NCBI RefSeq assembly: GCF_005233845.1
Contig: NZ_SZQL01000013.1
Coordinates: forward strand, 1-64,000
DNA length: 64,000 nucleotides
DNA from: Ilyomonas limi
GTDB taxonomy: Bacteria; Bacteroidota; Bacteroidia; Chitinophagales; Chitinophagaceae
Reading direction: 5' to 3'
Both the position numbers and the translations under genes were made by a program. Under the pieces are notes generated by a model, which made no database searches, was not told the DNA's origin, and saw only the letters and a program-made list of their open reading frames with translations. Below are positions 1 through 64,000 of the stretch, piece after piece (positions within the stretch are counted from its first letter, which is position 1; every line of letters starts with the position of its first letter).

Positions 1-123
1 AGCCGCAGCTCTTCTACCGAAAACAGGTGGTCAATTTATAGCGAAATCACCTGGTCAATTTGCTCCGAAATGCAGTGGTCAGCTTGTAGCGAAATGGAGT
101 GGTCAATATCAGCGAAATCTCCA
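1..123 (+). mobile_element. Right end of an IS21-family-like insertion sequence
   Basis: Four consecutive units begin with TGGTCA at 28, 52, 76 and 100, an exact 24-bp period, and each carries a CGAAAT box about 14 bp later. Arrays of this kind (TGGTCAATTT...CGAAAT) are known at the ends of IS21-family elements, on the istB side reading outward. The orientation fits an istAB pair lying to the left of the window, with the terminal CA at about 122-123. No transposase lies in the window, so only the end is visible and the exact boundary is inferred. The remaining 124-249 shows nothing recognisable. Confidence 0.6.
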
Positions 124-249
124 GTTTATACCAAGTACGTGCCTGGCACAGCAGTTTACCGGCTTTCATCCGGCTGGTTCCTATGGTGCTTTCCCACAGG
201 TCGCCGCCAGCTCTCAGCATTGCCCTTTTAGGGCTTTGCTTGACGACAT

Positions 250-278
250 AAAAAAGCCTCCCTAAGAATAAGGAGGCT
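250..278 (-). terminator. Rho-independent terminator
   Basis: A 7-bp GC-rich stem (AGCCTCC 255-261 with GGAGGCT 272-278) is followed on the minus strand by a run of six T. It sits just past the stop of the minus-strand gene at 302 and probably ends that transcript. Confidence 0.8.
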
Positions 279-301
279 AAATAAGAACAATTCAGAAAAA
301 C

Positions 302-787
302 TTAAATCACTTCTATGATTGCAAATGCGTTATACGCACCATTATTTAATGAATACTGCACGCCGTTTACTTCCTGGTAAAACGAGATTTGCAGGAAATA
401 CAACTTAATACCTGTGCCGGTAGGAGTTGCAGCCGGAGTAAGCGTTACCGTGCCGGAGGTCATATCAATAGGCAGGTTTTCTACCTGTGTGTACTCCACC
501 TCGCTTGTGCCTAAGTCAAAGTCAATGATTGCAAATGCACCCTGCAAGCTTACATGCGTAGCTCCGGAAGGAAATGCAACGTCATTTGCCGGAACAAAAT
601 CGGTAATCTTGATAACGCCGGTGGCAGTTGTTACAGCATACGGCTTGTACAGCACTGCACCAAGTATAGAATTAATGTTGAAATTAAAATCTTTCAACAG
701 TGCTTTACCGGCAGCAGTACCCAAACCAACATCAACAGACCTTTCACCTCGCACGCTTGTAGTGTCCAGGTTCTTTACTTGCGCCAT
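302..787 (-). CDS. Conserved protein of unknown function (element cargo)
   Basis: 161 residues with no signal peptide, no membrane segment and no catalytic motif that I recognise. The composition is rich in T, V, G and A with alternating hydrophobic residues, which suggests a beta-rich fold. It begins MAQVKNLDTTSVRGERSVD and ends in hydrophobic EVI. It lies 36 bp downstream of the 75-residue gene at 824-1051 and a terminator follows its stop, so the two are probably co-transcribed, perhaps with the nuclease at 1059. Pairs of this kind occur in mobile regions of Bacteroidota as far as I recall, but no function is known to me. The position between an IS end and a tRNA-like att scar supports element cargo. 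Confidence 0.7.
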   Translation of the reverse strand: MAQVKNLDTTSVRGERSVDVGLGTAAGKALLKDFNFNINSILGAVLYKPYAVTTATGVIKITDFVPANDVAFPSGATHVSLQGAFAIIDFDLGTSEVEYTQVENLPIDMTSGTVTLTPAATPTGTGIKLYFLQISFYQEVNGVQYSLNNGAYNAFAIIEVI

Positions 788-823
788 AGTTTGCGTTACG
801 CGCGATGTTACGCGGTTATCTGC

Positions 824-1051
824 CTAAGTAGCAGCCATTACACGTATGGCATCACGCAACAGCTTACCAGCCGCCGCAGCATTGCCAAATTCATATCCAT
901 TTTCACGTGTACGCGCAAATGCCGGATCATTGGCAATCCTATCGCCGCTTACACCACTTTTTGTTTTCACAAGATGCCCGTCCTGTGTTTTGTAGAAGGT
1001 CATGTCCTGCAATGTTCCTTCTATCTTCAAAATACCATTTAACCTTGCCAT
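824..1051 (-). CDS. Small conserved protein of unknown function
   Basis: 75 residues, starting MARLNGILKIEGTLQDMTFY and containing a basic, polar middle (KTQDGHLVKTKSG, then NDPAFARTRENGYEFG) and an alanine-rich end. The conserved-looking NDPAFARTREN stretch and the tight spacing to its neighbours argue for a real gene. It lies 7 bp downstream of the nuclease gene and 36 bp upstream of the 161-residue gene, all on the minus strand, so a three-gene transcript is likely. I do not recognise a function. It could be a structural or DNA-associated protein of an integrated element, which is only a guess from context. Confidence 0.7.
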   Translation of the reverse strand: MARLNGILKIEGTLQDMTFYKTQDGHLVKTKSGVSGDRIANDPAFARTRENGYEFGNAAAAGKLLRDAIRVMAAT

Positions 1052-1058
1052 TGTTATT

Positions 1059-1589
1059 TTATTTTTGAGTTAGTAAATAGTTTGTACACCCTTTGCAATA
1101 TTTAGCCCTGTTGCGCTCATTATAAGACCTGTACAGCCACGGCGGGCACACATGGTTAACACCGCAAGCCCACAGCCCTGAATGCGTCATAATCGCCTCA
1201 TTCATCAGGTTATCCAGCATTGTTTCAGTGTCGTAGGCTATGTAATGCCAAGCCCAGCCATTGCGGATTAATAAGCTGTCTAACCGTTTACCGTCCAGCT
1301 TTACACTTACCAGTACACGCCCATACAAGTCCTTACCCACACTGTCATATTCAACCGCTTTACCTGTAAGAAGCTGATTAACGCACTGGTAAGCAGTAAA
1401 GCCAAAAGCTTGTTTCATTTCCGGCGCATCCACTTTAGTCAACCGCACAGTAAACACCCTTGCACCACTCCTGAAAACATAGGTATCACCATCTTTCACC
1501 CGCACTACTCTCGCTGTACTTTGCGCCAGTGCAGGCGTACAATTTGAGAACATTAGAATGAGATAGTAAACAATGTATTTCAGTCGCAT
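1059..1589 (-). CDS. Secreted thermonuclease (SNase-like) protein
   Basis: 176 residues. Residues 1-22 form a signal peptide ending ALA-Q, so the enzyme acts outside the cytoplasm. The SNase fold follows: VKDGDT (D33, D35), VRLTKVDAPE (R49, D54, E57) and DLYGR (R91). These match the calcium ligands and the two catalytic arginines plus glutamate of staphylococcal nuclease, so activity is expected on DNA and RNA with Ca2+. The tail from about 140 carries five cysteines (WACGVNHVCPP, CKGC), which could form disulfides or bind metal. The gene heads the minus-strand group 1589-302 and lies inside the presumed integrated element, where such nucleases are common cargo. The family call is secure; the biological role is not. 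Confidence 0.88.
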   Translation of the reverse strand: MRLKYIVYYLILMFSNCTPALAQSTARVVRVKDGDTYVFRSGARVFTVRLTKVDAPEMKQAFGFTAYQCVNQLLTGKAVEYDSVGKDLYGRVLVSVKLDGKRLDSLLIRNGWAWHYIAYDTETMLDNLMNEAIMTHSGLWACGVNHVCPPWLYRSYNERNRAKYCKGCTNYLLTQK

Positions 1590-1698
1590 ACTATAAAACT
1601 AAAACAGCTTACAGAGTAAAGAACAACAGGCATTTACAAGCAGGTCATTCGTGCCGATTATTCCATATACAACGCATTATTCCTGTCATTACATTTAG

Positions 1699-1754
1699 TA
1701 AATTTGTACTGCTTCAGTATAACTAAAGTATACCTGAAGTATAGATAGAGTATT
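1699..1754 (+). promoter_or_regulatory. -7 box followed by four 11-bp-phased AGTATA boxes
   Basis: TAAATTTG at 1699-1706 matches the Bacteroidota -7 box; no clear -33 TTTG is present. AGTATA follows at 1716, 1727 and 1738, and AGTATT at 1749, exactly 11 bp apart, so all four face the same side of the helix. The array ends 14 bp before the ATG of the small HTH-like gene at 1768. It is a plausible binding array for that protein or an element regulator; this role is inferred. Confidence 0.5.
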
Positions 1755-1767
1755 AAACTATATAGAG

Positions 1768-1959
1768 ATGGAAAGATTATGTATATATCCTAAAGATGTA
1801 CAGGTTATAACCGGCAGAAGTGAAAGGTATGGGCGTAATGTTATAAAGAAAATAAGAGAGCAATTAAACAAGCAAACTCACCAGTTTATTACGATTGAGG
1901 AGTTTTGCGATTACACCGGCTTGTGTGTAACCACCGTAAAGCAAACATTACGTAATTAG
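1768..1959 (+). CDS. Small HTH-like protein of mobile elements
   Basis: 63 residues, beginning MERLCIYPKDVQVITGRSER. The N-terminal YPKDVQVITG and the later FITIEEFCDYTGL followed by TTVKQTLR look like two short helix-turn-helix-like modules. Small proteins of this type occur often in Bacteroidota integrative elements and are usually annotated as hypothetical or DNA-binding. The charged middle (KKIREQLNKQTHQ) would suit nucleic acid contact. It stands alone on the plus strand, opposite the nuclease group, behind a -7 box and the phased AGTATA array, which is a natural candidate for autoregulation. Function is inferred from the sequence pattern and context only. Confidence 0.7.
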   Translation: MERLCIYPKDVQVITGRSERYGRNVIKKIREQLNKQTHQFITIEEFCDYTGLCVTTVKQTLRN

Positions 1960-2044
1960 TATAGCTAAAAACTAAAAGCCAGGAACAAGCGCCAGAACTT
2001 TAATAAATTTTATACTGCAAGTAATCTAAGTTACAAATTTTAGA

Positions 2045-2052
2045 TACCTTTG
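2045..2052 (+). promoter_or_regulatory. Bacteroidota-type -7 box (TACCTTTG)
   Basis: TACCTTTG is a perfect TAnnTTTG -7 box; no good -33 element is visible. It points toward the tRNA-Ser-like 3' fragment about 120 bp downstream, with no coding gene between. It may be an orphan promoter of an element transcript. Confidence 0.35.
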
Positions 2053-2169
2053 CCACGCAAAACAGTAAAGGTCTTTACATAGCATCACTGCATTAAACAA
2101 GAGAGAACAACAAGAGAACAAAAGGTTTTGATTTGTTGAAATGCTTATCTGGTAAAGCTTGTAATTATA

Positions 2170-2192
2170 GGTTCAAGAGCCTCTCTCTCCGC
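2170..2192 (+). other. tRNA-Ser 3'-end remnant, probable attachment site scar
   Basis: GGTTCAAGAGCCTCTCTCTC followed by CGC resembles the T-arm and acceptor 3' half of a bacterial tRNA-Ser, whose acceptor strand typically ends CTCTCTCCGC. The 90 bp upstream contain no matching 5' half (no GGAGAG start, no anticodon arm), and the T-stem is imperfect, so this is not a tRNA gene. A lone tRNA 3' end is what a tyrosine-recombinase element leaves at its far boundary. A terminator follows directly at 2201, as is usual after tRNA genes. The integrase and the intact tRNA would be outside the window. Confidence 0.5.
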
Positions 2193-2200
2193 TGAGTATA

Positions 2201-2238
2201 AAAAAATCCCTGTACTATTTTTTGCAGGGATTGCTTGT
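2201..2238. terminator. Bidirectional terminator hairpin
   Basis: An 8-bp stem (AATCCCTG 2205-2212 with CAGGGATT 2225-2232) is flanked by A-run and T-run sequence on both sides, so it can work on either strand. It follows the tRNA-like fragment. Confidence 0.7.
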
Positions 2239-2367
2239 TTTTTAGCAACCTCACCATTCTTTCTGTTCTTTATAATAGAAGCGTTCATATTGGCACATAA
2301 GTTTTAGCAGTATAATCCGTACTACTTTTTGTACTTTTTCGCCCTATCATACATCCCGGAACTGATT

Positions 2368-2523
2368 ATGGAGAAAGCAAAAGAGGAAGTGCAGGAAAAA
2401 GCTATGGAAAACAGCCGATAAACGCCGTAAAATATGGACGCAGCCGAATACAAGCACGTAGTATTGAGCTTAATTTTCTTTAAATACATCTCCGCAGCTT
2501 TAAAAATCTCTACCAAAAGCTGA
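2368..2523 (+). pseudogene. hsdM: Remnant of hsdM (type I restriction-modification, N-terminal end)
   Basis: Three frames joined in order rebuild the start of a type I DNA methyltransferase subunit. ATG at 2368 gives MEKAKEEVQEK, a shift gives LWKTADKRRK, and a second shift gives [11 protein letters not shown] then LSLIFFKYIS. Intact HsdM proteins have the same string (LW..[28 protein letters not shown]). The reading ends at TGA 2521-2523, and no methyltransferase motif or later part is present, so over 90% of the gene is gone. It lies just outside the tRNA-like att scar. I infer an earlier restriction-modification island here that was deleted or disrupted. Bases 2524-2651 show no further gene I can recognise. 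Confidence 0.8.
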
Positions 2524-2651
2524 TAGCCCAGTAAAGCAAGGGCGCAACCCACCCACTATTGGCAAGGATGTGGAAGATGGAACGGATACCATTAGAAAAA
2601 ATGATTTATCACTAAGTGGCGTATTACCGCTATAAGTATTAGAGATGAAAG

Positions 2652-4139
2652 CTAATTTCCTATTTTTTCTTTGGTTAATTCATTATTGATTGTCCGGTAA
2701 ATATGGAGCGGATTTTCATTTTTTAGTTCATCCGGCAGCAAATGATTAGGCCAGTTTTGATAAGCTACCGGTCTTACAAAACGTTTGATGCCATCGGCAC
2801 CAACGGAGGTAAACCGTGCATCGGTAGTTGCAGGAAACGGACCACCGTGCTGCATGCTTAAGCAAACTTCCACACCTGTTGGCACACCATTCAGTATCAT
2901 TCTGCCACAACGGTTTTTAATCGCTTCTATCATTTCCGCCTGCTCTGATAGCTCCATTTCCGTTGCCATAATAGTGCAGGTTAGCTGACCTTCCAGATGT
3001 TTTGCTATTGCTGTCATTTCCGTGATATCCTGGCATCTAACCACCAGCGTGTAGGGACCAAATACTTCCTGCTGCAACAATTCGTTGCTGAGAAAAGTTT
3101 TGCCGGTAACCGTTGCAATTATTGCAGCACCACAGTGATCGCTTGAAGGCAGTTCGGCTTCTGCAATGACCGTCACATTTTCCTGTTCCAAAGCTTTAGC
3201 CCTTTTTTCCGCATAGGCTTTGGCAATGCCCGGATGCAGCATTTTAGACGGAGCAATTCCCTTTATTTCATTGCCCATAGCTGAAATAAAATCCTGAAGC
3301 TCATCTCCTTCAATTCCGAGTATCAACCCAGGATTGGTACAAAATTGTCCAACACCAAGTGTAACGGATGATACCAGCAACTTTGCCAGGTCAACAGTTG
3401 ATGTTTTTAATTTATGGGGCAACAGAAATACGGGGTTGATGCTGCCCATTTCCGCAAAAACAGGAATAGGTTCTTTCCGCTGATTGCCCCAATCAAATAA
3501 CTGCTTGCCGCCAATATAAGAGCCGGTAAAACTAACTGCTTTTGTAAGGGGGTGTTTTACAAGGGCTTCACCTACCCCGAAGGAAGCGCCGTAAACATGT
3601 GTAAATATTCCATCGGGCATCTTGCATTCTGCTGCTGCCTGCATAATCAAATCTGCCACAAGGGTAGAGGTTTGTGCGTGGCCGGGATGTGCTTTCACAA
3701 TCACCGGGCAACCAGCTGCAAACGCACACGCGGTATCGCCACCAGCAGTAGAAAAAGCAAAGGGGAAATTGCTGGCTCCAAACACTACCACCGGACCCAA
3801 AGGAACCAGCATCTTTCGGATGTCTGGCTTTTGTGGATTACTATCAGAATGTGCGGTATCAATTCTTGCTTCCAGCCAATCTCCCCGCTCACAAGCATCG
3901 GCATAACTGTTTAGTTGAAACACAGTCCTTGCTTTTTCGCCTTTCAGTCTTCCTTCTGGAAGGCTGGTTTCTTCCATGGCTGTTTTGATCAGTTCATCAC
4001 TGCTGTTTTGGAGTGCCCGGGCGATGGCTCTCATGAAATCGGCACGCTGCTTTATAGAAAATTTACTGTATTGGTGAAAAGCTTTCCATGACTTTTGCAG
4101 GACTTCGTCAATTACTTCCAATGGTGTATCCTCTAACAT
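2652..4139 (-). CDS. Aldehyde dehydrogenase (NADP+), 2-oxoglutarate semialdehyde type
   Basis: 495 residues of the aldehyde dehydrogenase superfamily. Visible motifs are the cofactor-site FGASNFPF (N124), the SFTGS loop at about 203, the general base in FAEMGSINP (E230) and the nucleophile in LGVGQFCTNPG (C267). The long NADP-type form without an extended N-terminus is the group that oxidises 2-oxoglutarate semialdehyde (2,5-dioxopentanoate) to 2-oxoglutarate in non-phosphorylative sugar-acid and hydroxyproline pathways. It is the last gene of the minus-strand locus, 74 bp after the FAH-family gene, which is predicted to make exactly this semialdehyde. No signal peptide is present, so it acts in the cytoplasm. 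The substrate is inferred from family and context. Confidence 0.88.
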   Translation of the reverse strand: MLEDTPLEVIDEVLQKSWKAFHQYSKFSIKQRADFMRAIARALQNSSDELIKTAMEETSLPEGRLKGEKARTVFQLNSYADACERGDWLEARIDTAHSDSNPQKPDIRKMLVPLGPVVVFGASNFPFAFSTAGGDTACAFAAGCPVIVKAHPGHAQTSTLVADLIMQAAAECKMPDGIFTHVYGASFGVGEALVKHPLTKAVSFTGSYIGGKQLFDWGNQRKEPIPVFAEMGSINPVFLLPHKLKTSTVDLAKLLVSSVTLGVGQFCTNPGLILGIEGDELQDFISAMGNEIKGIAPSKMLHPGIAKAYAEKRAKALEQENVTVIAEAELPSSDHCGAAIIATVTGKTFLSNELLQQEVFGPYTLVVRCQDITEMTAIAKHLEGQLTCTIMATEMELSEQAEMIEAIKNRCGRMILNGVPTGVEVCLSMQHGGPFPATTDARFTSVGADGIKRFVRPVAYQNWPNHLLPDELKNENPLHIYRTINNELTKEKIGN

Positions 4140-4213
4140 AATTTGGATTTAAAAAGTGCTGAATTTATTCGCTACGAAATTAGCTTGCCCAATGGTTAAA
4201 AACCACACCTCTT

Positions 4214-5041
4214 TTAACCAACAACATTCACCAGTTCACCAATTCCATCAATGGAAATTTTGATCTCATCATCAGACTGCAAGGTGAAATCGTGCTCTGG
4301 CACAATACCTGTTCCTGTCATGATAAGACAGCCATGCGGGAAAGTGCATTCACGAAAAACAAACGACACCAGTTCTTCAGGTGTTCGCTTCATCTGGCTG
4401 ATAGCAATATGTCCTTCAAATACTTTTTCTGCATTCCGGGTGATCTGGAGATGAATGTTCGTGTTTTTATCTAAAGGCTGCCCGGTCACATACACGCAGG
4501 GACCTACAGCCGCGCAAGCATCATAGGTTTTAGCCTGGGGCAGATACAGGGGGTTTTCACCTTCAATGCTGCGGCTGCTCATGTCGTTCCCAATGGTATA
4601 GCCAACAATTTTTCCGGAAGAGGCCACCACCAATGTTAGCTCAGGTTCCGGAACATCCCATGTAGAATCTTTCCGGATTCTTACTTTTTCATTCGGACCT
4701 ACTACCCGGTATGGTGTGGATTTGAAAAAGACCTCCGGTCTTTCGGCTTCGTACACCCTTGCATAAAAATCGCCGCCGCCGGCATCTTTACTTTCTTCCT
4801 GTCTGCCTATTTTGCTGCGCAGATAAGTAACTCCGCAGGCCCATATCTCCTGGCTGCCAACCGGCGCCAGTACACCATCCATTAGTTTGTTTTCATCAGG
4901 AGATTGGGTAGCTATTATATTTTGTACCTTTTGAAAAAGATGATCATCATTAATAAATTCATCCCAGTTTTTATTTTTCAGCGAAAAAAACTGGTTGTCT
5001 TGCTCTACTACAATTGCTTCTTTTGTTTTGTATATTTTCAT
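4214..5041 (-). CDS. FAH-family protein, likely 2-keto-3-deoxy sugar-acid dehydratase
   Basis: 275 residues with a fumarylacetoacetate-hydrolase fold in the C-terminal two thirds. The metal-binding E-x-E is in [10 protein letters not shown] (E132, E134), followed by [11 protein letters not shown] (D153) and the [11 protein letters not shown] loop (K171, D174). The N-terminal domain (1-70) matches the small domain of this family. Members next to an aldehyde dehydrogenase include 2-keto-3-deoxy-D-arabinonate dehydratase, which yields 2-oxoglutarate semialdehyde. That activity fits the next gene, the aldehyde dehydrogenase at 2652. Related members instead hydrolyse acylpyruvates or isomerise dienes, so the substrate is inferred. 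No signal peptide, so cytoplasmic. It lies 198 bp downstream of susD, probably in the same transcript. Confidence 0.85.
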
Positions 5042-5239
5042 GGTTTCTATTTTAAAGTTGCCTGCCTTTCACGGTAAGGGTATAGTTGTGCGGAGAAATC
5101 TTTGATAACAAGAGGCAGCATTTTTTCACCTACATGAATAAAATGCTGCCCCAATATTTAATCTTGACTGCTATTCAGCATCGGGACTCCTGGAACAATA
5201 ATCGTTGGCAAATCTAAACTACTCCTTATTCAACAATTT

Positions 5240-6781
5240 TTATTTGTCCCACCAAACTCTTGTACTCAATACATCCGGCCCCTGCTTGTCAATCGCTTCA
5301 TTAACATTGGTGCCGTTGACAGACAATTCAGAGGTAGGATAGGTTAGCCTCCTGATAAAAGTGCCTTGGGGAACATCAGGGTTGTTCGGCTGCCCGTATG
5401 GGTTAGGTGCCAGTGCAGGATAACCACTTCTTCTGAAGTTGGCAAAAGCTTCAGGTCCATTCAAAAAAGAAGCAATCCAGTATTGGGTATTGATTTGTTC
5501 TAATTCTCTGCCAGCTTCCAGCGGATGGCTGGCTACATAGGTCTCTCTGTCCGCTTCAGCAACCGCTGAACCCAAATCGTAGGTGGCCATCTGATCCATA
5601 TTCGCTCTGATTCCATCTGCAAAATATTGCGCGGCATCGCCACTAATCCAGCCTCTGTAACTCGCTTCAGCCAGCAACAGTTGTGTCTGGGCTGCTGTAA
5701 CAAAAAATATGGGCGCTGTATTTTTTGCCATTCTTCTTCTATCTAACTGGCTGTAGTCATAAAAACTGGCAAGCCCGTCAGCTGTGGCCTTTGCTCCAAT
5801 GGTTCCATTATCATATCCCATAGGCATTCCTATCTGGGCGGTCGGATCTGTTGTGGCAATGTCAGGTGTTTGCTCTGGTCCTGAAGTGGCTCCTACATAG
5901 CGTACAGCAATAGAAGATAACCGTGGATCATTGTTGTTTTTTAACGTGTCCACAAATGCCTCAACGAGGTAAAAGTTAGCGGCTTCTGTTCCATTCAGCA
6001 TGTTTCCGATTGGTGACGTGTAATTGGCGTCATGCCTCATCATGGCATTATCCTCATTCTGTAAGATAACACCTCCGTTAAAAGCTGCTTGCACGGTTGT
6101 TTGTGCTTTTGCAGGATCTACTTTACTTAAGCGCATGCCTGCTCTGAGTAATAAAGAATAGCCAAACTTTTTCCATTGCGCAATATTCCCGGCGTATAAA
6201 ATATCTGATGCTTCTACGGTGCCGGATTCACTTAATGCGGCAGACGCATCAGTTAGCTCCTGAATGATACTTGGATAGATGTCCTCCTGTTGGTCGTATT
6301 TCGGAAAAAGCACCGCATCGGTTAAGCCGGCGCCACCTTCCGAATAAGGGATAGCTCCATATTCATCAGTAAGGATCATAAAGGCGTATGACTGCCATAT
6401 ACGAGCCATGTTGTACAAATTGCTTCTGGCAGGATCATCTTTTGTCCGTGCAATGGCATCATGCGTGTACTTAATAACATTTTGATAATAAGTGGCCCAT
6501 AACGGTGCATTGGTTACATCGCGGCTGTCCTGATTAAAATTGGCTCCTGCCAATACACCACCATTGGGTGTAACCAATTGCTGTACAATTCCCATATCAT
6601 ACACCACTGTTTTTGTGGGATAGGAAGTGTTAATGATGGCATTGTTCAACAAAAGCGCCGGATCGAGTGAGGTAGGATTTACCCTGTTTATATTGATTTC
6701 TTCCAAGCCTTTGGTACACGAAACGGCCGTTAATATTAATAGGAACAAGGCTAGCAAACTATAATTGAATATCTTCTTCAT
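5240..6781 (-). CDS. SusD/RagB-family surface lipoprotein (SusD-like_2 type)
   Basis: Outer-surface glycan- or nutrient-binding partner of the SusC transporter encoded just upstream. The chosen start (MKKIFNYS) gives a lipoprotein signal with lipobox TAVSC followed by TKG. An ATG four codons earlier (6793) overlaps the SusC stop by one base and may couple translation; either start is possible. The N-terminal helical repeats, NFNQDSRDV and RIWQSYAFMILTDEYGAIPY are typical of the SusD-like_2 branch, and FRRSGYPAL near the C-terminus is conserved across SusD proteins. Length (513 residues) is normal. Position inside a sugar-acid locus suggests it binds an acidic sugar or oligosaccharide (inference). 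Confidence 0.92.
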   Translation of the reverse strand: MKKIFNYSLLALFLLILTAVSCTKGLEEININRVNPTSLDPALLLNNAIINTSYPTKTVVYDMGIVQQLVTPNGGVLAGANFNQDSRDVTNAPLWATYYQNVIKYTHDAIARTKDDPARSNLYNMARIWQSYAFMILTDEYGAIPYSEGGAGLTDAVLFPKYDQQEDIYPSIIQELTDASAALSESGTVEASDILYAGNIAQWKKFGYSLLLRAGMRLSKVDPAKAQTTVQAAFNGGVILQNEDNAMMRHDANYTSPIGNMLNGTEAANFYLVEAFVDTLKNNNDPRLSSIAVRYVGATSGPEQTPDIATTDPTAQIGMPMGYDNGTIGAKATADGLASFYDYSQLDRRRMAKNTAPIFFVTAAQTQLLLAEASYRGWISGDAAQYFADGIRANMDQMATYDLGSAVAEADRETYVASHPLEAGRELEQINTQYWIASFLNGPEAFANFRRSGYPALAPNPYGQPNNPDVPQGTFIRRLTYPTSELSVNGTNVNEAIDKQGPDVLSTRVWWDK

Positions 6782-6792
6782 AAGTGGTTGCA

Positions 6793-9700
6793 TTAAAATT
6801 TAATATTTAAGTTAACACCTAAACTCCTGGTGGTTGGTAAACCTGGAGATTCCAGCCCTACCATGGCATCGGTACCGTAGCCAGCAGATTCCGGATCAAT
6901 GTTGTCTATCCATTTCTTAATAATTAAAACATTGAAGGCTACAAAATCAACCTTAAGTCCTTTAATCGGCCATTTAGCAGAAAGCATCCTGGTAAAATCA
7001 TATCCTAAACTAATCTGGCGCAGCTTCCAATAGCCACCATTATAAACAATTGGTTCAACAATTTGTTGCGAGCGGAGGTGCTCCCAATAAGTTTGCACCG
7101 GCGCAACCGCTGTATTTGTTTGACCGTCAGCAGTCACACCTTTACCTATAACACCACCTTCCCTTCCTTCGAGTGTCATTTTATGCAGGCCATGCCGCAC
7201 GGCATTGAAGTTGGTACCGGAAAGCATTTTATTGCCCAATTTGTAGTCAATTAAAACGGAGAGATTAATGCCTTTGTATGAGAAGGCATTTAAAAAGCCG
7301 CCGGTCCATTTAGGTAAACCGCTGCCAAACAAGATAAAATCTGCTGTTCTTTGCGGTAATCCGTTTGATTGGAAGATCATATTGCCTTTGGCATCCCTGG
7401 CATAACCATAACCTGCAATTTGCCCCATTTCCTCACCTACCACCAGTCTTACTTCTCCGTTAAATGGATGGGTGCCTGTAGTAAACTTTTCCCCCGGTAC
7501 ATCGGTAGTCAATCTGTTTACTCTGGTGATGTTATAAGCAGTGTTGGCTGTAAAGTCCCATCTGAAATTTTTACTTTGAATAAGTCCGAGATTCAGCAAG
7601 GCTTCAAAGCCTTTATTCTGGCTTTCGCCGCTGTTGATCAGGGTGCTGGTAAAACCGGAAGCATCTGAAATCTGTACGGCAACAATTTGATCTAACGTTA
7701 TCTTCTTGTAAACAGCACCATCAAAATGAACTCTCTGGTTAAACATCGTTAATTCAAGCCCTGCTTCAGTTTCCTTGATCCGCATGGGTTTTAAATTTTT
7801 GTTGGGCAAAGCAGCTCCGCTGCTTCCCACTGTAACAGCTGTACCCAGCGGGTTGTTAATGGTGTTGGCATTAACGTTATAAAACAACTGGTCGGCATAA
7901 GCATTCACATCAGCATCACTACCTACCTCAGCGTATCCTAATCTCACTTTACCAAAGTTGAGCCATGGCAATGCGCCACGCAACGACTCGCTAAAGACAT
8001 AAGAGCCGGAAACCGAAGGATAAAAAATACCATTGTTTTCTTTTGATAAAGTAGAGAACCAATCTTCTCTGATGGTACCCGTCAGATACAATGTTCTTTT
8101 CCAGGAAAGATCAGTGGAGCCATAAAGCGAGTTAACCTTTTTTTCATCAATAGTGTAAACAGGGTTTTTTGCCCGCCCATTCTGTACCGTATAAAGCCCT
8201 CTTACCACAAAGTCTGTTACCTGAACATTATTGATGTCAAAACGCCTGTGCATTTGGTTACCACCGGCTGTAAGGGTTACATCAAAATCTCCAAAGGTTT
8301 TGTTAGCACTGGTGAGGAAGTCTAAATTGGTTTCTCTGAAACGACGGTTTTCCTGTGTATAGACCCCATTGAAAAATCCGGCTTGAGCAGGTGTTCTGGA
8401 CGCCTGACCGGTTGGAAAATTGTTCACCTCTTCATCGCGGGAATAGTAATCTTGTCCTAAACGTCCCTGAATCCACCACCACGGAAGAATGTTATATTTA
8501 GCAGATACATTGCCGAAGATCCTGTCTCTTTTAATGGTATGAAACTGTTCTGCTAATACAAAGTACGGGTTTGTGCGATTCTTAAACCGTGACCAAACAT
8601 ATTCATTTCCATCTGCATCATATTTGTTTGCGTCTAAAACACTTAAAGGCATCGAGTTGGCTAAGGACATTAATGTTGTGGGAATAGAATTGTCCTGGTT
8701 TGCGATGTTTGGCGGGTTTTCATTCCTTTCGTTTGAATAATTGATATTTCCCGAAACGCTTAACTGCTCCGAAAGGTTGTAATTAAAGCCAAGATTCAAC
8801 AATTTGCGGTTGAATTTGTTGTTAGGCATGATACCCGTGTTGTCCGTATTGTTCAGCGAGAAATGCAAACCTCCCTTTTCGCCTGTTGCGTCCACTGCCA
8901 CGGTGTTCGAGAAATTTTGCCCGTGCCTGTAAAATTCTTTAATACGGCTGCCTTGTGGTACATAAGGAACCACCACGCTATCAAACAACACTTGTGTCAT
9001 TCCCGGTTGAAATTTTTCACCAAAAGACCATTCGCCCGAAGTGGGGTTGGGTGTGGTAGGGCGCACACCGTTTTCTCCCTGTCCATACACCATTTGATAA
9101 TCGGTAAAATCCAAAGGCGTTTCATTGGTATAATTTGAATTGAGGGTTACGCCAATGCCTTTGCCCTTACCTCTTGTTTTTGTGGTAATCATGATTACCC
9201 CATTTTGTGCACGATAACCATATAGAGCAGCAGCAGGTGCGCCTTTCAAAACAGTCATGCTTTCGATGTCATCGGGATTGATGCTCGATAAACCATCACC
9301 GCCATCGGCGTAAACACCGCCGCCCGTTACCCCAACCGTATTACTGTTATAACTGGTGTTATCAACAGGAACGCCGTTGATAACAATCAGCGGGCTGCCG
9401 CCGCCATTGATAGAAGATTGGCCGCGAATGCGGATTTTAGAAGATCCTCCCGGACCCGTACCCAGCGAGGTAATGTTTACACCCGCTACTTTACCTTCCA
9501 GGGAGTTCATAGGGTTGGGGGTGCGGTTAGTGGTAAGTTCTTCCGGTTTTACGCTGGTAACCGAATAGCCCAATCCTCTGGATTGCTTGGTAATACCTAA
9601 GGCGGTTACCACTACCCCCTGCAGGCTTTGCGAAGAAGGCTGTAAGGTAACGTTTACCTGTTGCTGTCCCTTAACCGGCACTTCACTGGTGGTATAGCCC

Positions 9701-9948
9701 ACATAGCTAAAGACCAATGTAGCAGTTGGTGCAGCCTTGATGCTGTATTGTCCTTGCGCATCGGTGGTGGTGCCACCTGTACTACCTTTTACAACAACAG
9801 AAACGCCGGTGAGGCTTTTCCCGCCTTCATCCGTTACCGTTCCGGTAACTGTTTGTGCATGGGCGTTGATAAAAAAAGAAAAAAACAAAAAAGAAAGCAG
9901 TAGTTTGATGAAGCGTGTTCGTAAACACGGCCTGACGTTTTTTTTCAT
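6793..9948 (-). CDS. SusC/RagA-family TonB-linked outer membrane transporter
   Basis: 1051 residues. A signal peptide (1-32, ending AHA-Q) is followed by a CarboxypepD_reg-like domain (about 33-115, VTGTVTDEGGKSLTGVSVVV), the plug (about 120-260, including SLEGKVAGVNI and IRIRGQSSI) and a 22-strand barrel to the end (SLGVNLNIKF). It imports its ligand across the outer membrane using TonB energy, together with the SusD lipoprotein downstream. It is separated by 179 bp from the dehydratase gene upstream, so an internal promoter is possible, although I see no convincing -33/-7 pair there. Context (dehydratase, BASS importer, FAH, ALDH) points to a sugar acid or acidic oligosaccharide as cargo; this is inferred. 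Confidence 0.95.
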   Translation of the reverse strand: MKKNVRPCLRTRFIKLLLSFLFFSFFINAHAQTVTGTVTDEGGKSLTGVSVVVKGSTGGTTTDAQGQYSIKAAPTATLVFSYVGYTTSEVPVKGQQQVNVTLQPSSQSLQGVVVTALGITKQSRGLGYSVTSVKPEELTTNRTPNPMNSLEGKVAGVNITSLGTGPGGSSKIRIRGQSSINGGGSPLIVINGVPVDNTSYNSNTVGVTGGGVYADGGDGLSSINPDDIESMTVLKGAPAAALYGYRAQNGVIMITTKTRGKGKGIGVTLNSNYTNETPLDFTDYQMVYGQGENGVRPTTPNPTSGEWSFGEKFQPGMTQVLFDSVVVPYVPQGSRIKEFYRHGQNFSNTVAVDATGEKGGLHFSLNNTDNTGIMPNNKFNRKLLNLGFNYNLSEQLSVSGNINYSNERNENPPNIANQDNSIPTTLMSLANSMPLSVLDANKYDADGNEYVWSRFKNRTNPYFVLAEQFHTIKRDRIFGNVSAKYNILPWWWIQGRLGQDYYSRDEEVNNFPTGQASRTPAQAGFFNGVYTQENRRFRETNLDFLTSANKTFGDFDVTLTAGGNQMHRRFDINNVQVTDFVVRGLYTVQNGRAKNPVYTIDEKKVNSLYGSTDLSWKRTLYLTGTIREDWFSTLSKENNGIFYPSVSGSYVFSESLRGALPWLNFGKVRLGYAEVGSDADVNAYADQLFYNVNANTINNPLGTAVTVGSSGAALPNKNLKPMRIKETEAGLELTMFNQRVHFDGAVYKKITLDQIVAVQISDASGFTSTLINSGESQNKGFEALLNLGLIQSKNFRWDFTANTAYNITRVNRLTTDVPGEKFTTGTHPFNGEVRLVVGEEMGQIAGYGYARDAKGNMIFQSNGLPQRTADFILFGSGLPKWTGGFLNAFSYKGINLSVLIDYKLGNKMLSGTNFNAVRHGLHKMTLEGREGGVIGKGVTADGQTNTAVAPVQTYWEHLRSQQIVEPIVYNGGYWKLRQISLGYDFTRMLSAKWPIKGLKVDFVAFNVLIIKKWIDNIDPESAGYGTDAMVGLESPGLPTTRSLGVNLNIKF

Positions 9949-10127
9949 AATAGCAAGTTGTTTAGAGAAGTGATAGAATGCAGATCGTTCTAAAGCAGTA
10001 CTAATTTATAAACTTAACCAAAATAAGTACAGGCGGAAACAAAAAATTTCAATATAAAACAGCATTGAATTTTATACCTGCCAATCCTATAGTGGAATTG
10101 TTTTTTATAAACGAAAACTTAGAATCA

Positions 10128-11402
10128 TTAAACAAAAAAAGGCACACCTGGTATAGCATATTTCTTCATACCTTTCTCATTGATCTCCACTCCAATGCCG
10201 GGTTTTTCAGAAACTGTAATAAAACTGTCTTTTACCCATTCGCCATCATAATGTATGATTTCCCTGAACATCGGATCTGTATGAAAATAGGACTGCCATT
10301 CCAGTATCAAAAAGTTAGGCACGGCGGCACAAACGTGTGCCGATGCCATGCATCCGAGAAAGGAAGCCACCATGTGCGGCGCAAACGGCGTATAATACAG
10401 GTTAGCCAGGTTGGCAATACGTTGCCCTTCGCCAAGCCCACCACATTTTTGCAGATCGGGCATCACAATGTCCACGGCGCCTATTTCCAGCATTCTTCTA
10501 AAACCATAAGCCAAATATTGGTTTTCACCGGCTGCAATAGGCGTTGTGGTACCTTCAGATACCAGTTTATAGGCTTCAACATTTTCAGCCGGCACAGGTT
10601 CTTCCAGCCATAAGAGATTCAACGGTTCCAGTCGTTTAGCTACTGCCTGCCCGGTTACCAGATCGTAGCGGCCATGCATATCCACCAGGATATCAATTGT
10701 TGGTCCCACTGCTTCGCGGGCTGCTGCAATCTGATCGTACATGCGTTGCAATTCAGCCGGGCTTGCCGTCCAGTTGTACATGTCATATTTATTGGGATCA
10801 TTGGCCTGGTCAAGGTCAAATTTCATAGCATTAAAGCCCATGTTTTTTGCCCGCGTGGCAGCTTCGGCAAAGTCTTTTGGTTGCGGCAAATTGCGCTGGT
10901 ACAAAGCGGTATCACTATACACACGGATTTTATCACGGAACTTTCCGCCCAGCAACTGGTACACCGGCACGTTCAAAGCCTTGCCGGCAAGGTCCCATAA
11001 AGCGATTTCAATGGCCGATAGCACCGCTACGTACATGCCAGACTGTGCACCCTGAAAGAAGCCTGATTTCCGGATGTATTCAAACAAACGGTTAGGATTT
11101 AAAGGGTTTTGTCCTTTTAACCGGCGTTCAAAATCTTTTACAAGATAATAGGTGCCAGGAATGGCATCTACCCCTTCGCCACATCCCCAGATGTCTTGAT
11201 TGGTATATATTTTCACAAACAAGCTGCCTTTGATATAGCCGCATTTAATCTCGGTGATCTTGAGGTCGGAAGGAGGTGATGGCATGTGTCTGTGCTCCAA
11301 CTTTTGTTCGTATTCACGACCAAAACCGGCGACAGCAGCAAACGGTGTCATAGCGGCAGCAATGGCCGCTTTGGAGATAAAAGAGCGTCTTGAATTTGTC
11401 AT
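10128..11402 (-). CDS. Tat-exported enolase-superfamily sugar-acid dehydratase
   Basis: 424 residues of the mandelate racemase/muconate lactonising enolase superfamily. The N-terminus SRRSFISKAA plus a hydrophobic segment is a twin-arginine signal, so the folded enzyme should be exported. Active-site residues are in place: K194-x-D196, D241-M-H243, E267, E293 and H343. The spacing D-x-H, +26 E, +26 E, +50 H equals that of the D-galactonate dehydratase subgroup (D183/H185, E209, E235, H285 in the E. coli enzyme, from memory). Predicted reaction: Mg-dependent dehydration of an aldonate to a 2-keto-3-deoxy acid. The exact substrate cannot be read from the sequence. It lies 22 bp after the RraA-like gene. 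Export of a dehydratase is unusual because most characterised relatives are cytoplasmic. Confidence 0.9.
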   Translation of the reverse strand: MTNSRRSFISKAAIAAAMTPFAAVAGFGREYEQKLEHRHMPSPPSDLKITEIKCGYIKGSLFVKIYTNQDIWGCGEGVDAIPGTYYLVKDFERRLKGQNPLNPNRLFEYIRKSGFFQGAQSGMYVAVLSAIEIALWDLAGKALNVPVYQLLGGKFRDKIRVYSDTALYQRNLPQPKDFAEAATRAKNMGFNAMKFDLDQANDPNKYDMYNWTASPAELQRMYDQIAAAREAVGPTIDILVDMHGRYDLVTGQAVAKRLEPLNLLWLEEPVPAENVEAYKLVSEGTTTPIAAGENQYLAYGFRRMLEIGAVDIVMPDLQKCGGLGEGQRIANLANLYYTPFAPHMVASFLGCMASAHVCAAVPNFLILEWQSYFHTDPMFREIIHYDGEWVKDSFITVSEKPGIGVEINEKGMKKYAIPGVPFFV

Positions 11403-11424
11403 TAATATAAAGTTTTATAGGTGA

Positions 11425-12363
11425 TTACCAGGTGCGTTCTTTAAGCAATTCCTGAATTTGTTCTTTAGGAACAGGTAATTCGTTAATGTGATCGTTGAGC
11501 CAGCCGGAGAAATCCTTTTCAATGTCATCCGACCATTTTGCATCAATCTGCCCGGCGGTGTACTTACCTTCCCGCAGGCGCTGATGACCAAATAAATCGC
11601 GCAGCCGTACAATCTCAGAAGTTTTTACCACTTTTTCTGCCAAATGCGGCGGAATAAAAACAACCACGCCTTCTTTGCCCAGTACTACATCTCCCGGCAT
11701 TACGGTTACATTGCGAATACGGGTGGGTTGATTAATGCCAATGATCATCGTGTTTAAATCGCCGGGCGGATTGTGATAGGATGGGTCATAGCTGGTGTAA
11801 AATGAGGTGAAGCCACCAATTTCTTTCAGTCCTTCTATATCCCGCAAGGCGCCATCGTAAACAATGCCGTTTCCTGTTTTGGAGTAAATAGCATTGCCCA
11901 CATTGTCGCCAATCGTAGGACCATTTCTGTGCGCACCAAACTGATCGGCTACGTACACATCGCCTTTCACCAACAGATCAACGGCCCAGGTATTTTGTCC
12001 TCTTTTGCCCGCTTTTTTCCCACGGTCGTCAATAGCTTTCCACACATCGGGGCGGGCAGGCATAAAGGTGGTGGTCACTGCCCTTCCCACCAACACGCTA
12101 TCAGGATTGATCATTTTCCAGTCTTCTGCTACCTGGTAGCCATAACCCGCATTTTTCAACACTGCCCATACTTCTTCCACACTCACTGCTTTCATACGTT
12201 TAAGAATATCATCGGGCACTTTTGGTCTGCCATCGGCAAAGCGTTCCCCCTTCCATTCGGGAGTTAAAAAAATCAATTCTTCTTTTGAGATTTGCTGGCT
12301 TTTTAATGGTTGATAAAAAGCAAAACCCATCAGCAGGAGCAAAACAACTTTTCGTTTGAACAT
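11425..12363 (-). CDS. Secreted RraA-like (class II aldolase/demethylmenaquinone methyltransferase family) protein
   Basis: 312 residues. Residues 1-22 form a Sec signal peptide (hydrophobic LLLLMGFAFY, cleavage near LKS-QQ). The RraA-like domain covers about 60-270, with the signature DNVGNAIYSKTG and VYDGALRDIEG (R174, D175). R-D in this motif, together with the preceding G-rich loop, forms the metal/oxaloacetate site in HMG/CHA-type aldolases. Family members either split 4-hydroxy-2-oxo acids or inhibit RNase E; export and the neighbours rule against an RNase role here. An aldolase or decarboxylase acting on a keto-deoxy sugar acid is plausible. It sits between the BASS importer (41 bp) and the dehydratase (22 bp), clearly one operon. 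The reaction is inferred only at family level. Confidence 0.85.
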   Translation of the reverse strand: MFKRKVVLLLLMGFAFYQPLKSQQISKEELIFLTPEWKGERFADGRPKVPDDILKRMKAVSVEEVWAVLKNAGYGYQVAEDWKMINPDSVLVGRAVTTTFMPARPDVWKAIDDRGKKAGKRGQNTWAVDLLVKGDVYVADQFGAHRNGPTIGDNVGNAIYSKTGNGIVYDGALRDIEGLKEIGGFTSFYTSYDPSYHNPPGDLNTMIIGINQPTRIRNVTVMPGDVVLGKEGVVVFIPPHLAEKVVKTSEIVRLRDLFGHQRLREGKYTAGQIDAKWSDDIEKDFSGWLNDHINELPVPKEQIQELLKERTW

Positions 12364-12404
12364 GTGATTTAAAGTTTAGAATAGTTATAAATTCTAGGTG
12401 CCTC

Positions 12405-13547
12405 TTAACTTATCGGCGCGGTATTTATTTCAGGCTTTTCTTCTTTTGTTGGCGCCGTATTTTCTTCAGGCAAACGGTTGTGCCACCAGCTTGATAAAAA
12501 AGAACCTGTTACATTCATCATCGGACCAAAAATGGCTGGCGCCAGCCCGGCAGTTGCCAGCTTACCCATAGTTAAGGCAAGCCCCGAAGCCAGCCCTGCG
12601 TTTTGCATGCCCACTTCCAGTGCAATTGTTCGGCAATCTTTTTCTGAGAATTTCAGGAGGCGTCCGGACCAATAGCCCAGAAAGTAACCGGCAATATTGT
12701 GAATAAAGGTGGCAAGCACCAGTAAAACACCAACCTGGAGTAAATTATCCCTGCCGGCGGCGGTGATCACCACAAGGATCAGGGCAATGCCAGCCATAGA
12801 AAGGATGGGCATGGCTTTGTCGAGCCAGTTAAATTTTCCACGCATGAGATAATGAAAAACCAGCCCGCCTACGATGGGAATAATCACAATCTTTGTGATA
12901 TCCCACATCATGTCTAAAAAATGTACGTCCACAAAGTTGCCACCCAGTAAACGCATGAGCAACGGTGTTAGAAAGGGTGCAAGCAATGTGGAGACGGTGG
13001 TTACCGAAACAGAAAGTGCAAGGTTGGCCCTTGCGAGATAACACATTACGTTGGAAGCTAAGCCACTGGGACAGCAACCCACGAGAATAATTCCTGCTGC
13101 GATCTCACTGGGAAAATTGAATAAGCTGGCTACTGCAAAACCAACCAGAGGCATAATGGTATAATGACAAACAATACCTACAATAATGCCTTTTGGCATG
13201 CGCAATACCTGGGCAAAATCTTTCAGGCTCAATTCGGTTCCCATACCAAACATGATGATCTGTAGCAGGGGAACGATCAGTGCTGAAAGTTTAAAGTTTC
13301 CAATAGTTTTAAAATATTGCGGATAATACATGGCAACACTTACCACACCCAATATAATTACAGTGTACGACAGCCCCCTGAGCATTTTATTGCCGCGGAA
13401 AGCAATAGCGAGATTAACAAAAAACAGCATCAGCAACCAACCTGAAAATTGATGGAGACTGCTGATGGTCATCACTACATAAACGAGCAAAAGAACCGCT
13501 GCCAGAAAATAGAAAAAAGAATAAACAGAACGCTTTGCTGTTGCCAT
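12405..13547 (-). CDS. Bile acid:sodium symporter family (BASS) organic-anion importer
   Basis: 380 residues, about ten membrane helices. The conserved BASS core is clear: ILVGCCPSGLASNVMCYLAR (about 155-175) followed by ALSVSVTTVSTLLAPFLTPL, and later LEVGMQNAGLASGLA. These motifs form the crossover region that binds Na+ and the anion. Family substrates include bile acids, pantoate and keto acids, all carboxylates. As first gene of the minus-strand sugar-acid locus it is a good candidate for inner-membrane uptake of the aldonate or of the keto-deoxy acid made in the periplasm. The C-terminal tail (EENTAPTKEEKPE) is polar and cytoplasmic. A 21-bp palindrome lies 72 bp upstream of the start and may control the operon. 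Confidence 0.88.
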   Translation of the reverse strand: MATAKRSVYSFFYFLAAVLLLVYVVMTISSLHQFSGWLLMLFFVNLAIAFRGNKMLRGLSYTVIILGVVSVAMYYPQYFKTIGNFKLSALIVPLLQIIMFGMGTELSLKDFAQVLRMPKGIIVGIVCHYTIMPLVGFAVASLFNFPSEIAAGIILVGCCPSGLASNVMCYLARANLALSVSVTTVSTLLAPFLTPLLMRLLGGNFVDVHFLDMMWDITKIVIIPIVGGLVFHYLMRGKFNWLDKAMPILSMAGIALILVVITAAGRDNLLQVGVLLVLATFIHNIAGYFLGYWSGRLLKFSEKDCRTIALEVGMQNAGLASGLALTMGKLATAGLAPAIFGPMMNVTGSFLSSWWHNRLPEENTAPTKEEKPEINTAPIS

Positions 13548-13618
13548 AAACAGATTTTATTTTTAAAAGAAGAAATTAAACGGCTATAGTGATGTATCGG
13601 CCCTGTGGTTTTGGCATA

Positions 13619-13639
13619 AATAACATTGCAAATGTTATT
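13619..13639. promoter_or_regulatory. Candidate operator: 9-bp inverted repeat around GCA
   Basis: AATAACATT (13619-13627), GCA, AATGTTATT (13631-13639) is a perfect palindrome with a 3-bp centre, the size and symmetry of a GntR- or LacI-type site. It is 72 bp upstream of the BASS gene that heads the sugar-acid locus. No regulator gene lies beside it, so the cognate protein is unknown. Confidence 0.45.
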
Positions 13640-14224
13640 GCCAATGCGTGTACCGCCTGCCAGTTTTATATAGTTGTCATTCACATGGTTTTGGCCATAT
13701 ATCCACACATCAAATCTGCCACGAGTTGGTGGTACTGGTGCATGCTTCTATGCCGCCTTTGTCTTTGATGATTTTATCTCAATCCGGCCATATAGATAGA
13801 TATTGGGCTGCCACACCGGCTTCCGTAGCGGAGTAGATATCCGGTATAATTCAGTCACTTTCAATGGTTTACAAAATGTCAAAGTTTCTTCCCGATGAAC
13901 TATTTTCGCCCATTCCTTTAATTCTTATGAAACTTCCGACCATCCATTGGCTGACCACGCCGTCTTTTCAACCCGGCGTTAAATCTTTCTTGTCGCTGAT
14001 TAAAGTTTCCGGCTGTGTACCAGACCGTTGGGCTACATACAATAGTGGTAGAAAGCAGAGGAGTTTTTTCATATAGCTTATTATTTTTTACAATCGTTTG
14101 TTTTAGCTCTGTTATTAACCATTTTGTGATTGGATTGATCTGTTGTTGAAGGCTCGTCGGCACCTCAAATTCATCAACAGCCTTTTGGTTAACTTTTTCG
14201 AAGATACATTATAACATAAATATC
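13640..14224. other. 585 bp without an identifiable gene
   Basis: Short open stretches exist on both strands, for example minus-strand frames around 13680-13900 and 13918-14163, but they are broken by stops and none resembles a family I can name. The broken frames suggest decayed coding DNA next to the pseudogene that follows. Confidence 0.4.
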
Positions 14225-14268
14225 ATCACTCAACAATGTTCTTTTTTCTGAATTCACCTGGTGTATGA

Positions 14269-15125
14269 TGCCGGGATAAAGAACTGGAACACGCGCGTAC
14301 CATCACGGGGAAAATCGACGCCGAAACAAAGGCATTAAGATCAGCCACCATCAACAAAATAGTAGAGCGAAATAAACCCATGGAGAATATAGAAACAGGC
14401 GTGCTGGTGGATATGATGATTTCGTACCGGAACATGGAAGCGTTCAACGATATGATGAAATTTATAAGACAGTCGCCGCGTTATGTCCTGAGTACGGTAA
14501 TGGTGCAGGAGCAATATGCTTTTGCATTAAACCGTGCTGGTAATAAAAAGATCCGGCAGATGAAGTACTGATTAAAGCGGCAGAAGATGTACTGCGAAAA
14601 CTGGAAGCAGAAGGAAAGGCTAGTAGTGAAACATATGGCATCTGGGGTAGAGTTTATAAACACAAATCTGACCAGGCTCATAAGCAGGGAAATATCGGTG
14701 AAGCTAAAGTGCGTTGAAAGAATGCATTGAAATATTACGGTAAAGGGTTTGAAGCTGACATACGTAATGCATACCCTGGTGTAAACTACATTACCTGCCT
14801 GGAACTGTCTGGTGACAGAACAAAAGCTATGCGTTTGGTACCGGCGGCAGAGTGTGCCGTTTTAGCGAAAATGAAGCGCAAAAAACCGGATTATTGGGAT
14901 TATGCCACATTGCCGGAACTGGCAGTAATTGAAAACCGGCTGGGAGGAGCCGAAGAATATTACTGGAAAGCCAAACCACTGGCTGTAGCAAACTGAATGT
15001 TTGGAACCACAAAAGATTATTTAGATAAAATCATCAGTTTTTACAAAGAGTGGGTGAAGAAACAGCAGGTATTGGAAAAATTACCGGAATGCTTGCTTAA
15101 ACAGTTAAAAGCTGCATGCACTTAA
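14269..15125 (+). pseudogene. Decayed MAP3K-TRAFs-binding-domain (TPR-like) protein
   Basis: Plus-strand frames joined in order give a recognisable helical-repeat protein. RDKELEHART leads to INKIVERNKPMENIETGVLV and MVQEQYAFALNRAGN. A frameshift near 14548 gives AAEDVLRKLEAEGKASSETY and GIWGRVYKH. A further break near 14715 gives YYGKGFEADIRNAYPGVNYI and KPDYWDYATLPELAVIEN. A last frame ends at about 15125. This is the order seen in proteins annotated as MAP3K TRAFs-binding domain or tetratricopeptide-repeat-containing. The N-terminal part of about 200 residues is missing, and there are at least two frameshifts plus internal stops. Such genes often sit in defence or accessory regions. It cannot make a full protein. 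Confidence 0.75.
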
Positions 15126-15295
15126 TTGGTTGCCCACAAAGACACCGGGATCACTAAGTTTAACAAAGAAGAATAAGAACATTTTTTATGTATATTACTC
15201 CATTTAACGCGTGGTAACTCTTTATTCTTAAAAATCTGCACAATTTTTAGGAAAGAAAAGTATGTAAAAGGTGGTAATTAATAGGTATCGGCTGG

Positions 15296-16636
15296 CTACA
15301 ACAATACTTTATACGCCACCCAAATCAGCACCTGCACTGTTATGCCCATACACAAAGTTGCCACACTATACACCTTTAATGTTGCAGCCGTTTGCAGGTT
15401 GGAAAAGCGGCTGATGACCCAAAAATAAGCATCGTTGGCATGGCTTACAACCATACTTCCGGCACCCATGCTTAAGATGGCTAATGTAATACCCGGGTGC
15501 GACGCTAAACCTAAATGTGTAAGCAGCGGCGCCACGAGCGAAGAAGCAGTGATAATCGCCACCGTAGTAGAACCTTGCGCTGTTTTTAAGACCGCCGTAA
15601 TCAAAAACGGGAAGAAAATACCAAGCGACAAACCACTCATCAATTCTCCTAAATTTTTACCCATGCCCGTTGCCTGCAATACTTCGCCAAACATACCACC
15701 TGCAGCAATAATGGACAGTATCATACCGGCTTTTTCTACACCTTCGGTCAGCCAGTGTGAAAGGTCCTTTTTGTGTGTTTTATCAATTAGTAATAATGTA
15801 CATACAACACCCAATATCAATGCTATCACCGGCTCGCCTGCAAAAGAGAGCAACTGCAATAACAGGCTTTGTTTTACGTCTTCCGGCAATACAAAAAGCA
15901 TTACAATCGATTTTGCAGCAATCAATGCAATAGGTAAAATAATGGGTAAAAAAGACGTGCCTGCAGGCGGTAGATTTTTTACAGCTATATGCGGTACTTC
16001 GGGCTCTATGTAAGCATGTGTTATTGCTCTTCCACGCGTTACACTTATTATATACCCTATTAATGCTGCAGGTATAGCCAGCACAATTCCCCACAACATC
16101 ACCATGCCTATATCTCCGCCTGCGGTACCCACTGCTGCCGTTATACCCGGGTGGGGTGGTACCAGGCAATGTACGGCATACAAAGCAGTCCCCAAAGCAG
16201 CAGCCATTATCGGCATTTTGCTATTTGTCCTTTGCACAAGCGAATGATTTAAACCACTCAATACCACAAAGCCGCTGTCACAAAAGATAGGTAAGCCAAT
16301 AATAAAGCCGGTGATGGCAATAGCAGCCGGTGCATTTTTTTCTTTTACTTTTTTAAGAATAAAAGTTGCCATACTTGCAGTAGCACCGGTTTTCTCCAGT
16401 ATTACCCCCAGGATAGTTCCGAGAATGATGAGCAAGCCTATTTTCTGCATGGTGTCGCCAAACCCTCTTTTAAGGGTATCTGCCAATGTATTTAATGGCA
16501 AATCACTCAGCAAGCCAACACTTAACGCAGCCATTAGCAAGGCCACAAAGGCATTCACTTTTTTGTAAGCCGTAAGCCATACAATAAAAGCAATAGCAGC
16601 AATGAGCAGGAATAGAAGGTAATAAGTAGATGTCAT
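15296..16636 (-). CDS. GntP-family permease (gluconate/glycerate-type H+ symporter)
   Basis: 446 residues with about 12 hydrophobic segments. The family motifs include LPIFCDSGFVVLSGLNHSL near 120 and ALYAVHCLVPPHPGITAAVG near 155, and a late AQGSTTVAIITASSLVAPLL. GntP proteins import gluconate, idonate, D-serine or glycerate with H+. The gene lies 12 bp downstream of the glycerate 2-kinase gene, on the same strand, so they form an operon and glycerate is the most likely cargo (inference). It could also take up gluconate-like products of the sugar-acid locus 2 kb away. It begins MTSTYYLLFLL with no cleavable signal. Confidence 0.92.
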   Translation of the reverse strand: MTSTYYLLFLLIAAIAFIVWLTAYKKVNAFVALLMAALSVGLLSDLPLNTLADTLKRGFGDTMQKIGLLIILGTILGVILEKTGATASMATFILKKVKEKNAPAAIAITGFIIGLPIFCDSGFVVLSGLNHSLVQRTNSKMPIMAAALGTALYAVHCLVPPHPGITAAVGTAGGDIGMVMLWGIVLAIPAALIGYIISVTRGRAITHAYIEPEVPHIAVKNLPPAGTSFLPIILPIALIAAKSIVMLFVLPEDVKQSLLLQLLSFAGEPVIALILGVVCTLLLIDKTHKKDLSHWLTEGVEKAGMILSIIAAGGMFGEVLQATGMGKNLGELMSGLSLGIFFPFLITAVLKTAQGSTTVAIITASSLVAPLLTHLGLASHPGITLAILSMGAGSMVVSHANDAYFWVISRFSNLQTAATLKVYSVATLCMGITVQVLIWVAYKVLL

Positions 16637-16648
16637 GTATTTGGTATG

Positions 16649-17962
16649 CTAATATACAATTGCCAGCATTATGTCCATCACATTGGTTTGTGTAGCGCCG
16701 GTGATGATAAGACCACCTGTTTGTTCAAAAAAATGGTAAGCATCGCATTGGCGCAGGTAATCTTCAATAAATAATTTTTTCTGCAAAGCAATGCTTAGTG
16801 TTTCTCTATTGCCTATTGCGCCGGCTGCATTGGTTGGTCCATCTGTACCATCGGTTCCACCACTTAAAATAAACACATCAGTAGCATCATTGCTATCAGA
16901 TAATGCATGCAAAGCAGCCAGTACAAAATGCTGGTTTCTGCCACCTTTCCCATTGCCCGTTACCTTTACAATAGTTTCGCCACCTTGTATGATGCAGGTA
17001 GGTTTGGTGCCTTTATACTGCTGCGCAACATGAACCAGTTTTGCCGCTTCTTCTTCCGCATTGCCGGTGACTAATTCGCTATTTGTATAAACAGCATAAG
17101 CTAACTTACCTGCTTTCGTTGCTGCTGCCTGCACTGCCATTACATTATTGCCAATAATTGCATTAGCTGTATGTTGAAAAATACAATCATTGGGCACTGG
17201 TGTGTCTGCAATGATACCATTAATGCCATTCTTGATATGCCTGTAGATGCTGTTGGGCAAATGATGAAGGAGGTGGTATTTTACAAGAATAGTATATGCA
17301 TCATCAAACGTAGTGCTATCGCCGGCAGTTGGTCCGCTGGCAATGATACTTACATCATCGCTTGGCACATCGCTGATGATGAGCGAAAATACTTTTGCAC
17401 CACTACAATACCTGATCAATTGTCCGCCTTTAATGGACGACAAATGTTTACGAACAGTGTTGACTTCCTGTATAGTAGCGCCGCATTTTATTAGCTTATC
17501 AAATGTTGTTTGTATTTCTTCCAATGTAATACCTTCCGGCACATCGCACCACAAAGCAGAAGCACCGCCGCTTAACAAACAAATAACTATATCTTCTTCC
17601 GTTGTTTTTGCAAGTAATTGTACGGTTTGTTCAACTGCCATTACACACTGCTCATCAGGTACCGGGTGTGCCCCTTCTATCACCTTTATTTTTTTGCATG
17701 GCAATGCATGTTGATATTTGGTAACAACCAATCCTTCTGTTATAAAGTCTCCCATTATCCTTTCTGTTGCCACCGCCATAGCAGCGGCTGCCTTACCGGC
17801 ACCAATAACATAGATATGATTAAAAGAACTAACCGCAAATGTTTGATTGCAAATAGTTATATCCTCTTTAGTTGCCGATAAATGCAATGGCAGCAACTGT
17901 GCAGGCTGAACGGCTGCTACTGCGGCATTAAAAATGATAAGCGCATCCTGGCTCGCATTCAT
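16649..17962 (-). CDS. Glycerate 2-kinase (type-2 glycerate kinase, MOFRL family)
   Basis: 437 residues. The N-terminal domain (DUF4147) has YVIGAGKAAAAMA (about 50-63) and CLLSGGASALWCDVPEGITL (about 148-168), and the C-terminal MOFRL domain has GGETIVKVTGNGKGGRNQHF (about 328-347) and ILSGGTDGTDGPTNAAGA (about 365-382). The enzyme phosphorylates D-glycerate at position 2 using ATP, feeding 2-phosphoglycerate into glycolysis. Older annotations call the same family hydroxypyruvate reductase (TtuD). It is the first gene of a two-gene minus-strand operon with the GntP permease, so uptake plus phosphorylation of glycerate is the natural reading. Length is normal for the family and all glycine-rich loops are intact. 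Confidence 0.92.
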   Translation of the reverse strand: MNASQDALIIFNAAVAAVQPAQLLPLHLSATKEDITICNQTFAVSSFNHIYVIGAGKAAAAMAVATERIMGDFITEGLVVTKYQHALPCKKIKVIEGAHPVPDEQCVMAVEQTVQLLAKTTEEDIVICLLSGGASALWCDVPEGITLEEIQTTFDKLIKCGATIQEVNTVRKHLSSIKGGQLIRYCSGAKVFSLIISDVPSDDVSIIASGPTAGDSTTFDDAYTILVKYHLLHHLPNSIYRHIKNGINGIIADTPVPNDCIFQHTANAIIGNNVMAVQAAATKAGKLAYAVYTNSELVTGNAEEEAAKLVHVAQQYKGTKPTCIIQGGETIVKVTGNGKGGRNQHFVLAALHALSDSNDATDVFILSGGTDGTDGPTNAAGAIGNRETLSIALQKKLFIEDYLRQCDAYHFFEQTGGLIITGATQTNVMDIMLAIVY

Positions 17963-18480
17963 TCAACCTTTGTTTAGGTAATAAAAGTAGTGGTTAAGTG
18001 TTGGATTTGTGAAATGTTCGTGGTGATATTCAATTAATCTGTCTTTTGTTGCGGAAATGTATTTTTCATAACAAATTTACCACTCGCATCAGCACTATAA
18101 AGCAATTGAAAATGGTATAAATGTATCAGCGATATGAGTCGTTTTTTGTAGCATGCGTCTTAAACGGTGAGTTGAGGAAGAAGAAAAAAGTCAAAACTGT
18201 TTCACAAGTTTATTTCATTTGACAGTAAATAAAAGCTAACAAAAAAGACGAGTATTACTCCACCTTTTTATATTTAAGTATTTCATCAGAATTGCATTTG
18301 AAGTATAAATAAGGTATAATGCGCTTGCAGTATAAATGGGCAGTAGTAATAATTTTGTACACTTATACATGCATTATACGGCTAACGTGTTAGCGAGATA
18401 AAACTATATTGCCCTTACACAGAGATAAAATAAAATGGGCTTAGCAATACAGCACCAATCAATGAAATTACAAAGGCATT
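17963..18480. other. 518-bp intergenic region, no gene
   Basis: No open frame of interest. It contains the AGTATA-type boxes and -7 box at 18302-18357 and a short palindrome at 18381-18394 (GCTAAC, GT, GTTAGC). The genes on both sides are minus-strand. Confidence 0.5.
18302..18357 (+). promoter_or_regulatory. AGTATA-like boxes with a -33/-7 pair
   Basis: AGTATA at 18302, GGTATA at 18313 (11 bp later) and AGTATA at 18329 precede TAATTTTG (18350-18357), a good -7 box, with TTG at 18325-18327 (22-bp gap) as a possible -33. The same hexamer array occurs at 1716-1754. No plus-strand gene follows, so the transcript, if any, would be non-coding. Confidence 0.35.
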
Positions 18481-20868
18481 TTATTTATTTACTTCAAGGG
18501 TATTGATGGTGCTGCCGCAAAGCCCGCTTGCACTTACACCTTGTACTACAATGGCGTATCTTCCTGGCAAATCGGACGTGTAAAAGGAGTAAACTTCTTC
18601 TTTGCTGCCCTGCAATCGTACATCAGGATTCCAGTACAATACATTCCGGAAATCGGGCTTGTGTAATAATGTATTATCATTATATACCGGCGCATAAAAT
18701 TCTCTTTTCAACTGCAATGCTTCGTAGTCCACTACCACAGCAGCAGGATTCAATTCGTAGCTGGCCAGATCGCCGTTATAGGTTTTCCAGTTCAGGATTC
18801 CATCAAAGGAAGAGGCTCCTAAAAAGTACTTCTTTTGTACCACTTCCAGGCTCTTCACTTTCAAAGGATCAACCTCCAGCAATGTATTTAAATTAACAAT
18901 AGGCACGCCATCAAACAATACTAACGGGTCGTTTGTAAAGGGTACATCATGCCCCTTATCAAAAACCTGCAGATGGTATTTACCGCTTCTTTTAGTAACA
19001 TTAACCATTGCCACATATTCGCGCAGCACTTCTTCCATTGTTGAAAAACGGGTATAATTGTCAAGATTATATTTGGAATCGGGCGTAGTATAAAATGGCG
19101 TAGTGTCTATGGCAGGTAAGTAAAACTGATTTAACTGATTGGCAGCATATATATTTCGCACCTGCATGTTGATGCTTTGTTCCAATAAAGTATTGGGGTA
19201 TGCTTCTGGCAAATGAAATATAGGAATGGCAGTAGCAGTATAAGTGGTGCTGAATGGATTATCTATCTGAATTTTATAATTTTCGCCTTGTTCTTTTGCC
19301 TGTGCAATTACTTCAGATGAACCATAAAAGTTTTCCATTTCAAACCTTACCATACCATTTGTATCACTTACGGCAGGAACAAATTGTGTTTTTAAGCCCG
19401 GAACAGAAAGATACGTTTCTATTTCCTGCTGAGGTTTTCCTGTTATGCGGTTAGTTACTTTTCCGGTGATAACATGCCCGTTATATTCGGGCACGTACGT
19501 AAACATGGGCTTGTTATTTTTCAGAACATCTTCCCATTTAAACCGGCTCCAGCCATTAATGAGCAACAGGTTGTCAAGGTCTTCATCCGCTTGCTTGTTT
19601 TGCTTTGTAAAATAATACGATGCGTCTTCTATATAACCTTTAAGGCCAGAAGTAAGCAACAAGTAAGCAGCAATAGTATTTTCGTCAATAGATTGAATGG
19701 AATCTAAGCGATACACCGCCATCGAAAGGTTTGCAGTATCATTTGTTTTAAGGTTGGGAGAAGAAACAGTGATATTTACCTTACTTCTTGTTGCATATTC
19801 ATTTTGCGAAGCCAGTAATCTGATGTTTAGAGTTGTATCTGGTCTTTTAAAATACGCCCGTTCGCAAAGCGGCTGCCGGTCGGCATTAAAAAGGGTAAGA
19901 TGAGCAATACCAGCTCTCAATGCCGATTGGTTAAACGTAAACACCGTACTGCCGTTTTGCAAGGTACTTTGTTCGGCAACTTGTATAGCTGCTCCTGTAT
20001 GCACCAGCAAATACACTGCCCCGGCGTTACTGCTATTCGATTGCACATGCACTTTTACTTTATCGCCTGCATTATACACCTGCATTACCGTTCCGGTTGA
20101 ATACGCTGTTGGCAATGTTTTACTAACTGTCCTGCCATCGTTGGTCCGTACAATGGCTGTGTAAGTATGATTACTTACAGGTGTAAGTTTAAAGTAGCCC
20201 ATACCTACATGGCCTGTTGCAAATTGTGCTATGGTATCTCCGTTATCAATAATAGCTCCACGAGCAGGTACGCCTTTGCCGCTGTTGTCCATTACTTTAA
20301 AAGCAATCTTGTTTTCTAACCCTGCAACGAGATTGCCGCCTTCGGGAAAAAACTGAACGTCGTAAGCAACTGCCGTTTCCTGTTGCGGACGTTCTGCAAC
20401 CTTCTGAACATTGACAATGGTAATTATCTTCTCAAAAAAACAATCTGCTCCGGCATTCTTCATCCAATTGGTATAAGCCCTTAATTTATAATTACCAGAG
20501 TGGAGTGTGAGCGGCAAATACACCGAACCATTTCCATTGCCGCCTTCCATAGCAATTTTTGCCTGCAAAACAGGCGTATTATTGGTATCCAAAATTTCTG
20601 CATACGCTACTTTACTTAGATCTATCGGCTTATGCAATGTTATATCTACTGCGTACACTTTAAACCACAATATTTCGCCCGCGAGATAAAAATTTTTATC
20701 TGTGTGCACAAACAGTTGCTCAATACTGGTATGTTTAAAATACCGGTTGAATGACGCAGTAAGCGTATTCAGATTATCCTGGCAAAAGGATGTTATTGCT
20801 ACTGTTTGAAGCAGCAGCAACAAGGCAGTTTTACGTAGCGATTTTTTAAGACGGAAAATAAAATACAT
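18481..20868 (-). CDS. Exported MG2-domain protein with C-terminal plug-like domain
   Basis: 795 residues. The signal peptide ends near SFC-QDN. Residues about 45-150 form an MG2-like alpha-2-macroglobulin module (EQLFVHTDKNFYLAGEILWF, then GNYKLRAYTNWMKN). Beta-rich modules follow, with a carboxypeptidase-regulatory-like stretch near 465 (VITGKVTNRITGKPQQEIE) and a TonB-plug-like segment around 655-720 (PLVLFDGVPIVN, VDPLKVKSLEVVQKKYF). Proteins of this build are widespread in Bacteroidota, usually beside TonB receptors and DUF4249 lipoproteins, and are thought to be cell-surface partners. It is the third gene of the minus-strand set 24889-18481, 32 bp after the DUF4249 gene. Molecular function is unknown. 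Confidence 0.8.
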   Translation of the reverse strand: MYFIFRLKKSLRKTALLLLLQTVAITSFCQDNLNTLTASFNRYFKHTSIEQLFVHTDKNFYLAGEILWFKVYAVDITLHKPIDLSKVAYAEILDTNNTPVLQAKIAMEGGNGNGSVYLPLTLHSGNYKLRAYTNWMKNAGADCFFEKIITIVNVQKVAERPQQETAVAYDVQFFPEGGNLVAGLENKIAFKVMDNSGKGVPARGAIIDNGDTIAQFATGHVGMGYFKLTPVSNHTYTAIVRTNDGRTVSKTLPTAYSTGTVMQVYNAGDKVKVHVQSNSSNAGAVYLLVHTGAAIQVAEQSTLQNGSTVFTFNQSALRAGIAHLTLFNADRQPLCERAYFKRPDTTLNIRLLASQNEYATRSKVNITVSSPNLKTNDTANLSMAVYRLDSIQSIDENTIAAYLLLTSGLKGYIEDASYYFTKQNKQADEDLDNLLLINGWSRFKWEDVLKNNKPMFTYVPEYNGHVITGKVTNRITGKPQQEIETYLSVPGLKTQFVPAVSDTNGMVRFEMENFYGSSEVIAQAKEQGENYKIQIDNPFSTTYTATAIPIFHLPEAYPNTLLEQSINMQVRNIYAANQLNQFYLPAIDTTPFYTTPDSKYNLDNYTRFSTMEEVLREYVAMVNVTKRSGKYHLQVFDKGHDVPFTNDPLVLFDGVPIVNLNTLLEVDPLKVKSLEVVQKKYFLGASSFDGILNWKTYNGDLASYELNPAAVVVDYEALQLKREFYAPVYNDNTLLHKPDFRNVLYWNPDVRLQGSKEEVYSFYTSDLPGRYAIVVQGVSASGLCGSTINTLEVNK

Positions 20869-20900
20869 TGCTATGAGTCAGTTAGTATATAAAGATCAAT

Positions 20901-22043
20901 TTATGGCCAGAATAGGGGTTTTACATTGGTACCGCGCAATGTGCAATCCACACATATAGGGTCGGCAACGTAGTAAGATTTAATAGAATTACGTCCTATG
21001 TACTCATACACATGCGTAGGCATAAGAAACGGGTCGTAATTTTCAGGTTTATTCTCTACAACTTCTTCGCTGCAGGGTATAGTTTGCGGCCAGTTAGTAA
21101 GCTCTTTGTTGTTAATAAATAATTTTGCTACCTGCTCCTGCGTTACATCTACAAAGCCAACCACCTGTTGCGAAGGATTGGTAATGCAATGCACATTGCC
21201 GCCTAATTCTGATGGCTGCGGATCGAAAATAGTACCCAACTGTTCAGTATTCTTCTTTAGCTTTTGTTTAAAAAGATAGGCTTCGTGGCTCAAAGCATAT
21301 TGCCGTACTTCTATATAATATAAAATACTCAGCTCACCCCCCTTCGGTTCTATATAACGGATAGGCAGGAACACCTTATCCTCACTCAATTTTTCCGTAG
21401 AGGTGAGAAGGATGTTTGATGGAGTTTGTGTTCGCCAGCATTTAAAAATAGACGTATCTGCATTGGGCAGCTCAGTTACACCAATAATTTTACTGGAAAC
21501 GGGATCTATAACGTACGTTATCCTTTTAATAAAAGGTGATTGAAACTCCCATGTTTCCGAATACTTGTGCTGGTAATATCTTGTAGTGTTGGTAGCATCA
21601 TGTGCATTTACATAAATCTGCACACCACCATTCTCCACTTTCCAACTGATACTGTCAATGGGTGGTGTTTGTTTTACCGCTGTAAAATCAGAAATGTATT
21701 CATCGCCGTTTGTGGTGGTAATGTGTATTCTGTATTTTAATGCAGGATTTAAAAATAAATTATCCGAGACATAATTACCGCTGTCTCTTTCATACAGCGG
21801 ATAAGTTGCATTGCTCTCATCTTCTATTTTTACTTGTGCATTGTGCTCATAAATAGTAGCAGCAGAATCAACAAGTTTGGTGGTACGTGTAAGTTTGATG
21901 GTACTTGCACCGTTGCCGCTGTTGATAAAACCCTCTACTACCAGGTAACCCGTAACAGCAGATGTCACCGGCGGATTGAACACTTCTTTACAAGCAAAGA
22001 ACAGTAATACAGCTATAATAGGAATGTATATTTTTTTCATCAT
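20901..22043 (-). CDS. DUF4249 lipoprotein
   Basis: 380 residues. The lipobox LLFFAC followed by K (C18) marks a lipoprotein, probably surface exposed. The DUF4249 pattern is clear: GYLVVEGFINSGNGASTIKL near the N-terminus, AQVKIEDE, NPALKYRIHITTTNGDEYIS, and the cysteine-containing end ADPICVDCTLRGTN. DUF4249 proteins are nearly always encoded next to an STN-type TonB receptor, in the way SusD accompanies SusC, and probably help capture the ligand. Here the receptor gene precedes it by 83 bp and the MG2 protein follows by 32 bp. The ligand is unknown. Confidence 0.88.
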   Translation of the reverse strand: MMKKIYIPIIAVLLFFACKEVFNPPVTSAVTGYLVVEGFINSGNGASTIKLTRTTKLVDSAATIYEHNAQVKIEDESNATYPLYERDSGNYVSDNLFLNPALKYRIHITTTNGDEYISDFTAVKQTPPIDSISWKVENGGVQIYVNAHDATNTTRYYQHKYSETWEFQSPFIKRITYVIDPVSSKIIGVTELPNADTSIFKCWRTQTPSNILLTSTEKLSEDKVFLPIRYIEPKGGELSILYYIEVRQYALSHEAYLFKQKLKKNTEQLGTIFDPQPSELGGNVHCITNPSQQVVGFVDVTQEQVAKLFINNKELTNWPQTIPCSEEVVENKPENYDPFLMPTHVYEYIGRNSIKSYYVADPICVDCTLRGTNVKPLFWP

Positions 22044-22126
22044 GACTGCTTTTTAAAGTTACAAGCTATTAGCATCAGGCTGCAAGCATCAATGCAATAC
22101 CTATGGTCCATCGCTTGTAACATATT

Positions 22127-24889
22127 TTAAAACCGTACATTATAATTGATAAACGGAATAGCACTACCGAAAATAGAAAGCTTGTAACCATTCACTACAC
22201 CATTCTCCGAAACAAAATATACCGAATACGGATTTTTTCTTCCGGTTACATTATACACGCCAATCGTCCATGAGTTATGAAACCGCTGGTGCACCTTATG
22301 ATTGCCTTCTATATTCATCGAGAAATCGGTACGGAAATAATCGGGTATTCTATAAGCATTTCTATCGGCATATAACGTTCTGTAAGCACCTTCATAATAA
22401 AACCTGCCAACAGGTAAAGTGATAGGTCTGCCGGTACTATAGGTCGCATTCAACGATACGCTAAAACGATGTGTAAACCGGTAATTGCCAATAAAAGTAA
22501 CATCGTGCGGCTTATCGTAATTGGCGGGGTAATACCTGCCACCATTAATCACTTCGCCAGCTGCAGGGTCATCCATTTTTAGCAATGTGCGAGAATATGT
22601 ATAACTAATCCAGCCATTCATTTTGCCGGTTAGTTTTTTTACAAGCAGTTCTACACCATACGCTTTGCCTTTGGTATTGATAACATCTGTTTCTATATGA
22701 TGATTAAGCACTAGTACAGCGCCGCTTTTATAATCGAGGTAATCTTTTATTCTTTTGTAATACACCTCAACAGACGTTTCAATGGTATTGGATTTTAAAT
22801 TTTTATACAGCCCCAATGATATTTGGTCACCATATTGCGGCTTAATATTCGGATCACTCAATTTCCAAATATCGGTGGGCGCCATGGCTGCGGTATTGGA
22901 AAGCACATGAATATATTGGCGCTGGGTATTGTAGCCCGCTTTTAAAGAAAAGGCTGGCGAAAAGGCATATCTGCCCGACAGCCGCACTTCGGGGCCTCCA
23001 TACGTTTTAATGAACTTTGCACTACTATACACTGTTTTACCGGTCATATTATCTTCGGTTTTTGGTTGTCCATCCACATAGTGGTTGACCGTGGACGGAC
23101 CAAGATAATTGAACAGGGAATAACGCAATCCACCTTCAATGGAAAAGGCTGTATTGAAATTGTATTTATCACTGATATACAAAGCACTCTCCAACGCCTG
23201 CTCCGGCTGCATTGCATCCAGGTTTACTAACGAGGATTTGCCCAGTGGTTTATAAGTGCCGGGATGCAGTTTGTAGTAATTGGTGTTGAAGCCAAATTCA
23301 ATAGTTTGCTTTGCACTTTTGTAGTAGTTAAAATGCGTTCTAAAATATCCCTGGTTAATGTTAAAACCAAGTGTATAAGCATTCACCGGATTTCTATCGC
23401 TGAAAATGGAGTAATCATACCGGTCGAAACCGGTGGTTATAAGTGTATAAAATTTATCGTTGAAAAGATGTTTCCATTTAAATGAAACATTTTGATTGCT
23501 ATATGCATACACAGTATCGCTGTTGAGATTGAAGCGGTCTTTGCTCAAATAACCAGTCAAATAAATGGTATTCTTTTTATTGATTTCATGGTTAATGTTC
23601 AAGTTAATATCATAAAAGCCAGCTTTACTCTCTTTGTACTGATCGGGCAATAAGTTGAGCAGCCAATCGGCATACGTAGCTCTTGCACCAATAATAAAAG
23701 AAGATTTATCTTTCTTCAACGGACCTTCCAGATTAAACCGGCTGGTTAATAACCCAATACCAGCGGTGCCGCTGAGGTCTTTTTTATTGCCTTCGCGACT
23801 GTTGATTGCTAACACCGATGATAACCGTCCGCCATACCTGGCAGGGATACTCGCTTTATACAATTCCACATCCTTTACAACTTCTGGATTGAAGGCGGAA
23901 AACAGTCCAAAAAAATGGGAAGGATTATAAATGGTGGCATCGTTAAATAATATCAGGTTTTGGTCGGCAGCGCCGCCTCTTACATTCAATCCGGTACTTG
24001 CTTCGCCCACCGATTTTACACCCGGCATGGTAAGCACTACTTTCAGTACATCGGCTTCGCCAAATACTACCGGCACTTGTTTGATGGTTTTAATATCTAT
24101 TTTCTGCATACCCATTTGCAGGCTCTTAATATTACTTGCCTTTTCCGATGAAACAATTACGCGCTTCAACGCCATCACCTGTGGTTGCATGTCAATATTA
24201 ATGGTACCATCTCCCTGCACCAAAACCTGTCTCTTTGTATCACGCATCCCAATGCTTTGCAATACCATTGTATGGTGCCCTTTTGGTAATGTAAGCAGAA
24301 AATAACCATACTGGTCGGTTGTTGTACCAGCCTTACTATCCTGGTCAGATACAGAAGCACCCATTACCGGCTCACCTGTTTTAGCATCTTTTATATAACC
24401 TGCAATCGTAAACCGATCTGTGCTATTTCCAGCGTTCCCGCCAATAATAATCAACTTGTTTTCAGCAGCGCTGCTTTTACTCTCTGCAGTATTGGAAGTG
24501 ATATCAGGTATAGTATTAGCGACTGCACCTTTATCATCTCCTTTACCTGAGAAAAAACCTTGCGGCAATGTTGTTTGTACCTGTAATCCTTTAGTGATGA
24601 AAACATTATTTTTATGGAAAGCATAATAAATATTGGTGTTTGCAAAAGCCTTATCCAGCACTGTTTTCAATGGTTGACTGGCAGCAGTAATATTAATTTT
24701 TACAGCACCTAACTGAGCAGTATCGAAATAAAAATGGTAATGGGTTTGCTGTTCAAGCTGCACGAGAAAAGAATCAACCGGCACATTTTTAAAATCGCCG
24801 CTTACAAGCGGGGAATCAGCCTGCTGACTTATTGCAGCGGAACAGAAACTCAGGCAAACAAAAATGATTATATATACAAATGTTTTCAT
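22127..24889 (-). CDS. TonB-dependent receptor with STN and carboxypeptidase-like domains
   Basis: 920 residues. After the signal peptide (1-21) comes an STN (secretin/TonB short N-terminal) domain at about 30-100 (DSFLVQLEQQTHYHFYFDT), a poorly ordered linker, a CarboxypepD_reg-like domain at about 142-235 (FTIAGYIKDAKTGEPVMGAS), the plug (about 250-370, GEASTGLNVRGGAADQNLIL) and the barrel. The STN domain normally contacts a FecR-type anti-sigma factor, but no FecR/ECF sigma pair is in the window, so signalling, if any, uses a distant partner. With the DUF4249 and MG2 genes downstream it forms one uptake system of unknown ligand. It starts 24 bp from the next minus-strand gene upstream. Confidence 0.92.
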   Translation of the reverse strand: MKTFVYIIIFVCLSFCSAAISQQADSPLVSGDFKNVPVDSFLVQLEQQTHYHFYFDTAQLGAVKINITAASQPLKTVLDKAFANTNIYYAFHKNNVFITKGLQVQTTLPQGFFSGKGDDKGAVANTIPDITSNTAESKSSAAENKLIIIGGNAGNSTDRFTIAGYIKDAKTGEPVMGASVSDQDSKAGTTTDQYGYFLLTLPKGHHTMVLQSIGMRDTKRQVLVQGDGTINIDMQPQVMALKRVIVSSEKASNIKSLQMGMQKIDIKTIKQVPVVFGEADVLKVVLTMPGVKSVGEASTGLNVRGGAADQNLILFNDATIYNPSHFFGLFSAFNPEVVKDVELYKASIPARYGGRLSSVLAINSREGNKKDLSGTAGIGLLTSRFNLEGPLKKDKSSFIIGARATYADWLLNLLPDQYKESKAGFYDINLNINHEINKKNTIYLTGYLSKDRFNLNSDTVYAYSNQNVSFKWKHLFNDKFYTLITTGFDRYDYSIFSDRNPVNAYTLGFNINQGYFRTHFNYYKSAKQTIEFGFNTNYYKLHPGTYKPLGKSSLVNLDAMQPEQALESALYISDKYNFNTAFSIEGGLRYSLFNYLGPSTVNHYVDGQPKTEDNMTGKTVYSSAKFIKTYGGPEVRLSGRYAFSPAFSLKAGYNTQRQYIHVLSNTAAMAPTDIWKLSDPNIKPQYGDQISLGLYKNLKSNTIETSVEVYYKRIKDYLDYKSGAVLVLNHHIETDVINTKGKAYGVELLVKKLTGKMNGWISYTYSRTLLKMDDPAAGEVINGGRYYPANYDKPHDVTFIGNYRFTHRFSVSLNATYSTGRPITLPVGRFYYEGAYRTLYADRNAYRIPDYFRTDFSMNIEGNHKVHQRFHNSWTIGVYNVTGRKNPYSVYFVSENGVVNGYKLSIFGSAIPFINYNVRF

Positions 24890-24913
24890 TGCTTAAGGGA
24901 TATGCAATAGCAG

Positions 24914-25678
24914 TTATTTGTTTGTTAGTTGATCGTAATAAGCAGCAATTTTAATCAGTGACATCTCTTTTGCCCGGCGAAAATTCAGCTTGTTTTTCCT
25001 GATGTACTGCTGCATCTCTTTTTTATTGTCTTTAGTTATATCCAACACATCATGTTTACTGTTTATAACAAAAAAAGTACTTCCGCTTTTGATAAAGTAT
25101 TCATTCTGTTCATCAATTCTTCGCCTTATACCTTCCGTCAGCGTAATACTCTCCAGCACTTTTTTTGTTTGCTTTTTATACACACTCATATTGCCTTTAT
25201 ACAGCACATCATAAAAGCCGTTGCGTATAGGAGACTTGCCCAAACTGTCTTGCACCAACTTTACAAAATGGTGGTTCAGCAGGCTAAAACCGGCAACTTT
25301 TTCATTATTTAGTTGTATTTTATTAGTACCGGAAGCATCTATTATCACCACAGCTTCTTTTACTTCATCATATAAAAGCGGAATATTGTGGTACAACATA
25401 TTATCATACTCAACAGTGCCGGTACTAAACTGCGATGTTTCAAAAAAAGGAAGGCCTTCGTTGATGGTATAAGCATAATCCACATACTCAATACCATTGT
25501 ACAGGTTGGTTTCGGGGAAGAGTTGTTGGTGATAATTATTAATGGCATTGCGGATGGCGATTGCAGTATTGGAAGTATCTGCTGTACTGTTTTGTGCATA
25601 GAGTATGTTGGTAAAAGCCAGAAAGAAAAACAATACAATTGCCTTCCAAAATATGTTCAATGGCAAAGTTATTTTCAT
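24914..25678 (-). CDS. Secreted protein of unknown function
   Basis: 254 residues from the ATG at 25678 (MKITLPLNIFWKAIVLFFF), which gives a clean signal peptide ending LYA-Q; an upstream ATG (25714) only adds twelve residues before it. The mature part contains PETNLYNGIEYVDY, FSTGTVEYDNMLYHNIPLLY and a lysine-rich C-terminal half. Nothing points to an enzyme. The pattern of short beta strands with YNG/YDN turns resembles small uncharacterised Bacteroidota envelope proteins. It lies 24 bp upstream of the STN receptor on the same strand and is probably the first gene of that operon, which makes an envelope role in the same system likely. Confidence 0.75.
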   Translation of the reverse strand: MKITLPLNIFWKAIVLFFFLAFTNILYAQNSTADTSNTAIAIRNAINNYHQQLFPETNLYNGIEYVDYAYTINEGLPFFETSQFSTGTVEYDNMLYHNIPLLYDEVKEAVVIIDASGTNKIQLNNEKVAGFSLLNHHFVKLVQDSLGKSPIRNGFYDVLYKGNMSVYKKQTKKVLESITLTEGIRRRIDEQNEYFIKSGSTFFVINSKHDVLDITKDNKKEMQQYIRKNKLNFRRAKEMSLIKIAAYYDQLTNK

Positions 25679-25719
25679 TAGTTGTGGTAAGTAATGGATG
25701 AATAAAGCAAGCAATCTCT

Positions 25720-26162
25720 AAGCGTTAATCTCTCTTCTATTCCAAACCGTTAAAGTAGTGAAATAGATTAAAAGATAAAAATAAACTCGCCATACAATAG
25801 CAGAAAACGGGTAAACCTGTTATAATGGGTCTATTTGAAAATGGATACATCTATTATACTAAACAATTCTATCTACATACTACATAGCTTGCGGTTTAAG
25901 CCGTGGCTGAAGAAGACAGCAGACATCATAAACCGTTTCAACGGTTTCAAATTAAATAAACAATACTAACCTACTCAATTCCTTTGTTTAATTACACAAT
26001 CAATTCAACGCTTTCGCTTATCCATTAATATATCAGTTCAGTTTTGGTCATTGCCGAAGTTATCCTGATTAGAAATAAATAATTCAAAAGTTCCCTTTTA
26101 TCCCCATCCAATTATTTATCTATAAACAGGAACATATTTTTTACCTATTCAATGCTCAGGAA
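25720..26162. other. 443-bp intergenic region with a short repeat, no gene
   Basis: AT-rich sequence with no credible open frame. Its only structured part is the hairpin repeat at 25892-25947. Confidence 0.45.
25892..25947. repeat. Paired small hairpins, REP-like intergenic repeat
   Basis: CGGTTTAAGCCG (25892-25903) and AAACCGTTTCAACGGTTT (about 25930-25947) form two small hairpins about 27 bp apart. Repeats pairing a 'kept CCGTGGCT' half and an 'AACGGTTT' half are scattered in many Bacteroidota genomes. Only one copy is visible in this window. Confidence 0.4.
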
Positions 26163-26609
26163 TTACTCTGACTCTAATATGGGATAACCTTTATCTATCC
26201 AATCTTTCTTTATATTATCAGGCAAATTCAGCAGGTAATAATTTGTGAAGTTCATTGCTTTCAAAACATTAATAGCAGGCCGCACATTCGGGCAATGTTC
26301 AAAAGGACAACAGCCGCAATAAATAATAATTTTCCGGTCCTTTGGTAAATCTTTTAACTGCGTTTTCAATCTATTCAATCCTGCTGTTTCGCTCGCCATT
26401 CCTGCATGAATAGAGTTGGGAATAACAGCACCGGGGCCTACACTAATGATAACAGGCAGATCTTTTTTTGCATTGATTGTATCAGCCAATGCCGATGGTT
26501 CTACCAATTGATTACTCGTCCAGTTTACCGGGTTTTGGGCATAACTGTTATCCACAAAAAATAATACAGCTATTACAACAATCAGCTTTATAATTAACCG
26601 CTTTTTCAT
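26163..26609 (-). CDS. Exported rhodanese-like domain protein
   Basis: 148 residues. The signal peptide (1-24) ends SYA-QNP. The rest is a single rhodanese-like domain: VEPSALADTINAKKDLPVII at the start, then SIHAGMASE, and the active loop IIYCGCCPFEHCPN with the candidate catalytic cysteine in CGCC. Rhodaneses transfer sulfane sulfur; this exported version with four cysteines in the loop could instead bind metal or be redox active. NVLKAMNFTNYYLLNLPDN ends the fold as usual. It stands alone on the minus strand with 172 bp or more on each side. Family call is good, role unknown. Confidence 0.8.
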   Translation of the reverse strand: MKKRLIIKLIVVIAVLFFVDNSYAQNPVNWTSNQLVEPSALADTINAKKDLPVIISVGPGAVIPNSIHAGMASETAGLNRLKTQLKDLPKDRKIIIYCGCCPFEHCPNVRPAINVLKAMNFTNYYLLNLPDNIKKDWIDKGYPILESE

Positions 26610-26833
26610 TCCTCAAATGTCATTAAAAATATAGTTGCAGGCATTATTGCCATTGTAATTATTATATAAAAAGAAGTACTGCTTGTACCATTTTGGTGCA
26701 CGACAATATGTGTTGTTGCATGTGGATAATTCTCTCCATTCTTAAATGCACCTGATCAACACTTAAAAAACCTTTAGGCAATTACAGCCTCAAATAATTA
26801 ACTAAACTCGTACGCTCAATTATAGAACCCAAT

Positions 26834-27396
26834 ATAAAACCGTTCTTTTTACCTTTACTATTCTTACCTGCTGTTTTTTTTGTCAGCAGCAGGGTGCGTC
26901 GGCAAACAACAACTCGAAAAATGAATTTTAAGACAGTGTATCGGCACAAGTACTTTCCCCAAAATACTCCGCTGCCCACCAGTTGATGGCTTCTTTTACA
27001 ACTGGCAATACTGCCAATCTGAACAACTTTTGGACATACCTGCTAAGTGAATTGCATTACAAAACCAACAAACCCGGTACGCTTGTTTTAAAACCTGCAA
27101 AAAATAGTTTATTTACCTGTTTTTATAAGTACGATAAGGCAAATGAACAGTTGGCGCCAGGCATAACCGTTAACCTGAACTGTAACCGCGATGGCAGCAA
27201 CCTACAGTCAACTTTTATAACAGGCTCCGCTGATTTGCTGAACGAAATTTTTGTACATTATTTTGGCGGAGTAATGAAAGCTATTACTCCTGAAAAAGGA
27301 GGATTTATTACAACATATACGCAAACAGATGAAGTAAGGCTGTTTTCTGATAAAATTATGATTCAGCCGCTGCACCATGTGGTTAGTATGGAGTAA
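26834..27396 (+). pseudogene. Broken exported protein gene, C-terminal 137 residues open
   Basis: The open part (ATG at 26986 to the stop at 27396) reads ASFTTGNTANLNNFWTYLLS and then a compact beta-rich protein with FTCFYKYDKANEQ and IFVHYFGG, unrecognised. The same frame extends upstream (DSVSAQVLSPKYSAAHQLM) but meets an in-frame TAA at about 26926. Farther upstream, around an eight-T run at 26873-26880, two frames give a lipoprotein-like leader (PFFLPLLFLPAVFF and LSAAGC). I infer an originally longer lipoprotein gene damaged by a stop and a homopolymer shift. If the 26986 start is used, a cytoplasmic 136-residue protein could still be made. No recognised family. Confidence 0.45.
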
Positions 27397-27523
27397 GCCA
27401 ATCAGGCTAAGCTTTATCTGTAACCGGTGTTCTTTCAATTCAAGCGCAAAAGAAACGGATACAAACAGGTGCTTTTTTTGCACACAGTAGAATAGAAGTA
27501 ACTGTAAAAACTACTAATAATTA

Positions 27524-28000
27524 TTAAGCTTCACTGCTTACTTCCACTTCCAGCAATTCTTCCACAGCTATTGGCACCCTGCTTAGCAGTTTTTCTTCCA
27601 ACAAGTCGGCAAAGGTTTCAAAGTACAGAATCACATCTTCGCGCATGTTTTTCTTCAACCATCTAAAGCCACCCGGCAGAGCCTTTAGCACCTTCCTATC
27701 TTCCAGGTACTTAATATTATGAATGTCGGTAGGCGTAAGTCCAATATTTTCCAGCCGGTGAATCAAAAGGCTTACCGGCGCATTCGTGGCATCGCAATAT
27801 TCCTCTGCCAGTTCGGTCCACTCGCCGGTGCCCGTGTGTGCATATCGCAAAATCTCACCCCTCGTTAATGGCGTAACTGCCTGCAGCAGATTGCCGCAAT
27901 TGCAGGCGCCGTGATTACCCCAGGCATAATGCGCCCCGTTTCGCAGGCGCGCAGCAGTGGTACGCAGTGCCGTTATTAATGTTGTATTTGCGTATGCCAT
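27524..28000 (-). CDS. Conserved protein of unknown function
   Basis: 158 residues, no signal peptide, strongly charged and helical. The N-terminal part has a distinctive AHYAWGNHGACNCGNLLQAV segment with a CxC pair, followed by LTRGEILRYAHTGTGEW and ELAEEYCDATNAPVSLLIHR. The C-terminal half (EDRKVLKALPGGFRWLKKNM, then FADLLEEKLL) is helical. I recall similar proteins in many Bacteroidota, always called hypothetical. A -7 box (TAAATTTG on the minus strand, 28015-28022) lies 15 bp upstream of the ATG and supports the start. Monocistronic. No function can be assigned; the CNC/H cluster could bind metal. Confidence 0.8.
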   Translation of the reverse strand: MAYANTTLITALRTTAARLRNGAHYAWGNHGACNCGNLLQAVTPLTRGEILRYAHTGTGEWTELAEEYCDATNAPVSLLIHRLENIGLTPTDIHNIKYLEDRKVLKALPGGFRWLKKNMREDVILYFETFADLLEEKLLSRVPIAVEELLEVEVSSEA

Positions 28001-28385
28001 GGCATTATTTTTTGCAAATTTAAAATATTATAATATTAAAATAAATCGCCCGCCTTATCAGTCCATTTGTTACAGCAACGCCCTTCACTTCCGTGTTAAA
28101 TCAGGAACATATTTTACTACAAATTTTTATGGACGGTAGGTTTTGAGGTAAAAACGGTTCGGCTGTTTCCCAAACGGCAAATTAATCTGCGGCTTTAAAA
28201 CCACAAAACGGGACAAATAATGGAAGTTTTGTTTAAAAAAATACAACTTCAGGCTAAAAAAGTATATTCCCTCAGAGTGTGCAAGCTATACATTATTTTT
28301 TTTCAACTTTTTTGTTAAATAATGCAATGAAATACTAATTTTAGCAAGTCTTTATTTTTTATTTAAACCATTTTTAAATTTTCTT
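28001..28385. other. 385-bp divergent intergenic region
   Basis: It separates the minus-strand gene ending its start at 28000 from the plus-strand susC at 28386. It holds a -7 box for the former (28015-28022, minus) and the promoter at 28311-28343 for the latter. No other gene is visible. Confidence 0.5.
28311..28343 (+). promoter_or_regulatory. Putative promoter of the second susC/susD operon
   Basis: TTTG (28311-28314) and TAATTTTA (28336-28343) are separated by 21 bp, close to the Bacteroidota -33/-7 arrangement. The leader to the ATG at 28386 is about 35 nt and AT-rich, as usual. Confidence 0.45.
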
Positions 28386-31300
28386 ATGAGAAAAAGAATC
28401 GATTGCTTGAGCATGCGATGCTTTGCCATGCTCTTTCTCTTGTTTATTGGTACAGGAGCTTTTGCACAAAGGCAGGTTACCGGCAAGGTAATCAGCGGCA
28501 CCGACAATGCACCAGTAGGCTACGCTACCGTTGCCGTAAAAGGAACGAAAGTAGCAACTCTTACCAATGCAGATGGTACATTCAGCCTTACCATGCCTGC
28601 AGGCAGAACCACATTAGTTATTTCTTCGGTGGGCTACGAAGATCAGGAAGTAAATGCAGAATCGGGTACTGTAAGCGTTACACTGAAGACACGGACTTCT
28701 TCCCTTGACGAAATTGTAGTAACCGGTTATACAGCGCAGAAAAAGAAGGAGGTTACCGGCGCTGTGTCGATAGTAAACGTGAAAGAAATGAAGCAGGTGC
28801 CTGCAGGTACCGGTGAAGAAGCTTTACAAGGCCGTGCTTCGGGTGTAACTATTGTTACTTCCGGTCAGCCAGGTGCAGCTTCCGACATCCGCATCAGAGG
28901 CTTTAGCGGCTTTGGCAGCAACCAGCCGCTAATTATTATTGATGGTGTACATGGCGATCTGCACAACATCAATGTAAATGACATCGAATCAGTACAGGTG
29001 CTGAAAGATGCATCAGCCGCTATTTATGGTGTACAAGGTTCAAATGGCGTTATCATTATTACTACCAAAAGAGGCAGATCGGGCAAAGCAGTGGTAACAT
29101 ATGACGGATACTATGGCGTAACTACTCCAGGTCCGGGATATAATATGGCAAGCCCTACAGAAGCAGCTAACGCTATTTGGCAGCAGCAGCGCAATTCGGG
29201 CATTGCCAATCCAACCAGCAAACAGTATGGCAGCGGAGCTAATCCCGTAGTACCGGATTATCTTACTCCAACAGGTTATACTTTGTGTAACTGCCCTACC
29301 GATTCACAATTCGTTGCGCCATCCTTGTATGATATTAATTCCTATCAAATAACCAGGGCAAATAAAGCAGGCACCAACTGGTACAAAGAAATTACCCGCA
29401 ATGCCCCTATACAAAGTCATAATGTCTCAGTAAGTTCCGGAAGTGATAAAAGCTCTTACTATTTTTCTTTAGGTTATTTGAATCAGCAGGGGATTATGAA
29501 GTTTCAGTACCTTGAGCGCTACTCTGTAAGAGCCAACACACAGTTTACCATTAAGGATAAAATTCGTGTAGGTGAAAACGCCTATATTTTCTACAGCAAA
29601 AATCCAACTTTTGGCAACCAGGGCGAGGGTAGCCCCTTTACCACTGCTTACCGCGAAGATCCAATTATACCGATATATGATATCATGGGCAATTTTGCCG
29701 GTACAAAATCACAGGACTTAGGAAATGCGCGTAATCCTTATGCTGATATTTACCGCACAAAAGACAATGTAGGTAACAGGTGGGATATTACGGGCAACGT
29801 ATTTGCAGAAGTTGACTTCTTAAAGCATTTTACAGCACGTACATCCTTTGGTGGTTCGGTTAACAATAACTACGGATACAACTTTAATTATGTGGGTTAC
29901 GAAAATGCAGAAGGTAACACCGGCGCTAACTCCTTCAGCGAAAATGCCAGCTATAACACGCAATGGACCTTCACCAATACATTGACCTACAGCAACACGT
30001 TTGGTGAGCACACGGTAAGAGCATTACTTGGTACAGAGGCATTTAACTCTTATGGCAGAGGCCTCGGCGGCACAAGAAGCAACTATTTCTCCGAAAATCC
30101 TGACTATTGGACATTGAATACCGGCTCACCCAGCGGTCAGTCCAACACTGGTTATGCCTATCAAAGTTCATTGTGGTCTCAGTTTGCAAAACTGGAATAC
30201 AACTATGCCGGAAAATATCTCTTAAATGGTACGCTGCGCAGAGATGGTTCCTCTGTATTTGCAGAAGAAGTGCGCTATGGTTATTTCCCGAGTATTTCGG
30301 CAGGTTGGGTTATTTCTCAGGAAAACTTCATGAAAGGTGTAAGCTTTATTAATAACCTCAAAATTCGCTACAGCTGGGGTAAAATGGGTATAGCTAATGC
30401 CGATCCTACCAATGCCTACAATTTATACAGCAGCCGCGCCGGCAAATCGTTTTACGATCTTACCGGTAGCAGCACTGTTCCATTAGGCGGTTTCTACAGG
30501 AGCAATTTGGGCAACCCTGGCGCAAAATGGGAAGGCGATATTATTTCTAATATAGGATTTGATGCAACTATCCTTAAGAACAAGCTGGATGTAACCATAG
30601 ACTGGTACAAAAAGAAAGTGAGCGGATTGCTGTTTACTGCTACCGGAACCCAATATGATGTAGTTTTTGTTGGAGATGCTGCACTGCCAAAAATAAATGT
30701 TGGTGATATGCAGAACACCGGCATAGATGGTAGTATTACTTATCATGCTACCATACAAAAAGACTTGAAAATTGATGTTACCGGCACCTTAACTTCTTAC
30801 AATAATAAGATAGTAGATATTCCAGGTGCAGGCTATTTCAGCGGGCCAACTATACGAAACGCTATTCTCCAACGCTACGAGGAAGGACATCCGGTAGGTG
30901 CCTTCTATGGCTACCAGGTAATTGGTTTATTCCAGAGCGAGGATGATATAGCTAAATCGCCTGATCAGGATGGCGCCAAACCAGGCTTGTTTAAATACCA
31001 AGACGTAAATAATGATGGAAAAATAACAGCAGATGACAGAACCTATATTGGTAATCCAAATCCCGACTTCACGTATGGTTTGAATATTGCTATCAGCTAC
31101 AAAGCCATTGACTTCTCTGCATTCTTCTTTGGCTCAAAAGGAAACGACATTTACAATAATACCTTGTATTTTACCGATTTCCCCGATTTCTTTAAAGGTG
31201 GTATAAGAAAAGAAGTGGCTTTAAATTCATGGACACCCGAGCGTACCAATACTAATATACCTGCCATGTACACCACAGGTAGCTTTAGCTCAGACCAGAC

Positions 31301-31580
31301 AGCAAACAGTTATTTTATCAGCAAGGGTTCTTACTTCCGTGCCAAGCAAATGCAAATTGGCTACACCTTGCCTGCCAGCACGCTGTCGAGATTTGGTGTA
31401 GACCGTTTACGCATCTATGTGCAATCTGCCAACCTGTTTACAATTACCAAGTACCAGGGTCTTGACCCCGAATTGCAGAGTGTTGATCCAAATGGCAATT
31501 CTTCCAACGGCTTTGGTACAGACCAGGGTAATTATCCGCACACTCCTTCTTTCTTAGTAGGTGTAAATCTTAATTTTTAA
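28386..31580 (+). CDS. SusC/RagA-family TonB-linked outer membrane transporter
   Basis: 1064 residues. Signal peptide (1-27, ending AFA-QRQ), CarboxypepD_reg-like domain (about 29-110, VTGKVISGTDNAPVGYATVA), plug (about 115-230, with GTGEEALQGRASGVTIVTSG and ASDIRIRGFSGFGSNQPLII) and barrel ending SFLVGVNLNF. It takes up a nutrient across the outer membrane with the SusD partner 20 bp downstream. A calcium-like loop DVNNDGKITADDRTYIGNPN, typical of SusC proteins, lies near residue 880. No degradative enzymes or importer genes accompany the pair, so the ligand cannot be guessed. Confidence 0.96.
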   Translation: MRKRIDCLSMRCFAMLFLLFIGTGAFAQRQVTGKVISGTDNAPVGYATVAVKGTKVATLTNADGTFSLTMPAGRTTLVISSVGYEDQEVNAESGTVSVTLKTRTSSLDEIVVTGYTAQKKKEVTGAVSIVNVKEMKQVPAGTGEEALQGRASGVTIVTSGQPGAASDIRIRGFSGFGSNQPLIIIDGVHGDLHNINVNDIESVQVLKDASAAIYGVQGSNGVIIITTKRGRSGKAVVTYDGYYGVTTPGPGYNMASPTEAANAIWQQQRNSGIANPTSKQYGSGANPVVPDYLTPTGYTLCNCPTDSQFVAPSLYDINSYQITRANKAGTNWYKEITRNAPIQSHNVSVSSGSDKSSYYFSLGYLNQQGIMKFQYLERYSVRANTQFTIKDKIRVGENAYIFYSKNPTFGNQGEGSPFTTAYREDPIIPIYDIMGNFAGTKSQDLGNARNPYADIYRTKDNVGNRWDITGNVFAEVDFLKHFTARTSFGGSVNNNYGYNFNYVGYENAEGNTGANSFSENASYNTQWTFTNTLTYSNTFGEHTVRALLGTEAFNSYGRGLGGTRSNYFSENPDYWTLNTGSPSGQSNTGYAYQSSLWSQFAKLEYNYAGKYLLNGTLRRDGSSVFAEEVRYGYFPSISAGWVISQENFMKGVSFINNLKIRYSWGKMGIANADPTNAYNLYSSRAGKSFYDLTGSSTVPLGGFYRSNLGNPGAKWEGDIISNIGFDATILKNKLDVTIDWYKKKVSGLLFTATGTQYDVVFVGDAALPKINVGDMQNTGIDGSITYHATIQKDLKIDVTGTLTSYNNKIVDIPGAGYFSGPTIRNAILQRYEEGHPVGAFYGYQVIGLFQSEDDIAKSPDQDGAKPGLFKYQDVNNDGKITADDRTYIGNPNPDFTYGLNIAISYKAIDFSAFFFGSKGNDIYNNTLYFTDFPDFFKGGIRKEVALNSWTPERTNTNIPAMYTTGSFSSDQTANSYFISKGSYFRAKQMQIGYTLPASTLSRFGVDRLRIYVQSANLFTITKYQGLDPELQSVDPNGNSSNGFGTDQGNYPHTPSFLVGVNLNF

Positions 31581-31600
31581 TTTTTAATTGCAAGCTTTAT

Positions 31601-33388
31601 ATGAAAAAAAGAAATTTTCTAATCATTGTCTCCGTTATTCTCGTAACAGTTTTTATAATTGTTGCCTGTAGTAAAAGCTTCCTCGATAAGCCACCACTGG
31701 GTACCTTAAATCCTCAGATTATGGCGTCGGAAAAAGGTGTGCAGGGTATATTAATCGGAGCTTATTCCATGCTGGACGGGAATGGTGCGGCCGGCGATGG
31801 TAATTATGGATCCGCTGCATCCAACTGGGGATATGGCGGTGTAGCAGCAGATGATGCCTACAAAGGCTCTGACCCAAGTGACGTATCTGATTTTGCTCCA
31901 TTTGAAGACTGGACAGTAACGGCCACTAATGGTGCACTACCTCAAAAGTGGACTGCATGTTATGCCGGTATTCAACGCAGTAATGATGTGCTAAGAACAA
32001 TGGCACTTGCAACAGATATTACGCCTGAGGTACAAACCCAGATTACTGCTCAGGCACGCTTTTTACGCGCCTGGTACCACATGGAGCTAAAAAAAGTTTT
32101 TAATAATATCCCTTATGCCGATGAAAATGTTGATCCTCAGCATACAGATGTTACCAACACAGAAGATGTGTGGCCAAAGATTGAAGCGGACTTGCAATTT
32201 GCTGTAGATAATCTGCCAGAAACCTGGGGCAGTGAAGTGGGCAGAGCCAACGTATGGGCTGCTAAAGCTGTATTGGCAAAAGCATATATGTTTGAAAAGA
32301 AATACTCCGCTGCTTATCCAGTGCTCCAGGATATTATTGCTAATGGCAAAACAGCAGGCGGAGCAAAATATGCACTAATGCCGCATTACTTCTCTAACTT
32401 CAACCCTGCGCAAAAGAACAGCGCAGAATCTGTCTTTGCTGCGCAAACTTCGGTACAGGATGGCTCTTCAGTTGACTGGGGCGGTGATCCTAACGGCAAC
32501 TATGGCGATATTCTGAACTTCCCATACACCGGCGGCCCGGGCGCCTGTTGCGGTTTTTACAACCCATCGCAAGATCTTGCCAATGCCTTTAAAACAGATG
32601 CAAATACTGGCTTACCATTGCTCGACAACTGGTACGAAGGCTTAAATGTAAGTGCCGAAAGTGGTACTTCCTACAGTGGTACATTAGACCCAAGAATTGA
32701 CTGGACAATGGGCAGACCTGGTATTCCTTATCTTGACTGGGGGTTGCATCCCGGACTGGATTGGATAAGAAACCCTGCAAATGATGGTAACAAAAGCCCT
32801 CTTAAAAATGTATATGCTGCTTCTCAAAAAGATCAATATACCGATGTGGGAAGCGCTTACTGGGGACCTACAGAATTGGTTGCTAATAATGTAAACCTCA
32901 TCCGCTTTGCCGATGTAATCTTGTGGGCTGCAGAATGTGCTGCTGATGCAGGCGATCTGGCCGCTGCCACCACTTATGTAAACCAGGTCCGGAGCAGAAT
33001 GAAAGACCATCCTGAAGCATGGGTGTATAAAAACAGTGACTATGATGCCGCAAGTGCTGTTTATACTAACACAAGCACGCCTGCTGCTAATTACAAAATT
33101 GGTTTATATCCAACCTTCGCCTCAAAGGATTTTGCTGTAAAAGCCATTCATTTTGAAAGAAGACTGGAACTGGCAATGGAAGGTCATCGCTTCTTTGACC
33201 TGGTAAGATGGGGAGAAGCTGACCAGGTGCTGAACGCTTACTACGAGAGAGAAAGACCTTTAAGACCATTAAAGAAAGATGCACACTGGACTCCGGGTAA
33301 AAATGAATACTTTCCTATTCCGCAGAGTGCAATAGATAATATGAATTCAGACGGTACACAACGTTTGACTCAAAATCCCGGTTATTAA
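31601..33388 (+). CDS. SusD/RagB-family surface lipoprotein
   Basis: 595 residues. The lipobox IIVAC followed by S gives a lipidated mature protein on the cell surface. N-terminal TPR-like helices include QARFLRAWYHMELKKVFNNI and YADENVDPQ, and the C-terminal half has the conserved FERRLELAMEGHRFFDLVRW and FPIPQSAIDNM, all standard for SusD (RagB/SusD domain). Length is typical. It follows susC by 20 bp and ends in a strong terminator, so the pair forms a two-gene operon. SusD caps the transporter and binds the ligand. Confidence 0.95.
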   Translation: MKKRNFLIIVSVILVTVFIIVACSKSFLDKPPLGTLNPQIMASEKGVQGILIGAYSMLDGNGAAGDGNYGSAASNWGYGGVAADDAYKGSDPSDVSDFAPFEDWTVTATNGALPQKWTACYAGIQRSNDVLRTMALATDITPEVQTQITAQARFLRAWYHMELKKVFNNIPYADENVDPQHTDVTNTEDVWPKIEADLQFAVDNLPETWGSEVGRANVWAAKAVLAKAYMFEKKYSAAYPVLQDIIANGKTAGGAKYALMPHYFSNFNPAQKNSAESVFAAQTSVQDGSSVDWGGDPNGNYGDILNFPYTGGPGACCGFYNPSQDLANAFKTDANTGLPLLDNWYEGLNVSAESGTSYSGTLDPRIDWTMGRPGIPYLDWGLHPGLDWIRNPANDGNKSPLKNVYAASQKDQYTDVGSAYWGPTELVANNVNLIRFADVILWAAECAADAGDLAAATTYVNQVRSRMKDHPEAWVYKNSDYDAASAVYTNTSTPAANYKIGLYPTFASKDFAVKAIHFERRLELAMEGHRFFDLVRWGEADQVLNAYYERERPLRPLKKDAHWTPGKNEYFPIPQSAIDNMNSDGTQRLTQNPGY

Positions 33389-33411
33389 TATTTAGTAATT
33401 ATTAGACTTTT

Positions 33412-33442
33412 AAAAAGCAGCGCCACCTTGGCGCTGCTTTTT
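33412..33442 (+). terminator. Strong rho-independent terminator after susD
   Basis: A 13-bp perfect stem (33412-33424 with 33430-33442) around ACCTT is followed by a T run. It closes the susC-susD transcript. Bases 33443-33702 hold no recognisable gene. Confidence 0.9.
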
Positions 33443-33702
33443 TGTTGGAGCCTGAAGAACTAACAGCATTAGAGTAATTCTTTAAACTGTATATTATTTA
33501 ATCACAAATAATGCGATAAGATTATCTGAATGATATTGAACTGAAATCTGTCTTTCGCTTTACAAAGCCATATCTGTTATTTTGTTTCTTTTGCTTAAAA
33601 TAAATAAATCTTTCACAGTCAGCAGGTATTTTACATAATGATAATGCTGTAACATGCATCCGCTTTTCTATCTGTTAAAAGTAAAAGTTGCATTATTATT
33701 TT

Positions 33703-34118
33703 ATGAGCCCAAATAAGCTAATGATCTATGGTGTTTGCAGCCCGTTACTTGCCAACAAAAGCAATAAAAACTCTTATGCCAACAGCCGGAATATAAATCC
33801 TGCAGTGCTGGCGGAGACAGATACGGCACATTATAGCACCATTTATTGGCAAAATTCAGTATATAATTTCGGAACGATTGCTGCCAGCGGTTCGGTACAC
33901 ATAAAATATCGCTTTATCATTGCAGGTAATACACCGCTGTTTATTTTTAACGCACAAACTATTGGTGGTTGCACAATTACCAGCTTTCCCAAAGCGCCGA
34001 TAATGCCAGGCAAATCGGAGTTTATAAGTATAATTTTAAAAGTGGTACTCAACGGGAAAAGGTAGAAAAAACGAATATGGTGATTGCTAATAAAAAGGTT
34101 CTAAAAGCAATCCACTAA
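33703..34118 (+). pseudogene. Frameshifted DUF1573 protein gene
   Basis: From ATG 33703 the frame gives an N-terminal part and then a DUF1573 domain (YNFGTIAASGSVHIKYRF, GNTPLFIFNAQTIGGCTITS, PIMPGKSEFISI), the ASH-like immunoglobulin fold. The family's SCGCT motif is reduced to GGCT here. After EFISI the frame stops at 34065, but the other frame continues with KYNFKSGTQREKVEKTNMVI to a TAA at 34118, which has the expected sheet pattern. A single base gain or loss near 34027 explains this. No signal peptide is visible, whereas most DUF1573 proteins are exported, so the 5' end may be damaged too. Confidence 0.6.
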
Positions 34119-34168
34119 TCATCCGCGGTATGGTGCAATCACCCCCAGGGCAAAATCAATAATGTTTA

Positions 34169-35716
34169 ATGAAAAAAATTTATCGTATTTCAATACTGGT
34201 TTATATTACGGCTCTGCTTATTTCCTGCAATCAGTTTCAAAAAAACAACGCGCACCGGCAAACGCCCAATAGCAGCATTGCTGCCGGCAAAAAAGTGGCA
34301 GCTACGTATTGTGCTGCCTGCCACCAGTTGCCCGATCCTTCTTTGCTAAACGCTGCAAGCTGGGAAAAAGGGGTGCTGCCCCAAATGGGGCCACGGCTGG
34401 GCATTTTCTTTTACGGAAACGACCGGTATCCATCGTATGTAAATGATTATGATATTGGTAAAAGATTTTACCCATCCCAGCCCGTCATATCTATGGAAGA
34501 TTGGCAGCACATCATTGATTATTATACCGCCACTTCGCCCGACTCGTTATTGCCTGCAAAAAAGCCACAACCCATTCAAATAAATGATACTTTATTCCGC
34601 GCCATTCAACCGTCACTTCATTACAGTAAGCCTTCGGTAACTTATATACAAGTTCAAGCAGATAAACAGTTACTGTTGTGTGATGCTTTTTATAAAAGAA
34701 TATTGCTGTTTGATGATGCACTGCAGTTAACAGATTCAATAAAAATAAAATCGCCGGTAACGGATGTAATACAGGATACTGATAACCTCATCTTGTGCAA
34801 TGTAGGCGTGCTGAATCCTAATAATGGCAAGTATGGATCGGTAATGAACAGGAGCCAAAAAACTGCTACTGACGATACGCTTTTTAAAGGCTTGATGCGC
34901 CCGGTTCAGCTAACACGTGCAGATATAAATAAGGACGGAAAAAATGATTATATCGTTTGTGAGTTCGGCAACTTAAAAGGTGCCTTATCGTGGTACGAGG
35001 GCACAGATACGAGCTATTTGCGGCATGTGATACGTGATGTGCCCGGCGCTATAAAGGCGTATATAGATGATTATAATGGCGATGGACTGCCAGACATTTG
35101 GGCGCTGTTTGCACAAGGCAACGAAGGTGTTTTTTTGTTTACCAATAAAGGCAATGGTGCATTTGATACAAAACAGGTGCTAAATTTTCCGCCTGCCTAT
35201 GGATCTTCTTACTTTGAGCTGGACGACTTTAACAGGGATGGCTTTAAAGATATCGTTTATACCTGCGGTGACAATGCCGATTATTCCACCGTTTTAAAGC
35301 CTTATCATGGCGTATATATTTTTTTAAATGATGGAAAGAACAACTTTAAACAGCAATATTTTTATCCAATCAATGGCTGTTACAAGGCAATTGCAAGGGA
35401 TTTTGACAGAGACGGCGACCTTGATATTGCCACTATTGCTTTTTTTGCAGATTTTACGCATCAGCCCGAAGAAGGTTTTGTGTATTTAAAAAATAAAGGC
35501 GGTCTAGCAGCCAGTCAGGGAAGTTTCAATTTTCAGCCTTATAGCTTAACAGCCGCAAAATATGGGCGATGGCTCACGATGGATGCCGGCGACTGGGATG
35601 GCGACGGAAAAACAGATTTAGTATTAGGTAATTTTTCTGTTGCGCCCGCTTTGTTCAAATCTGCTATAGATTGGAGTAAACAGCCACCTTTTCTTCTGTT
35701 GAAGAATTTGCAATAG
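34169..35716 (+). CDS. Lipoprotein with cytochrome c-like heme site and FG-GAP/VCBS repeats
   Basis: 515 residues. The lipobox LLISC followed by N anchors it to the membrane. Near residue 50 stands TYCAACHQLPDPSLL, a CxxCH heme-binding motif with the PDP that often follows it in short cytochrome c domains. From about 155 on come beta-propeller-type FG-GAP repeats with calcium loops: DINKDGKND, DYNGDGLPD, DFNRDGFKD, DFDRDGDLD and DWDGDGKTD. The heme domain could pass electrons while the propeller binds a ligand or partner; both statements are family-level. Monocistronic on the plus strand, downstream of the broken DUF1573 gene. Genes with this fusion are common in Bacteroidota and Planctomycetota. 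Confidence 0.85.
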   Translation: MKKIYRISILVYITALLISCNQFQKNNAHRQTPNSSIAAGKKVAATYCAACHQLPDPSLLNAASWEKGVLPQMGPRLGIFFYGNDRYPSYVNDYDIGKRFYPSQPVISMEDWQHIIDYYTATSPDSLLPAKKPQPIQINDTLFRAIQPSLHYSKPSVTYIQVQADKQLLLCDAFYKRILLFDDALQLTDSIKIKSPVTDVIQDTDNLILCNVGVLNPNNGKYGSVMNRSQKTATDDTLFKGLMRPVQLTRADINKDGKNDYIVCEFGNLKGALSWYEGTDTSYLRHVIRDVPGAIKAYIDDYNGDGLPDIWALFAQGNEGVFLFTNKGNGAFDTKQVLNFPPAYGSSYFELDDFNRDGFKDIVYTCGDNADYSTVLKPYHGVYIFLNDGKNNFKQQYFYPINGCYKAIARDFDRDGDLDIATIAFFADFTHQPEEGFVYLKNKGGLAASQGSFNFQPYSLTAAKYGRWLTMDAGDWDGDGKTDLVLGNFSVAPALFKSAIDWSKQPPFLLLKNLQ

Positions 35717-35857
35717 CATCAACATACAACTAAGTTCTTCCGCAAAGGTTATTGCTTCACCAAAAATATAATATATGGAGCGATATTTTGTGTACTCATT
35801 ATTGCATTTAAAAAGGACACGCGTAAAGAAAAATAAAAGCATAGAAGAATGGAGTTG

Positions 35858-36280
35858 TTACTCACCCCACGCAGTTATCACCAGTGTTCTTTGGCTGCCA
35901 CGGTTGCGATGCTCACATAAATAAATACCTTGCCATATACCCAGAGCTAAGCTGCCATTGCTAATTGGAATTAAAACAGAACTGCCCAGCATCGCAGCTT
36001 TTAAATGAGCAGGCATATCATCTGCGCCCTCATCATTATGCAGGTAATCCGGGTCGCTTTCCGGCACCGCTTTGTTGAAATAGGTTTCAAAATCTTTACG
36101 CACCGTTGGATCTGCATTTTCATTAATGATAAGCGAAGCAGAAGTATGTTGAATAAACACCTGGCATAAGCCGGTTGTAATTTCTTTTATCTGCGGCAAC
36201 GCCCGCGTTACTTCGGAGGTGATTAAATGAAACCCTCTTCTTCTTTCCTGTAAATGAATGGACTGCTGGTATATTTTCAT
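35858..36280 (-). CDS. YjbQ-family protein (UPF0047), thiamine-phosphate-synthase-like
   Basis: 140 residues, the usual length for the family. Signature segments are GLCQVFIQHTSASLIINENA and the metal-site region ADDMPAHLKAAMLGSSVLIP, ending with GIWQGIYLCEHRNRG and QRTLVITAWGE. The E. coli relative has weak thiamine phosphate synthase activity, but the physiological role is not settled. No signal peptide; cytoplasmic. Transcribed alone on the minus strand between two plus-strand genes. Confidence 0.93.
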   Translation of the reverse strand: MKIYQQSIHLQERRRGFHLITSEVTRALPQIKEITTGLCQVFIQHTSASLIINENADPTVRKDFETYFNKAVPESDPDYLHNDEGADDMPAHLKAAMLGSSVLIPISNGSLALGIWQGIYLCEHRNRGSQRTLVITAWGE

Positions 36281-36414
36281 AAGTATTTATTTGCTGGTTA
36301 ATGGCAGTAAGAGCGCATAAAGATTGCCAAAGATGGAGTGAAATATTTAGAATAAAACCGGATAAATAGTACAGCAGTTTTAAACTATCTTACACTGCAA
36401 AATGAATATACCAG

Positions 36415-37185
36415 ATGAAACAACTGCGACTGCTGTTAACAATATTACCACTTCTCTTACTGTCATGCCATACAAATAAAACTACAGCCGGAAGCGGCAA
36501 TCAACACTGGGTTAGCCTGTTTAATGGCAAGAACCTGGATAATTGGATACCTAAAATTGCAGGATACAAACTGGGGGAAAACTTTGGCAATACTTTTCGT
36601 GTGGAAAATGGTATTCTAAGCACAAGGTATGATGCGTATGATAATTTTAAAAACAGGTTTGGAGCGTTATACTACAACAAGCAATTTTCAAATTTCCGGT
36701 TGAGGGTAGAATACCGGTTTGTAGGCGATACCGTTGCGGGTGCACCTTCGTGGGGCTATCAGGATGGTGGCATTCAGTATTATTGCCAGGCTCCGCAAAC
36801 AATAGATGTCAACCAGCCTTTTCCGGTATGTTTGGAGTACAACCTGCTGGGCACCCGCCCTTCGGGCGAGATATGCGCCAACGGAATATTTGTATCTCTT
36901 GGAGGTAAAAGAAATGAAGACTATTGCACACCGCCTACTGTAAAAATAGTGCCTCCAAAAGATCAGTGGGTAACTGCGGAAATAGATGTACGCGATGGTA
37001 AGATGAGGCAATTTATCAATGGGCAACCAGTAATTAGCTTCGAAAATCCACGTTACGATTCCACCAATGCTATTGCCCGGCAATTTATTACTAATGGAAA
37101 TAATTTGGTAAAAGATGGATATATTTCACTGCAATCCAATAGTCATCCAATGGATTTCCGGAAAATTGAGATTATGGAGTATTAA
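36415..37185 (+). CDS. DUF1080 (3-keto-disaccharide hydrolase) lipoprotein
   Basis: 256 residues. The lipobox LLLSC followed by H gives a lipoprotein. The LamG-like DUF1080 domain shows WVSLFNGKNLDNWIPKIAGY, FRLRVEYRF, WGYQDGGIQYYCQ and the closing GYISLQSNSHPMDFRKIEI. Family members hydrolyse 3-keto-glucosides and other 3-keto-disaccharides, and many are exported. The catalytic acid residues cannot be placed with certainty by eye. Neighbours do not form a keto-sugar locus, so substrate remains open. 50 bp before the L,D-transpeptidase gene on the same strand. Confidence 0.9.
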   Translation: MKQLRLLLTILPLLLLSCHTNKTTAGSGNQHWVSLFNGKNLDNWIPKIAGYKLGENFGNTFRVENGILSTRYDAYDNFKNRFGALYYNKQFSNFRLRVEYRFVGDTVAGAPSWGYQDGGIQYYCQAPQTIDVNQPFPVCLEYNLLGTRPSGEICANGIFVSLGGKRNEDYCTPPTVKIVPPKDQWVTAEIDVRDGKMRQFINGQPVISFENPRYDSTNAIARQFITNGNNLVKDGYISLQSNSHPMDFRKIEIMEY

Positions 37186-37235
37186 GACGAGCAATTTGCA
37201 ATTTTATTCCACTTTTTCACCTGTTTGCTATAGCT

Positions 37236-37943
37236 ATGGCTAAATATACCGCTCTACTTTTACTCCTTTTTATACCTCTAAGCAGTGTTGTTGCCCAACC
37301 CTTAGCTGCTTTTAATCAATACCTTACTGGCAGCAACCAGGTGTTGTATGTACAAACTGCCAATGCAAATGCAGTGCAGGGAACCATGTACTTGTATGAA
37401 CGTAAAAACAGCCGCAGACGTTGGAAAAAGATAAATACGATTGCGATTGTTGTTGGTAAGGCAGGTTTAGCAAAAGACCCGCAAACAAGCATACCATTCA
37501 GCAATGATATGCCGGTAAAGAAAGAGGGCGACGGCAAATCACCGGCGGGCATTTTTTGCTTAGGTGATGTATTTAGTTATCATCCAATGGGCCATCTGCA
37601 TATGCCATTTGTTCAGGTAGATACCAGTTTTTATTGTGTGGATGATGTTGCTTCGCCCTACTACAATACGCTTGTTGTAAAAGATACCGCAACAGCCCCT
37701 TTCAATAGTTTTGAATATATGAAAAGGAAGGATGAATTGTACGAATACGGCGTGTGGGTGTTGTATAATAGTGCTCCGGTTGTGGCAGGTAATGGCTCCT
37801 GTATTTTTATACATATCTGGCGTAATGACCACAGCGGTACCGCAGGATGTACTGCTATGGCTAAAGAAAATATACTTAAACTTATACATTGGTTAGATAA
37901 AAGAAAAAATCCTGTGCTGTTACAAGTTGTGAAAAATAAATAA
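37236..37943 (+). CDS. Exported L,D-transpeptidase family protein
   Basis: 235 residues. Signal peptide 1-20 (VVA-Q). The YkuD-like catalytic core is spread over 65-235: VGKAGLAKDP, GDGKSPAGIF and the active-site block FIHIWRNDHSGTAGCTAMAK with H193 and the nucleophile C205 inside SGTAGC. This variant (murein L,D-transpeptidase catalytic domain with IHIW instead of IHG) is common in Bacteroidota. It should cross-link or modify peptidoglycan or attach proteins to it. The gene lies between DUF1080 and DUF72 genes with 25-50 bp gaps, suggesting one transcript. Confidence 0.88.
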   Translation: MAKYTALLLLLFIPLSSVVAQPLAAFNQYLTGSNQVLYVQTANANAVQGTMYLYERKNSRRRWKKINTIAIVVGKAGLAKDPQTSIPFSNDMPVKKEGDGKSPAGIFCLGDVFSYHPMGHLHMPFVQVDTSFYCVDDVASPYYNTLVVKDTATAPFNSFEYMKRKDELYEYGVWVLYNSAPVVAGNGSCIFIHIWRNDHSGTAGCTAMAKENILKLIHWLDKRKNPVLLQVVKNK

Positions 37944-37968
37944 AAAGAGATCGCTTTCACACTAAAAT

Positions 37969-38694
37969 ATGAACGTTCACATCGGCACATCGGGCTGGAG
38001 TTATGACCATTGGCAGGGCGTTTTGTATCCGTATGGAGTGGCACCCTGGCAAAGGTTGGGTTATTATGTGCAACAGTTTCAAACAGTAGAATTGAACAGC
38101 AGTTTTTATAAATGGCCAACGCTGGCTGCTTTTAAAAGCTGGCAGCGCCGGTTGCCACAAGGCTTTTTGCTTAGCGTAAAAGCGCCGCGCGGACTCACCC
38201 ATGCCAAATGCCTGTATGCACCCGAACAATGGATTAACAGAATAAAAATGTGCTGGCACGAGTTGGGTGATAAAAGGGCAATATTGCTGGTGCAGCTTTC
38301 GCCCAATTTTGCGCCCGATTACAAACGGCTTCAATATTTTTTACAGCTTGTTCCGGATTGGGTGCGCATTACAGTAGAGTTTCGCCATCCTGCATGGCAC
38401 GTAGAAGCTACTTTTCGGTTGCTGGAGCAGTATGGAGCTGCTTATTGCATTATGAGCGGGGCGCACCTGCCTTGTATATTACGGGCAACCGCACCATTTG
38501 TATATGTGCGCATGCATGGGCCAGACCGGCAACATTTGTACGGTGGCTCTTACTCAGATAACGACTTGCACTGGTGGAAAAGTCGTATTAAAGAATGGCA
38601 GGCGCAGGGTAAAGAAGTGTATGTTTACTTTAATAATGATGGCGGTGGCAATGCGGTGCGCAATGCAGCTACATTGCAGCGTATGGTGGGTTGA
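37969..38694 (+). CDS. DUF72 domain-containing protein
   Basis: 241 residues covering the complete DUF72 TIM-barrel-like domain: HIGTSGWSYDHWQGVLYP at the N-terminus, TVELNSSFYKWP, FLLSVKAPRGLTHAK, and the late VYVRMHGPDRQHLYGGSY and VYFNNDGGGNAVRNA. The family is widespread and uncharacterised; a nuclease- or sugar-binding-like barrel has been proposed by structure only. Cytoplasmic. It is 25 bp downstream of the L,D-transpeptidase gene and converges with the PPK2 gene (stop codons 19 bp apart). Confidence 0.92.
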   Translation: MNVHIGTSGWSYDHWQGVLYPYGVAPWQRLGYYVQQFQTVELNSSFYKWPTLAAFKSWQRRLPQGFLLSVKAPRGLTHAKCLYAPEQWINRIKMCWHELGDKRAILLVQLSPNFAPDYKRLQYFLQLVPDWVRITVEFRHPAWHVEATFRLLEQYGAAYCIMSGAHLPCILRATAPFVYVRMHGPDRQHLYGGSYSDNDLHWWKSRIKEWQAQGKEVYVYFNNDGGGNAVRNAATLQRMVG

Positions 38695-38712
38695 AAAACA
38701 TCATAAAATAGC

Positions 38713-39459
38713 TTACTCCTCTTTCAAGGCGGGATATTGCAGGTTCAGTTTAGATAAAATTTCAACCATAGTAGAGGCAATCACATATTCTTTATACCAG
38801 TTCTGGTCTGCCGGAACAATTATCCACGGCGGGTTATCGCAACGCGCAAAGCAGTCTTCATAAGCCTTCCTGTATTCGTCCCAAAGTTCCGCTTCTTTAG
38901 CATCGTTGGAATTGAATTTCCAGTGTTTACGGCTGTCAGTCAATCTTTCTTCAAACCGCTCTGCTTGTTCTTTTTTAGATATATGCAAATAAAACTTTAC
39001 AATAATGGTACTGCCGCTCTCCTGCAATAAACTTTCAAAATGATTAATCTCTTTCATCCTTCTATGCGCCGTTGCATTATTTATCCAGTGGTGCACCCGC
39101 GTTACCAGCACATCCTCGTATTGCGATCGGTTAAAGATCTGCATCATTCCTTTTGCCGGAACATACTTATGAATACGCCACAAAAAATCGTACGATAACT
39201 CCTCCTCGGTTGGTGCTTTAAAGGCCTTTGCAGATACCCCTAACGGATTTAACGGTCCAAAAACATGCTTGATAGCGCCATCTTTTCCACTTGCATCCAT
39301 ACCCTGTATAATCACTAATACTGCATACTTTGCCGAAGCGTACAACAGGTTTTGTAATTCATCTAATTGTTCAATCAATGAAGCTGTTTTTACTTTTGTT
39401 GCTTCTTTATCCATATCTTTTGGCGCACGGGTAGAAATTTCGGAAAGCTGAATTGCCAT
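38713..39459 (-). CDS. ppk2: Polyphosphate kinase 2 family protein
   Basis: 248 residues of the PPK2 fold. Walker A is IIQGMDASGKDGAIKHVFG (GMDASGKDG at 53-61). The lid and Walker B regions include FLWRIHKYVP, IFNRSQYEDVLVTRVHHWIN and IIVKFYLHISKKEQAERFEE, and the C-terminal WKFNSNDAKEAELWDEY is standard. The enzyme transfers phosphate between polyphosphate and nucleotides; short single-domain members phosphorylate NMP or NDP from polyP. The class cannot be fixed by eye. Monocistronic on the minus strand. Bases 39460-39781 (322 bp) upstream hold no gene I can see. Confidence 0.94.
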   Translation of the reverse strand: MAIQLSEISTRAPKDMDKEATKVKTASLIEQLDELQNLLYASAKYAVLVIIQGMDASGKDGAIKHVFGPLNPLGVSAKAFKAPTEEELSYDFLWRIHKYVPAKGMMQIFNRSQYEDVLVTRVHHWINNATAHRRMKEINHFESLLQESGSTIIVKFYLHISKKEQAERFEERLTDSRKHWKFNSNDAKEAELWDEYRKAYEDCFARCDNPPWIIVPADQNWYKEYVIASTMVEILSKLNLQYPALKEE

Positions 39460-39781
39460 ATAATCGTCTGGTATTTAAATGTTTGGTTAATCACAACGAT
39501 CTGTCAGTGGATATTAGCAACAAATAAGCCGATTAGTGATACAGGTAATAAGACGTAAAAAGCAGACACGCAAAAACATAACTGTATTCTTACTACTTTT
39601 TTAACTATGCATTGCGTAAATCTTAGCAAAGCAGGGAATATACAACTACTTAAGTAACCAACATTTATCCTGCTTAAGGCTTGCAGCTTGTACCAGGTAA
39701 CTTCATGGAAACCGGGAAAAGAGAAAGTGGCACAGTTTTTTAACCATACACAATATTATTTCACTACTAAAAATTATTGTT

Positions 39782-40027
39782 ATGGCAGTAAATAAAACAT
39801 CCAACATAAATACCGATAAAACAATAGGCGCCCAGGGCCTGGAACAAGGTGGTGCAAGCCTGGGTAATGATTATTCACGTCCTACCAAGCACATTGAACA
39901 AAATGAGACAACCAATGTAGGAAGTCATGGAACAGTTTCGGATGATGAATTAAATATACAAAAATCAGATTACGGCAATGGCGTAAACATTACCGAAGAG
40001 ATTGAAACACCAAGAGGCAGGAAGTAG
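39782..40027 (+). CDS. Small hydrophilic protein of unknown function
   Basis: 81 residues without hydrophobic segments, rich in N, T, G, E and K (NTDKTIGAQGLEQGG, IEQNETTNVGSHG, ITEEIETPRGRK). The composition looks like an intrinsically disordered, hydrophilin- or stress-type protein. A strong terminator follows at 40045 and an AT-rich leader precedes the ATG, so it is an independent transcription unit, which supports reality. No family that I recognise. Confidence 0.6.
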   Translation: MAVNKTSNINTDKTIGAQGLEQGGASLGNDYSRPTKHIEQNETTNVGSHGTVSDDELNIQKSDYGNGVNITEEIETPRGRK

Positions 40028-40044
40028 CTTACAAGTTTTTGAGC

Positions 40045-40078
40045 AAAAAACCTGTTATAGAATAATAACAGGTTTTTT
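40045..40078 (+). terminator. Strong rho-independent terminator
   Basis: A 14-bp perfect stem (40045-40058 with 40065-40078) with a six-base loop and flanking A and T runs. Usable in both directions; it ends the 81-residue gene. Confidence 0.9.
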
Positions 40079-40187
40079 GTTTTAAGAAAATATAATTAAT
40101 GTGTTTGGTCTCTTTACAATTAAACTATTCCGACAAGCCAGGTAACTCTTTTACTTTATTAAGATAATGATAGAATAGCTATTCTGC

Positions 40188-41639
40188 TTATTTCACTACT
40201 ACTTCTTCATCTGCAGGCACTTCTTCAATCACATGCTTGTTTTTCCATACAAAATAATAAATAGGGATACCGAGCAGCACAATACCCAGCCCCGGAAAAG
40301 TATATGTTGGATAATATTTAAGTAAGGAGATACAAATAACGCTGGCAGCAACTATATACAATATGGGCAAAACAGGATAGCCAAATGCTTTGTATGGACG
40401 TGGAATATCGGGGCGCTTGCGGCGCAAAATAAATATACCTGCGATTGTAAGAATATAGAAAATAAGTACCGTGAAAATAATGTAGTTGAGCAAATCGCCA
40501 TACCTGCCGCTAAGACACAATACCGATGCCCACAAACACTGTATCCACAAGCCCATAGATGGTACCGCATTTTTATTTAATGTTCCTGCCTGTTTGAAAA
40601 ACAAACCATCTTTTGCCATGGTGTAATACACTCTTGCACCAGATAATATCAGCCCATTGTTGCAACCAAATGTAGAAACCATGAGCATGATGGCAATGAT
40701 GGTTGTTCCTGTACTGCCAAAGATGAGTTTCGCTGCTTCTACTCCTACCCTGTCGTTCTCTGCATTGGCAATGCCTTGCATAGACATTACTGCCAGATAC
40801 ATCAGGTTAGTAGCCGTATAAATAAGGGTTACGATTAAAGTTCCAAAGAATAAACTCAGGCCAATATTGCGCTTTGGATTTTCTATTTCACCGGCAATAA
40901 AAGTTACATTGTTCCAGCTATCGCTGCTAAATAAACTGCCCACCATAGCACCTGCAAAAGCACCCAATGCAGCCGCTCCGGTATAAGGTACAATTACATT
41001 GCCATCCAGTTTGCCAAATGCAAAACCGGTGCTCCAGTTAGCACTCCACGTTCCCTTGCCAGCAGCCATAAACCCAAAAATAATTAGTCCGAATAAAGCT
41101 GCAAGTTTGGTGAGTGTAAAAAGTGTTTGTATAAACTTACCTTCCTTTACGCCACGCGTATTTACCCAGGTTAAAAAGACAATAAGCACAATAGAAGTGA
41201 TTTGCGCTGCACTGATCTTCATAAAACCTACATCTGCAATAACATTGTTTTCGCTGAGTGCCGGAAAGATATACGCTGCAAACTTGCTAAAGGCAACACC
41301 AACGGCAGCAATGGTTCCGGTTTGTATCACCGCAAAAAAGCTCCAGCCAAACAGGAAGGCGATAAGCGGATTATAAGCTTCTTTCAGATACACATACTGC
41401 CCCCCTGCTTTTGGATACATCGCACTCAATTCTCCATACGAAAGTGCTGCAATGAGGGTTAATACACCGGTGAATATCCATAATAAAATAAGCCAGCCGG
41501 CTGAACCAACATTGCGCGTCATATCGGCACTCACAAGAAATATTCCTGAACCGATCATAGAACCTGCAACTATCATTGTTGCATCTAACAAACTGAACGC
41601 AGGTTTAAAACTTTTTTGTTGTACTGCTATGGATTGCAT
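40188..41639 (-). CDS. APC-family amino acid permease
   Basis: 483 residues from ATG 41639 (MQSIAVQQKSFK); a longer frame to 41684 adds fifteen residues with no family similarity. Twelve membrane helices. Helix 1 carries the substrate-site motif VAGSMIGSGIFLVSAD, and helix 6 has FSSDSWNNVTFIAGEIENPK. This places it in the LAT/cationic amino acid-type branch of the APC family. The substrate (an amino acid) is taken up or exchanged across the inner membrane. Alone on the minus strand. The tail KNKHVIEEVPADEEVVV is acidic and cytoplasmic. Confidence 0.92.
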   Translation of the reverse strand: MQSIAVQQKSFKPAFSLLDATMIVAGSMIGSGIFLVSADMTRNVGSAGWLILLWIFTGVLTLIAALSYGELSAMYPKAGGQYVYLKEAYNPLIAFLFGWSFFAVIQTGTIAAVGVAFSKFAAYIFPALSENNVIADVGFMKISAAQITSIVLIVFLTWVNTRGVKEGKFIQTLFTLTKLAALFGLIIFGFMAAGKGTWSANWSTGFAFGKLDGNVIVPYTGAAALGAFAGAMVGSLFSSDSWNNVTFIAGEIENPKRNIGLSLFFGTLIVTLIYTATNLMYLAVMSMQGIANAENDRVGVEAAKLIFGSTGTTIIAIMLMVSTFGCNNGLILSGARVYYTMAKDGLFFKQAGTLNKNAVPSMGLWIQCLWASVLCLSGRYGDLLNYIIFTVLIFYILTIAGIFILRRKRPDIPRPYKAFGYPVLPILYIVAASVICISLLKYYPTYTFPGLGIVLLGIPIYYFVWKNKHVIEEVPADEEVVVK

Positions 41640-41860
41640 GTGTATATTTTTAGAACCAATTTTGTTGCAGAGGCACAAATACACGAAGTAAGTTTATTTA
41701 AATTTTTACTTTGTTTAACTGTGACCTGAGAGATGTATGTTTTGAAATGAAGAACGGAAAATACAGGAAGAAATTGAAATAAAAAGCTTTGCATTCCCGT
41801 TTAATTTTTATTTATTGCTACCACACGCTTGTAAGCAATTTCTGCATGCTTCAGACCAGA

Positions 41861-41953
41861 CTAGTATCTTAGGAAATAGCCAATGGCAAACATGATTGCT
41901 GCAACAAGGAATATGCAGAACATTAACGTCTTATAAAAGCATTGGTACCCCAT
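41861..41953 (-). CDS. Possible 30-residue single-helix membrane peptide
   Basis: ATG at 41953 opens a frame reading MGYQCFYKTLMFCIFLVAAI then a hydrophobic end and stop. It looks like a single membrane helix behind a short polar N-terminus. It lies on the same strand as sucC, downstream of sucC's terminator. Very short frames like this are often real in Bacteroidota but cannot be proven from one sequence. Confidence 0.25.
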   Translation of the reverse strand: MGYQCFYKTLMFCIFLVAAIMFAIGYFLRY

Positions 41954-41984
41954 CGGCTGACAGGCAGGTTCGCGGCAATACAAT

Positions 41985-42012
41985 AAAAAACGGCTGACAT
42001 TCATCAGCCGTT
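41985..42012 (-). terminator. Terminator of sucC
   Basis: A perfect 9-bp stem (AACGGCTGA with TCAGCCGTT) followed on the minus strand by six T. It lies 25 bp after the sucC stop. Confidence 0.9.
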
Positions 42013-42036
42013 GTAAACATAAATCTTAAAGTAGAA

Positions 42037-43257
42037 TTATTCCGATTTTGCTAATGCTTTTCTTACCAATTCGGCAGCTTCGCTCAATTCTATGGCAGAT
42101 TGCACTTTTAAACCACTTTCATCAATCAGTTTTTTGGCTTCTTCTGCGTTGGTGCCTTGCAGGCGCACGATAATGGGAATATTAATATCGCCCAATTTGT
42201 TATATGCTTCTATTACACCGGCAGCCACACGGTCGCAACGCACGATACCACCAAAAATATTAATGAGAATCGCTTTTACATTCGGGTCTTTCATAATAAT
42301 CCGGAAGCCGGCTTCTACAGTTTGCGCATTTGCCGTACCACCTACATCCAAAAAGTTGGCAGGCTCACCACCGCTCAGTTTAATCATATCCATGGTAGCC
42401 ATTGCCAGCCCTGCGCCGTTTACCATACAGCCCACATTACCATCCAGCTTTACAAAGTTGAGGTTGTAACGGCCAGCCTCTACCTCGGTCGGGTCTTCTT
42501 CTTCCAGATCGCGCAATGAAGCCACCTCATTATGACGCATCAGGGCATTGTCATCAATATTCATTTTGCAGTCCACGGCAATGATCTTTTCATCACTGGT
42601 TTTAAAGAGTGGGTTAATTTCCAGCATCGCACAGTCCAAACCAATATATGCATTGTACAGGTTGGTTACAAACTTTACACAGTTCTTAAATGCCTCGCCA
42701 CTCAAGCCCAGGTTAAAGGCAATCTTACGTGCCTGAAAGCCGAGCAAGCCACCGGAAGGATGCACCCATTCTTTGAATATTTTATCGGGTGTATCGTGGG
42801 CTACCTGTTCTATGTCCATACCACCTTCGGTGCTGTACATAATTACATTCTGCCCTTTGGAACGGTCAAGCAAAATAGATAAATAAAACTCTTTAACCGG
42901 GTTGGGGCCAGGATAATATACATCCTGTGCTATTAATATTTTATTCACCTTACGACCAGCCGGACCAGTTTGCACCGTTACCAATGTACCACCCAGAATG
43001 TTCTTGGCAATGTTATCAATATCTTCCAGGTTTTTTCCTACAGCTACACCGCGCTGGTCTTTGCCTTTAATAGTGCCTTTACCGCGGCCGCCGGCATGTA
43101 TCTGGGCTTTTACTACTGCAAAGTTGTTGTTGGTTTGTCCTTTTATCTGGCGGTAAGCTTCTTCGGCAGCCATTACATTATCTACTGCAATGCCTTCCTG
43201 TACGGGTACATTATATTTCTTAAGAAGCTCTTTTGCCTGGTATTCGTGCAGATTCAT
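42037..43257 (-). CDS. sucC: Succinyl-CoA ligase (ADP-forming) beta subunit
   Basis: 406 residues. N-terminal ATP-grasp: MNLHEYQAKELLKKYNVPVQ, KAQIHAGGRGKGTIKG. Metal and nucleotide site: DCAMLEINPLFKTSDEKIIA and VDCKMNIDDNALMRHNE. C-terminal CoA-ligase domain: LDVGGTANAQTVEAGF, INIFGGIVRCDRVAAGVI. It forms with the alpha subunit (not in window) the TCA-cycle enzyme that makes ATP from succinyl-CoA. Length matches the bacterial family. Expressed alone here, with sucD elsewhere, as is frequent in Bacteroidota. Confidence 0.97.
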   Translation of the reverse strand: MNLHEYQAKELLKKYNVPVQEGIAVDNVMAAEEAYRQIKGQTNNNFAVVKAQIHAGGRGKGTIKGKDQRGVAVGKNLEDIDNIAKNILGGTLVTVQTGPAGRKVNKILIAQDVYYPGPNPVKEFYLSILLDRSKGQNVIMYSTEGGMDIEQVAHDTPDKIFKEWVHPSGGLLGFQARKIAFNLGLSGEAFKNCVKFVTNLYNAYIGLDCAMLEINPLFKTSDEKIIAVDCKMNIDDNALMRHNEVASLRDLEEEDPTEVEAGRYNLNFVKLDGNVGCMVNGAGLAMATMDMIKLSGGEPANFLDVGGTANAQTVEAGFRIIMKDPNVKAILINIFGGIVRCDRVAAGVIEAYNKLGDINIPIIVRLQGTNAEEAKKLIDESGLKVQSAIELSEAAELVRKALAKSE

Positions 43258-43300
43258 ACGGTTAAAAGTTTGCCGGCGAAGATAAGCCAGTTAATAAAAC

Positions 43301-43327
43301 AAAACATCCCGAAAATCGGGACGTTTT
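43301..43327 (-). terminator. Terminator hairpin between sucC and the cytochrome gene
   Basis: An 11-12 bp stem with one mismatch (43301-43312 with 43316-43327) and a T-rich tail on the minus strand. It ends the diheme cytochrome transcript and separates it from sucC. Confidence 0.8.
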
Positions 43328-43355
43328 GTTTTGCATATATGTAGTTGTATAAAAA

Positions 43356-43853
43356 TTACTGCTTGTGCATAGTACTATCGTGCATAGTGCTGTCGTGCAT
43401 GCCACTGGCAGGAGGCATATTGCCTGGAGGCATTCCCATGTGCGTTGAATCAACAGGTGGTATTCCTTCGGGATGCGCATCGCCTTTGTGGCAAGTATAG
43501 CAGGTAACCACACGTATCGTATCGGGGTTGGCTACTTTTTTAAAGTTGAAATAAGTGGTATTGATTTCTTTGGTCATCTTCATCATATACCGGGCAATGT
43601 CTTTTTCCGGTTTATCATCCGAAGGAAAATTAGGATGCCCGTTATCACCCATTGCATGACAAAAGACGCACTTAACACCTAAGGATGCATTAAAAGTCCG
43701 CATAACAACTTTTAGGCTGTCTTCGCTTATATCTTGTGGCAGCACCTTTAAATTTTTCCATTTATCAGGCGGTGTTGCCTTGGGCTTAAAGGCAGTTGTA
43801 CCAAAAAAAACGGCAGCAGCAAGTAAAAAGAGCACAGTCAGTTTTTTGTTCAT
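43356..43853 (-). CDS. Exported diheme c-type cytochrome (PSRC cytochrome-like)
   Basis: 165 residues from ATG 43853 (MNKKLTVLFLLAAAVF), which gives a clean signal peptide. The longer frame to 43949 lacks support. Two CxxCH motifs are present, CVFCH (after FNASLGVK) and CYTCH (in RVVTCYTCHKGDAHP). Methionines in ARYMMKMTKEIN may serve as axial ligand. The arrangement matches the photosynthetic reaction-centre cytochrome c subunit family, which in non-phototrophic Bacteroidota serves as a periplasmic electron carrier. The C-terminus is a repeated Met/His/Asp tail (GMHDSTMHDSTMHKQ) that could bind metal. Transcribed alone. Confidence 0.9.
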   Translation of the reverse strand: MNKKLTVLFLLAAAVFFGTTAFKPKATPPDKWKNLKVLPQDISEDSLKVVMRTFNASLGVKCVFCHAMGDNGHPNFPSDDKPEKDIARYMMKMTKEINTTYFNFKKVANPDTIRVVTCYTCHKGDAHPEGIPPVDSTHMGMPPGNMPPASGMHDSTMHDSTMHKQ

Positions 43854-43914
43854 AAATAATCTTGATGTGATTTTAAAATGAGCTATAAAAATAACAGTTT
43901 TATCCATACAACAA

Positions 43915-43941
43915 AAAAAGAGTGCTCCGGCACTCTTTTTT
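43915..43941 (-). terminator. Terminator after the YtxH gene
   Basis: An 11-bp perfect stem (43915-43925 with 43930-43940) with A and T runs on both sides. It can act in both directions and ends the YtxH transcript. Confidence 0.85.
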
Positions 43942-43970
43942 ATTTTCAACTATTATGGCTTTAAAACTAT

Positions 43971-44384
43971 TTATGCCTGGTTGGGTTGTTGTGCTGATTT
44001 TGGTTGGCCCGCACCTTTATTGGCACCACCCTGACCGCCTTGTTGCCCCTGACCGGCATTAGACTGCTGGCCGCCTGCAGCAGCAGTTGCTCCTGCACTT
44101 GCTGCATCGCCGGCACTATTCAACAAGTTTACAATTTTTTCGCGCACATCATCACTTAAGCCTTCAATTTTATCGCCAAATGTATTCTTTAAATCCTCCA
44201 GCTTTGTTCCGGCTTTTGAAGTTATTTGATTAAATTTATCCTTAACGGTGCTACCCAGTTCGTCTGCTTTTTCCGATATTTTCTGACGTGTTTCTTCGCC
44301 ACTCATAGGGGCCACCAACAGACCAACCGCTACACCAGCTAATACGCCGGATATAGTACCGAGAATTATTTTTTGTGTGCTCAT
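43971..44384 (-). CDS. YtxH domain-containing protein
   Basis: 137 residues from ATG 44384 (MSTQKIILGTISGVLAG). A longer frame runs to 44594, but it overlaps the rlmI start on the other strand and has no similarity, so the internal start is preferred. Residues 7-30 form one membrane helix with the YtxH signature VAVGLLVAPMSGEETRQKI. A helical charged region follows (about 35-90), and the tail is low complexity, rich in G, Q, A and N. YtxH proteins are stress-related small membrane proteins of unclear function. Divergent from rlmI. Confidence 0.88.
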   Translation of the reverse strand: MSTQKIILGTISGVLAGVAVGLLVAPMSGEETRQKISEKADELGSTVKDKFNQITSKAGTKLEDLKNTFGDKIEGLSDDVREKIVNLLNSAGDAASAGATAAAGGQQSNAGQGQQGGQGGANKGAGQPKSAQQPNQA

Positions 44385-44466
44385 AAAAAGGTAGATTTTA
44401 TTGTTTAATAATGAATTGTAGAATTTCAATAACAATGCCAGAATCGGTTTTTGCATTGTTAACCAA

Positions 44467-44474
44467 TAACTTTG
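44467..44474 (+). promoter_or_regulatory. -7 box of rlmI (near-leaderless)
   Basis: TAACTTTG is a perfect TAnnTTTG box ending 7 bp before the rlmI ATG (44482). A start site about 7 bp downstream of the box would leave almost no leader. Confidence 0.5.
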
Positions 44475-44481
44475 CGCACCT

Positions 44482-45657
44482 ATGACGAAAGTAATTTTGA
44501 AGCGAAAGATTGCACCACGTATTGCCAATGGGCACCCGTGGATTTTTAATAACGAAATCAATAATATTGAAGGCGTAGTAACACCCGGTGACATAGTAGA
44601 TGTACAATTTGCTGATGGCTCTTTTGCCGGACGTGGTTACATCAACCCTCAATCACAAATTGTGGTACGATTGCTCACGCGTAAAAAAGAAGAAATAAAT
44701 ACCGCTTTCTTTTACAACCGTATCTTAAAAGCCTGGCATTACCGCCAAAAGACCGGCTATATTGAAAACTGCCGCCTTGTGTTTGGCGAGGCCGACTACC
44801 TGCCATCCCTCATTATAGATAAGTTCAACGATTACTTTTCTATACAAACCATGTCGCTCGGCATGGACAAATGGAAGCCGGCAATTGTAAAAGCGTTGGA
44901 GCAAATATTTAATCCCAAAGGCATTTACGAGCGCAACGATGTGCCGGTGCGTGAACTGGAAGGTTTGCCGCAGCAAAAAGGCTTTCTATCTGCACCCTTC
45001 GATACCACGATTGAAATAAATGAAAACGGCTTGCGCTTTATGGTGGATATTCAAAACGGACAAAAAACCGGCTATTTTTTAGACCAGCAGGATAACCGAC
45101 GCGCTATCAGGCATATTGTAAAAGACGCTGATGTACTTGGTGCATTTACCTACACCGGCACGTTTGAAATACATGCGGCGCACTATGGCGCAAAGCGTGT
45201 ATTAGGGTTAGATATTTCGGAGAGTGCGGTGGCGCAGGCAAATAACAATGCACGGCTGAATGGCTTAGAAAACATTGTGCAATTTGAAGCCATGAATGCC
45301 TTTGATGTATTAAAGCAATGGGTAAAAGATAAACGCCAGTACGATGTAGTAATGCTAGACCCGCCGGCATTTACCAAAAGCCGTGAAAACATACAAAAAG
45401 CAATTACCGGCTATAAAGAAATCAACCTCCGTGGCATGAGGCTGGTAAAGAATGGTGGCTTCCTTGTTACGAGCAGTTGCACCAACCTGGTATCGCCCGA
45501 ATTGTTTTTACAAACCATTGCGATGGCTGCAAAAGATGCGCGCAAAAACATACGGCAGGTTACGTTTCGGGCACAGGCAAGCGACCACCCCATTATCTGG
45601 GGGATGGAGAATACAAATTACCTGAAATTCCTGATTGTGGAAGTGAGTGATATATAA
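44482..45657 (+). CDS. rlmI: Class I SAM-dependent rRNA methyltransferase, RlmI type
   Basis: 391 residues. An N-terminal PUA-like domain (1-75, RIANGHPWIFNNEI) is followed by a Rossmann methyltransferase: motif I GAFTYTGTFEIHAAHYGAKR, the acidic loop LGLDISESAVAQA, the catalytic DPPAFTKSRE and TSSCTNLV with the cysteine. The family makes m5C at position 1962 of 23S rRNA (E. coli numbering). Length and domain order are standard. It runs divergently from the YtxH gene and ends just before the inverted-repeat element at 45666. Confidence 0.92.
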   Translation: MTKVILKRKIAPRIANGHPWIFNNEINNIEGVVTPGDIVDVQFADGSFAGRGYINPQSQIVVRLLTRKKEEINTAFFYNRILKAWHYRQKTGYIENCRLVFGEADYLPSLIIDKFNDYFSIQTMSLGMDKWKPAIVKALEQIFNPKGIYERNDVPVRELEGLPQQKGFLSAPFDTTIEINENGLRFMVDIQNGQKTGYFLDQQDNRRAIRHIVKDADVLGAFTYTGTFEIHAAHYGAKRVLGLDISESAVAQANNNARLNGLENIVQFEAMNAFDVLKQWVKDKRQYDVVMLDPPAFTKSRENIQKAITGYKEINLRGMRLVKNGGFLVTSSCTNLVSPELFLQTIAMAAKDARKNIRQVTFRAQASDHPIIWGMENTNYLKFLIVEVSDI

Positions 45658-45665
45658 GTTTTTCG

Positions 45666-45845
45666 CACCGCAGATAATGGAGTAAATGGAGTTTTCGCAG
45701 AAATATATTTTGAATTAATAAAAGCATTTAATGTATTTCCTGCCTTTGCCGGTGAAGAACACCGGCAAAGGCAAAAAGGTAAATAATATTGTCAATTTAA
45801 AAACTGTTTCTGCGAAAACTCCATTTACTCCATTATCTGGCGGTG
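45666..45845. repeat. 180-bp inverted-repeat element with nested hairpin
   Basis: The arms CACCGCAGATAATGGAGTAA... (45666-45703) and its complement (45807-45845) match over 38 bp with a single extra base. Inside is a separate 14-bp perfect stem (TGCCTTTGCCGGTG 45741-45754 with 45760-45773) with a 5-base loop. The whole unit could be a MITE-like element or a structured RNA placed after rlmI. No other copy is in the window. Its ends lie directly next to the rlmI stop. Confidence 0.7.
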
Positions 45846-45946
45846 AAAAGGATTTTAAACTTATCACCGTTTCAACCATCTTTATAGTCTTTGTTTAACG
45901 CGGCTTTGTAATTGCCACTTTTACATTTGCTTAAAACCTATATACA

Positions 45947-46693
45947 ATGAAGTTTTTAGTATTATTATTTTCCAGTGCGATAGTATTTTCAAATACATCA
46001 CATGCACAGGTATTGAAGAATATTTTAAAGAAAGATTCCTCCTTACAGAATAAAGTGAATGGACTTTTTTCCGGTAATAGTTCCTCCCTAAGCACTACCG
46101 AAATTGCAAATGGTTTAAAGGAAGCCCTGAACAAAGGGGTTGAAACCGGCACCTCCAAACTATCGGCTGTAGATGGATTTTTTAAAGACGCTGCGATTAA
46201 AATATTACTACCGCCCGAAGCGCAAAAGGTAGAGAAAACCTTGCGCAGTGCAGGCTTTGATAAGCCGGTAGATGAAGCTATTTTAAGCATGAACCGCGCT
46301 GCCGAAGATGCCGCCAAGAGTGCTGCGCCTATATTTTTAAATGCCATTAAGCAAATGACGATTAATGATGCAGTGGGCATTTTAAAAGGCCGCGACAGTG
46401 CTGCTACTACTTATCTCAGAACTAAAAGCACGGCGGCTTTAACAGAAGCTTTTAAACCAATTATTTCCACTTCTCTTGAGAAAGTAGATGCTACTAAATA
46501 TTGGAATACTGTTTTTACAACCTACAACAAACTGCCCTTTGCAACCAGCAAAGTAAATCCCGATTTAACGGCTTATGTAACAGACAAAGCTTTAGCAGGT
46601 ATTTTTCACGAGATAGCATTACAGGAAATGCAAATACGCCAAAATCCTGCAGCAAGAACTACAGACTTACTCAAAAAAGTTTTTGGTCAATAA
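45947..46693 (+). CDS. DUF4197 domain-containing exported protein (copy 1)
   Basis: 248 residues. Signal peptide 1-20 (SHA-Q). The DUF4197 domain starts at LSTTEIANGLKEALNKGVET and contains LSAVDGFFKDAAIKILLPPE, LSMNRAAEDAAKSAAPIF and LKGRDSAATTYLRTKSTAAL. The family is helical, exported and of unknown function. It forms a tandem pair with the next gene (18 bp apart). The two domains are clearly paralogous and share long identical stretches. Confidence 0.93.
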   Translation: MKFLVLLFSSAIVFSNTSHAQVLKNILKKDSSLQNKVNGLFSGNSSSLSTTEIANGLKEALNKGVETGTSKLSAVDGFFKDAAIKILLPPEAQKVEKTLRSAGFDKPVDEAILSMNRAAEDAAKSAAPIFLNAIKQMTINDAVGILKGRDSAATTYLRTKSTAALTEAFKPIISTSLEKVDATKYWNTVFTTYNKLPFATSKVNPDLTAYVTDKALAGIFHEIALQEMQIRQNPAARTTDLLKKVFGQ

Positions 46694-46711
46694 TTTGCAA
46701 ACAACACCAAT

Positions 46712-47443
46712 ATGAAGAAGATAATCTTAGCTGCATCTTTCGCGATGCTTATGGCCTTTAGTGGTTGCGAAACGGCACAACAGGTGTTAAGTTCATTACC
46801 CACCGATGCAAATAATGGTGGATTAACCACCCAGCAAATTGTTGCCGGCTTAAAAGAAGCCTTAACCGTTGGTACGCAAAATGGCACTAATCAACTCTCG
46901 GCAGTAGATGGCTTTTTTAAGAATGCTGCTGTTAAAATATTAATGCCGCCCGAAGCACAAAAGGTAGTAAGCACGTTACAAAGCGTAGGTTTGGGCAGCG
47001 TGGTGGATAAAGCAGTTTTAAGTATGAATCGTGCAGCCGAAGATGCGGCTAAAAGTGCAACGCCTATTTTTGTAAATGCCATTAAACAAATGACCATTAC
47101 GGATGCCCTCGGTATTTTGAAGGGCGGTAACCAGGCAGCCACTAATTATTTTAAAAATAAAACCACCCGTGCTTTAACAGCAGCTTTCAGCCCAATAGTA
47201 AACAAAGCACTGCAACAAACCGATGCTACGAAATACTGGAATGATGTGTTTACGGTATATAACCAGTTTTCTACCAATAAAGTAAATACCAACCTGAATG
47301 CGTATGTAACCAGCAAGGCCATTGACGGCATTTTTTATGAAGTTGGTCAGGAAGAAGCAAAAATCCGCCAGGATCCCGCAGCACGTGTAACGGATATACT
47401 GAAAAAGGTATTTGGCAGCAGTCTCGCTACTTCCGGCAGCTAA
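46712..47443 (+). CDS. DUF4197 domain-containing lipoprotein (copy 2)
   Basis: 243 residues. The N-terminus ends in a lipobox (MAFSGC followed by ETA), so this copy is lipidated while copy 1 has a cleaved signal peptide. The domain again shows LSAVDGFFKNAAVKILMPPE, LSMNRAAEDAAKSATPIF and LKGGNQAATNYFKNKTTRAL. It follows copy 1 by 18 bp and is presumably the product of a tandem duplication, with divergence concentrated in the N-terminal 45 residues and in the C-terminal half. Confidence 0.93.
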   Translation: MKKIILAASFAMLMAFSGCETAQQVLSSLPTDANNGGLTTQQIVAGLKEALTVGTQNGTNQLSAVDGFFKNAAVKILMPPEAQKVVSTLQSVGLGSVVDKAVLSMNRAAEDAAKSATPIFVNAIKQMTITDALGILKGGNQAATNYFKNKTTRALTAAFSPIVNKALQQTDATKYWNDVFTVYNQFSTNKVNTNLNAYVTSKAIDGIFYEVGQEEAKIRQDPAARVTDILKKVFGSSLATSGS

Positions 47444-47641
47444 TATTTCAGCCACTAAAGCACGAAAACTAAAGGATACAGAATATACTCTAAGTGTATT
47501 ATAGAAACAAGTAACCTGGAATAAGTAACCTGCAAAGAAAAAATACTTATTTATCGTTTAAAAACGCTTTTCTGTCGTCGCGCCTCTGTAGTTCCTATAA
47601 ACAAAGAATAACAAAGAATTTAAAATCAAACCGGAATTAAG

Positions 47642-47672
47642 TTTGGTATATTGAAGCATTTGGCTACCTTTG
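47642..47672 (+). promoter_or_regulatory. Consensus promoter of the rpmB-rpmG-DUF4295 operon
   Basis: TTTG (47642-47645) and TACCTTTG (47665-47672) are separated by 19 bp, a perfect Bacteroidota -33/-7 pair. The rpmB ATG follows 22 bp after the -7 box. Confidence 0.85.
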
Positions 47673-47694
47673 CCGTCCCGAAAAAATCACTGTT

Positions 47695-47931
47695 ATGGCA
47701 AGAGTATGTCTGGTTACCGGTAAAAAGCCAATGGTTGGTCATAGCGTATCGCATTCAAACATTAAGACAAAGCGTCGCTTTTTACCCAATTTACAAACAA
47801 AGCGTTTTTACTTCGCCGAAGAAGACCGCTGGATTACAATGAAAATTTCTACGGATGCTATCCGCACCATTAATAAAAATGGGTTGGCTGCCGTAGTAAA
47901 AGAACTGAGAGCGCAAGGAAATAAAATTTAA
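47695..47931 (+). CDS. rpmB: 50S ribosomal protein L28
   Basis: 78 residues, full length. [20 protein letters not shown] at the start and [20 protein letters not shown] in the middle are standard L28, and the end [20 protein letters not shown] fits. It heads the conserved rpmB-rpmG-DUF4295 cluster behind a consensus promoter. It lacks the zinc-binding CxxC pairs of the C+ type, as do many L28 paralogues. Confidence 0.98.
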
Positions 47932-47959
47932 ATAATTACCGTTTAAAATTGCTTATATA

Positions 47960-48142
47960 ATGGCAAAGAAAGGCAACCGGGTTCAGGTTATATTGGAATG
48001 CACGGAACAAAAGACAACTACTGTTCCGGGTACAAGCCGCTATATTACTACCAAGAACAAAAAGAATACGCCGGAGCGTATTGAACTGAAGAAGTACAAT
48101 GCGAATTTGAAAAAAGTTACTGTTCATAAAGAAATTAAATAA
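47960..48142 (+). CDS. rpmG: 50S ribosomal protein L33
   Basis: 60 residues. The pattern [20 protein letters not shown] and [20 protein letters not shown] is standard L33, of the form without the full set of zinc cysteines (one cysteine remains). Located 28 bp after rpmB and 2 bp before the DUF4295 gene, so they share a transcript. Confidence 0.98.
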
Positions 48143-48144
48143 TC

Positions 48145-48318
48145 ATGGCAAAAGCAGCTAAAACCGCGATTAAATCAAAAGACCAGAAAGCAGCCGCCGA
48201 AGCTAAAAACTGGACTAAAGTAATTAAGGCTGTACGCAGCCCGAAAAGTGGTGCCTATACCTTTAAAGAAGCGATAGTGCACAAGGATAAGATTAAAGAT
48301 TTTTTGGCAGAGAAATAA
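48145..48318 (+). CDS. DUF4295 family protein (small ribosome-associated)
   Basis: 57 residues starting MAKAAKTAIKSKDQKAAAEA and ending IKDFLAEK. Very basic. The sequence AKNWTKVIKAVRSPKSGAYT is the DUF4295 signature, and DUF4295 nearly always follows rpmG in Bacteroidota. The protein is thought to bind the ribosome because of its charge and position; the exact role is unknown. The ATG is 2 bp after the rpmG stop. Confidence 0.95.
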   Translation: MAKAAKTAIKSKDQKAAAEAKNWTKVIKAVRSPKSGAYTFKEAIVHKDKIKDFLAEK

Positions 48319-48340
48319 TCTTGCATAAAAAATATTGTAT

Positions 48341-48373
48341 AAAAGCTTTCGCGCTGATAGTGTGAAGGCTTTT
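48341..48373 (+). terminator. Terminator after the ribosomal protein cluster
   Basis: AAAAGC (48341-48346) pairs with GCTTTT (48368-48373), and the stem extends inward with several G-U pairs and one imperfect position. A T-rich tail follows. It ends the rpmB-rpmG-DUF4295 transcript. Confidence 0.5.
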
Positions 48374-48589
48374 GTTGTTTAGGATTGTGACTGTTGCCTT
48401 AGCAATAGTTTTTTATTTTGGTGGCGGGCTGTGATGCAATAAGGAGGCTTTTTCGGCGACGCTCTGTTCAGGATTCTGTTATCTATTGAGCTATTGAAAA
48501 TTGCATTGAGTTCTAATTTCCTTCTTTACTAGAATAAGCAATTCCATTCGCCTTATTAATTAATTTATCTTCGCCATCAAAATATTTAC

Positions 48590-49546
48590 ATGAGTTTTTT
48601 TGGAAAACTATTTGGCAAGAAAGAAAAGGAAACATTAGACGAAGGTTTACAAAAAACGAAGTCTAACTTCTTTGATAAAATTACCAAAGCCGTTGCCGGC
48701 AAAAGCACCGTAGATGAAGAAGTACTCGACAATTTGGAAGAAGCCCTGATGACCGCCGACGTTGGTGTAGATACAACCATAGAAATCATTGAACGTATAG
48801 AGCAACGCGTAGCCCGCGATAAATATGTAGGCACCGGCGAACTCAACCGCATTTTACAGGAAGAAATAGAAGCCATGCTCGTTGACTCGACAGATAATGC
48901 ACATAAAGATTTTTCCGTACCTAAAAAGCCATATATTATTCTGGTAGTGGGCGTAAATGGTGTAGGCAAAACCACCACCATTGGCAAGCTAGCCTATAAC
49001 TATAAAAAAGCTGGAAATAATGTAATTCTGGGTGCGGCAGATACCTTTCGCGCGGCGGCAGTAGATCAATTAACCATTTGGAGTGAGCGCGTAGATGTGC
49101 CCATTGTAAAGCAAGCGATGGGCAGCGATCCTGCCTCTGTTGCTTTTGATACTGTGCAAAGTGCTGTAGCGAAAGATGTGGATGTAGCGATTATAGATAC
49201 TGCCGGAAGGCTGCACAACAAAGTGCACCTGATGGAAGAGTTGAGTAAAATTAAAAGGGTAATGAAAAAAGTAATACCCGATGCGCCGCACGAGGTATTG
49301 CTGGTACTGGATGGCTCTACGGGGCAAAATGCGCTGGAACAGGCAAAACAATTTATGCAGGCAACAGAGGTAACTGCATTAGCCATTACCAAGCTGGATG
49401 GTACAGCTAAAGGCGGCGTGGTATTATCTATCACCAACCAGTTGAAAATACCTGTAAAGTTTATTGGTGTAGGGGAGAAAATGGATGACCTGCTAATTTT
49501 TGATAAGCATGAGTTTGTAGATACGTTGTTTAGTTTGGAACGATAA
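48590..49546 (+). CDS. ftsY: Signal recognition particle receptor FtsY
   Basis: 318 residues with N and G domains and almost no acidic A domain, as usual in Bacteroidota. The N domain (about 20-95) is followed by P-loop VGVNGVGKTTTIGKLAYNYK, the GTPase motifs ADTFRAAAVDQL and DTAGRLHNKVHLMEEL, LVLDGSTGQNALEQAKQF, and the end TKLDGTAKGGVVLSITNQL. It docks SRP-ribosome complexes at the membrane and is essential for insertion of inner-membrane proteins. It follows the ribosomal cluster by about 270 bp. Confidence 0.97.
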   Translation: MSFFGKLFGKKEKETLDEGLQKTKSNFFDKITKAVAGKSTVDEEVLDNLEEALMTADVGVDTTIEIIERIEQRVARDKYVGTGELNRILQEEIEAMLVDSTDNAHKDFSVPKKPYIILVVGVNGVGKTTTIGKLAYNYKKAGNNVILGAADTFRAAAVDQLTIWSERVDVPIVKQAMGSDPASVAFDTVQSAVAKDVDVAIIDTAGRLHNKVHLMEELSKIKRVMKKVIPDAPHEVLLVLDGSTGQNALEQAKQFMQATEVTALAITKLDGTAKGGVVLSITNQLKIPVKFIGVGEKMDDLLIFDKHEFVDTLFSLER

Positions 49547-49640
49547 TATAGCACCTGCCTGTTCGCCGGCAGGGGTGTTCCATCTTTCCATTTAAACAGT
49601 TCTTTAAAGCGCAAAAAAGGGCTGTAATGCTTATCCAGCT

Positions 49641-49648
49641 TACCTTTG
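49641..49648 (+). promoter_or_regulatory. -7 box of uvrC (near-leaderless)
   Basis: TACCTTTG fits the -7 consensus; the ATG at 49658 lies only 9 bp downstream. No clear -33 box. Confidence 0.4.
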
Positions 49649-49657
49649 CAGCTACCT

Positions 49658-51460
49658 ATGACATCAGAACAGTTTCAACAGATTGCGCATACCATACCAC
49701 ATCAGCCGGGTATTTATAAATACTTTGATGAGACCGGTTATTTGCTGTATGTAGGTAAAGCCAAAGATTTGCGCAAGCGCGTTTCATCCTATTTCACTAA
49801 AACGTTTACCAGCTATAAAACACACGAGTTGGTACAGCGTATTCATAAAATTGAGTTCACCATTGTAAACAGCGAACAGGATGCTTTTTTGCTGGAAAAC
49901 AGCTTGATTAAGCAGTTTCAGCCGATGTTTAACATTGACCTGAAAGATGATAAGACCTACCCTTATATTGTTATTAAAAAAGAGCCTTTCCCACGCATTT
50001 TTCTCACGCGCACTAAAATAAACGACGGTTCCGAATACATCGGTCCTTTCACGTCTGCAGGTAAAGTTCGCGAACTGCTCAACTTTATCCGCCAGAATAT
50101 TCCGCTACGTACCTGTAAGTTGCCACTTACCGAAGCCAATATTGCAAAAGGCAAGTTTAAAGTGTGCCTGGAATATCATCTCGGTAATTGCAAAGGTCCT
50201 TGCGAAGGTTACCAGAGTGTAGAAGATTATAAGGATGGCATTTACGGGATAAAACAAATGCTTAAAGGCAACCTGGCGCCGGTCATTCAGCACTACAAAA
50301 AAGAAATGATGGAGTGCGCGGTGAATATGCAGTTTGAAAAAGCCGAATTGCTGAAAAAGAAATTGGCAGATTTAGAAAACTACCAGGCAAAATCAATTAT
50401 TGTAGGCACCAACCTGAATAATATTGATGTATTTTCTATTCTAAAAGAACATGAAACAGCGTATGTAAATTACCTGATGGTACAGAATGGCACAATTGTA
50501 CAAACGCATACCGTAGAACTGGAAGTGAAACTGGAAGAAAGTGACGAAGAAGTGTTGCAGTTTGCCATCATCAATTTGCGTGAGACGTTTAACAGCATGG
50601 CAAATGAAGTGATAGTTCCTTTTGAAATTGATTTACCGGAAGCAATCACCGTAACTGTTCCGAAAGGGGGTGATAAGAAAAAATTGCTGGATTTGTCGTT
50701 GAAGAACGTAAATTACTTTAAAGAAGAATTACGTAAAAAGAAAACCTTACTGCTGGAAGGACACAGTGATATGGAGCGCAAGAAAGTGCTATATCAATTA
50801 CAGGACAGCCTGCAATTAGCGGAGGTGCCCACACATATTGAATGTTTTGATAACTCTAATTTCCAAGGTAGCTATCCGGTATCGGCAATGGTATGTTTTA
50901 TAGACGGCGTGCCATCCAAAGACAATTACCGCCGCTACAATGTAAAAACAGTAGAAGGCATCAACGACTTTGCTACGATGAAAGAAGTGGTATATCGCCG
51001 ATATAGAAGACTGACGGAAGAAGGAAAACCATTACCGCAATTAGTGATTATTGATGGTGGTAAAGGACAGTTGGGTGCCGCTATGGAAAGCATTGCAGCA
51101 CTTGGGTTGGTAGGCGCAATGACTGTAGTAGGACTTGCAAAAAATGAGGAAGAAATATTCTATCCGGGTGATAAAGAGTCCATCAAATTGCCGTGGGATA
51201 GTGAGAGCCTGAAATTAATCCGCCGCATCCGCGATGAAGTACACCGTTATGGCATTACTTTTCACCGAAATAAACGCTCAAAAGGCACTTTTGTAAACGA
51301 ATTGGAACAAATAAAGGGGATTGGTAAACAAACGGCAACAGATTTGCTAAAGACTTTTAGGTCTGTAAAGAACATTAAACTTAAAACGATGGAAGATTTG
51401 GTGCCGGCTATTGGTAAATCAAAAGCGCAACTCGTGTATAACCATTTTCATAGTGAATAA
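49658..51460 (+). CDS. uvrC: Excinuclease ABC subunit C
   Basis: 600 residues from ATG 49658 (MTSEQFQQIAHTIP); a TTG four codons earlier is an alternative. GIY-YIG nuclease domain: QPGIYKYFDETGYLLYVGKA with DLRKRVSSYF (about 16-45). UVR region near 200-235 (MQFEKAELLKKKLADLENYQ). The C-terminal RNase H-like nuclease shows IECFDNSNFQGSYPVSAMVC and YRRYNVKTVEGINDFATMKE, then LVIIDGGKGQLGAAMESI. The final helix-hairpin-helix includes IKGIGKQTATDLLKTF. UvrC cuts on both sides of DNA damage in nucleotide excision repair. Length is normal. Confidence 0.97.
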   Translation: MTSEQFQQIAHTIPHQPGIYKYFDETGYLLYVGKAKDLRKRVSSYFTKTFTSYKTHELVQRIHKIEFTIVNSEQDAFLLENSLIKQFQPMFNIDLKDDKTYPYIVIKKEPFPRIFLTRTKINDGSEYIGPFTSAGKVRELLNFIRQNIPLRTCKLPLTEANIAKGKFKVCLEYHLGNCKGPCEGYQSVEDYKDGIYGIKQMLKGNLAPVIQHYKKEMMECAVNMQFEKAELLKKKLADLENYQAKSIIVGTNLNNIDVFSILKEHETAYVNYLMVQNGTIVQTHTVELEVKLEESDEEVLQFAIINLRETFNSMANEVIVPFEIDLPEAITVTVPKGGDKKKLLDLSLKNVNYFKEELRKKKTLLLEGHSDMERKKVLYQLQDSLQLAEVPTHIECFDNSNFQGSYPVSAMVCFIDGVPSKDNYRRYNVKTVEGINDFATMKEVVYRRYRRLTEEGKPLPQLVIIDGGKGQLGAAMESIAALGLVGAMTVVGLAKNEEEIFYPGDKESIKLPWDSESLKLIRRIRDEVHRYGITFHRNKRSKGTFVNELEQIKGIGKQTATDLLKTFRSVKNIKLKTMEDLVPAIGKSKAQLVYNHFHSE

Positions 51461-51892
51461 AAAAGGGGGCCAGGATAAAAATCCAACCCCGTTTTAAAAT
51501 CCAATATCCTATGAAAAACCTGCGCAAATATAAAAATTTATTTTGTTTTCTAATGGTTTACAGCCATTAAACGAATTGCTAATTATATACTTTTACTCAA
51601 TGAATTAGTACTGATGTGAATAATAACAGCCTAGGCGTTTCATTTATCCCATCCCCAGATTTTATGCATCCGCTGGTGATACCGCCGGTAATTTATTATC
51701 TGTAATATTTCCTTGTTAGCAGTCTCGTCCCGGATGGGGAGAATGACGCATCGTGACTTTATTGTAATGTGATTTAAAAAATTCAATCGAACAACATTTT
51801 CAAGTAAGTAGCTAATCCTGCTTATTGTCTGCAGCTCATCGCTTGCGGCTTTTGTAACATAGTCCGGTTGAAAGCAGTATAACAGCAGCCCA
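51461..51892. other. 432-bp intergenic region without a proven gene
   Basis: A weak hairpin with a T run lies just past the uvrC stop (about 51463-51500) and may terminate it. A minus-strand frame stays open from inside the SDR gene to a TGA at 51640-51642 (over 80 codons), ending IINYRRYHQRMHKIWGWDK, but has no ATG in a plausible place and matches nothing that I know. Confidence 0.4.
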
Positions 51893-52645
51893 TTACCCTT
51901 GTTTATAGGTGTAAAAAGAATTGGCTTGCGCCAGTGAAGTCATTATCAAATCGTTGATACAAACGTGCTTTGGAAGCGTAGCACAGTAATACACCACATC
52001 GGCAATATCTCCGGCTTGTAAGGGTTTAAAGCCTGCATATACGGCAGTGGCTTTTTGTTCATCGCCTTTGAAGCGCACCTGGCTAAATTCTGTTTCAGCC
52101 GCACCAGGATTGATGCAGGTAACTTTAATGCCATAGGACAATAAATCTATACGTTGCGCCTGGCTGATGGCATCTACTGCAAACTTGCTTGCGCAATACA
52201 CATTCCCTTCTTTATATACTTCTTTGCCTGCTGTAGAGCCAATGTTGATGATGTGTCCTTTTTTGTTTTTAATAAAATACGGCAACACGGCTTTAGACAT
52301 ATACAATAAGCCTTTTACATTGGTATCAATCATGGTATCCCAATCATCTATATCCGCATTTTCAAAAGTATCGCGCCCTAAAGCCAAGCCCGCATTATTA
52401 ACCAATACATCTATATTTTGCCATTGTTTATCTAATCCTGCAATAGTAGTTTCTACCGCTTTTCTATCTTGTACATCAAACTGTAGTGGCAACACTTGTA
52501 CGTTGTATTTTGCAATTTCATCAGCCACTTCCTGCAGCCGGTCTCCTCTCCTGCCCGTGATAATACAATGATGTCCTCCAGCAGCAAATTTTAATGCAAT
52601 AGCTTTTCCAAATCCTGATGTAGCGCCGGTAATTAAAATAGTCAT
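51893..52645 (-). CDS. Short-chain dehydrogenase/reductase (YdfG-like)
   Basis: 250 residues, classical SDR. Cofactor motif TGATSGFGKAIALKF (TGxxxGxG) at 7-21 with GRRGDRL after strand 2, indicating NADP preference. Then NNAGLALG, catalytic IINIGSTAGKEVYKEG (Ser) and YCASKFAVDA (Tyr-x-x-x-Lys). The relative YdfG reduces or oxidises 3-hydroxy acids such as L-allo-threonine and serine. The substrate here is not established. Monocistronic; a repeat element and the ornithine aminotransferase gene follow on the upstream side. Confidence 0.92.
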   Translation of the reverse strand: MTILITGATSGFGKAIALKFAAGGHHCIITGRRGDRLQEVADEIAKYNVQVLPLQFDVQDRKAVETTIAGLDKQWQNIDVLVNNAGLALGRDTFENADIDDWDTMIDTNVKGLLYMSKAVLPYFIKNKKGHIINIGSTAGKEVYKEGNVYCASKFAVDAISQAQRIDLLSYGIKVTCINPGAAETEFSQVRFKGDEQKATAVYAGFKPLQAGDIADVVYYCATLPKHVCINDLIMTSLAQANSFYTYKQG

Positions 52646-52728
52646 AGATTATTGGTAGAAATTAGTTCAAATGATAAGTGCAAATAGTTAGTTGCTTATC
52701 GGGTAGTGCTTAATAGATAAAACCAAGG

Positions 52729-52849
52729 CCGTCATTGCGAGCAATAGCAATGCAGGGAGCAATCTGTGCGAAGCTGCAAATCATTATTGATGGATTATTT
52801 TGGTTGTACTACTACCCACAGATTGCTTCGCTGTTGCTCGCAATGACGG
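52729..52849. repeat. Intergenic inverted repeat (interspersed repeat type)
   Basis: CCGTCATTGCGAGCAATAGC and CAATCTGTG in the left arm (52729-52768) are mirrored by CACAGATTGCTTCG and TTGCTCGCAATGACGG in the right arm (52817-52849). The arms differ by a short insertion in the left one. Sequences of this kind (GTCATTGCGAGC... AAGCAATCTG) are scattered in many bacterial genomes. The right arm ends 4 bp from the ornithine aminotransferase stop. Confidence 0.7.
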
Positions 52850-52853
52850 ATTT

Positions 52854-54086
52854 TCACTCCAATACTTTTAGTGATGCTTTGATAATATCCACGCACTCTA
52901 TAATCTGCGCTTTGGTAATGATAAGTGGTGGTGCAAAGCGTATTTTATCGCCATGCGTAGGCTTTGCCAGCATACCATTATCTTTCAATGCCAAACACAA
53001 TTCCCATGCAGCTTCGGGATTGGAATGTTCAATCACTATTGCATTCAACAAGCCTTTGCCGCGTACTTGTTTTATAAAAGGCGATCCAATATTTTGTAAT
53101 TCATTGCGCAGCAAAACGCCCATCGCTTCTGCATTGGCAGGCATATTTTCATCCTTTAATACCTGCAATGCTTCTATAGCTACTGCACATGCCAATGGGT
53201 TGCCGCCATAAGTAGAACCATGTTCACCCGGATAAATATTCAGCATAATATCATCATCTGCCAGCACTGCACTTACAGGCAGGGTGCCACCACTCAATGC
53301 CTTGCCCAATATCAATATATCCGGGCGTACATTTTCATGATCGCAAGCGAGCATTTTGCCGGTGCGCGCCAGCCCGGTTTGTATTTCATCGGCAATGAAC
53401 AATACATTGTATTCGGTGCACAGTTCACGCACGGCTTTTAAGTAGCCATCATCAGGTATTACTACGCCCGCTTCACCTTGTATAGGCTCTACCATAAATG
53501 CTGCTACATTGCTATCCTGAAATGCTTTTTCCAAGGCAGCTATATCATTGTACGGTACCAACTCAAAACCGGGCATATACGGACCAAAACCTTTGTAACT
53601 GCTGGGATCGGTAGAAGAGGAAATTGCAGCTAACGTTCTGCCCCAGAAGTTACCTTCGGCGAAAATGATTTTGGCCTTATTCTCCGGTATGTCTTTTTTT
53701 ACATATCCCCAGCGGCGTGCCAGCTTTACGGCGGTTTCGCCACCTTCTACGCCGGTATTCATGGGCAGCACTTTATCGTAGCCAAAATATTCAGTAATGT
53801 ATCTGGCATATTCGCCCAATAGATTACTGTGAAAAGCGCGCGAAGTAAGTGTAAGTTTTTGTGCCTGTTTGGTGAGTGCCTGTACAATTCTTGGATGACA
53901 ATGTCCCTGATTAACAGCCGAATAACCGCTTAAAAAATCGTAGTAACGTTTGCCTTCCACATCGTAAACAAAAACGCCTTCTCCCCGCTCCAACACCACA
54001 GGCAAAGGATGATAATTATGAGCACTATATTGATCTTCGAGTTGCAGGTAATATTGTGTCTTATCAGACAATGTATGCGTAAGCAT
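52854..54086 (-). CDS. rocD: Ornithine aminotransferase
   Basis: 410 residues, class III PLP aminotransferase. Markers: [98 protein letters not shown], and the PLP lysine in [20 protein letters not shown]. The NHP pair and the HCHPRI stretch are typical for ornithine delta-aminotransferase, which turns ornithine plus 2-oxoglutarate into glutamate semialdehyde. Length is standard. Monocistronic on the minus strand. Confidence 0.95.
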
Positions 54087-54305
54087 AAATGATTTATAAA
54101 TTGAGTATGGTTAATAGAATATTTGCGTGTATAAAAAGAGCGTATTTAAGATTGAATAGCCATAAAAACAGTCTTTTACCTGTTCAACATTCTATTAATA
54201 ATCTTAAATATTAATAGCCTCCCGGGTGGTCGAGGAAATCAAGGTTCATATCGAGGAAGTGGAAATTCATCAGGTTGCAAATTAAAACAATAAAAGTGGT
54301 TTACT

Positions 54306-54806
54306 TTAAAACAATGTTTGAATGCCATGCACTTTGTGAAACTCATGCTGCAGCAACCACTTTTTTCTTGCCAGTCCTCCTGCATAACCTACCAGCGATT
54401 TGTTGGTACCAATCACCCGATGACAAGGCACAATAATGCCTATTTTATTTTTAGCATTGCTTGCCGCCACAGCTCTTATCGCATCGGCATTGCCGAGTTG
54501 CCTGGCAAGGTCGAGGTACGATATGGTTTTACCAAAAGGAATGTTTAATAGCTCGCTCCAAACCTTTTGCTGAAACGCCGTACCGGGCTGATAAACAGGC
54601 ACATCAAAATATTTTCTTTCGCCGTTAAAAAACTCTATCAATTGTTCGGTGCATTGCTGCATAACCGGTGTGATGGCGTTGCCGGCAAGATATGTAATGG
54701 CGGATTTATCTTCTACAAACGATAGCTCACAGATGTAATGTTCAGTGCCACCTATTTTTAAAATACCAATTGGGCTTTGATAGTATGTATAGTTAGTTGC
54801 CGCCAT
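54306..54806 (-). CDS. ogt: Methylated-DNA-[protein]-cysteine S-methyltransferase
   Basis: 166 residues. The N-terminal domain (1-75) is followed by the DNA-binding methyltransferase domain with FQQKVWSELLNIPFGKTISY, NDA-like RAVAASNAKNKIGIIVPCHR and VIGTNKSLVGYAGGLARKKW. The acceptor cysteine is in PCHRV. It repairs O6-methylguanine by suicidal transfer. It stands divergently from the OsmC gene. Between it and the ornithine aminotransferase lies a 219-bp gap holding a possible 19-codon peptide frame (54211-54270, minus), which I could not support further. Confidence 0.95.
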   Translation of the reverse strand: MAATNYTYYQSPIGILKIGGTEHYICELSFVEDKSAITYLAGNAITPVMQQCTEQLIEFFNGERKYFDVPVYQPGTAFQQKVWSELLNIPFGKTISYLDLARQLGNADAIRAVAASNAKNKIGIIVPCHRVIGTNKSLVGYAGGLARKKWLLQHEFHKVHGIQTLF

Positions 54807-54871
54807 TGCAGTGAATGGTATAAAGTTAGCAGAAACTTTTAACTTTGAATATTTTAAACAAAATAAACACT

Positions 54872-55285
54872 ATGAAAAGACACGCAACAGCCGTATGGAA
54901 AGGCTCTGGTAAAGATGGTAAAGGCACCCTTAGCACACAAAGTGGTCTATTCAACAATGCCCAATATTCTTACAAATCGCGCTTTGAAGAAGGACCCGGT
55001 ACCAACCCCGAAGAACTGGTAGCTGCCGCGCACGCAGGCTGCTTTGATATGAAGTTGAGCTTTGTATTGCAGGAAGCTGGTTTTACTGCCGACTCATTAG
55101 AAACGACCGCTGAAGTAACTTTAGAAAACGGCGCCGTTACTAAATCGCACCTTATTTTGAAAGCAAAAATCCCTGGTATTAGTCAGGAACAGTTTGACAA
55201 AGCAGCAGAAGAAGCAAAAGCCAACTGTCCTATTTCTAAACTGCTGAATGCAGAGATTACTTTAGATAAGACATTAGAGTCATAA
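54872..55285 (+). CDS. OsmC-family hydroperoxide reductase
   Basis: 137 residues from ATG 54872 (MKRHATAVWKGSGKDG); a frame to 54845 adds nine residues without similarity. TAACTTTG at 54840-54847 is a -7 box just upstream. The reactive cysteines are in AAAHAGCFDMKLSFVLQ and EAKANCPISKLLNAEI, the two positions used by OsmC for reducing organic hydroperoxides. Length is standard. It ends in a strong terminator. Confidence 0.95.
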   Translation: MKRHATAVWKGSGKDGKGTLSTQSGLFNNAQYSYKSRFEEGPGTNPEELVAAAHAGCFDMKLSFVLQEAGFTADSLETTAEVTLENGAVTKSHLILKAKIPGISQEQFDKAAEEAKANCPISKLLNAEITLDKTLES

Positions 55286-55305
55286 ACACGAAATTCTCCA
55301 ATATG

Positions 55306-55335
55306 AAAAACGCGGAATAGATGTTCCGCGTTTTT
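55306..55335 (+). terminator. Terminator of the osmC-type gene
   Basis: A 12-bp perfect stem (AAAAACGCGGAA 55306-55317 with TTCCGCGTTTTT 55324-55335) with a 6-base loop and T-rich tail. Confidence 0.92.
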
Positions 55336-55403
55336 GTTTTAGGATTTGAGTGGAAAATTATATCATTCCCAGCTCTATTGCTTAACAAAAAAGAGTAAGC
55401 ACA

Positions 55404-55835
55404 TTAGCTTTTTTCTTCGTATTTATCAATGTATGCTTTGATTTTCATATCGGGATGATCTTTTAATTCCAATATGATAAACATTTTACCATCTTTTCCT
55501 TCTATTGTTACATTCGCTTCATGCACATCACCACGACCTTCTGTAAGCTTGGCTTGCATTGTTGTTTTACCATTTTTATATGCTTCGGCCCAGTTGCAAT
55601 CTGATGCGGTTATATCGCCCTTCATTTCATCATTCGGATCATCGTTGTGATTGAAGACGATGTTTCCTTTACTTACCTCTACCGTTATTTTATCCGAATC
55701 GCTTTTTTGCACCTCATCTTTACTATTCAGCCATTCCTGTTTAGTGGAAGTGTACAATGTTTTCTTATCGCATTGTGCCATGCTTTTTGTACTCAATGCT
55801 CCAATAACTAATAATAGCAGTATACTCTTTTTCAT
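55404..55835 (-). CDS. Small exported protein of unknown function
   Basis: 143 residues from ATG 55835 (MKKSILLLLVIGALSTKSMAQ), which gives a signal peptide; a frame to 55922 adds a polar leader that would bury it. The mature part is polar and beta-rich with EVSKGNIVFNHNDDPNDEMK and TMQAKLTEGRGDVHEANVTI. Two cysteines (CDKKT near the N-terminus, SDCNW in the middle) may form a disulfide. Small proteins like this are common in Bacteroidota envelopes. No known family. Confidence 0.75.
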   Translation of the reverse strand: MKKSILLLLVIGALSTKSMAQCDKKTLYTSTKQEWLNSKDEVQKSDSDKITVEVSKGNIVFNHNDDPNDEMKGDITASDCNWAEAYKNGKTTMQAKLTEGRGDVHEANVTIEGKDGKMFIILELKDHPDMKIKAYIDKYEEKS

Positions 55836-56306
55836 GTTTTGTTTTTTAGACTTTGTTGTTGAATTGTTTCGCTGTTTACTTTCAAGAGCAATACCATAAA
55901 CAAAATGATGTAAATAAAACACTTAGATAATAAAAAATATTAAATATTGTTTGAAACCGGACAGGGTGTTTGAAAATGGGATGAGAGAGATGTGAAAAGG
56001 ATGTTGATAGTTTTCAATTTACCGATAACGTACTTTTTAAAATGGACCTGCCATAATAAATTGTTCAAAGCCAGTAAATAAACATCAGTTTACAAAGCAT
56101 TCATCATAAGTTAGTATCGTTATTTACAGATAATGCATAGAGCAATGCTATTGCCTGCCACGACAACGATATTCAGCAAGTACTATTCATAGCTGTTTAC
56201 CATTATTAACTAAATTATCTTTTAAAAGCTACAGGCATTAAGCCTTGCACGAAGTGTAACGGTACTTAATTGAAAATGATATAACACACAATTGCTTTGC
56301 TTTTTA
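55836..56306. other. 471-bp intergenic region, no gene seen
   Basis: AT-rich sequence without an open frame of interest, hairpin or promoter that I can name. The minus-strand gene at 55404 starts at its left edge, and the gene at 56307 ends at its right edge. Confidence 0.4.
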
Positions 56307-56861
56307 TCAAGGCAACATTCCTTTGTATGGAGAAACAATATTGTTTTGTCTTATTGCATTCGTTGGATAATAGAAAACAGGCGAACTGCTTCTTTCTATA
56401 CCAATGCTGCCGGAGACAGAGAAGGTCTTTTCGGGATTGACGTACATCAATCCCACCTCTGCCCTTGAATACAACCCAAAGTTGTTGGAGCGAAGAAGGG
56501 TATTGTTTGCTGTAGTTTTATTAAAACCGGAAGGTAAAAAAGCATTATTAAAATTGATATAAGCAGGTGCGACTGACACGCCGGCAAAAGCATAAACATT
56601 ATTAGTTAACTGACGGTTTATCTGCAAGCCCAATGGCGCAGCAATCACCGATGCACTGCCGCCTTTGAAAAAACTGTAACTGGCAGATAAACCAGTGTAC
56701 TTACTAAACGACCACTTCTTTTTAGAGCTGCTGTCTTGCAGTGGAATGTTGTGCGCAAAAGTTCCTCTGTATGTATAATCTATAAAGCTGCCGGGCAATA
56801 CCGCTTGTGCCTTTACAACAGCAGCAACCATCATTATAATTAATACCAATACTATTCGCAT
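56307..56861 (-). CDS. Exported protein of unknown function, beta-barrel-like
   Basis: 184 residues with a signal peptide (1-18, VVKA-Q). The mature part alternates hydrophobic and polar residues (YTGLSASYSFFKGGSASVIA, LGLQINRQLTNNVYAFAGVS, FGLYSRAEVGLMYVNPEKTF), as in small outer-membrane proteins. The end (FYYPTNAIRQNNIVSPYKGM) lacks the usual terminal aromatic residue, so a surface or accessory role is possible. No family recognised. Confidence 0.7.
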   Translation of the reverse strand: MRIVLVLIIMMVAAVVKAQAVLPGSFIDYTYRGTFAHNIPLQDSSSKKKWSFSKYTGLSASYSFFKGGSASVIAAPLGLQINRQLTNNVYAFAGVSVAPAYINFNNAFLPSGFNKTTANNTLLRSNNFGLYSRAEVGLMYVNPEKTFSVSGSIGIERSSSPVFYYPTNAIRQNNIVSPYKGMLP

Positions 56862-57058
56862 ACTTTCGAAGTTACACCATAAAAATACAGGTTGTTTGAT
56901 AATTAGAAAAAAGGAGTGTAAAACTTAACAAGTTTATTGAAGTAAAATAAAGAACATCAACTTGCAAACATCACCTTGAAAACAGCGCGTTCAAACCCAA
57001 CAGCCTATTGTAATACAGGCGCTGTTGTGAGAAAATAATTATATTTTGAGTGCTGCAA

Positions 57059-57088
57059 TTTGTTTACTTACCGCAAACTTTATATTTG
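57059..57088 (+). promoter_or_regulatory. Promoter of the gene at 57109
   Basis: TTTG (57059-57062) and TATATTTG (57081-57088) with an 18-bp gap form a good Bacteroidota -33/-7 pair; the ATG follows 20 bp later. Confidence 0.75.
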
Positions 57089-57108
57089 CGTACTAAAACT
57101 AAAAACTA

Positions 57109-57594
57109 ATGAAAAGCAAACTAACCATTTCAATCCTTTTGCTTATTGCAATGAACCTTTTAACCAGCAATGCAACGCTTGCCCAAAAAACAACAGGTAC
57201 AGACTATTCAACAGGATTAGGCATCCGTTTAGATTTAGGTAATGGTGGTACGTATGCGGGACCTGCTGTAAAACACTTTTTTTCTGCAACCAGTGCGGGA
57301 GAAGCCAGTGTATTATTCGGCAATAGCACTACATTGATAGGTGTTGAATATTCTTACAACAGTGCTATCAACAATGCCGCCGGATTAAAATGGAACCTGG
57401 GCATCGGACCGCAATTTGCACTGTATAAAGGCGGCAGCGATGTACTGCTACGTCCGTTTGCAGGTCTTGAATTTAAAATTCCGGAAGCGCCAATAGATTT
57501 CGGATTTGACTGGCGCCCTGCTATACAATTAACACATGGTTCCGACGTGGAAGCAGGCCGGTTTGGGTTGGCATTCCGCTTTACAATTGAATAA
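57109..57594 (+). CDS. Exported beta-barrel-like protein of unknown function
   Basis: 161 residues. Signal peptide 1-25 (LA-QKT). The rest is glycine-rich and shows amphipathic strand pairs (GLGIRLDLGNGGTYAGPAVK, GEASVLFGNSTTLIGVEYSY, LKWNLGIGPQFALYKGG, FGFDWRPAIQLTHGSDVEAG), ending in FRFTIE. This is the shape of a small outer-membrane porin or OmpW/lipid-type barrel. A good promoter and a terminator frame it as a monocistronic unit. No family that I can name. Confidence 0.75.
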   Translation: MKSKLTISILLLIAMNLLTSNATLAQKTTGTDYSTGLGIRLDLGNGGTYAGPAVKHFFSATSAGEASVLFGNSTTLIGVEYSYNSAINNAAGLKWNLGIGPQFALYKGGSDVLLRPFAGLEFKIPEAPIDFGFDWRPAIQLTHGSDVEAGRFGLAFRFTIE

Positions 57595-57620
57595 TTTTTT
57601 ATTGTAAAAAAACTTTCTGC

Positions 57621-57650
57621 AAGGCTGATGATAATCAATCAGCCTTTTTT
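57621..57650 (+). terminator. Terminator of the 57109 gene
   Basis: A 9-bp stem (AAGGCTGAT 57621-57629 with ATCAGCCTT 57638-57646) with a T run. Confidence 0.85.
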
Positions 57651-57724
57651 ATTTAATGCTTAATTCAAACTCTCTGACACTGCAAATCACTTCCTCTCAT
57701 ATCCGGAATATTAACCTTTACAAT

Positions 57725-58372
57725 TTATACTTTTTCGTACAACCACCTTGCAAAATCTTTCACACTATCAAATATTCCATCCGGATGTTCTTCTTCTAAT
57801 TTCTTCTTATCTGCCGAGCCTGCCCATGCAGCGGCTACTACATGAATTCCTGCTTTACGACTTTCTTTAATATCGCCGGGAGCATCGCCTACATACAAAG
57901 TTTCCTCTTTTTGCACACCAAATGCATTTACGATTTGCTGAATAGCCTGCGGCTTACGCGAGCCTTCGCGAGCACCGTTTTCAATGATACCAAAATACAG
58001 TAAAATGTCAAAACGCTGTAGTGAAAGCAGACTGCAGTCTTTTCCTTTACCAGTAGCTATGGCAAGGCGCACGCCATTACTTTTTAATGTACGCAGCAAA
58101 TCTTTAATACCATTAAATGGTTCGGGACACATTTCCTCATGTAAAGCCTCATAATAACGCATGAAATTATTTGTTGCATTTTTTACATCGGGTGGGTTAA
58201 AAGATGCAATAGTACCTTCTTCATCAGGGCCAAAAGCTGCTTTAATTTCTTCATCGGAAAGCGGGCGATGCAGCTGCGGTTCCAGAGCTTGCCGGAAAGC
58301 TTGTATGCAAAGTGGGACAGTATTAGCTAAGGTTCCATCAATATCAAAAATAACCGCTTTAAGTTTTTGCAT
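57725..58372 (-). CDS. HAD-family phosphatase (phosphoglycolate phosphatase-like)
   Basis: 215 residues. HAD motif I is FDIDGTLANTVPL (nucleophile Asp), motif II LAIATGKGKDCSL, the motif III lysine is in REGSRKPQAIQQI and motif IV is ETLYVGDAPGDIKESRKAGI. The helical cap (about 25-75) is of the C1 type, as in Gph/phosphoglycolate phosphatase. The substrate, a small phosphomonoester, is not determined. Monocistronic on the minus strand. Confidence 0.93.
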   Translation of the reverse strand: MQKLKAVIFDIDGTLANTVPLCIQAFRQALEPQLHRPLSDEEIKAAFGPDEEGTIASFNPPDVKNATNNFMRYYEALHEEMCPEPFNGIKDLLRTLKSNGVRLAIATGKGKDCSLLSLQRFDILLYFGIIENGAREGSRKPQAIQQIVNAFGVQKEETLYVGDAPGDIKESRKAGIHVVAAAWAGSADKKKLEEEHPDGIFDSVKDFARWLYEKV

Positions 58373-58947
58373 GGGTGTTTTGTGTAAATTAAAATTGTAG
58401 CCACAGCTATCGCAAAAAGGCGGCCAAAGGATGCTCTATAATAAAGCAACAGTTATTCTATAATAGCTATCTCTTTTTATATGCAGTGTATGTACAATTC
58501 TTTATTGTTTATAAAGAAACCACATCAGCGTACTAATTCTTCCACCGTTGGATTGTAGTATGCAAAAGGCAGTTTATTGATGGCTTTGTTTGTTGCACTA
58601 TCTTTCTTTATTATCTTACTTATTTCCTTTTTAGCTGTGTAATAAGCAGCTTACGAATAAGAAATGATAATACGTGTAATAAACAGGTTATTTGGTAATT
58701 GGCGCTTAGTGCTAAGTTGCTGTGAAGATAACAGTTGACAGGCGAGAGTTGTTAAAAAGAACAAGGGCTTGCAGGATTGTATGATAAGCATCGAAATTTT
58801 ACTGCATTATTTATCCTATAATGAAAATGTTTACCCTGATAACCGATGGGACAAGTAAAGTCCGCTCAAATTATAAATTCATTTGTGTTACTAACAAAAG
58901 CTTCCAACCGTTATGTGCATTATGAGAATGCTGTTGCTACGAAAGAG
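58373..58947. other. 575-bp intergenic region with a possible decayed gene end
   Basis: No full gene. On the minus strand 58650-58525 a frame reads KEISKIIKKDSATNKAINKL and ends PFAYYNPTVEELVR, framed by stops on both sides. It looks like a 3' gene remnant but matches no family that I know. Confidence 0.3.
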
Positions 58948-60051
58948 TTACTGGTTGTTCTTCGGTATTTGTACAAAAAAAGTAGTACCTTTTTCTTCCG
59001 CACTTTCAAACCAGATGTGCCCCTTATGCCATTCAACAATAGTTTTAATAATAGACAAGCCTAAACCCGTGGTAGGCTCGCCATGGATACCAGGTCTTCG
59101 CGCTTTGGTAAACTTATCAAAAATAAATGGCTGCATATCTGCAGGTATGCCTACGCCGGTATCCACCACTTTTAGTAGTACGGCTGCTTCTCCATCTTCA
59201 ACAATTACTTTAATCTCATCGGTATCGCGTGTAAACTTGAGCGCATTAGACAACAGGTTGTTGATTACCTGCATAAACTTTGTTTCATCAACATTTATGT
59301 ACAAACTATTTACATTACTCACCATCGCTATCTGCTGTTTGATGGTGTGGTAAGACCGTTTATACTGTTCTATAACTTCTGCAATCCTTTGAATAATATC
59401 GGTTCGCTGCATAATCAGCGGAACCTCGCTTGATTCCAGCACTTCTTTATTTACCAGATCGCGTATCATTTTTATGCTCCGCTCACTATTCTCTGTTATA
59501 ATATTCAACATCTTGTTTACTATTTCATCCCCATCAGGTCCTGCATGTTTCAACAGCAACCGTGCACACGCCTGAATGTTACCGATAGGGCTTACCAGAT
59601 CGTGAGACAGGATGTCTAAAATGGCATTCTTTTTATTGGCAAACTTGTATAAAATATTGCCATATTCTTTATATGCAGTAATATCGGTAGCGGTGCCTAT
59701 AATCGTATTTATACCATTATATTGAGTTAAATAAGCGTTTACACCTATCCATTTTTCCTGTTGGTCTGTCAGCATCAAACGCACTTCTATCCTTTGTTTT
59801 TGTTTGGTTTGCTGTATAGCGGTAAATGCATTTATAATAAATAAGCGGTCATCGGGATGCACCGTATTTATTAATAGTGATAAGTCAGAGTCAACGGCTT
59901 CACGCGGCATATTCCAAACCTTTTCAAATGCAGCACTCAAAAAGAGCAGCTTATTTTCCTGTGGCTGAAAAGCAAAAATGACATCATCAGTTAAATTTGA
60001 ATGTTCACCCAGCAATAAGGAAACATCAAAGGAAAGTGGTTCGTTCATCAA
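58948..60051 (-). CDS. PAS-domain sensor histidine kinase (soluble)
   Basis: 367 residues without a membrane helix. A PAS domain covers about 20-128 (DDVIFAFQPQENKLLFLSAA, VHPDDRLFIINAF and the ending GTATDITAYKEYG). The HisKA region has the phosphoaccepting histidine H150 in LSHDLVSPIGNIQACARLL, and the ATPase has NNLLSNALKF (N box), DTGVGIPADMQPFIFDKF (G1) and GLGLSIIKTIVEWH (G2). No response regulator gene is next to it, so it is an orphan. A cytoplasmic redox, ligand or light sensor is possible; the PAS cofactor cannot be told from sequence. Confidence 0.93.
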   Translation of the reverse strand: MMNEPLSFDVSLLLGEHSNLTDDVIFAFQPQENKLLFLSAAFEKVWNMPREAVDSDLSLLINTVHPDDRLFIINAFTAIQQTKQKQRIEVRLMLTDQQEKWIGVNAYLTQYNGINTIIGTATDITAYKEYGNILYKFANKKNAILDILSHDLVSPIGNIQACARLLLKHAGPDGDEIVNKMLNIITENSERSIKMIRDLVNKEVLESSEVPLIMQRTDIIQRIAEVIEQYKRSYHTIKQQIAMVSNVNSLYINVDETKFMQVINNLLSNALKFTRDTDEIKVIVEDGEAAVLLKVVDTGVGIPADMQPFIFDKFTKARRPGIHGEPTTGLGLSIIKTIVEWHKGHIWFESAEEKGTTFFVQIPKNNQ

Positions 60052-60268
60052 AATTGTTATTGGTATCTATACACTTTAATCGTACAAAATTACGCAACTT
60101 CAACAAGGATAATAAAAGTATATCATAAGTGCTAACAACTGTTTACACCCAACAGAAAAGCACAATCAATAAATAAAAGCTGTAGCAACAAATTCATTTC
60201 TATAAAGAATGCCTGATGAAATAATGAGCAACAGTTATAATGCAGCTCAATAATATAACAAAGTTAAT

Positions 60269-60285
60269 TTGACTCATTAAGTCAA
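60269..60285. promoter_or_regulatory. Short inverted repeat downstream of pspC
   Basis: TTGACT, CATTA, AGTCAA is a 6-bp inverted repeat 56 bp past the pspC stop. It may be a weak terminator stem or a binding site; the adjoining T run (CCTTTT) is short. Confidence 0.3.
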
Positions 60286-60340
60286 CCTTTTAATAGCATA
60301 CTGTTTTTATCAGCTTTTTGTGCAGGCAGCATAAGCCATT

Positions 60341-60562
60341 CTACAAATACTTCAGCGGATTCCGTTTAGCAGAAAGAATATAACGTTTGATATTCATCCA
60401 AAATGCCAGAATCATATAAATAATTACCGGCGAGCCCATTGTAAGAAAAGAGATGTAAATAAACCATGTTCGGATGCGCGAGGTGGCAATACCCAGCTTT
60501 TCGCCAATAGCCGAGCATACACCAAAAGCCTGCATTTCTATGAATTCTCTCAGCTTGTTCAT
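60341..60562 (-). CDS. PspC domain-containing small membrane protein
   Basis: 73 residues. The PspC fold is seen as FGVCSAIGEKLGIATSRIRT followed by a membrane helix (WFIYISFLTMGSPVIIYMIL) and a basic tail. PspC proteins belong to the phage-shock/envelope-stress response or serve as small membrane regulators; the single-domain form is common in Bacteroidota. No PspA/PspB neighbour is present. Divergent from the aconitase gene. Confidence 0.9.
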   Translation of the reverse strand: MNKLREFIEMQAFGVCSAIGEKLGIATSRIRTWFIYISFLTMGSPVIIYMILAFWMNIKRYILSAKRNPLKYL

Positions 60563-60627
60563 ACCTGCAATTTAATAACTTTCCCGAAATCTTTATTTTA
60601 CCTTTCCTAACAACCCCTGTTTTAACC

Positions 60628-60635
60628 TAAATTTG
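60628..60635 (+). promoter_or_regulatory. -7 box upstream of aconitase
   Basis: TAAATTTG is a perfect -7 box, with no clear -33 TTTG. It lies 46 bp before the ATG. Confidence 0.45.
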
Positions 60636-60681
60636 CAGCAATTTTTTAGAAGAGCAAATTTTTACCTATTAAATATACCTT

Positions 60682-62949
60682 ATGGCTTTCGACATTGACA
60701 TGATAAAAAGAGTGTACGACGCCTTGCCGGGCAAGATAGCAGCCGCCCGTCAAACCGTGGGTCGTCCGCTTACGCTGGCAGAAAAGATTTTATTTGCACA
60801 CTTACATAGCGATCAACCGTTGCAAAACTTTGAGCGTGCAAAAACGTATGTTGATTTTACGCCCGACCGCGTAGCCATGCAGGATGCCACGGCACAAATG
60901 GCGCTGTTGCAGTTTATGCAGGCCGGCCGGCCAACGGTGGCCGTGCCTTCTACCGTGCATTGCGACCACCTGATACAAGCCAAAGTAGGTGCAAAAGAAG
61001 ACTTAGACACTGCGCTGGATAAAAATAAAGAGGTGTATGATTTTCTTGCTTCCGTTTCCAATAAATATGGCATCGGCTTCTGGAAGCCCGGCGCAGGCAT
61101 TATCCACCAGGTTGTTTTAGAAAATTATGCTTTCCCCGGTGGAATGATGATCGGCACCGACAGCCACACGCCAAATGCAGGCGGACTCGGCATGATTGCC
61201 ATTGGTGTGGGTGGCGCCGATGCGTGCGATGTTATGGCAGGCCTTGCCTGGGAACTAAAATGGCCAAAGCTGATTGGCATCAAACTCACCGGCAAACTGA
61301 GCGGCTGGACAGCACCTAAAGACGTAATTTTAAGAGTAGCGGGCATTACTACTGTAAAAGGTGGTACCGGCGCTATTGTAGAATATTTTGGCGAGGGCGC
61401 CGATAGCCTGAGCGCTACCGGTAAAGCAACGATATGTAACATGGGCGCCGAAATTGGTGCTACCTGTTCGCTGTTTGCTTATGATGAAAAAATGGCCGAT
61501 TACCTCCGTGCTACCGAACGTGCCGATATAGCAGAATTGGCAAATGGAATAAAAGACCACCTGCGCCCCGATGACGATGTATATGCAAATCCTGAAAAAT
61601 ATTACGACCAGGTAATTGAGATTAATTTAGATGAACTGGAGCCGCATGTAAATGGTCCGTTCACGCCCGATTTGGCTTGGCCGATCTCTAAATTTGCACA
61701 AGCGGTAAAAGAACATGAATGGCCTGAAAAATTGGAAGTTGCCCTCATCGGCTCTTGTACCAACTCTTCTTACGAAGACATCACGCGCTCGGCATCTATA
61801 GCGCGGCAGGCTACCGAAAAGCATTTGCAAACGATGGCAGAATTTACCATCACACCCGGTTCGGAACAGGTAAGATACACCATTGAAAGAGATGGCTTAC
61901 TCGAAACATTTGATGAAATTGGTGGGGTAGTCTTGGCAAATGCCTGCGGTCCCTGCATTGGTCAGTGGGCGCGCCACATGGACGATCCTACACGTAAAAA
62001 TTCCATCATCACCTCTTTCAACAGAAACTTTGCAAAGCGTAACGATGGTAACTCCAGCACGCACGCGTTTGTAGCTTCGCCCGAAATAGTAACCGCTTTT
62101 GCAATAGCCGGTGATCTTACATTTAATCCGCTCACCGATAAGCTGAAAAACACTAAAGGCGAAGAGGTAATGCTGGATGAGCCTACGGGTTACGAACTGC
62201 CGCCAAGAGGTTTTGCAGTGGATGATGCCGGTTACCAGGCGCCTGCCGCTAATGGCAAAGACATAGAAGTAATTGTATCGCCGGATAGTGACCGTTTGCA
62301 ACTGCTCGAAGTGTTTCCTGCATGGGAAGGCACCGATCTTAAAGGCTTGCTGCTGCTAATAAAGGCAAAAGGTAAATGTACTACCGACCATATTTCAATG
62401 GCTGGTCCGTGGCTCAACTATCGCGGACATCTCGATAATATCTCCAACAACCTGCTGATTGGTGCAGTGAATTATTTTAATGAAAAAACCGACTCTGTAA
62501 AAAATCAATTGACCGGTGAATACGGTCATGTGCCGGCTACGCAAAGAGCGTATAAAGCCGCCGGCATCGGCAGTGTGGTGGTCGGCGATGAAAACTATGG
62601 CGAAGGTTCTTCCCGCGAACATGCGGCAATGGAGCCGCGCCACCTAGGCGTTCGTGCCATTCTGGTAAAATCTTTCGCCCGCATTCACGAAACCAACCTG
62701 AAAAAGCAAGGTATGCTGGGGCTCACTTTCGATAACAAAGACGATTACGATAAAGTGCAGGAGGATGATAGAATTGATATTTTGGGATTAACTGAATTTG
62801 CTCCCGGCAAACAGCTTACGGTAGTATTGCATCACAAAGACGGCAGCACCGACAGTTTTCCGGTAAACCATACCTACAACGAGCAGCAGATAGAATGGTT
62901 TAAGGCGGGTGCAGCATTGAATATTATTCGCCAGAAATTCAATAAATAA
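60682..62949 (+). CDS. acn: Aconitate hydratase (mitochondrial-type)
   Basis: 755 residues, full length. Signatures: [35 protein letters not shown] (substrate loop), the iron-sulfur cysteines in [20 protein letters not shown] and [20 protein letters not shown], and the C-terminal swivel domain with [20 protein letters not shown] and [20 protein letters not shown]. It interconverts citrate and isocitrate in the TCA cycle. The branch (about 750 residues) is closer to mitochondrial ACO2 than to AcnA of E. coli. A -7 box and a terminator frame it. Confidence 0.97.
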
Positions 62950-62972
62950 TACACTATTATTTTGCAAAATAT

Positions 62973-63001
62973 AGCCGGTTTTTAACAAAAAACCGGCTTT
63001 T
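62973..63001 (+). terminator. Terminator of the aconitase gene
   Basis: An 11-bp stem (62973-62983 with 62988-62998) around AAC with a short T-rich tail. Confidence 0.8.
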
Positions 63002-63077
63002 GCTTTTAGGTAAAAAAAGCGAAATTTCTTAGTTTTATAAGTATTGGTTTAATATTGCAGCCATGGATGCTGAAGAA

Positions 63078-63112
63078 AAAAATGTTTGGCAGGTATTTAG
63101 CCAAACATTTTT
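63078..63112. terminator. Second hairpin between aconitase and topA
   Basis: A 13-bp perfect stem (AAAAATGTTTGGC 63078-63090 with its complement 63100-63112) with a 9-base loop and an A run before and T run after. It is terminator-like in both directions, but lies only 53 bp before topA and could also act in its leader. Confidence 0.65.
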
Positions 63113-63165
63113 GTGAAGATATAGGGCAAGCAGATAGCAGACCGTGTAAATTTTTAAAAAAAGCA

Positions 63166-64000
63166 ATGGCAAAAAATTTATTGATAGTAGAATCGCCTGC
63201 AAAAGCAAAGACGATTGAAAAGATTTTAGGCGACGACTTTGAGGTAAAAAGCTGTTACGGACATATACGGGATCTTGAAAAAGATGACATGGGCATTGAC
63301 ATAAAGCACAATTACAAGCCCCGCTATATAGTGCCCGAAGACAAGCAAAAAGTAGTAAAAGAACTAAAGCAACTGGCAAAAAAGTCGGACGAAGTGTGGC
63401 TGGCTACGGATGAGGACCGCGAAGGCGAAGCCATTAGCTGGCACCTGTGCGAAGTATTAGGGCTGGATCCCAAAAACACCAAGCGCATTGTCTTTCACGA
63501 AATCACCAAACCTGCTATTAAACAGGCAGTGGCAAAGCCGCGCCTGCTGGATATGAACCTCGTAAATGCACAACAGGCACGCCGCGTATTGGATCGTATT
63601 GTAGGTTTTGAACTCAGTCCCGTTTTATGGCGCAAAATGAGCATGGGCAATTCGTTGAGTGCCGGTCGTGTGCAAAGTGTAGCCGTTCGCCTCATTGCCG
63701 AGCGCGAACGGGAAATCAACGCTTTTAAGCCGGTAAGTTCTTTTAGAATTGAAGCTTTTTTTACCGAAAAAGATGCACAGGGCAGGCCGGTAACCTTTAA
63801 AGCCGAAGGTGCCAGGCAAAATACCGCACAGGCAGCCGAGCAGTTTTTGCAAAGCTGTATGGGCGCCGGTTACACGGTAAAAGACATTCAGGTAAAACCT
63901 ACCAAACGCTCACCGGCAGCGCCATTTACCACTTCTACCCTGCAGCAGGAAGCTAGCCGCAAGCTGGGCTACGGCGTAAGCAAGACCATGCTGCTGGCCC
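63166..64000 (+). CDS. topA: DNA topoisomerase I (partial, 5' part)
   Basis: The first 278 residues are visible and the gene runs off the window. TOPRIM domain: NLLIVESPAKAKTIEKILG at 4-22, CYGHIRDLEKDDMGID and the acidic triad region ATDEDREGEAISWHL. The decatenation loop region has NAQQARRVLDRIVGFELSPV and SLSAGRVQSVAVRLIAERER, and the last part reaches TKRSPAAPFTTSTLQQEASR. The catalytic tyrosine lies beyond the window. Type IA enzyme that relaxes negative supercoils. The ATG at 63166 gives the canonical MAKNLLIVESPAKAKT start. Confidence 0.97.
   Translation, partial: MAKNLLIVESPAKAKTIEKILGDDFEVKSCYGHIRDLEKDDMGIDIKHNYKPRYIVPEDKQKVVKELKQLAKKSDEVWLATDEDREGEAISWHLCEVLGLDPKNTKRIVFHEITKPAIKQAVAKPRLLDMNLVNAQQARRVLDRIVGFELSPVLWRKMSMGNSLSAGRVQSVAVRLIAEREREINAFKPVSSFRIEAFFTEKDAQGRPVTFKAEGARQNTAQAAEQFLQSCMGAGYTVKDIQVKPTKRSPAAPFTTSTLQQEASRKLGYGVSKTMLLA

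Follow-up and report, generated by a model that had tools for sequence, protein, structure and literature searches.

The palindrome at positions 45666-45848 of the window (the whole stretch analysed here, 64,000 nucleotides, corresponding to positions 1-64,000 of the forward strand of contig NZ_SZQL01000013.1 in the Ilyomonas limi assembly GCF_005233845.1) is 183 bp long and is probably MITE-like, a gene-less representative of a family of small mobile palindromes whose full-length members would carry a GxxExxY gene, the product of which putatively acts on the ends.

Structure of the palindrome and its copies in Ilyomonas limi

The element and its neighbouring genes comprise the following features.

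45666..45704, + strand: left end (arm); matches model R1, which includes the window arms, at E 3.1e-10, and model R2, built without them, at E 6e-8
45808..45848, - strand: right end (arm), repeating the left end in inverted orientation; R1 E 9.7e-10, R2 E 3.3e-7
45705..45807, no strand: interior, consisting of the nested hairpin and A+T-rich stretches of weak complementarity
45741..45773, no strand: nested perfect hairpin TGCCTTTGCCGGTG-AAGAA-CACCGGCAAAGGCA, belonging to a second repeat family of the Ilyomonas limi genome
44482..45657, + strand: upstream ORF, putatively rlmI; the relatives kept (n = 80) are 77-84% identical
45947..46693, + strand: downstream ORF of 248 aa, starting 98 bases past the element

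Read directly, positions 45671-45703 and 45807-45839 form 33 contiguous perfect pairs, the pairing extends further outward if one side is given one extra base, and over 71 nt (45671-45741 with 45769-45839) the arms are 80% complementary. The RNA fold of the element reaches -105.7 kcal/mol, compared with -37.8 (s.d. 4.2) for shuffled sequences (z -16.0), and the DNA fold -66.3 compared with -17.1 (s.d. 3.0; z -16.3); in both cases none of 200 shuffles folded as well. In an inverted-repeat scan of the window (188-nt stretches, 20-nt steps) the element scored 44.5 and the next unrelated place 19.0, and the top score among 2000 mononucleotide shuffles of the element was 14.5. The inverted-repeat element and the separate 14-bp stem described by the initial annotation are therefore both borne out, the latter as 14 perfect pairs (45741-45754 with 45760-45773) around the 5-nt loop AAGAA, and its limits, 45666-45845, were correct to within 3 bp, the family model setting the right end at 45848. 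The annotation, from which the name rlmI is taken, was likewise right to place the element just past the upstream stop codon (45655-45657), from which it is separated by 8 bases. No GxxExxY match at E<=1 was found among the open frames of at least 40 aa in the window. The downstream ORF lies behind none of the 80 rlmI relatives, some of which have short flanks, so that these offer no matching (empty) site for the window copy. Several rlmI relatives have other palindromes directly behind the rlmI stop; in other Chitinophagaceae, different palindromes occupy this position at L211, L212, L215, L221, L237, L245, L248 and L278, as if the site were favoured. The end of the upstream ORF (45587-45603) and the right arm (45827-45843) have CCATTATCTGG in common (17 nt, 88%), in a stretch where the window copy deviates from the family consensus, either by chance or as a copy of its neighbour.

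The Ilyomonas limi genome (5.88 Mb in 70 contigs) holds many copies with the same ends. With the whole element as query (40 of 76 candidates scored), the places found at E<=0.001 were the element itself, one outer-arm match, one interior match and at least 18 further places with the inner hairpin. A 25-base arm piece occurs with up to 3 mismatches at 4 places and a 23-base piece at 15, the window's two arms being counted in each case, and the 23-base piece was found nowhere in 58 relatives. R1, a sequence-only model of 20 arms (alignment A1) with the window arms among them, gave at least 73 matches at E<=1 (150 of 2362 candidates scored), the consensus of the 20 arms being TTTCACCGCGGAGAACAGGAGTAAATAGAGTTTTCGCAGAG. 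Fifty of the 73 matches make 25 inward-facing pairs of 72-369 bp, with none facing outward, and 11 of these pairs, at only 72-92 bp, amount to two arms whose matches are separated by 6-21 nt. R2, a model of 14 arms from which those of the window and of the copy L080 were left out, recovers both window arms at the E values given above and has no further match in the 64 kb at E<=10. The element is thus multi-copy, and cannot be set aside as a single-copy, unconserved structure. That it is a product of chance or of assembly is extremely improbable and already refuted by the copy number; the folding z of about -16 and the recurrence of the same ends across numerous contigs as well as in a second genus argue against it too.

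The nested hairpin represents a second repeat family, TTTGCCGGTG-5 nt-CACCGGCAAA, nested in the first; it occupies 45741-45773 in the window and the loci L009-L024 elsewhere in the Ilyomonas limi genome, often close to another hairpin, GTTGGTGAAGAACACCAAC. By eye, foreign-looking repeats also stand inside other large copies, in L082 one starting CGTCATTACAAGC and in L167, from the second genus, one with ATTATTA units, and the size differences between copies would therefore come at least partly from nesting. In two Ilyomonas limi copies (L079 and L109) a third short repeat, a small palindrome of TGTCTGCC-ACAGGCAG type, appears, by eye, to break up the arms.

The stability of the fold raises the alternative that the hairpins are functional RNAs or transcription-termination structures kept by selection in a REP-like manner, whatever their origin, which we regard as quite improbable. 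Their gene context was read from open frames of at least 240 nt within about 500 bp on each side. The 25 Ilyomonas limi copies lie between same-strand genes in 12 cases, convergent genes in 5 and divergent genes in 5, with 3 undetermined, and 24 of them have no ORF spanning them. Eight of the 12 same-strand copies are no more than 10 bp from the stop codon of the upstream gene, as a role in termination would suggest, but the 25 copies show no convergent bias. A consensus scan for intrinsic terminators had no match in the element and was, with this absence of bias, our reason to reject an intrinsic terminator; a known RNA family was rejected as well, as the Rfam search of the full 64 kb yielded nothing at gathering score. 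Selection for pairing would also keep the two arms of a copy alike. On a first measure this was not apparent in Ilyomonas limi (0.701 within copies vs 0.695 between them; 7210 of 20000 permutations, 23 pairs). Local alignment gave 559/20000 for all 23 pairs and 56/20000 for the 19 left when four with uncertain limits (L079, L103, L108 and L109) were taken out, which favours the RNA or termination reading, but the matching became weak (2225/20000) when the two best-matched of the 23, the window copy and L080, were removed too. We accordingly rejected the idea that arms are kept alike in every copy, which is clear in the second genus but depends in Ilyomonas limi largely on these two copies. With these two set aside, no clear excess of within-copy arm similarity is left, so that most Ilyomonas limi copies look old.

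Occurrence in other genomes and evidence for mobility

At E<=0.01, R1 found matches in 7 of 59 genomes, Ilyomonas limi included (106 candidates scored per genome, with stricter filters). Outside Ilyomonas limi, many matches occurred only in G021, a member of another genus of the same family, Chitinophagaceae, with 37 matches, among which 12 pairs face inward (118-484 bp) and one faces outward. Five further genomes have 1-3 matches each; judged by eye, the single matches in G023, G025 and G040 look like chance, and those in G012 and G029 like real ends. In the sole outward pair of G021 (L130, G021:C1:1383502-1383581) the model matches directly adjoin each other, an arrangement reminiscent of a joined circle or of a copy turned inside out.

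In G021 the arms are clearly more alike within copies than between them (0.897 vs 0.857 in 14 copies; 0/20000 permutations), and compensatory changes occur in 8 of 35 predicted pairs (12 of the 14 copies). Both observations speak for selection on an RNA or a terminator, and the second is what stands of the structured RNA suggested by the initial annotation, the nil result with Rfam and the lack of convergent bias having gone against it. The copying or correction of palindromes could, however, also yield matching arms, and the patchy spread over 7 of 59 genomes is a further argument against that reading.

Presence and absence between related genomes points to mobility of the family. G140, a congener of G021, gave no R1 match at E<=0.01 among the 150 candidates scored of 1222. 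The aligned flanks of the G021 element L161, which carries a GxxExxY gene, are 24 bp apart in G140 vs 524 bp in G021, and for L167, a copy of 173 bp without the gene, the distance is 239 bp vs 392 bp, the G140 gap showing no inverted repeat that exceeds background; for the third copy used as a query, L165, only one flank was found. Alignment of the flanks thus shows the absence of two family members (two of the three sites) at matching sites of G140. At about 75% identity these alignments are too coarse to give the exact ends or to reveal a duplication, and loss in G140 would give the same picture.

Target duplications were not detected in 16 Ilyomonas limi and 14 G021 copies: direct repeats between the flanks, in a test where the element ends are not fixed to the base, were no longer than between permuted flanks, with 493/1000 and 724/1000 permutations, respectively, reaching the observed mean. 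The MITE reading of the initial annotation is consequently upheld in several respects, namely a short non-coding element with inverted repeats at both ends, many dispersed copies with common ends and variable size, and presence or absence between related genomes (the latter for two other family members only), but not as regards target duplication.

Two of the 14 G021 copies (L166 and L169), and none of the 16 Ilyomonas limi copies, sit inside other palindromes, and raise the mean for palindromes around copies in G021 (49/5000 permutations); with such numbers, insertion into pre-existing palindromes was rejected as a general rule. L166 (G021:C1:1648109-1649280) is a nested insertion, the surrounding palindrome having different ends (CCGCAAGGGCGC... 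/ ...GCGCCCTTGCGG).

The GxxExxY gene and inverted ends

The ends of the window element also enclose a gene. The widest Ilyomonas limi pair (L080, C23:176228-176596, 369 bp) holds a decayed GxxExxY fragment, which matches positions 49-111 of the 116 in the family profile, is without the first part and continues in another frame, and the G021 pair L161 (C1:781246/781729) holds a GxxExxY gene that is intact, with 128 codons. R2, which contains arms of neither, recognises the ends of both (E 1.2e-13 and 1.6e-10 for L080; 2.2e-8 and 1e-5 for L161), so that ends common to the window element and a GxxExxY-carrying copy are found in two genera. In comparisons of the L080 gene, its shorter piece ranks L161 first and its longer piece ranks it 7th of 88. 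The initial annotation had proposed to look for an autonomous transposase with the same ends; the longer relative with these ends carries GxxExxY, whose part in movement is hypothetical, and no known transposase was found in it. A scan of two Ilyomonas limi proteins assigns GxxExxY to TIGR04256 / PF13366, 'PD-(D/E)XK nuclease superfamily' (PDDEXK_3). Among 25 aligned proteins the invariant columns include H18, G22, G24, E27, Y30, D67, E77, K79 and Y95, and Q91 is at least 90% conserved; the D...(D/E)xK residues of the superfamily (D67, E77 and K79) are thus present in 25/25, alongside the PF13366 match. We take the pattern E...D...ExK...Q...Y to resemble that of the RecB/Cas4 group. A single-sequence structure prediction was unusable (pLDDT 39.6), and no solved relative was found at E<=1. 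By its family match and conserved residues, the gene inside these ends encodes a putative PD-(D/E)XK-superfamily protein and not a classical or otherwise known transposase.

Ends of the window type stand on both sides of one of the four GxxExxY loci in Ilyomonas limi and of only one of 92 beyond it. In one other Ilyomonas limi locus (L044, C23:54248-54586) the GxxExxY gene has no clear inverted ends and its neighbours are presumably trpG and trpD. GxxExxY genes occur in 92 of 147 Chitinophagaceae genomes at E<=1e-15, and inverted ends of some type are common around them. We used 88 of 95 loci, which are the top of the match list plus those of Ilyomonas limi and G021, and hence no random sample; four were dropped for want of an ORF by the motif filter and three for short flanks. 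An inverted repeat between the flanks scored at least 13 for 61 of the 88 genes (27 scored lower) compared with 0 of 174 displaced windows, and at least 12 for 70 genes compared with 2 windows. As the displaced windows came from long-flank loci only and were mostly coding, the flanks of rlmI were taken as a second control, and scored at least 13 in 4 of 69 cases (11 of 80 dropped). The arms of the 61 loci are built from units that vary (e.g. CACAGAG, CGCAAAG and ATGATTT), with lag identities of 0.33, 0.34 and 0.32 at 8, 9 and 10 nt compared with 0.23-0.30 at the other lags from 4 to 14 nt; in the window arm the lag identity peaks at 9 (0.47). Similarity of the ends follows similarity of the proteins across the 61 loci (Mantel Spearman 0.27; 0/2000 permutations), a correlation that common descent of gene and ends suffices to explain.

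Beyond this family, GxxExxY relatives were found in eight plasmid records, six of which we examined, and in one IMG/VR contig. The Ilyomonas limi protein as query had no match in IMG/VR; alignment A2 found the one contig, as did the contig's own protein, and the G021-type end as an exact pattern was not found in viral contigs. Clear inverted ends were present in four of the seven records outside Chitinophagaceae (Bacteroides finegoldii, Bernardetia, Gemmatirosa of the Gemmatimonadota, and the IMG/VR contig) and were not seen in the other three (Sphingomonas, a Fusobacteriota plasmid and Persicobacter). In the Sphingomonas record the gene lies between fabD and fabG. On the Fusobacteria plasmid pZRK30-1 (L357), the GxxExxY gene (701-1075) is flanked, as noticed by eye, by directly repeated stretches of about 50 nt (AATC.GTGAAAAT...CAGATTTAATCCGTGTACCTAT).

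A second small gene shows a parallel association. S23 (TIGR02436, a four-helix-bundle protein) was found in 45 of 60 Chitinophagaceae genomes at the limit used, and 23 of 26 S23 genes (from L181-L210, 30 loci less four that were dropped, and including two whose ORFs were misread) are flanked by inverted arrays scoring above the 99th percentile of the controls, nine of the 26 exceeding the control maximum. The S23 arrays, with units such as TTGGATG, CAGTTGA and TAAGTAT, have a sharp 7-nt period, the lag identity being 0.65 at 7 and 0.59 at 14 nt.

These associations bear on the possibility that the ends are mobilised by another activity, for instance a Y1/HUH REP-type transposase or template switching during replication, with GxxExxY a passenger or resident, which we consider unlikely although not negligible. 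Such a reading would fit the failure to detect target duplications at the family borders, as none are expected of HUH elements. The arrays around S23 genes suggest that palindromes may serve as landing sites in general, as do the two G021 copies that sit within other palindromes. On the other hand, the GxxExxY proteins and their ends diverge together, the GxxExxY arrays show a broad peak at 8-10 nt (0.32-0.34) compared with the sharp 7-nt period of S23, and the same ends enclose GxxExxY in two genera. The association of S23 with inverted arrays can itself be read either way, for or against a passenger.

Proposed mechanism and relation to known elements

We infer that the GxxExxY protein moves the element, and propose a series of linked steps. 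The full form, of about 0.5 kb, would consist of two inverted ends around the single gene GxxExxY, each end being made of degenerate units with a repeat of about 8-10 nt. The protein may recognise the ends, perhaps as extruded or single-stranded hairpins, and would cut or resolve the DNA there, whereupon host repair or replication would put a copy elsewhere, without target duplication and often just past a stop codon. Gene-less copies would be moved in trans, and the later insertion of a second hairpin repeat in the middle of one such copy may have produced the hairpin within a hairpin seen in the window. More tentatively, GxxExxY elements may form a separate mobile class, spread over at least two phyla, in which one small PD-(D/E)XK-type nuclease moves its own palindromic ends. 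No DDE, HUH, tyrosine or serine chemistry and no target duplication would be involved, and copies such as that of the window would be hairpin-only derivatives; S23, with its 7-nt arrays, would then represent a second class. Both genes, GxxExxY and S23, are small, common and devoid of a functional annotation, and the tie of each to its own type of inverted end gives it a testable role, while puzzling intergenic hairpins would be explained as the remains of identifiable elements. If the GxxExxY protein does move the ends, a nuclease-only route would join the known routes of DNA movement.

Parts of this picture are familiar from other systems. Bacterial MITEs, among which PMC3733652 counts RUP, NEMIS and ERIC, are non-coding elements of 70-300 bp with inverted ends, many copies and kinship to a longer gene-carrying element, and in these respects the window family is like them. 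It is unlike them in having no detected target duplication, in the gene between its ends, which belongs to the PD-(D/E)XK superfamily and is not an IS transposase, and in its arms of 41-43 bp, which make up nearly all of the shortest copies. The intervening sequences of 23S rRNA, as presented in PMC4990558, are also small, with complementary ends that form a stem and one small gene inside; they are termed a selfish element there, a mobile-element origin being proposed and mobility unproven. They differ from the window family in their gene (S23, not GxxExxY) and their site (rRNA, not intergenic), and the two systems may be parallel, as the S23 genes of Chitinophagaceae lie between inverted arrays.

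In the open-access literature we found no description of such ends or of a link between GxxExxY and inverted repeats, the scope of that literature making this absence weak evidence, and searches for the repeat sequences as strings and for PDDEXK_3 returned nothing. The passages of PMC4679880 on TAACTGA repeats mention neither S23 nor GxxExxY.

REP and BIME sequences, associated with RAYT proteins and divided into GTAG and CGTC superfamilies, are palindromes that lie between genes and often just past them, according to PMC3733652, as do the copies of the window family. The family differs from them in its longer outer arms, in the absence of either tag at its start and in an unrelated gene: the element reads TTTTTCGCACCGC... 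over 183 bp, with no unpaired GTAG or CGTC tag beside a palindrome of 20-40 bp. A further inverted repeat of the window, at 52729-52849 and starting CCGTCATTGCGAG, has the look of a CGTC-tagged REP as named in PMC3733652.
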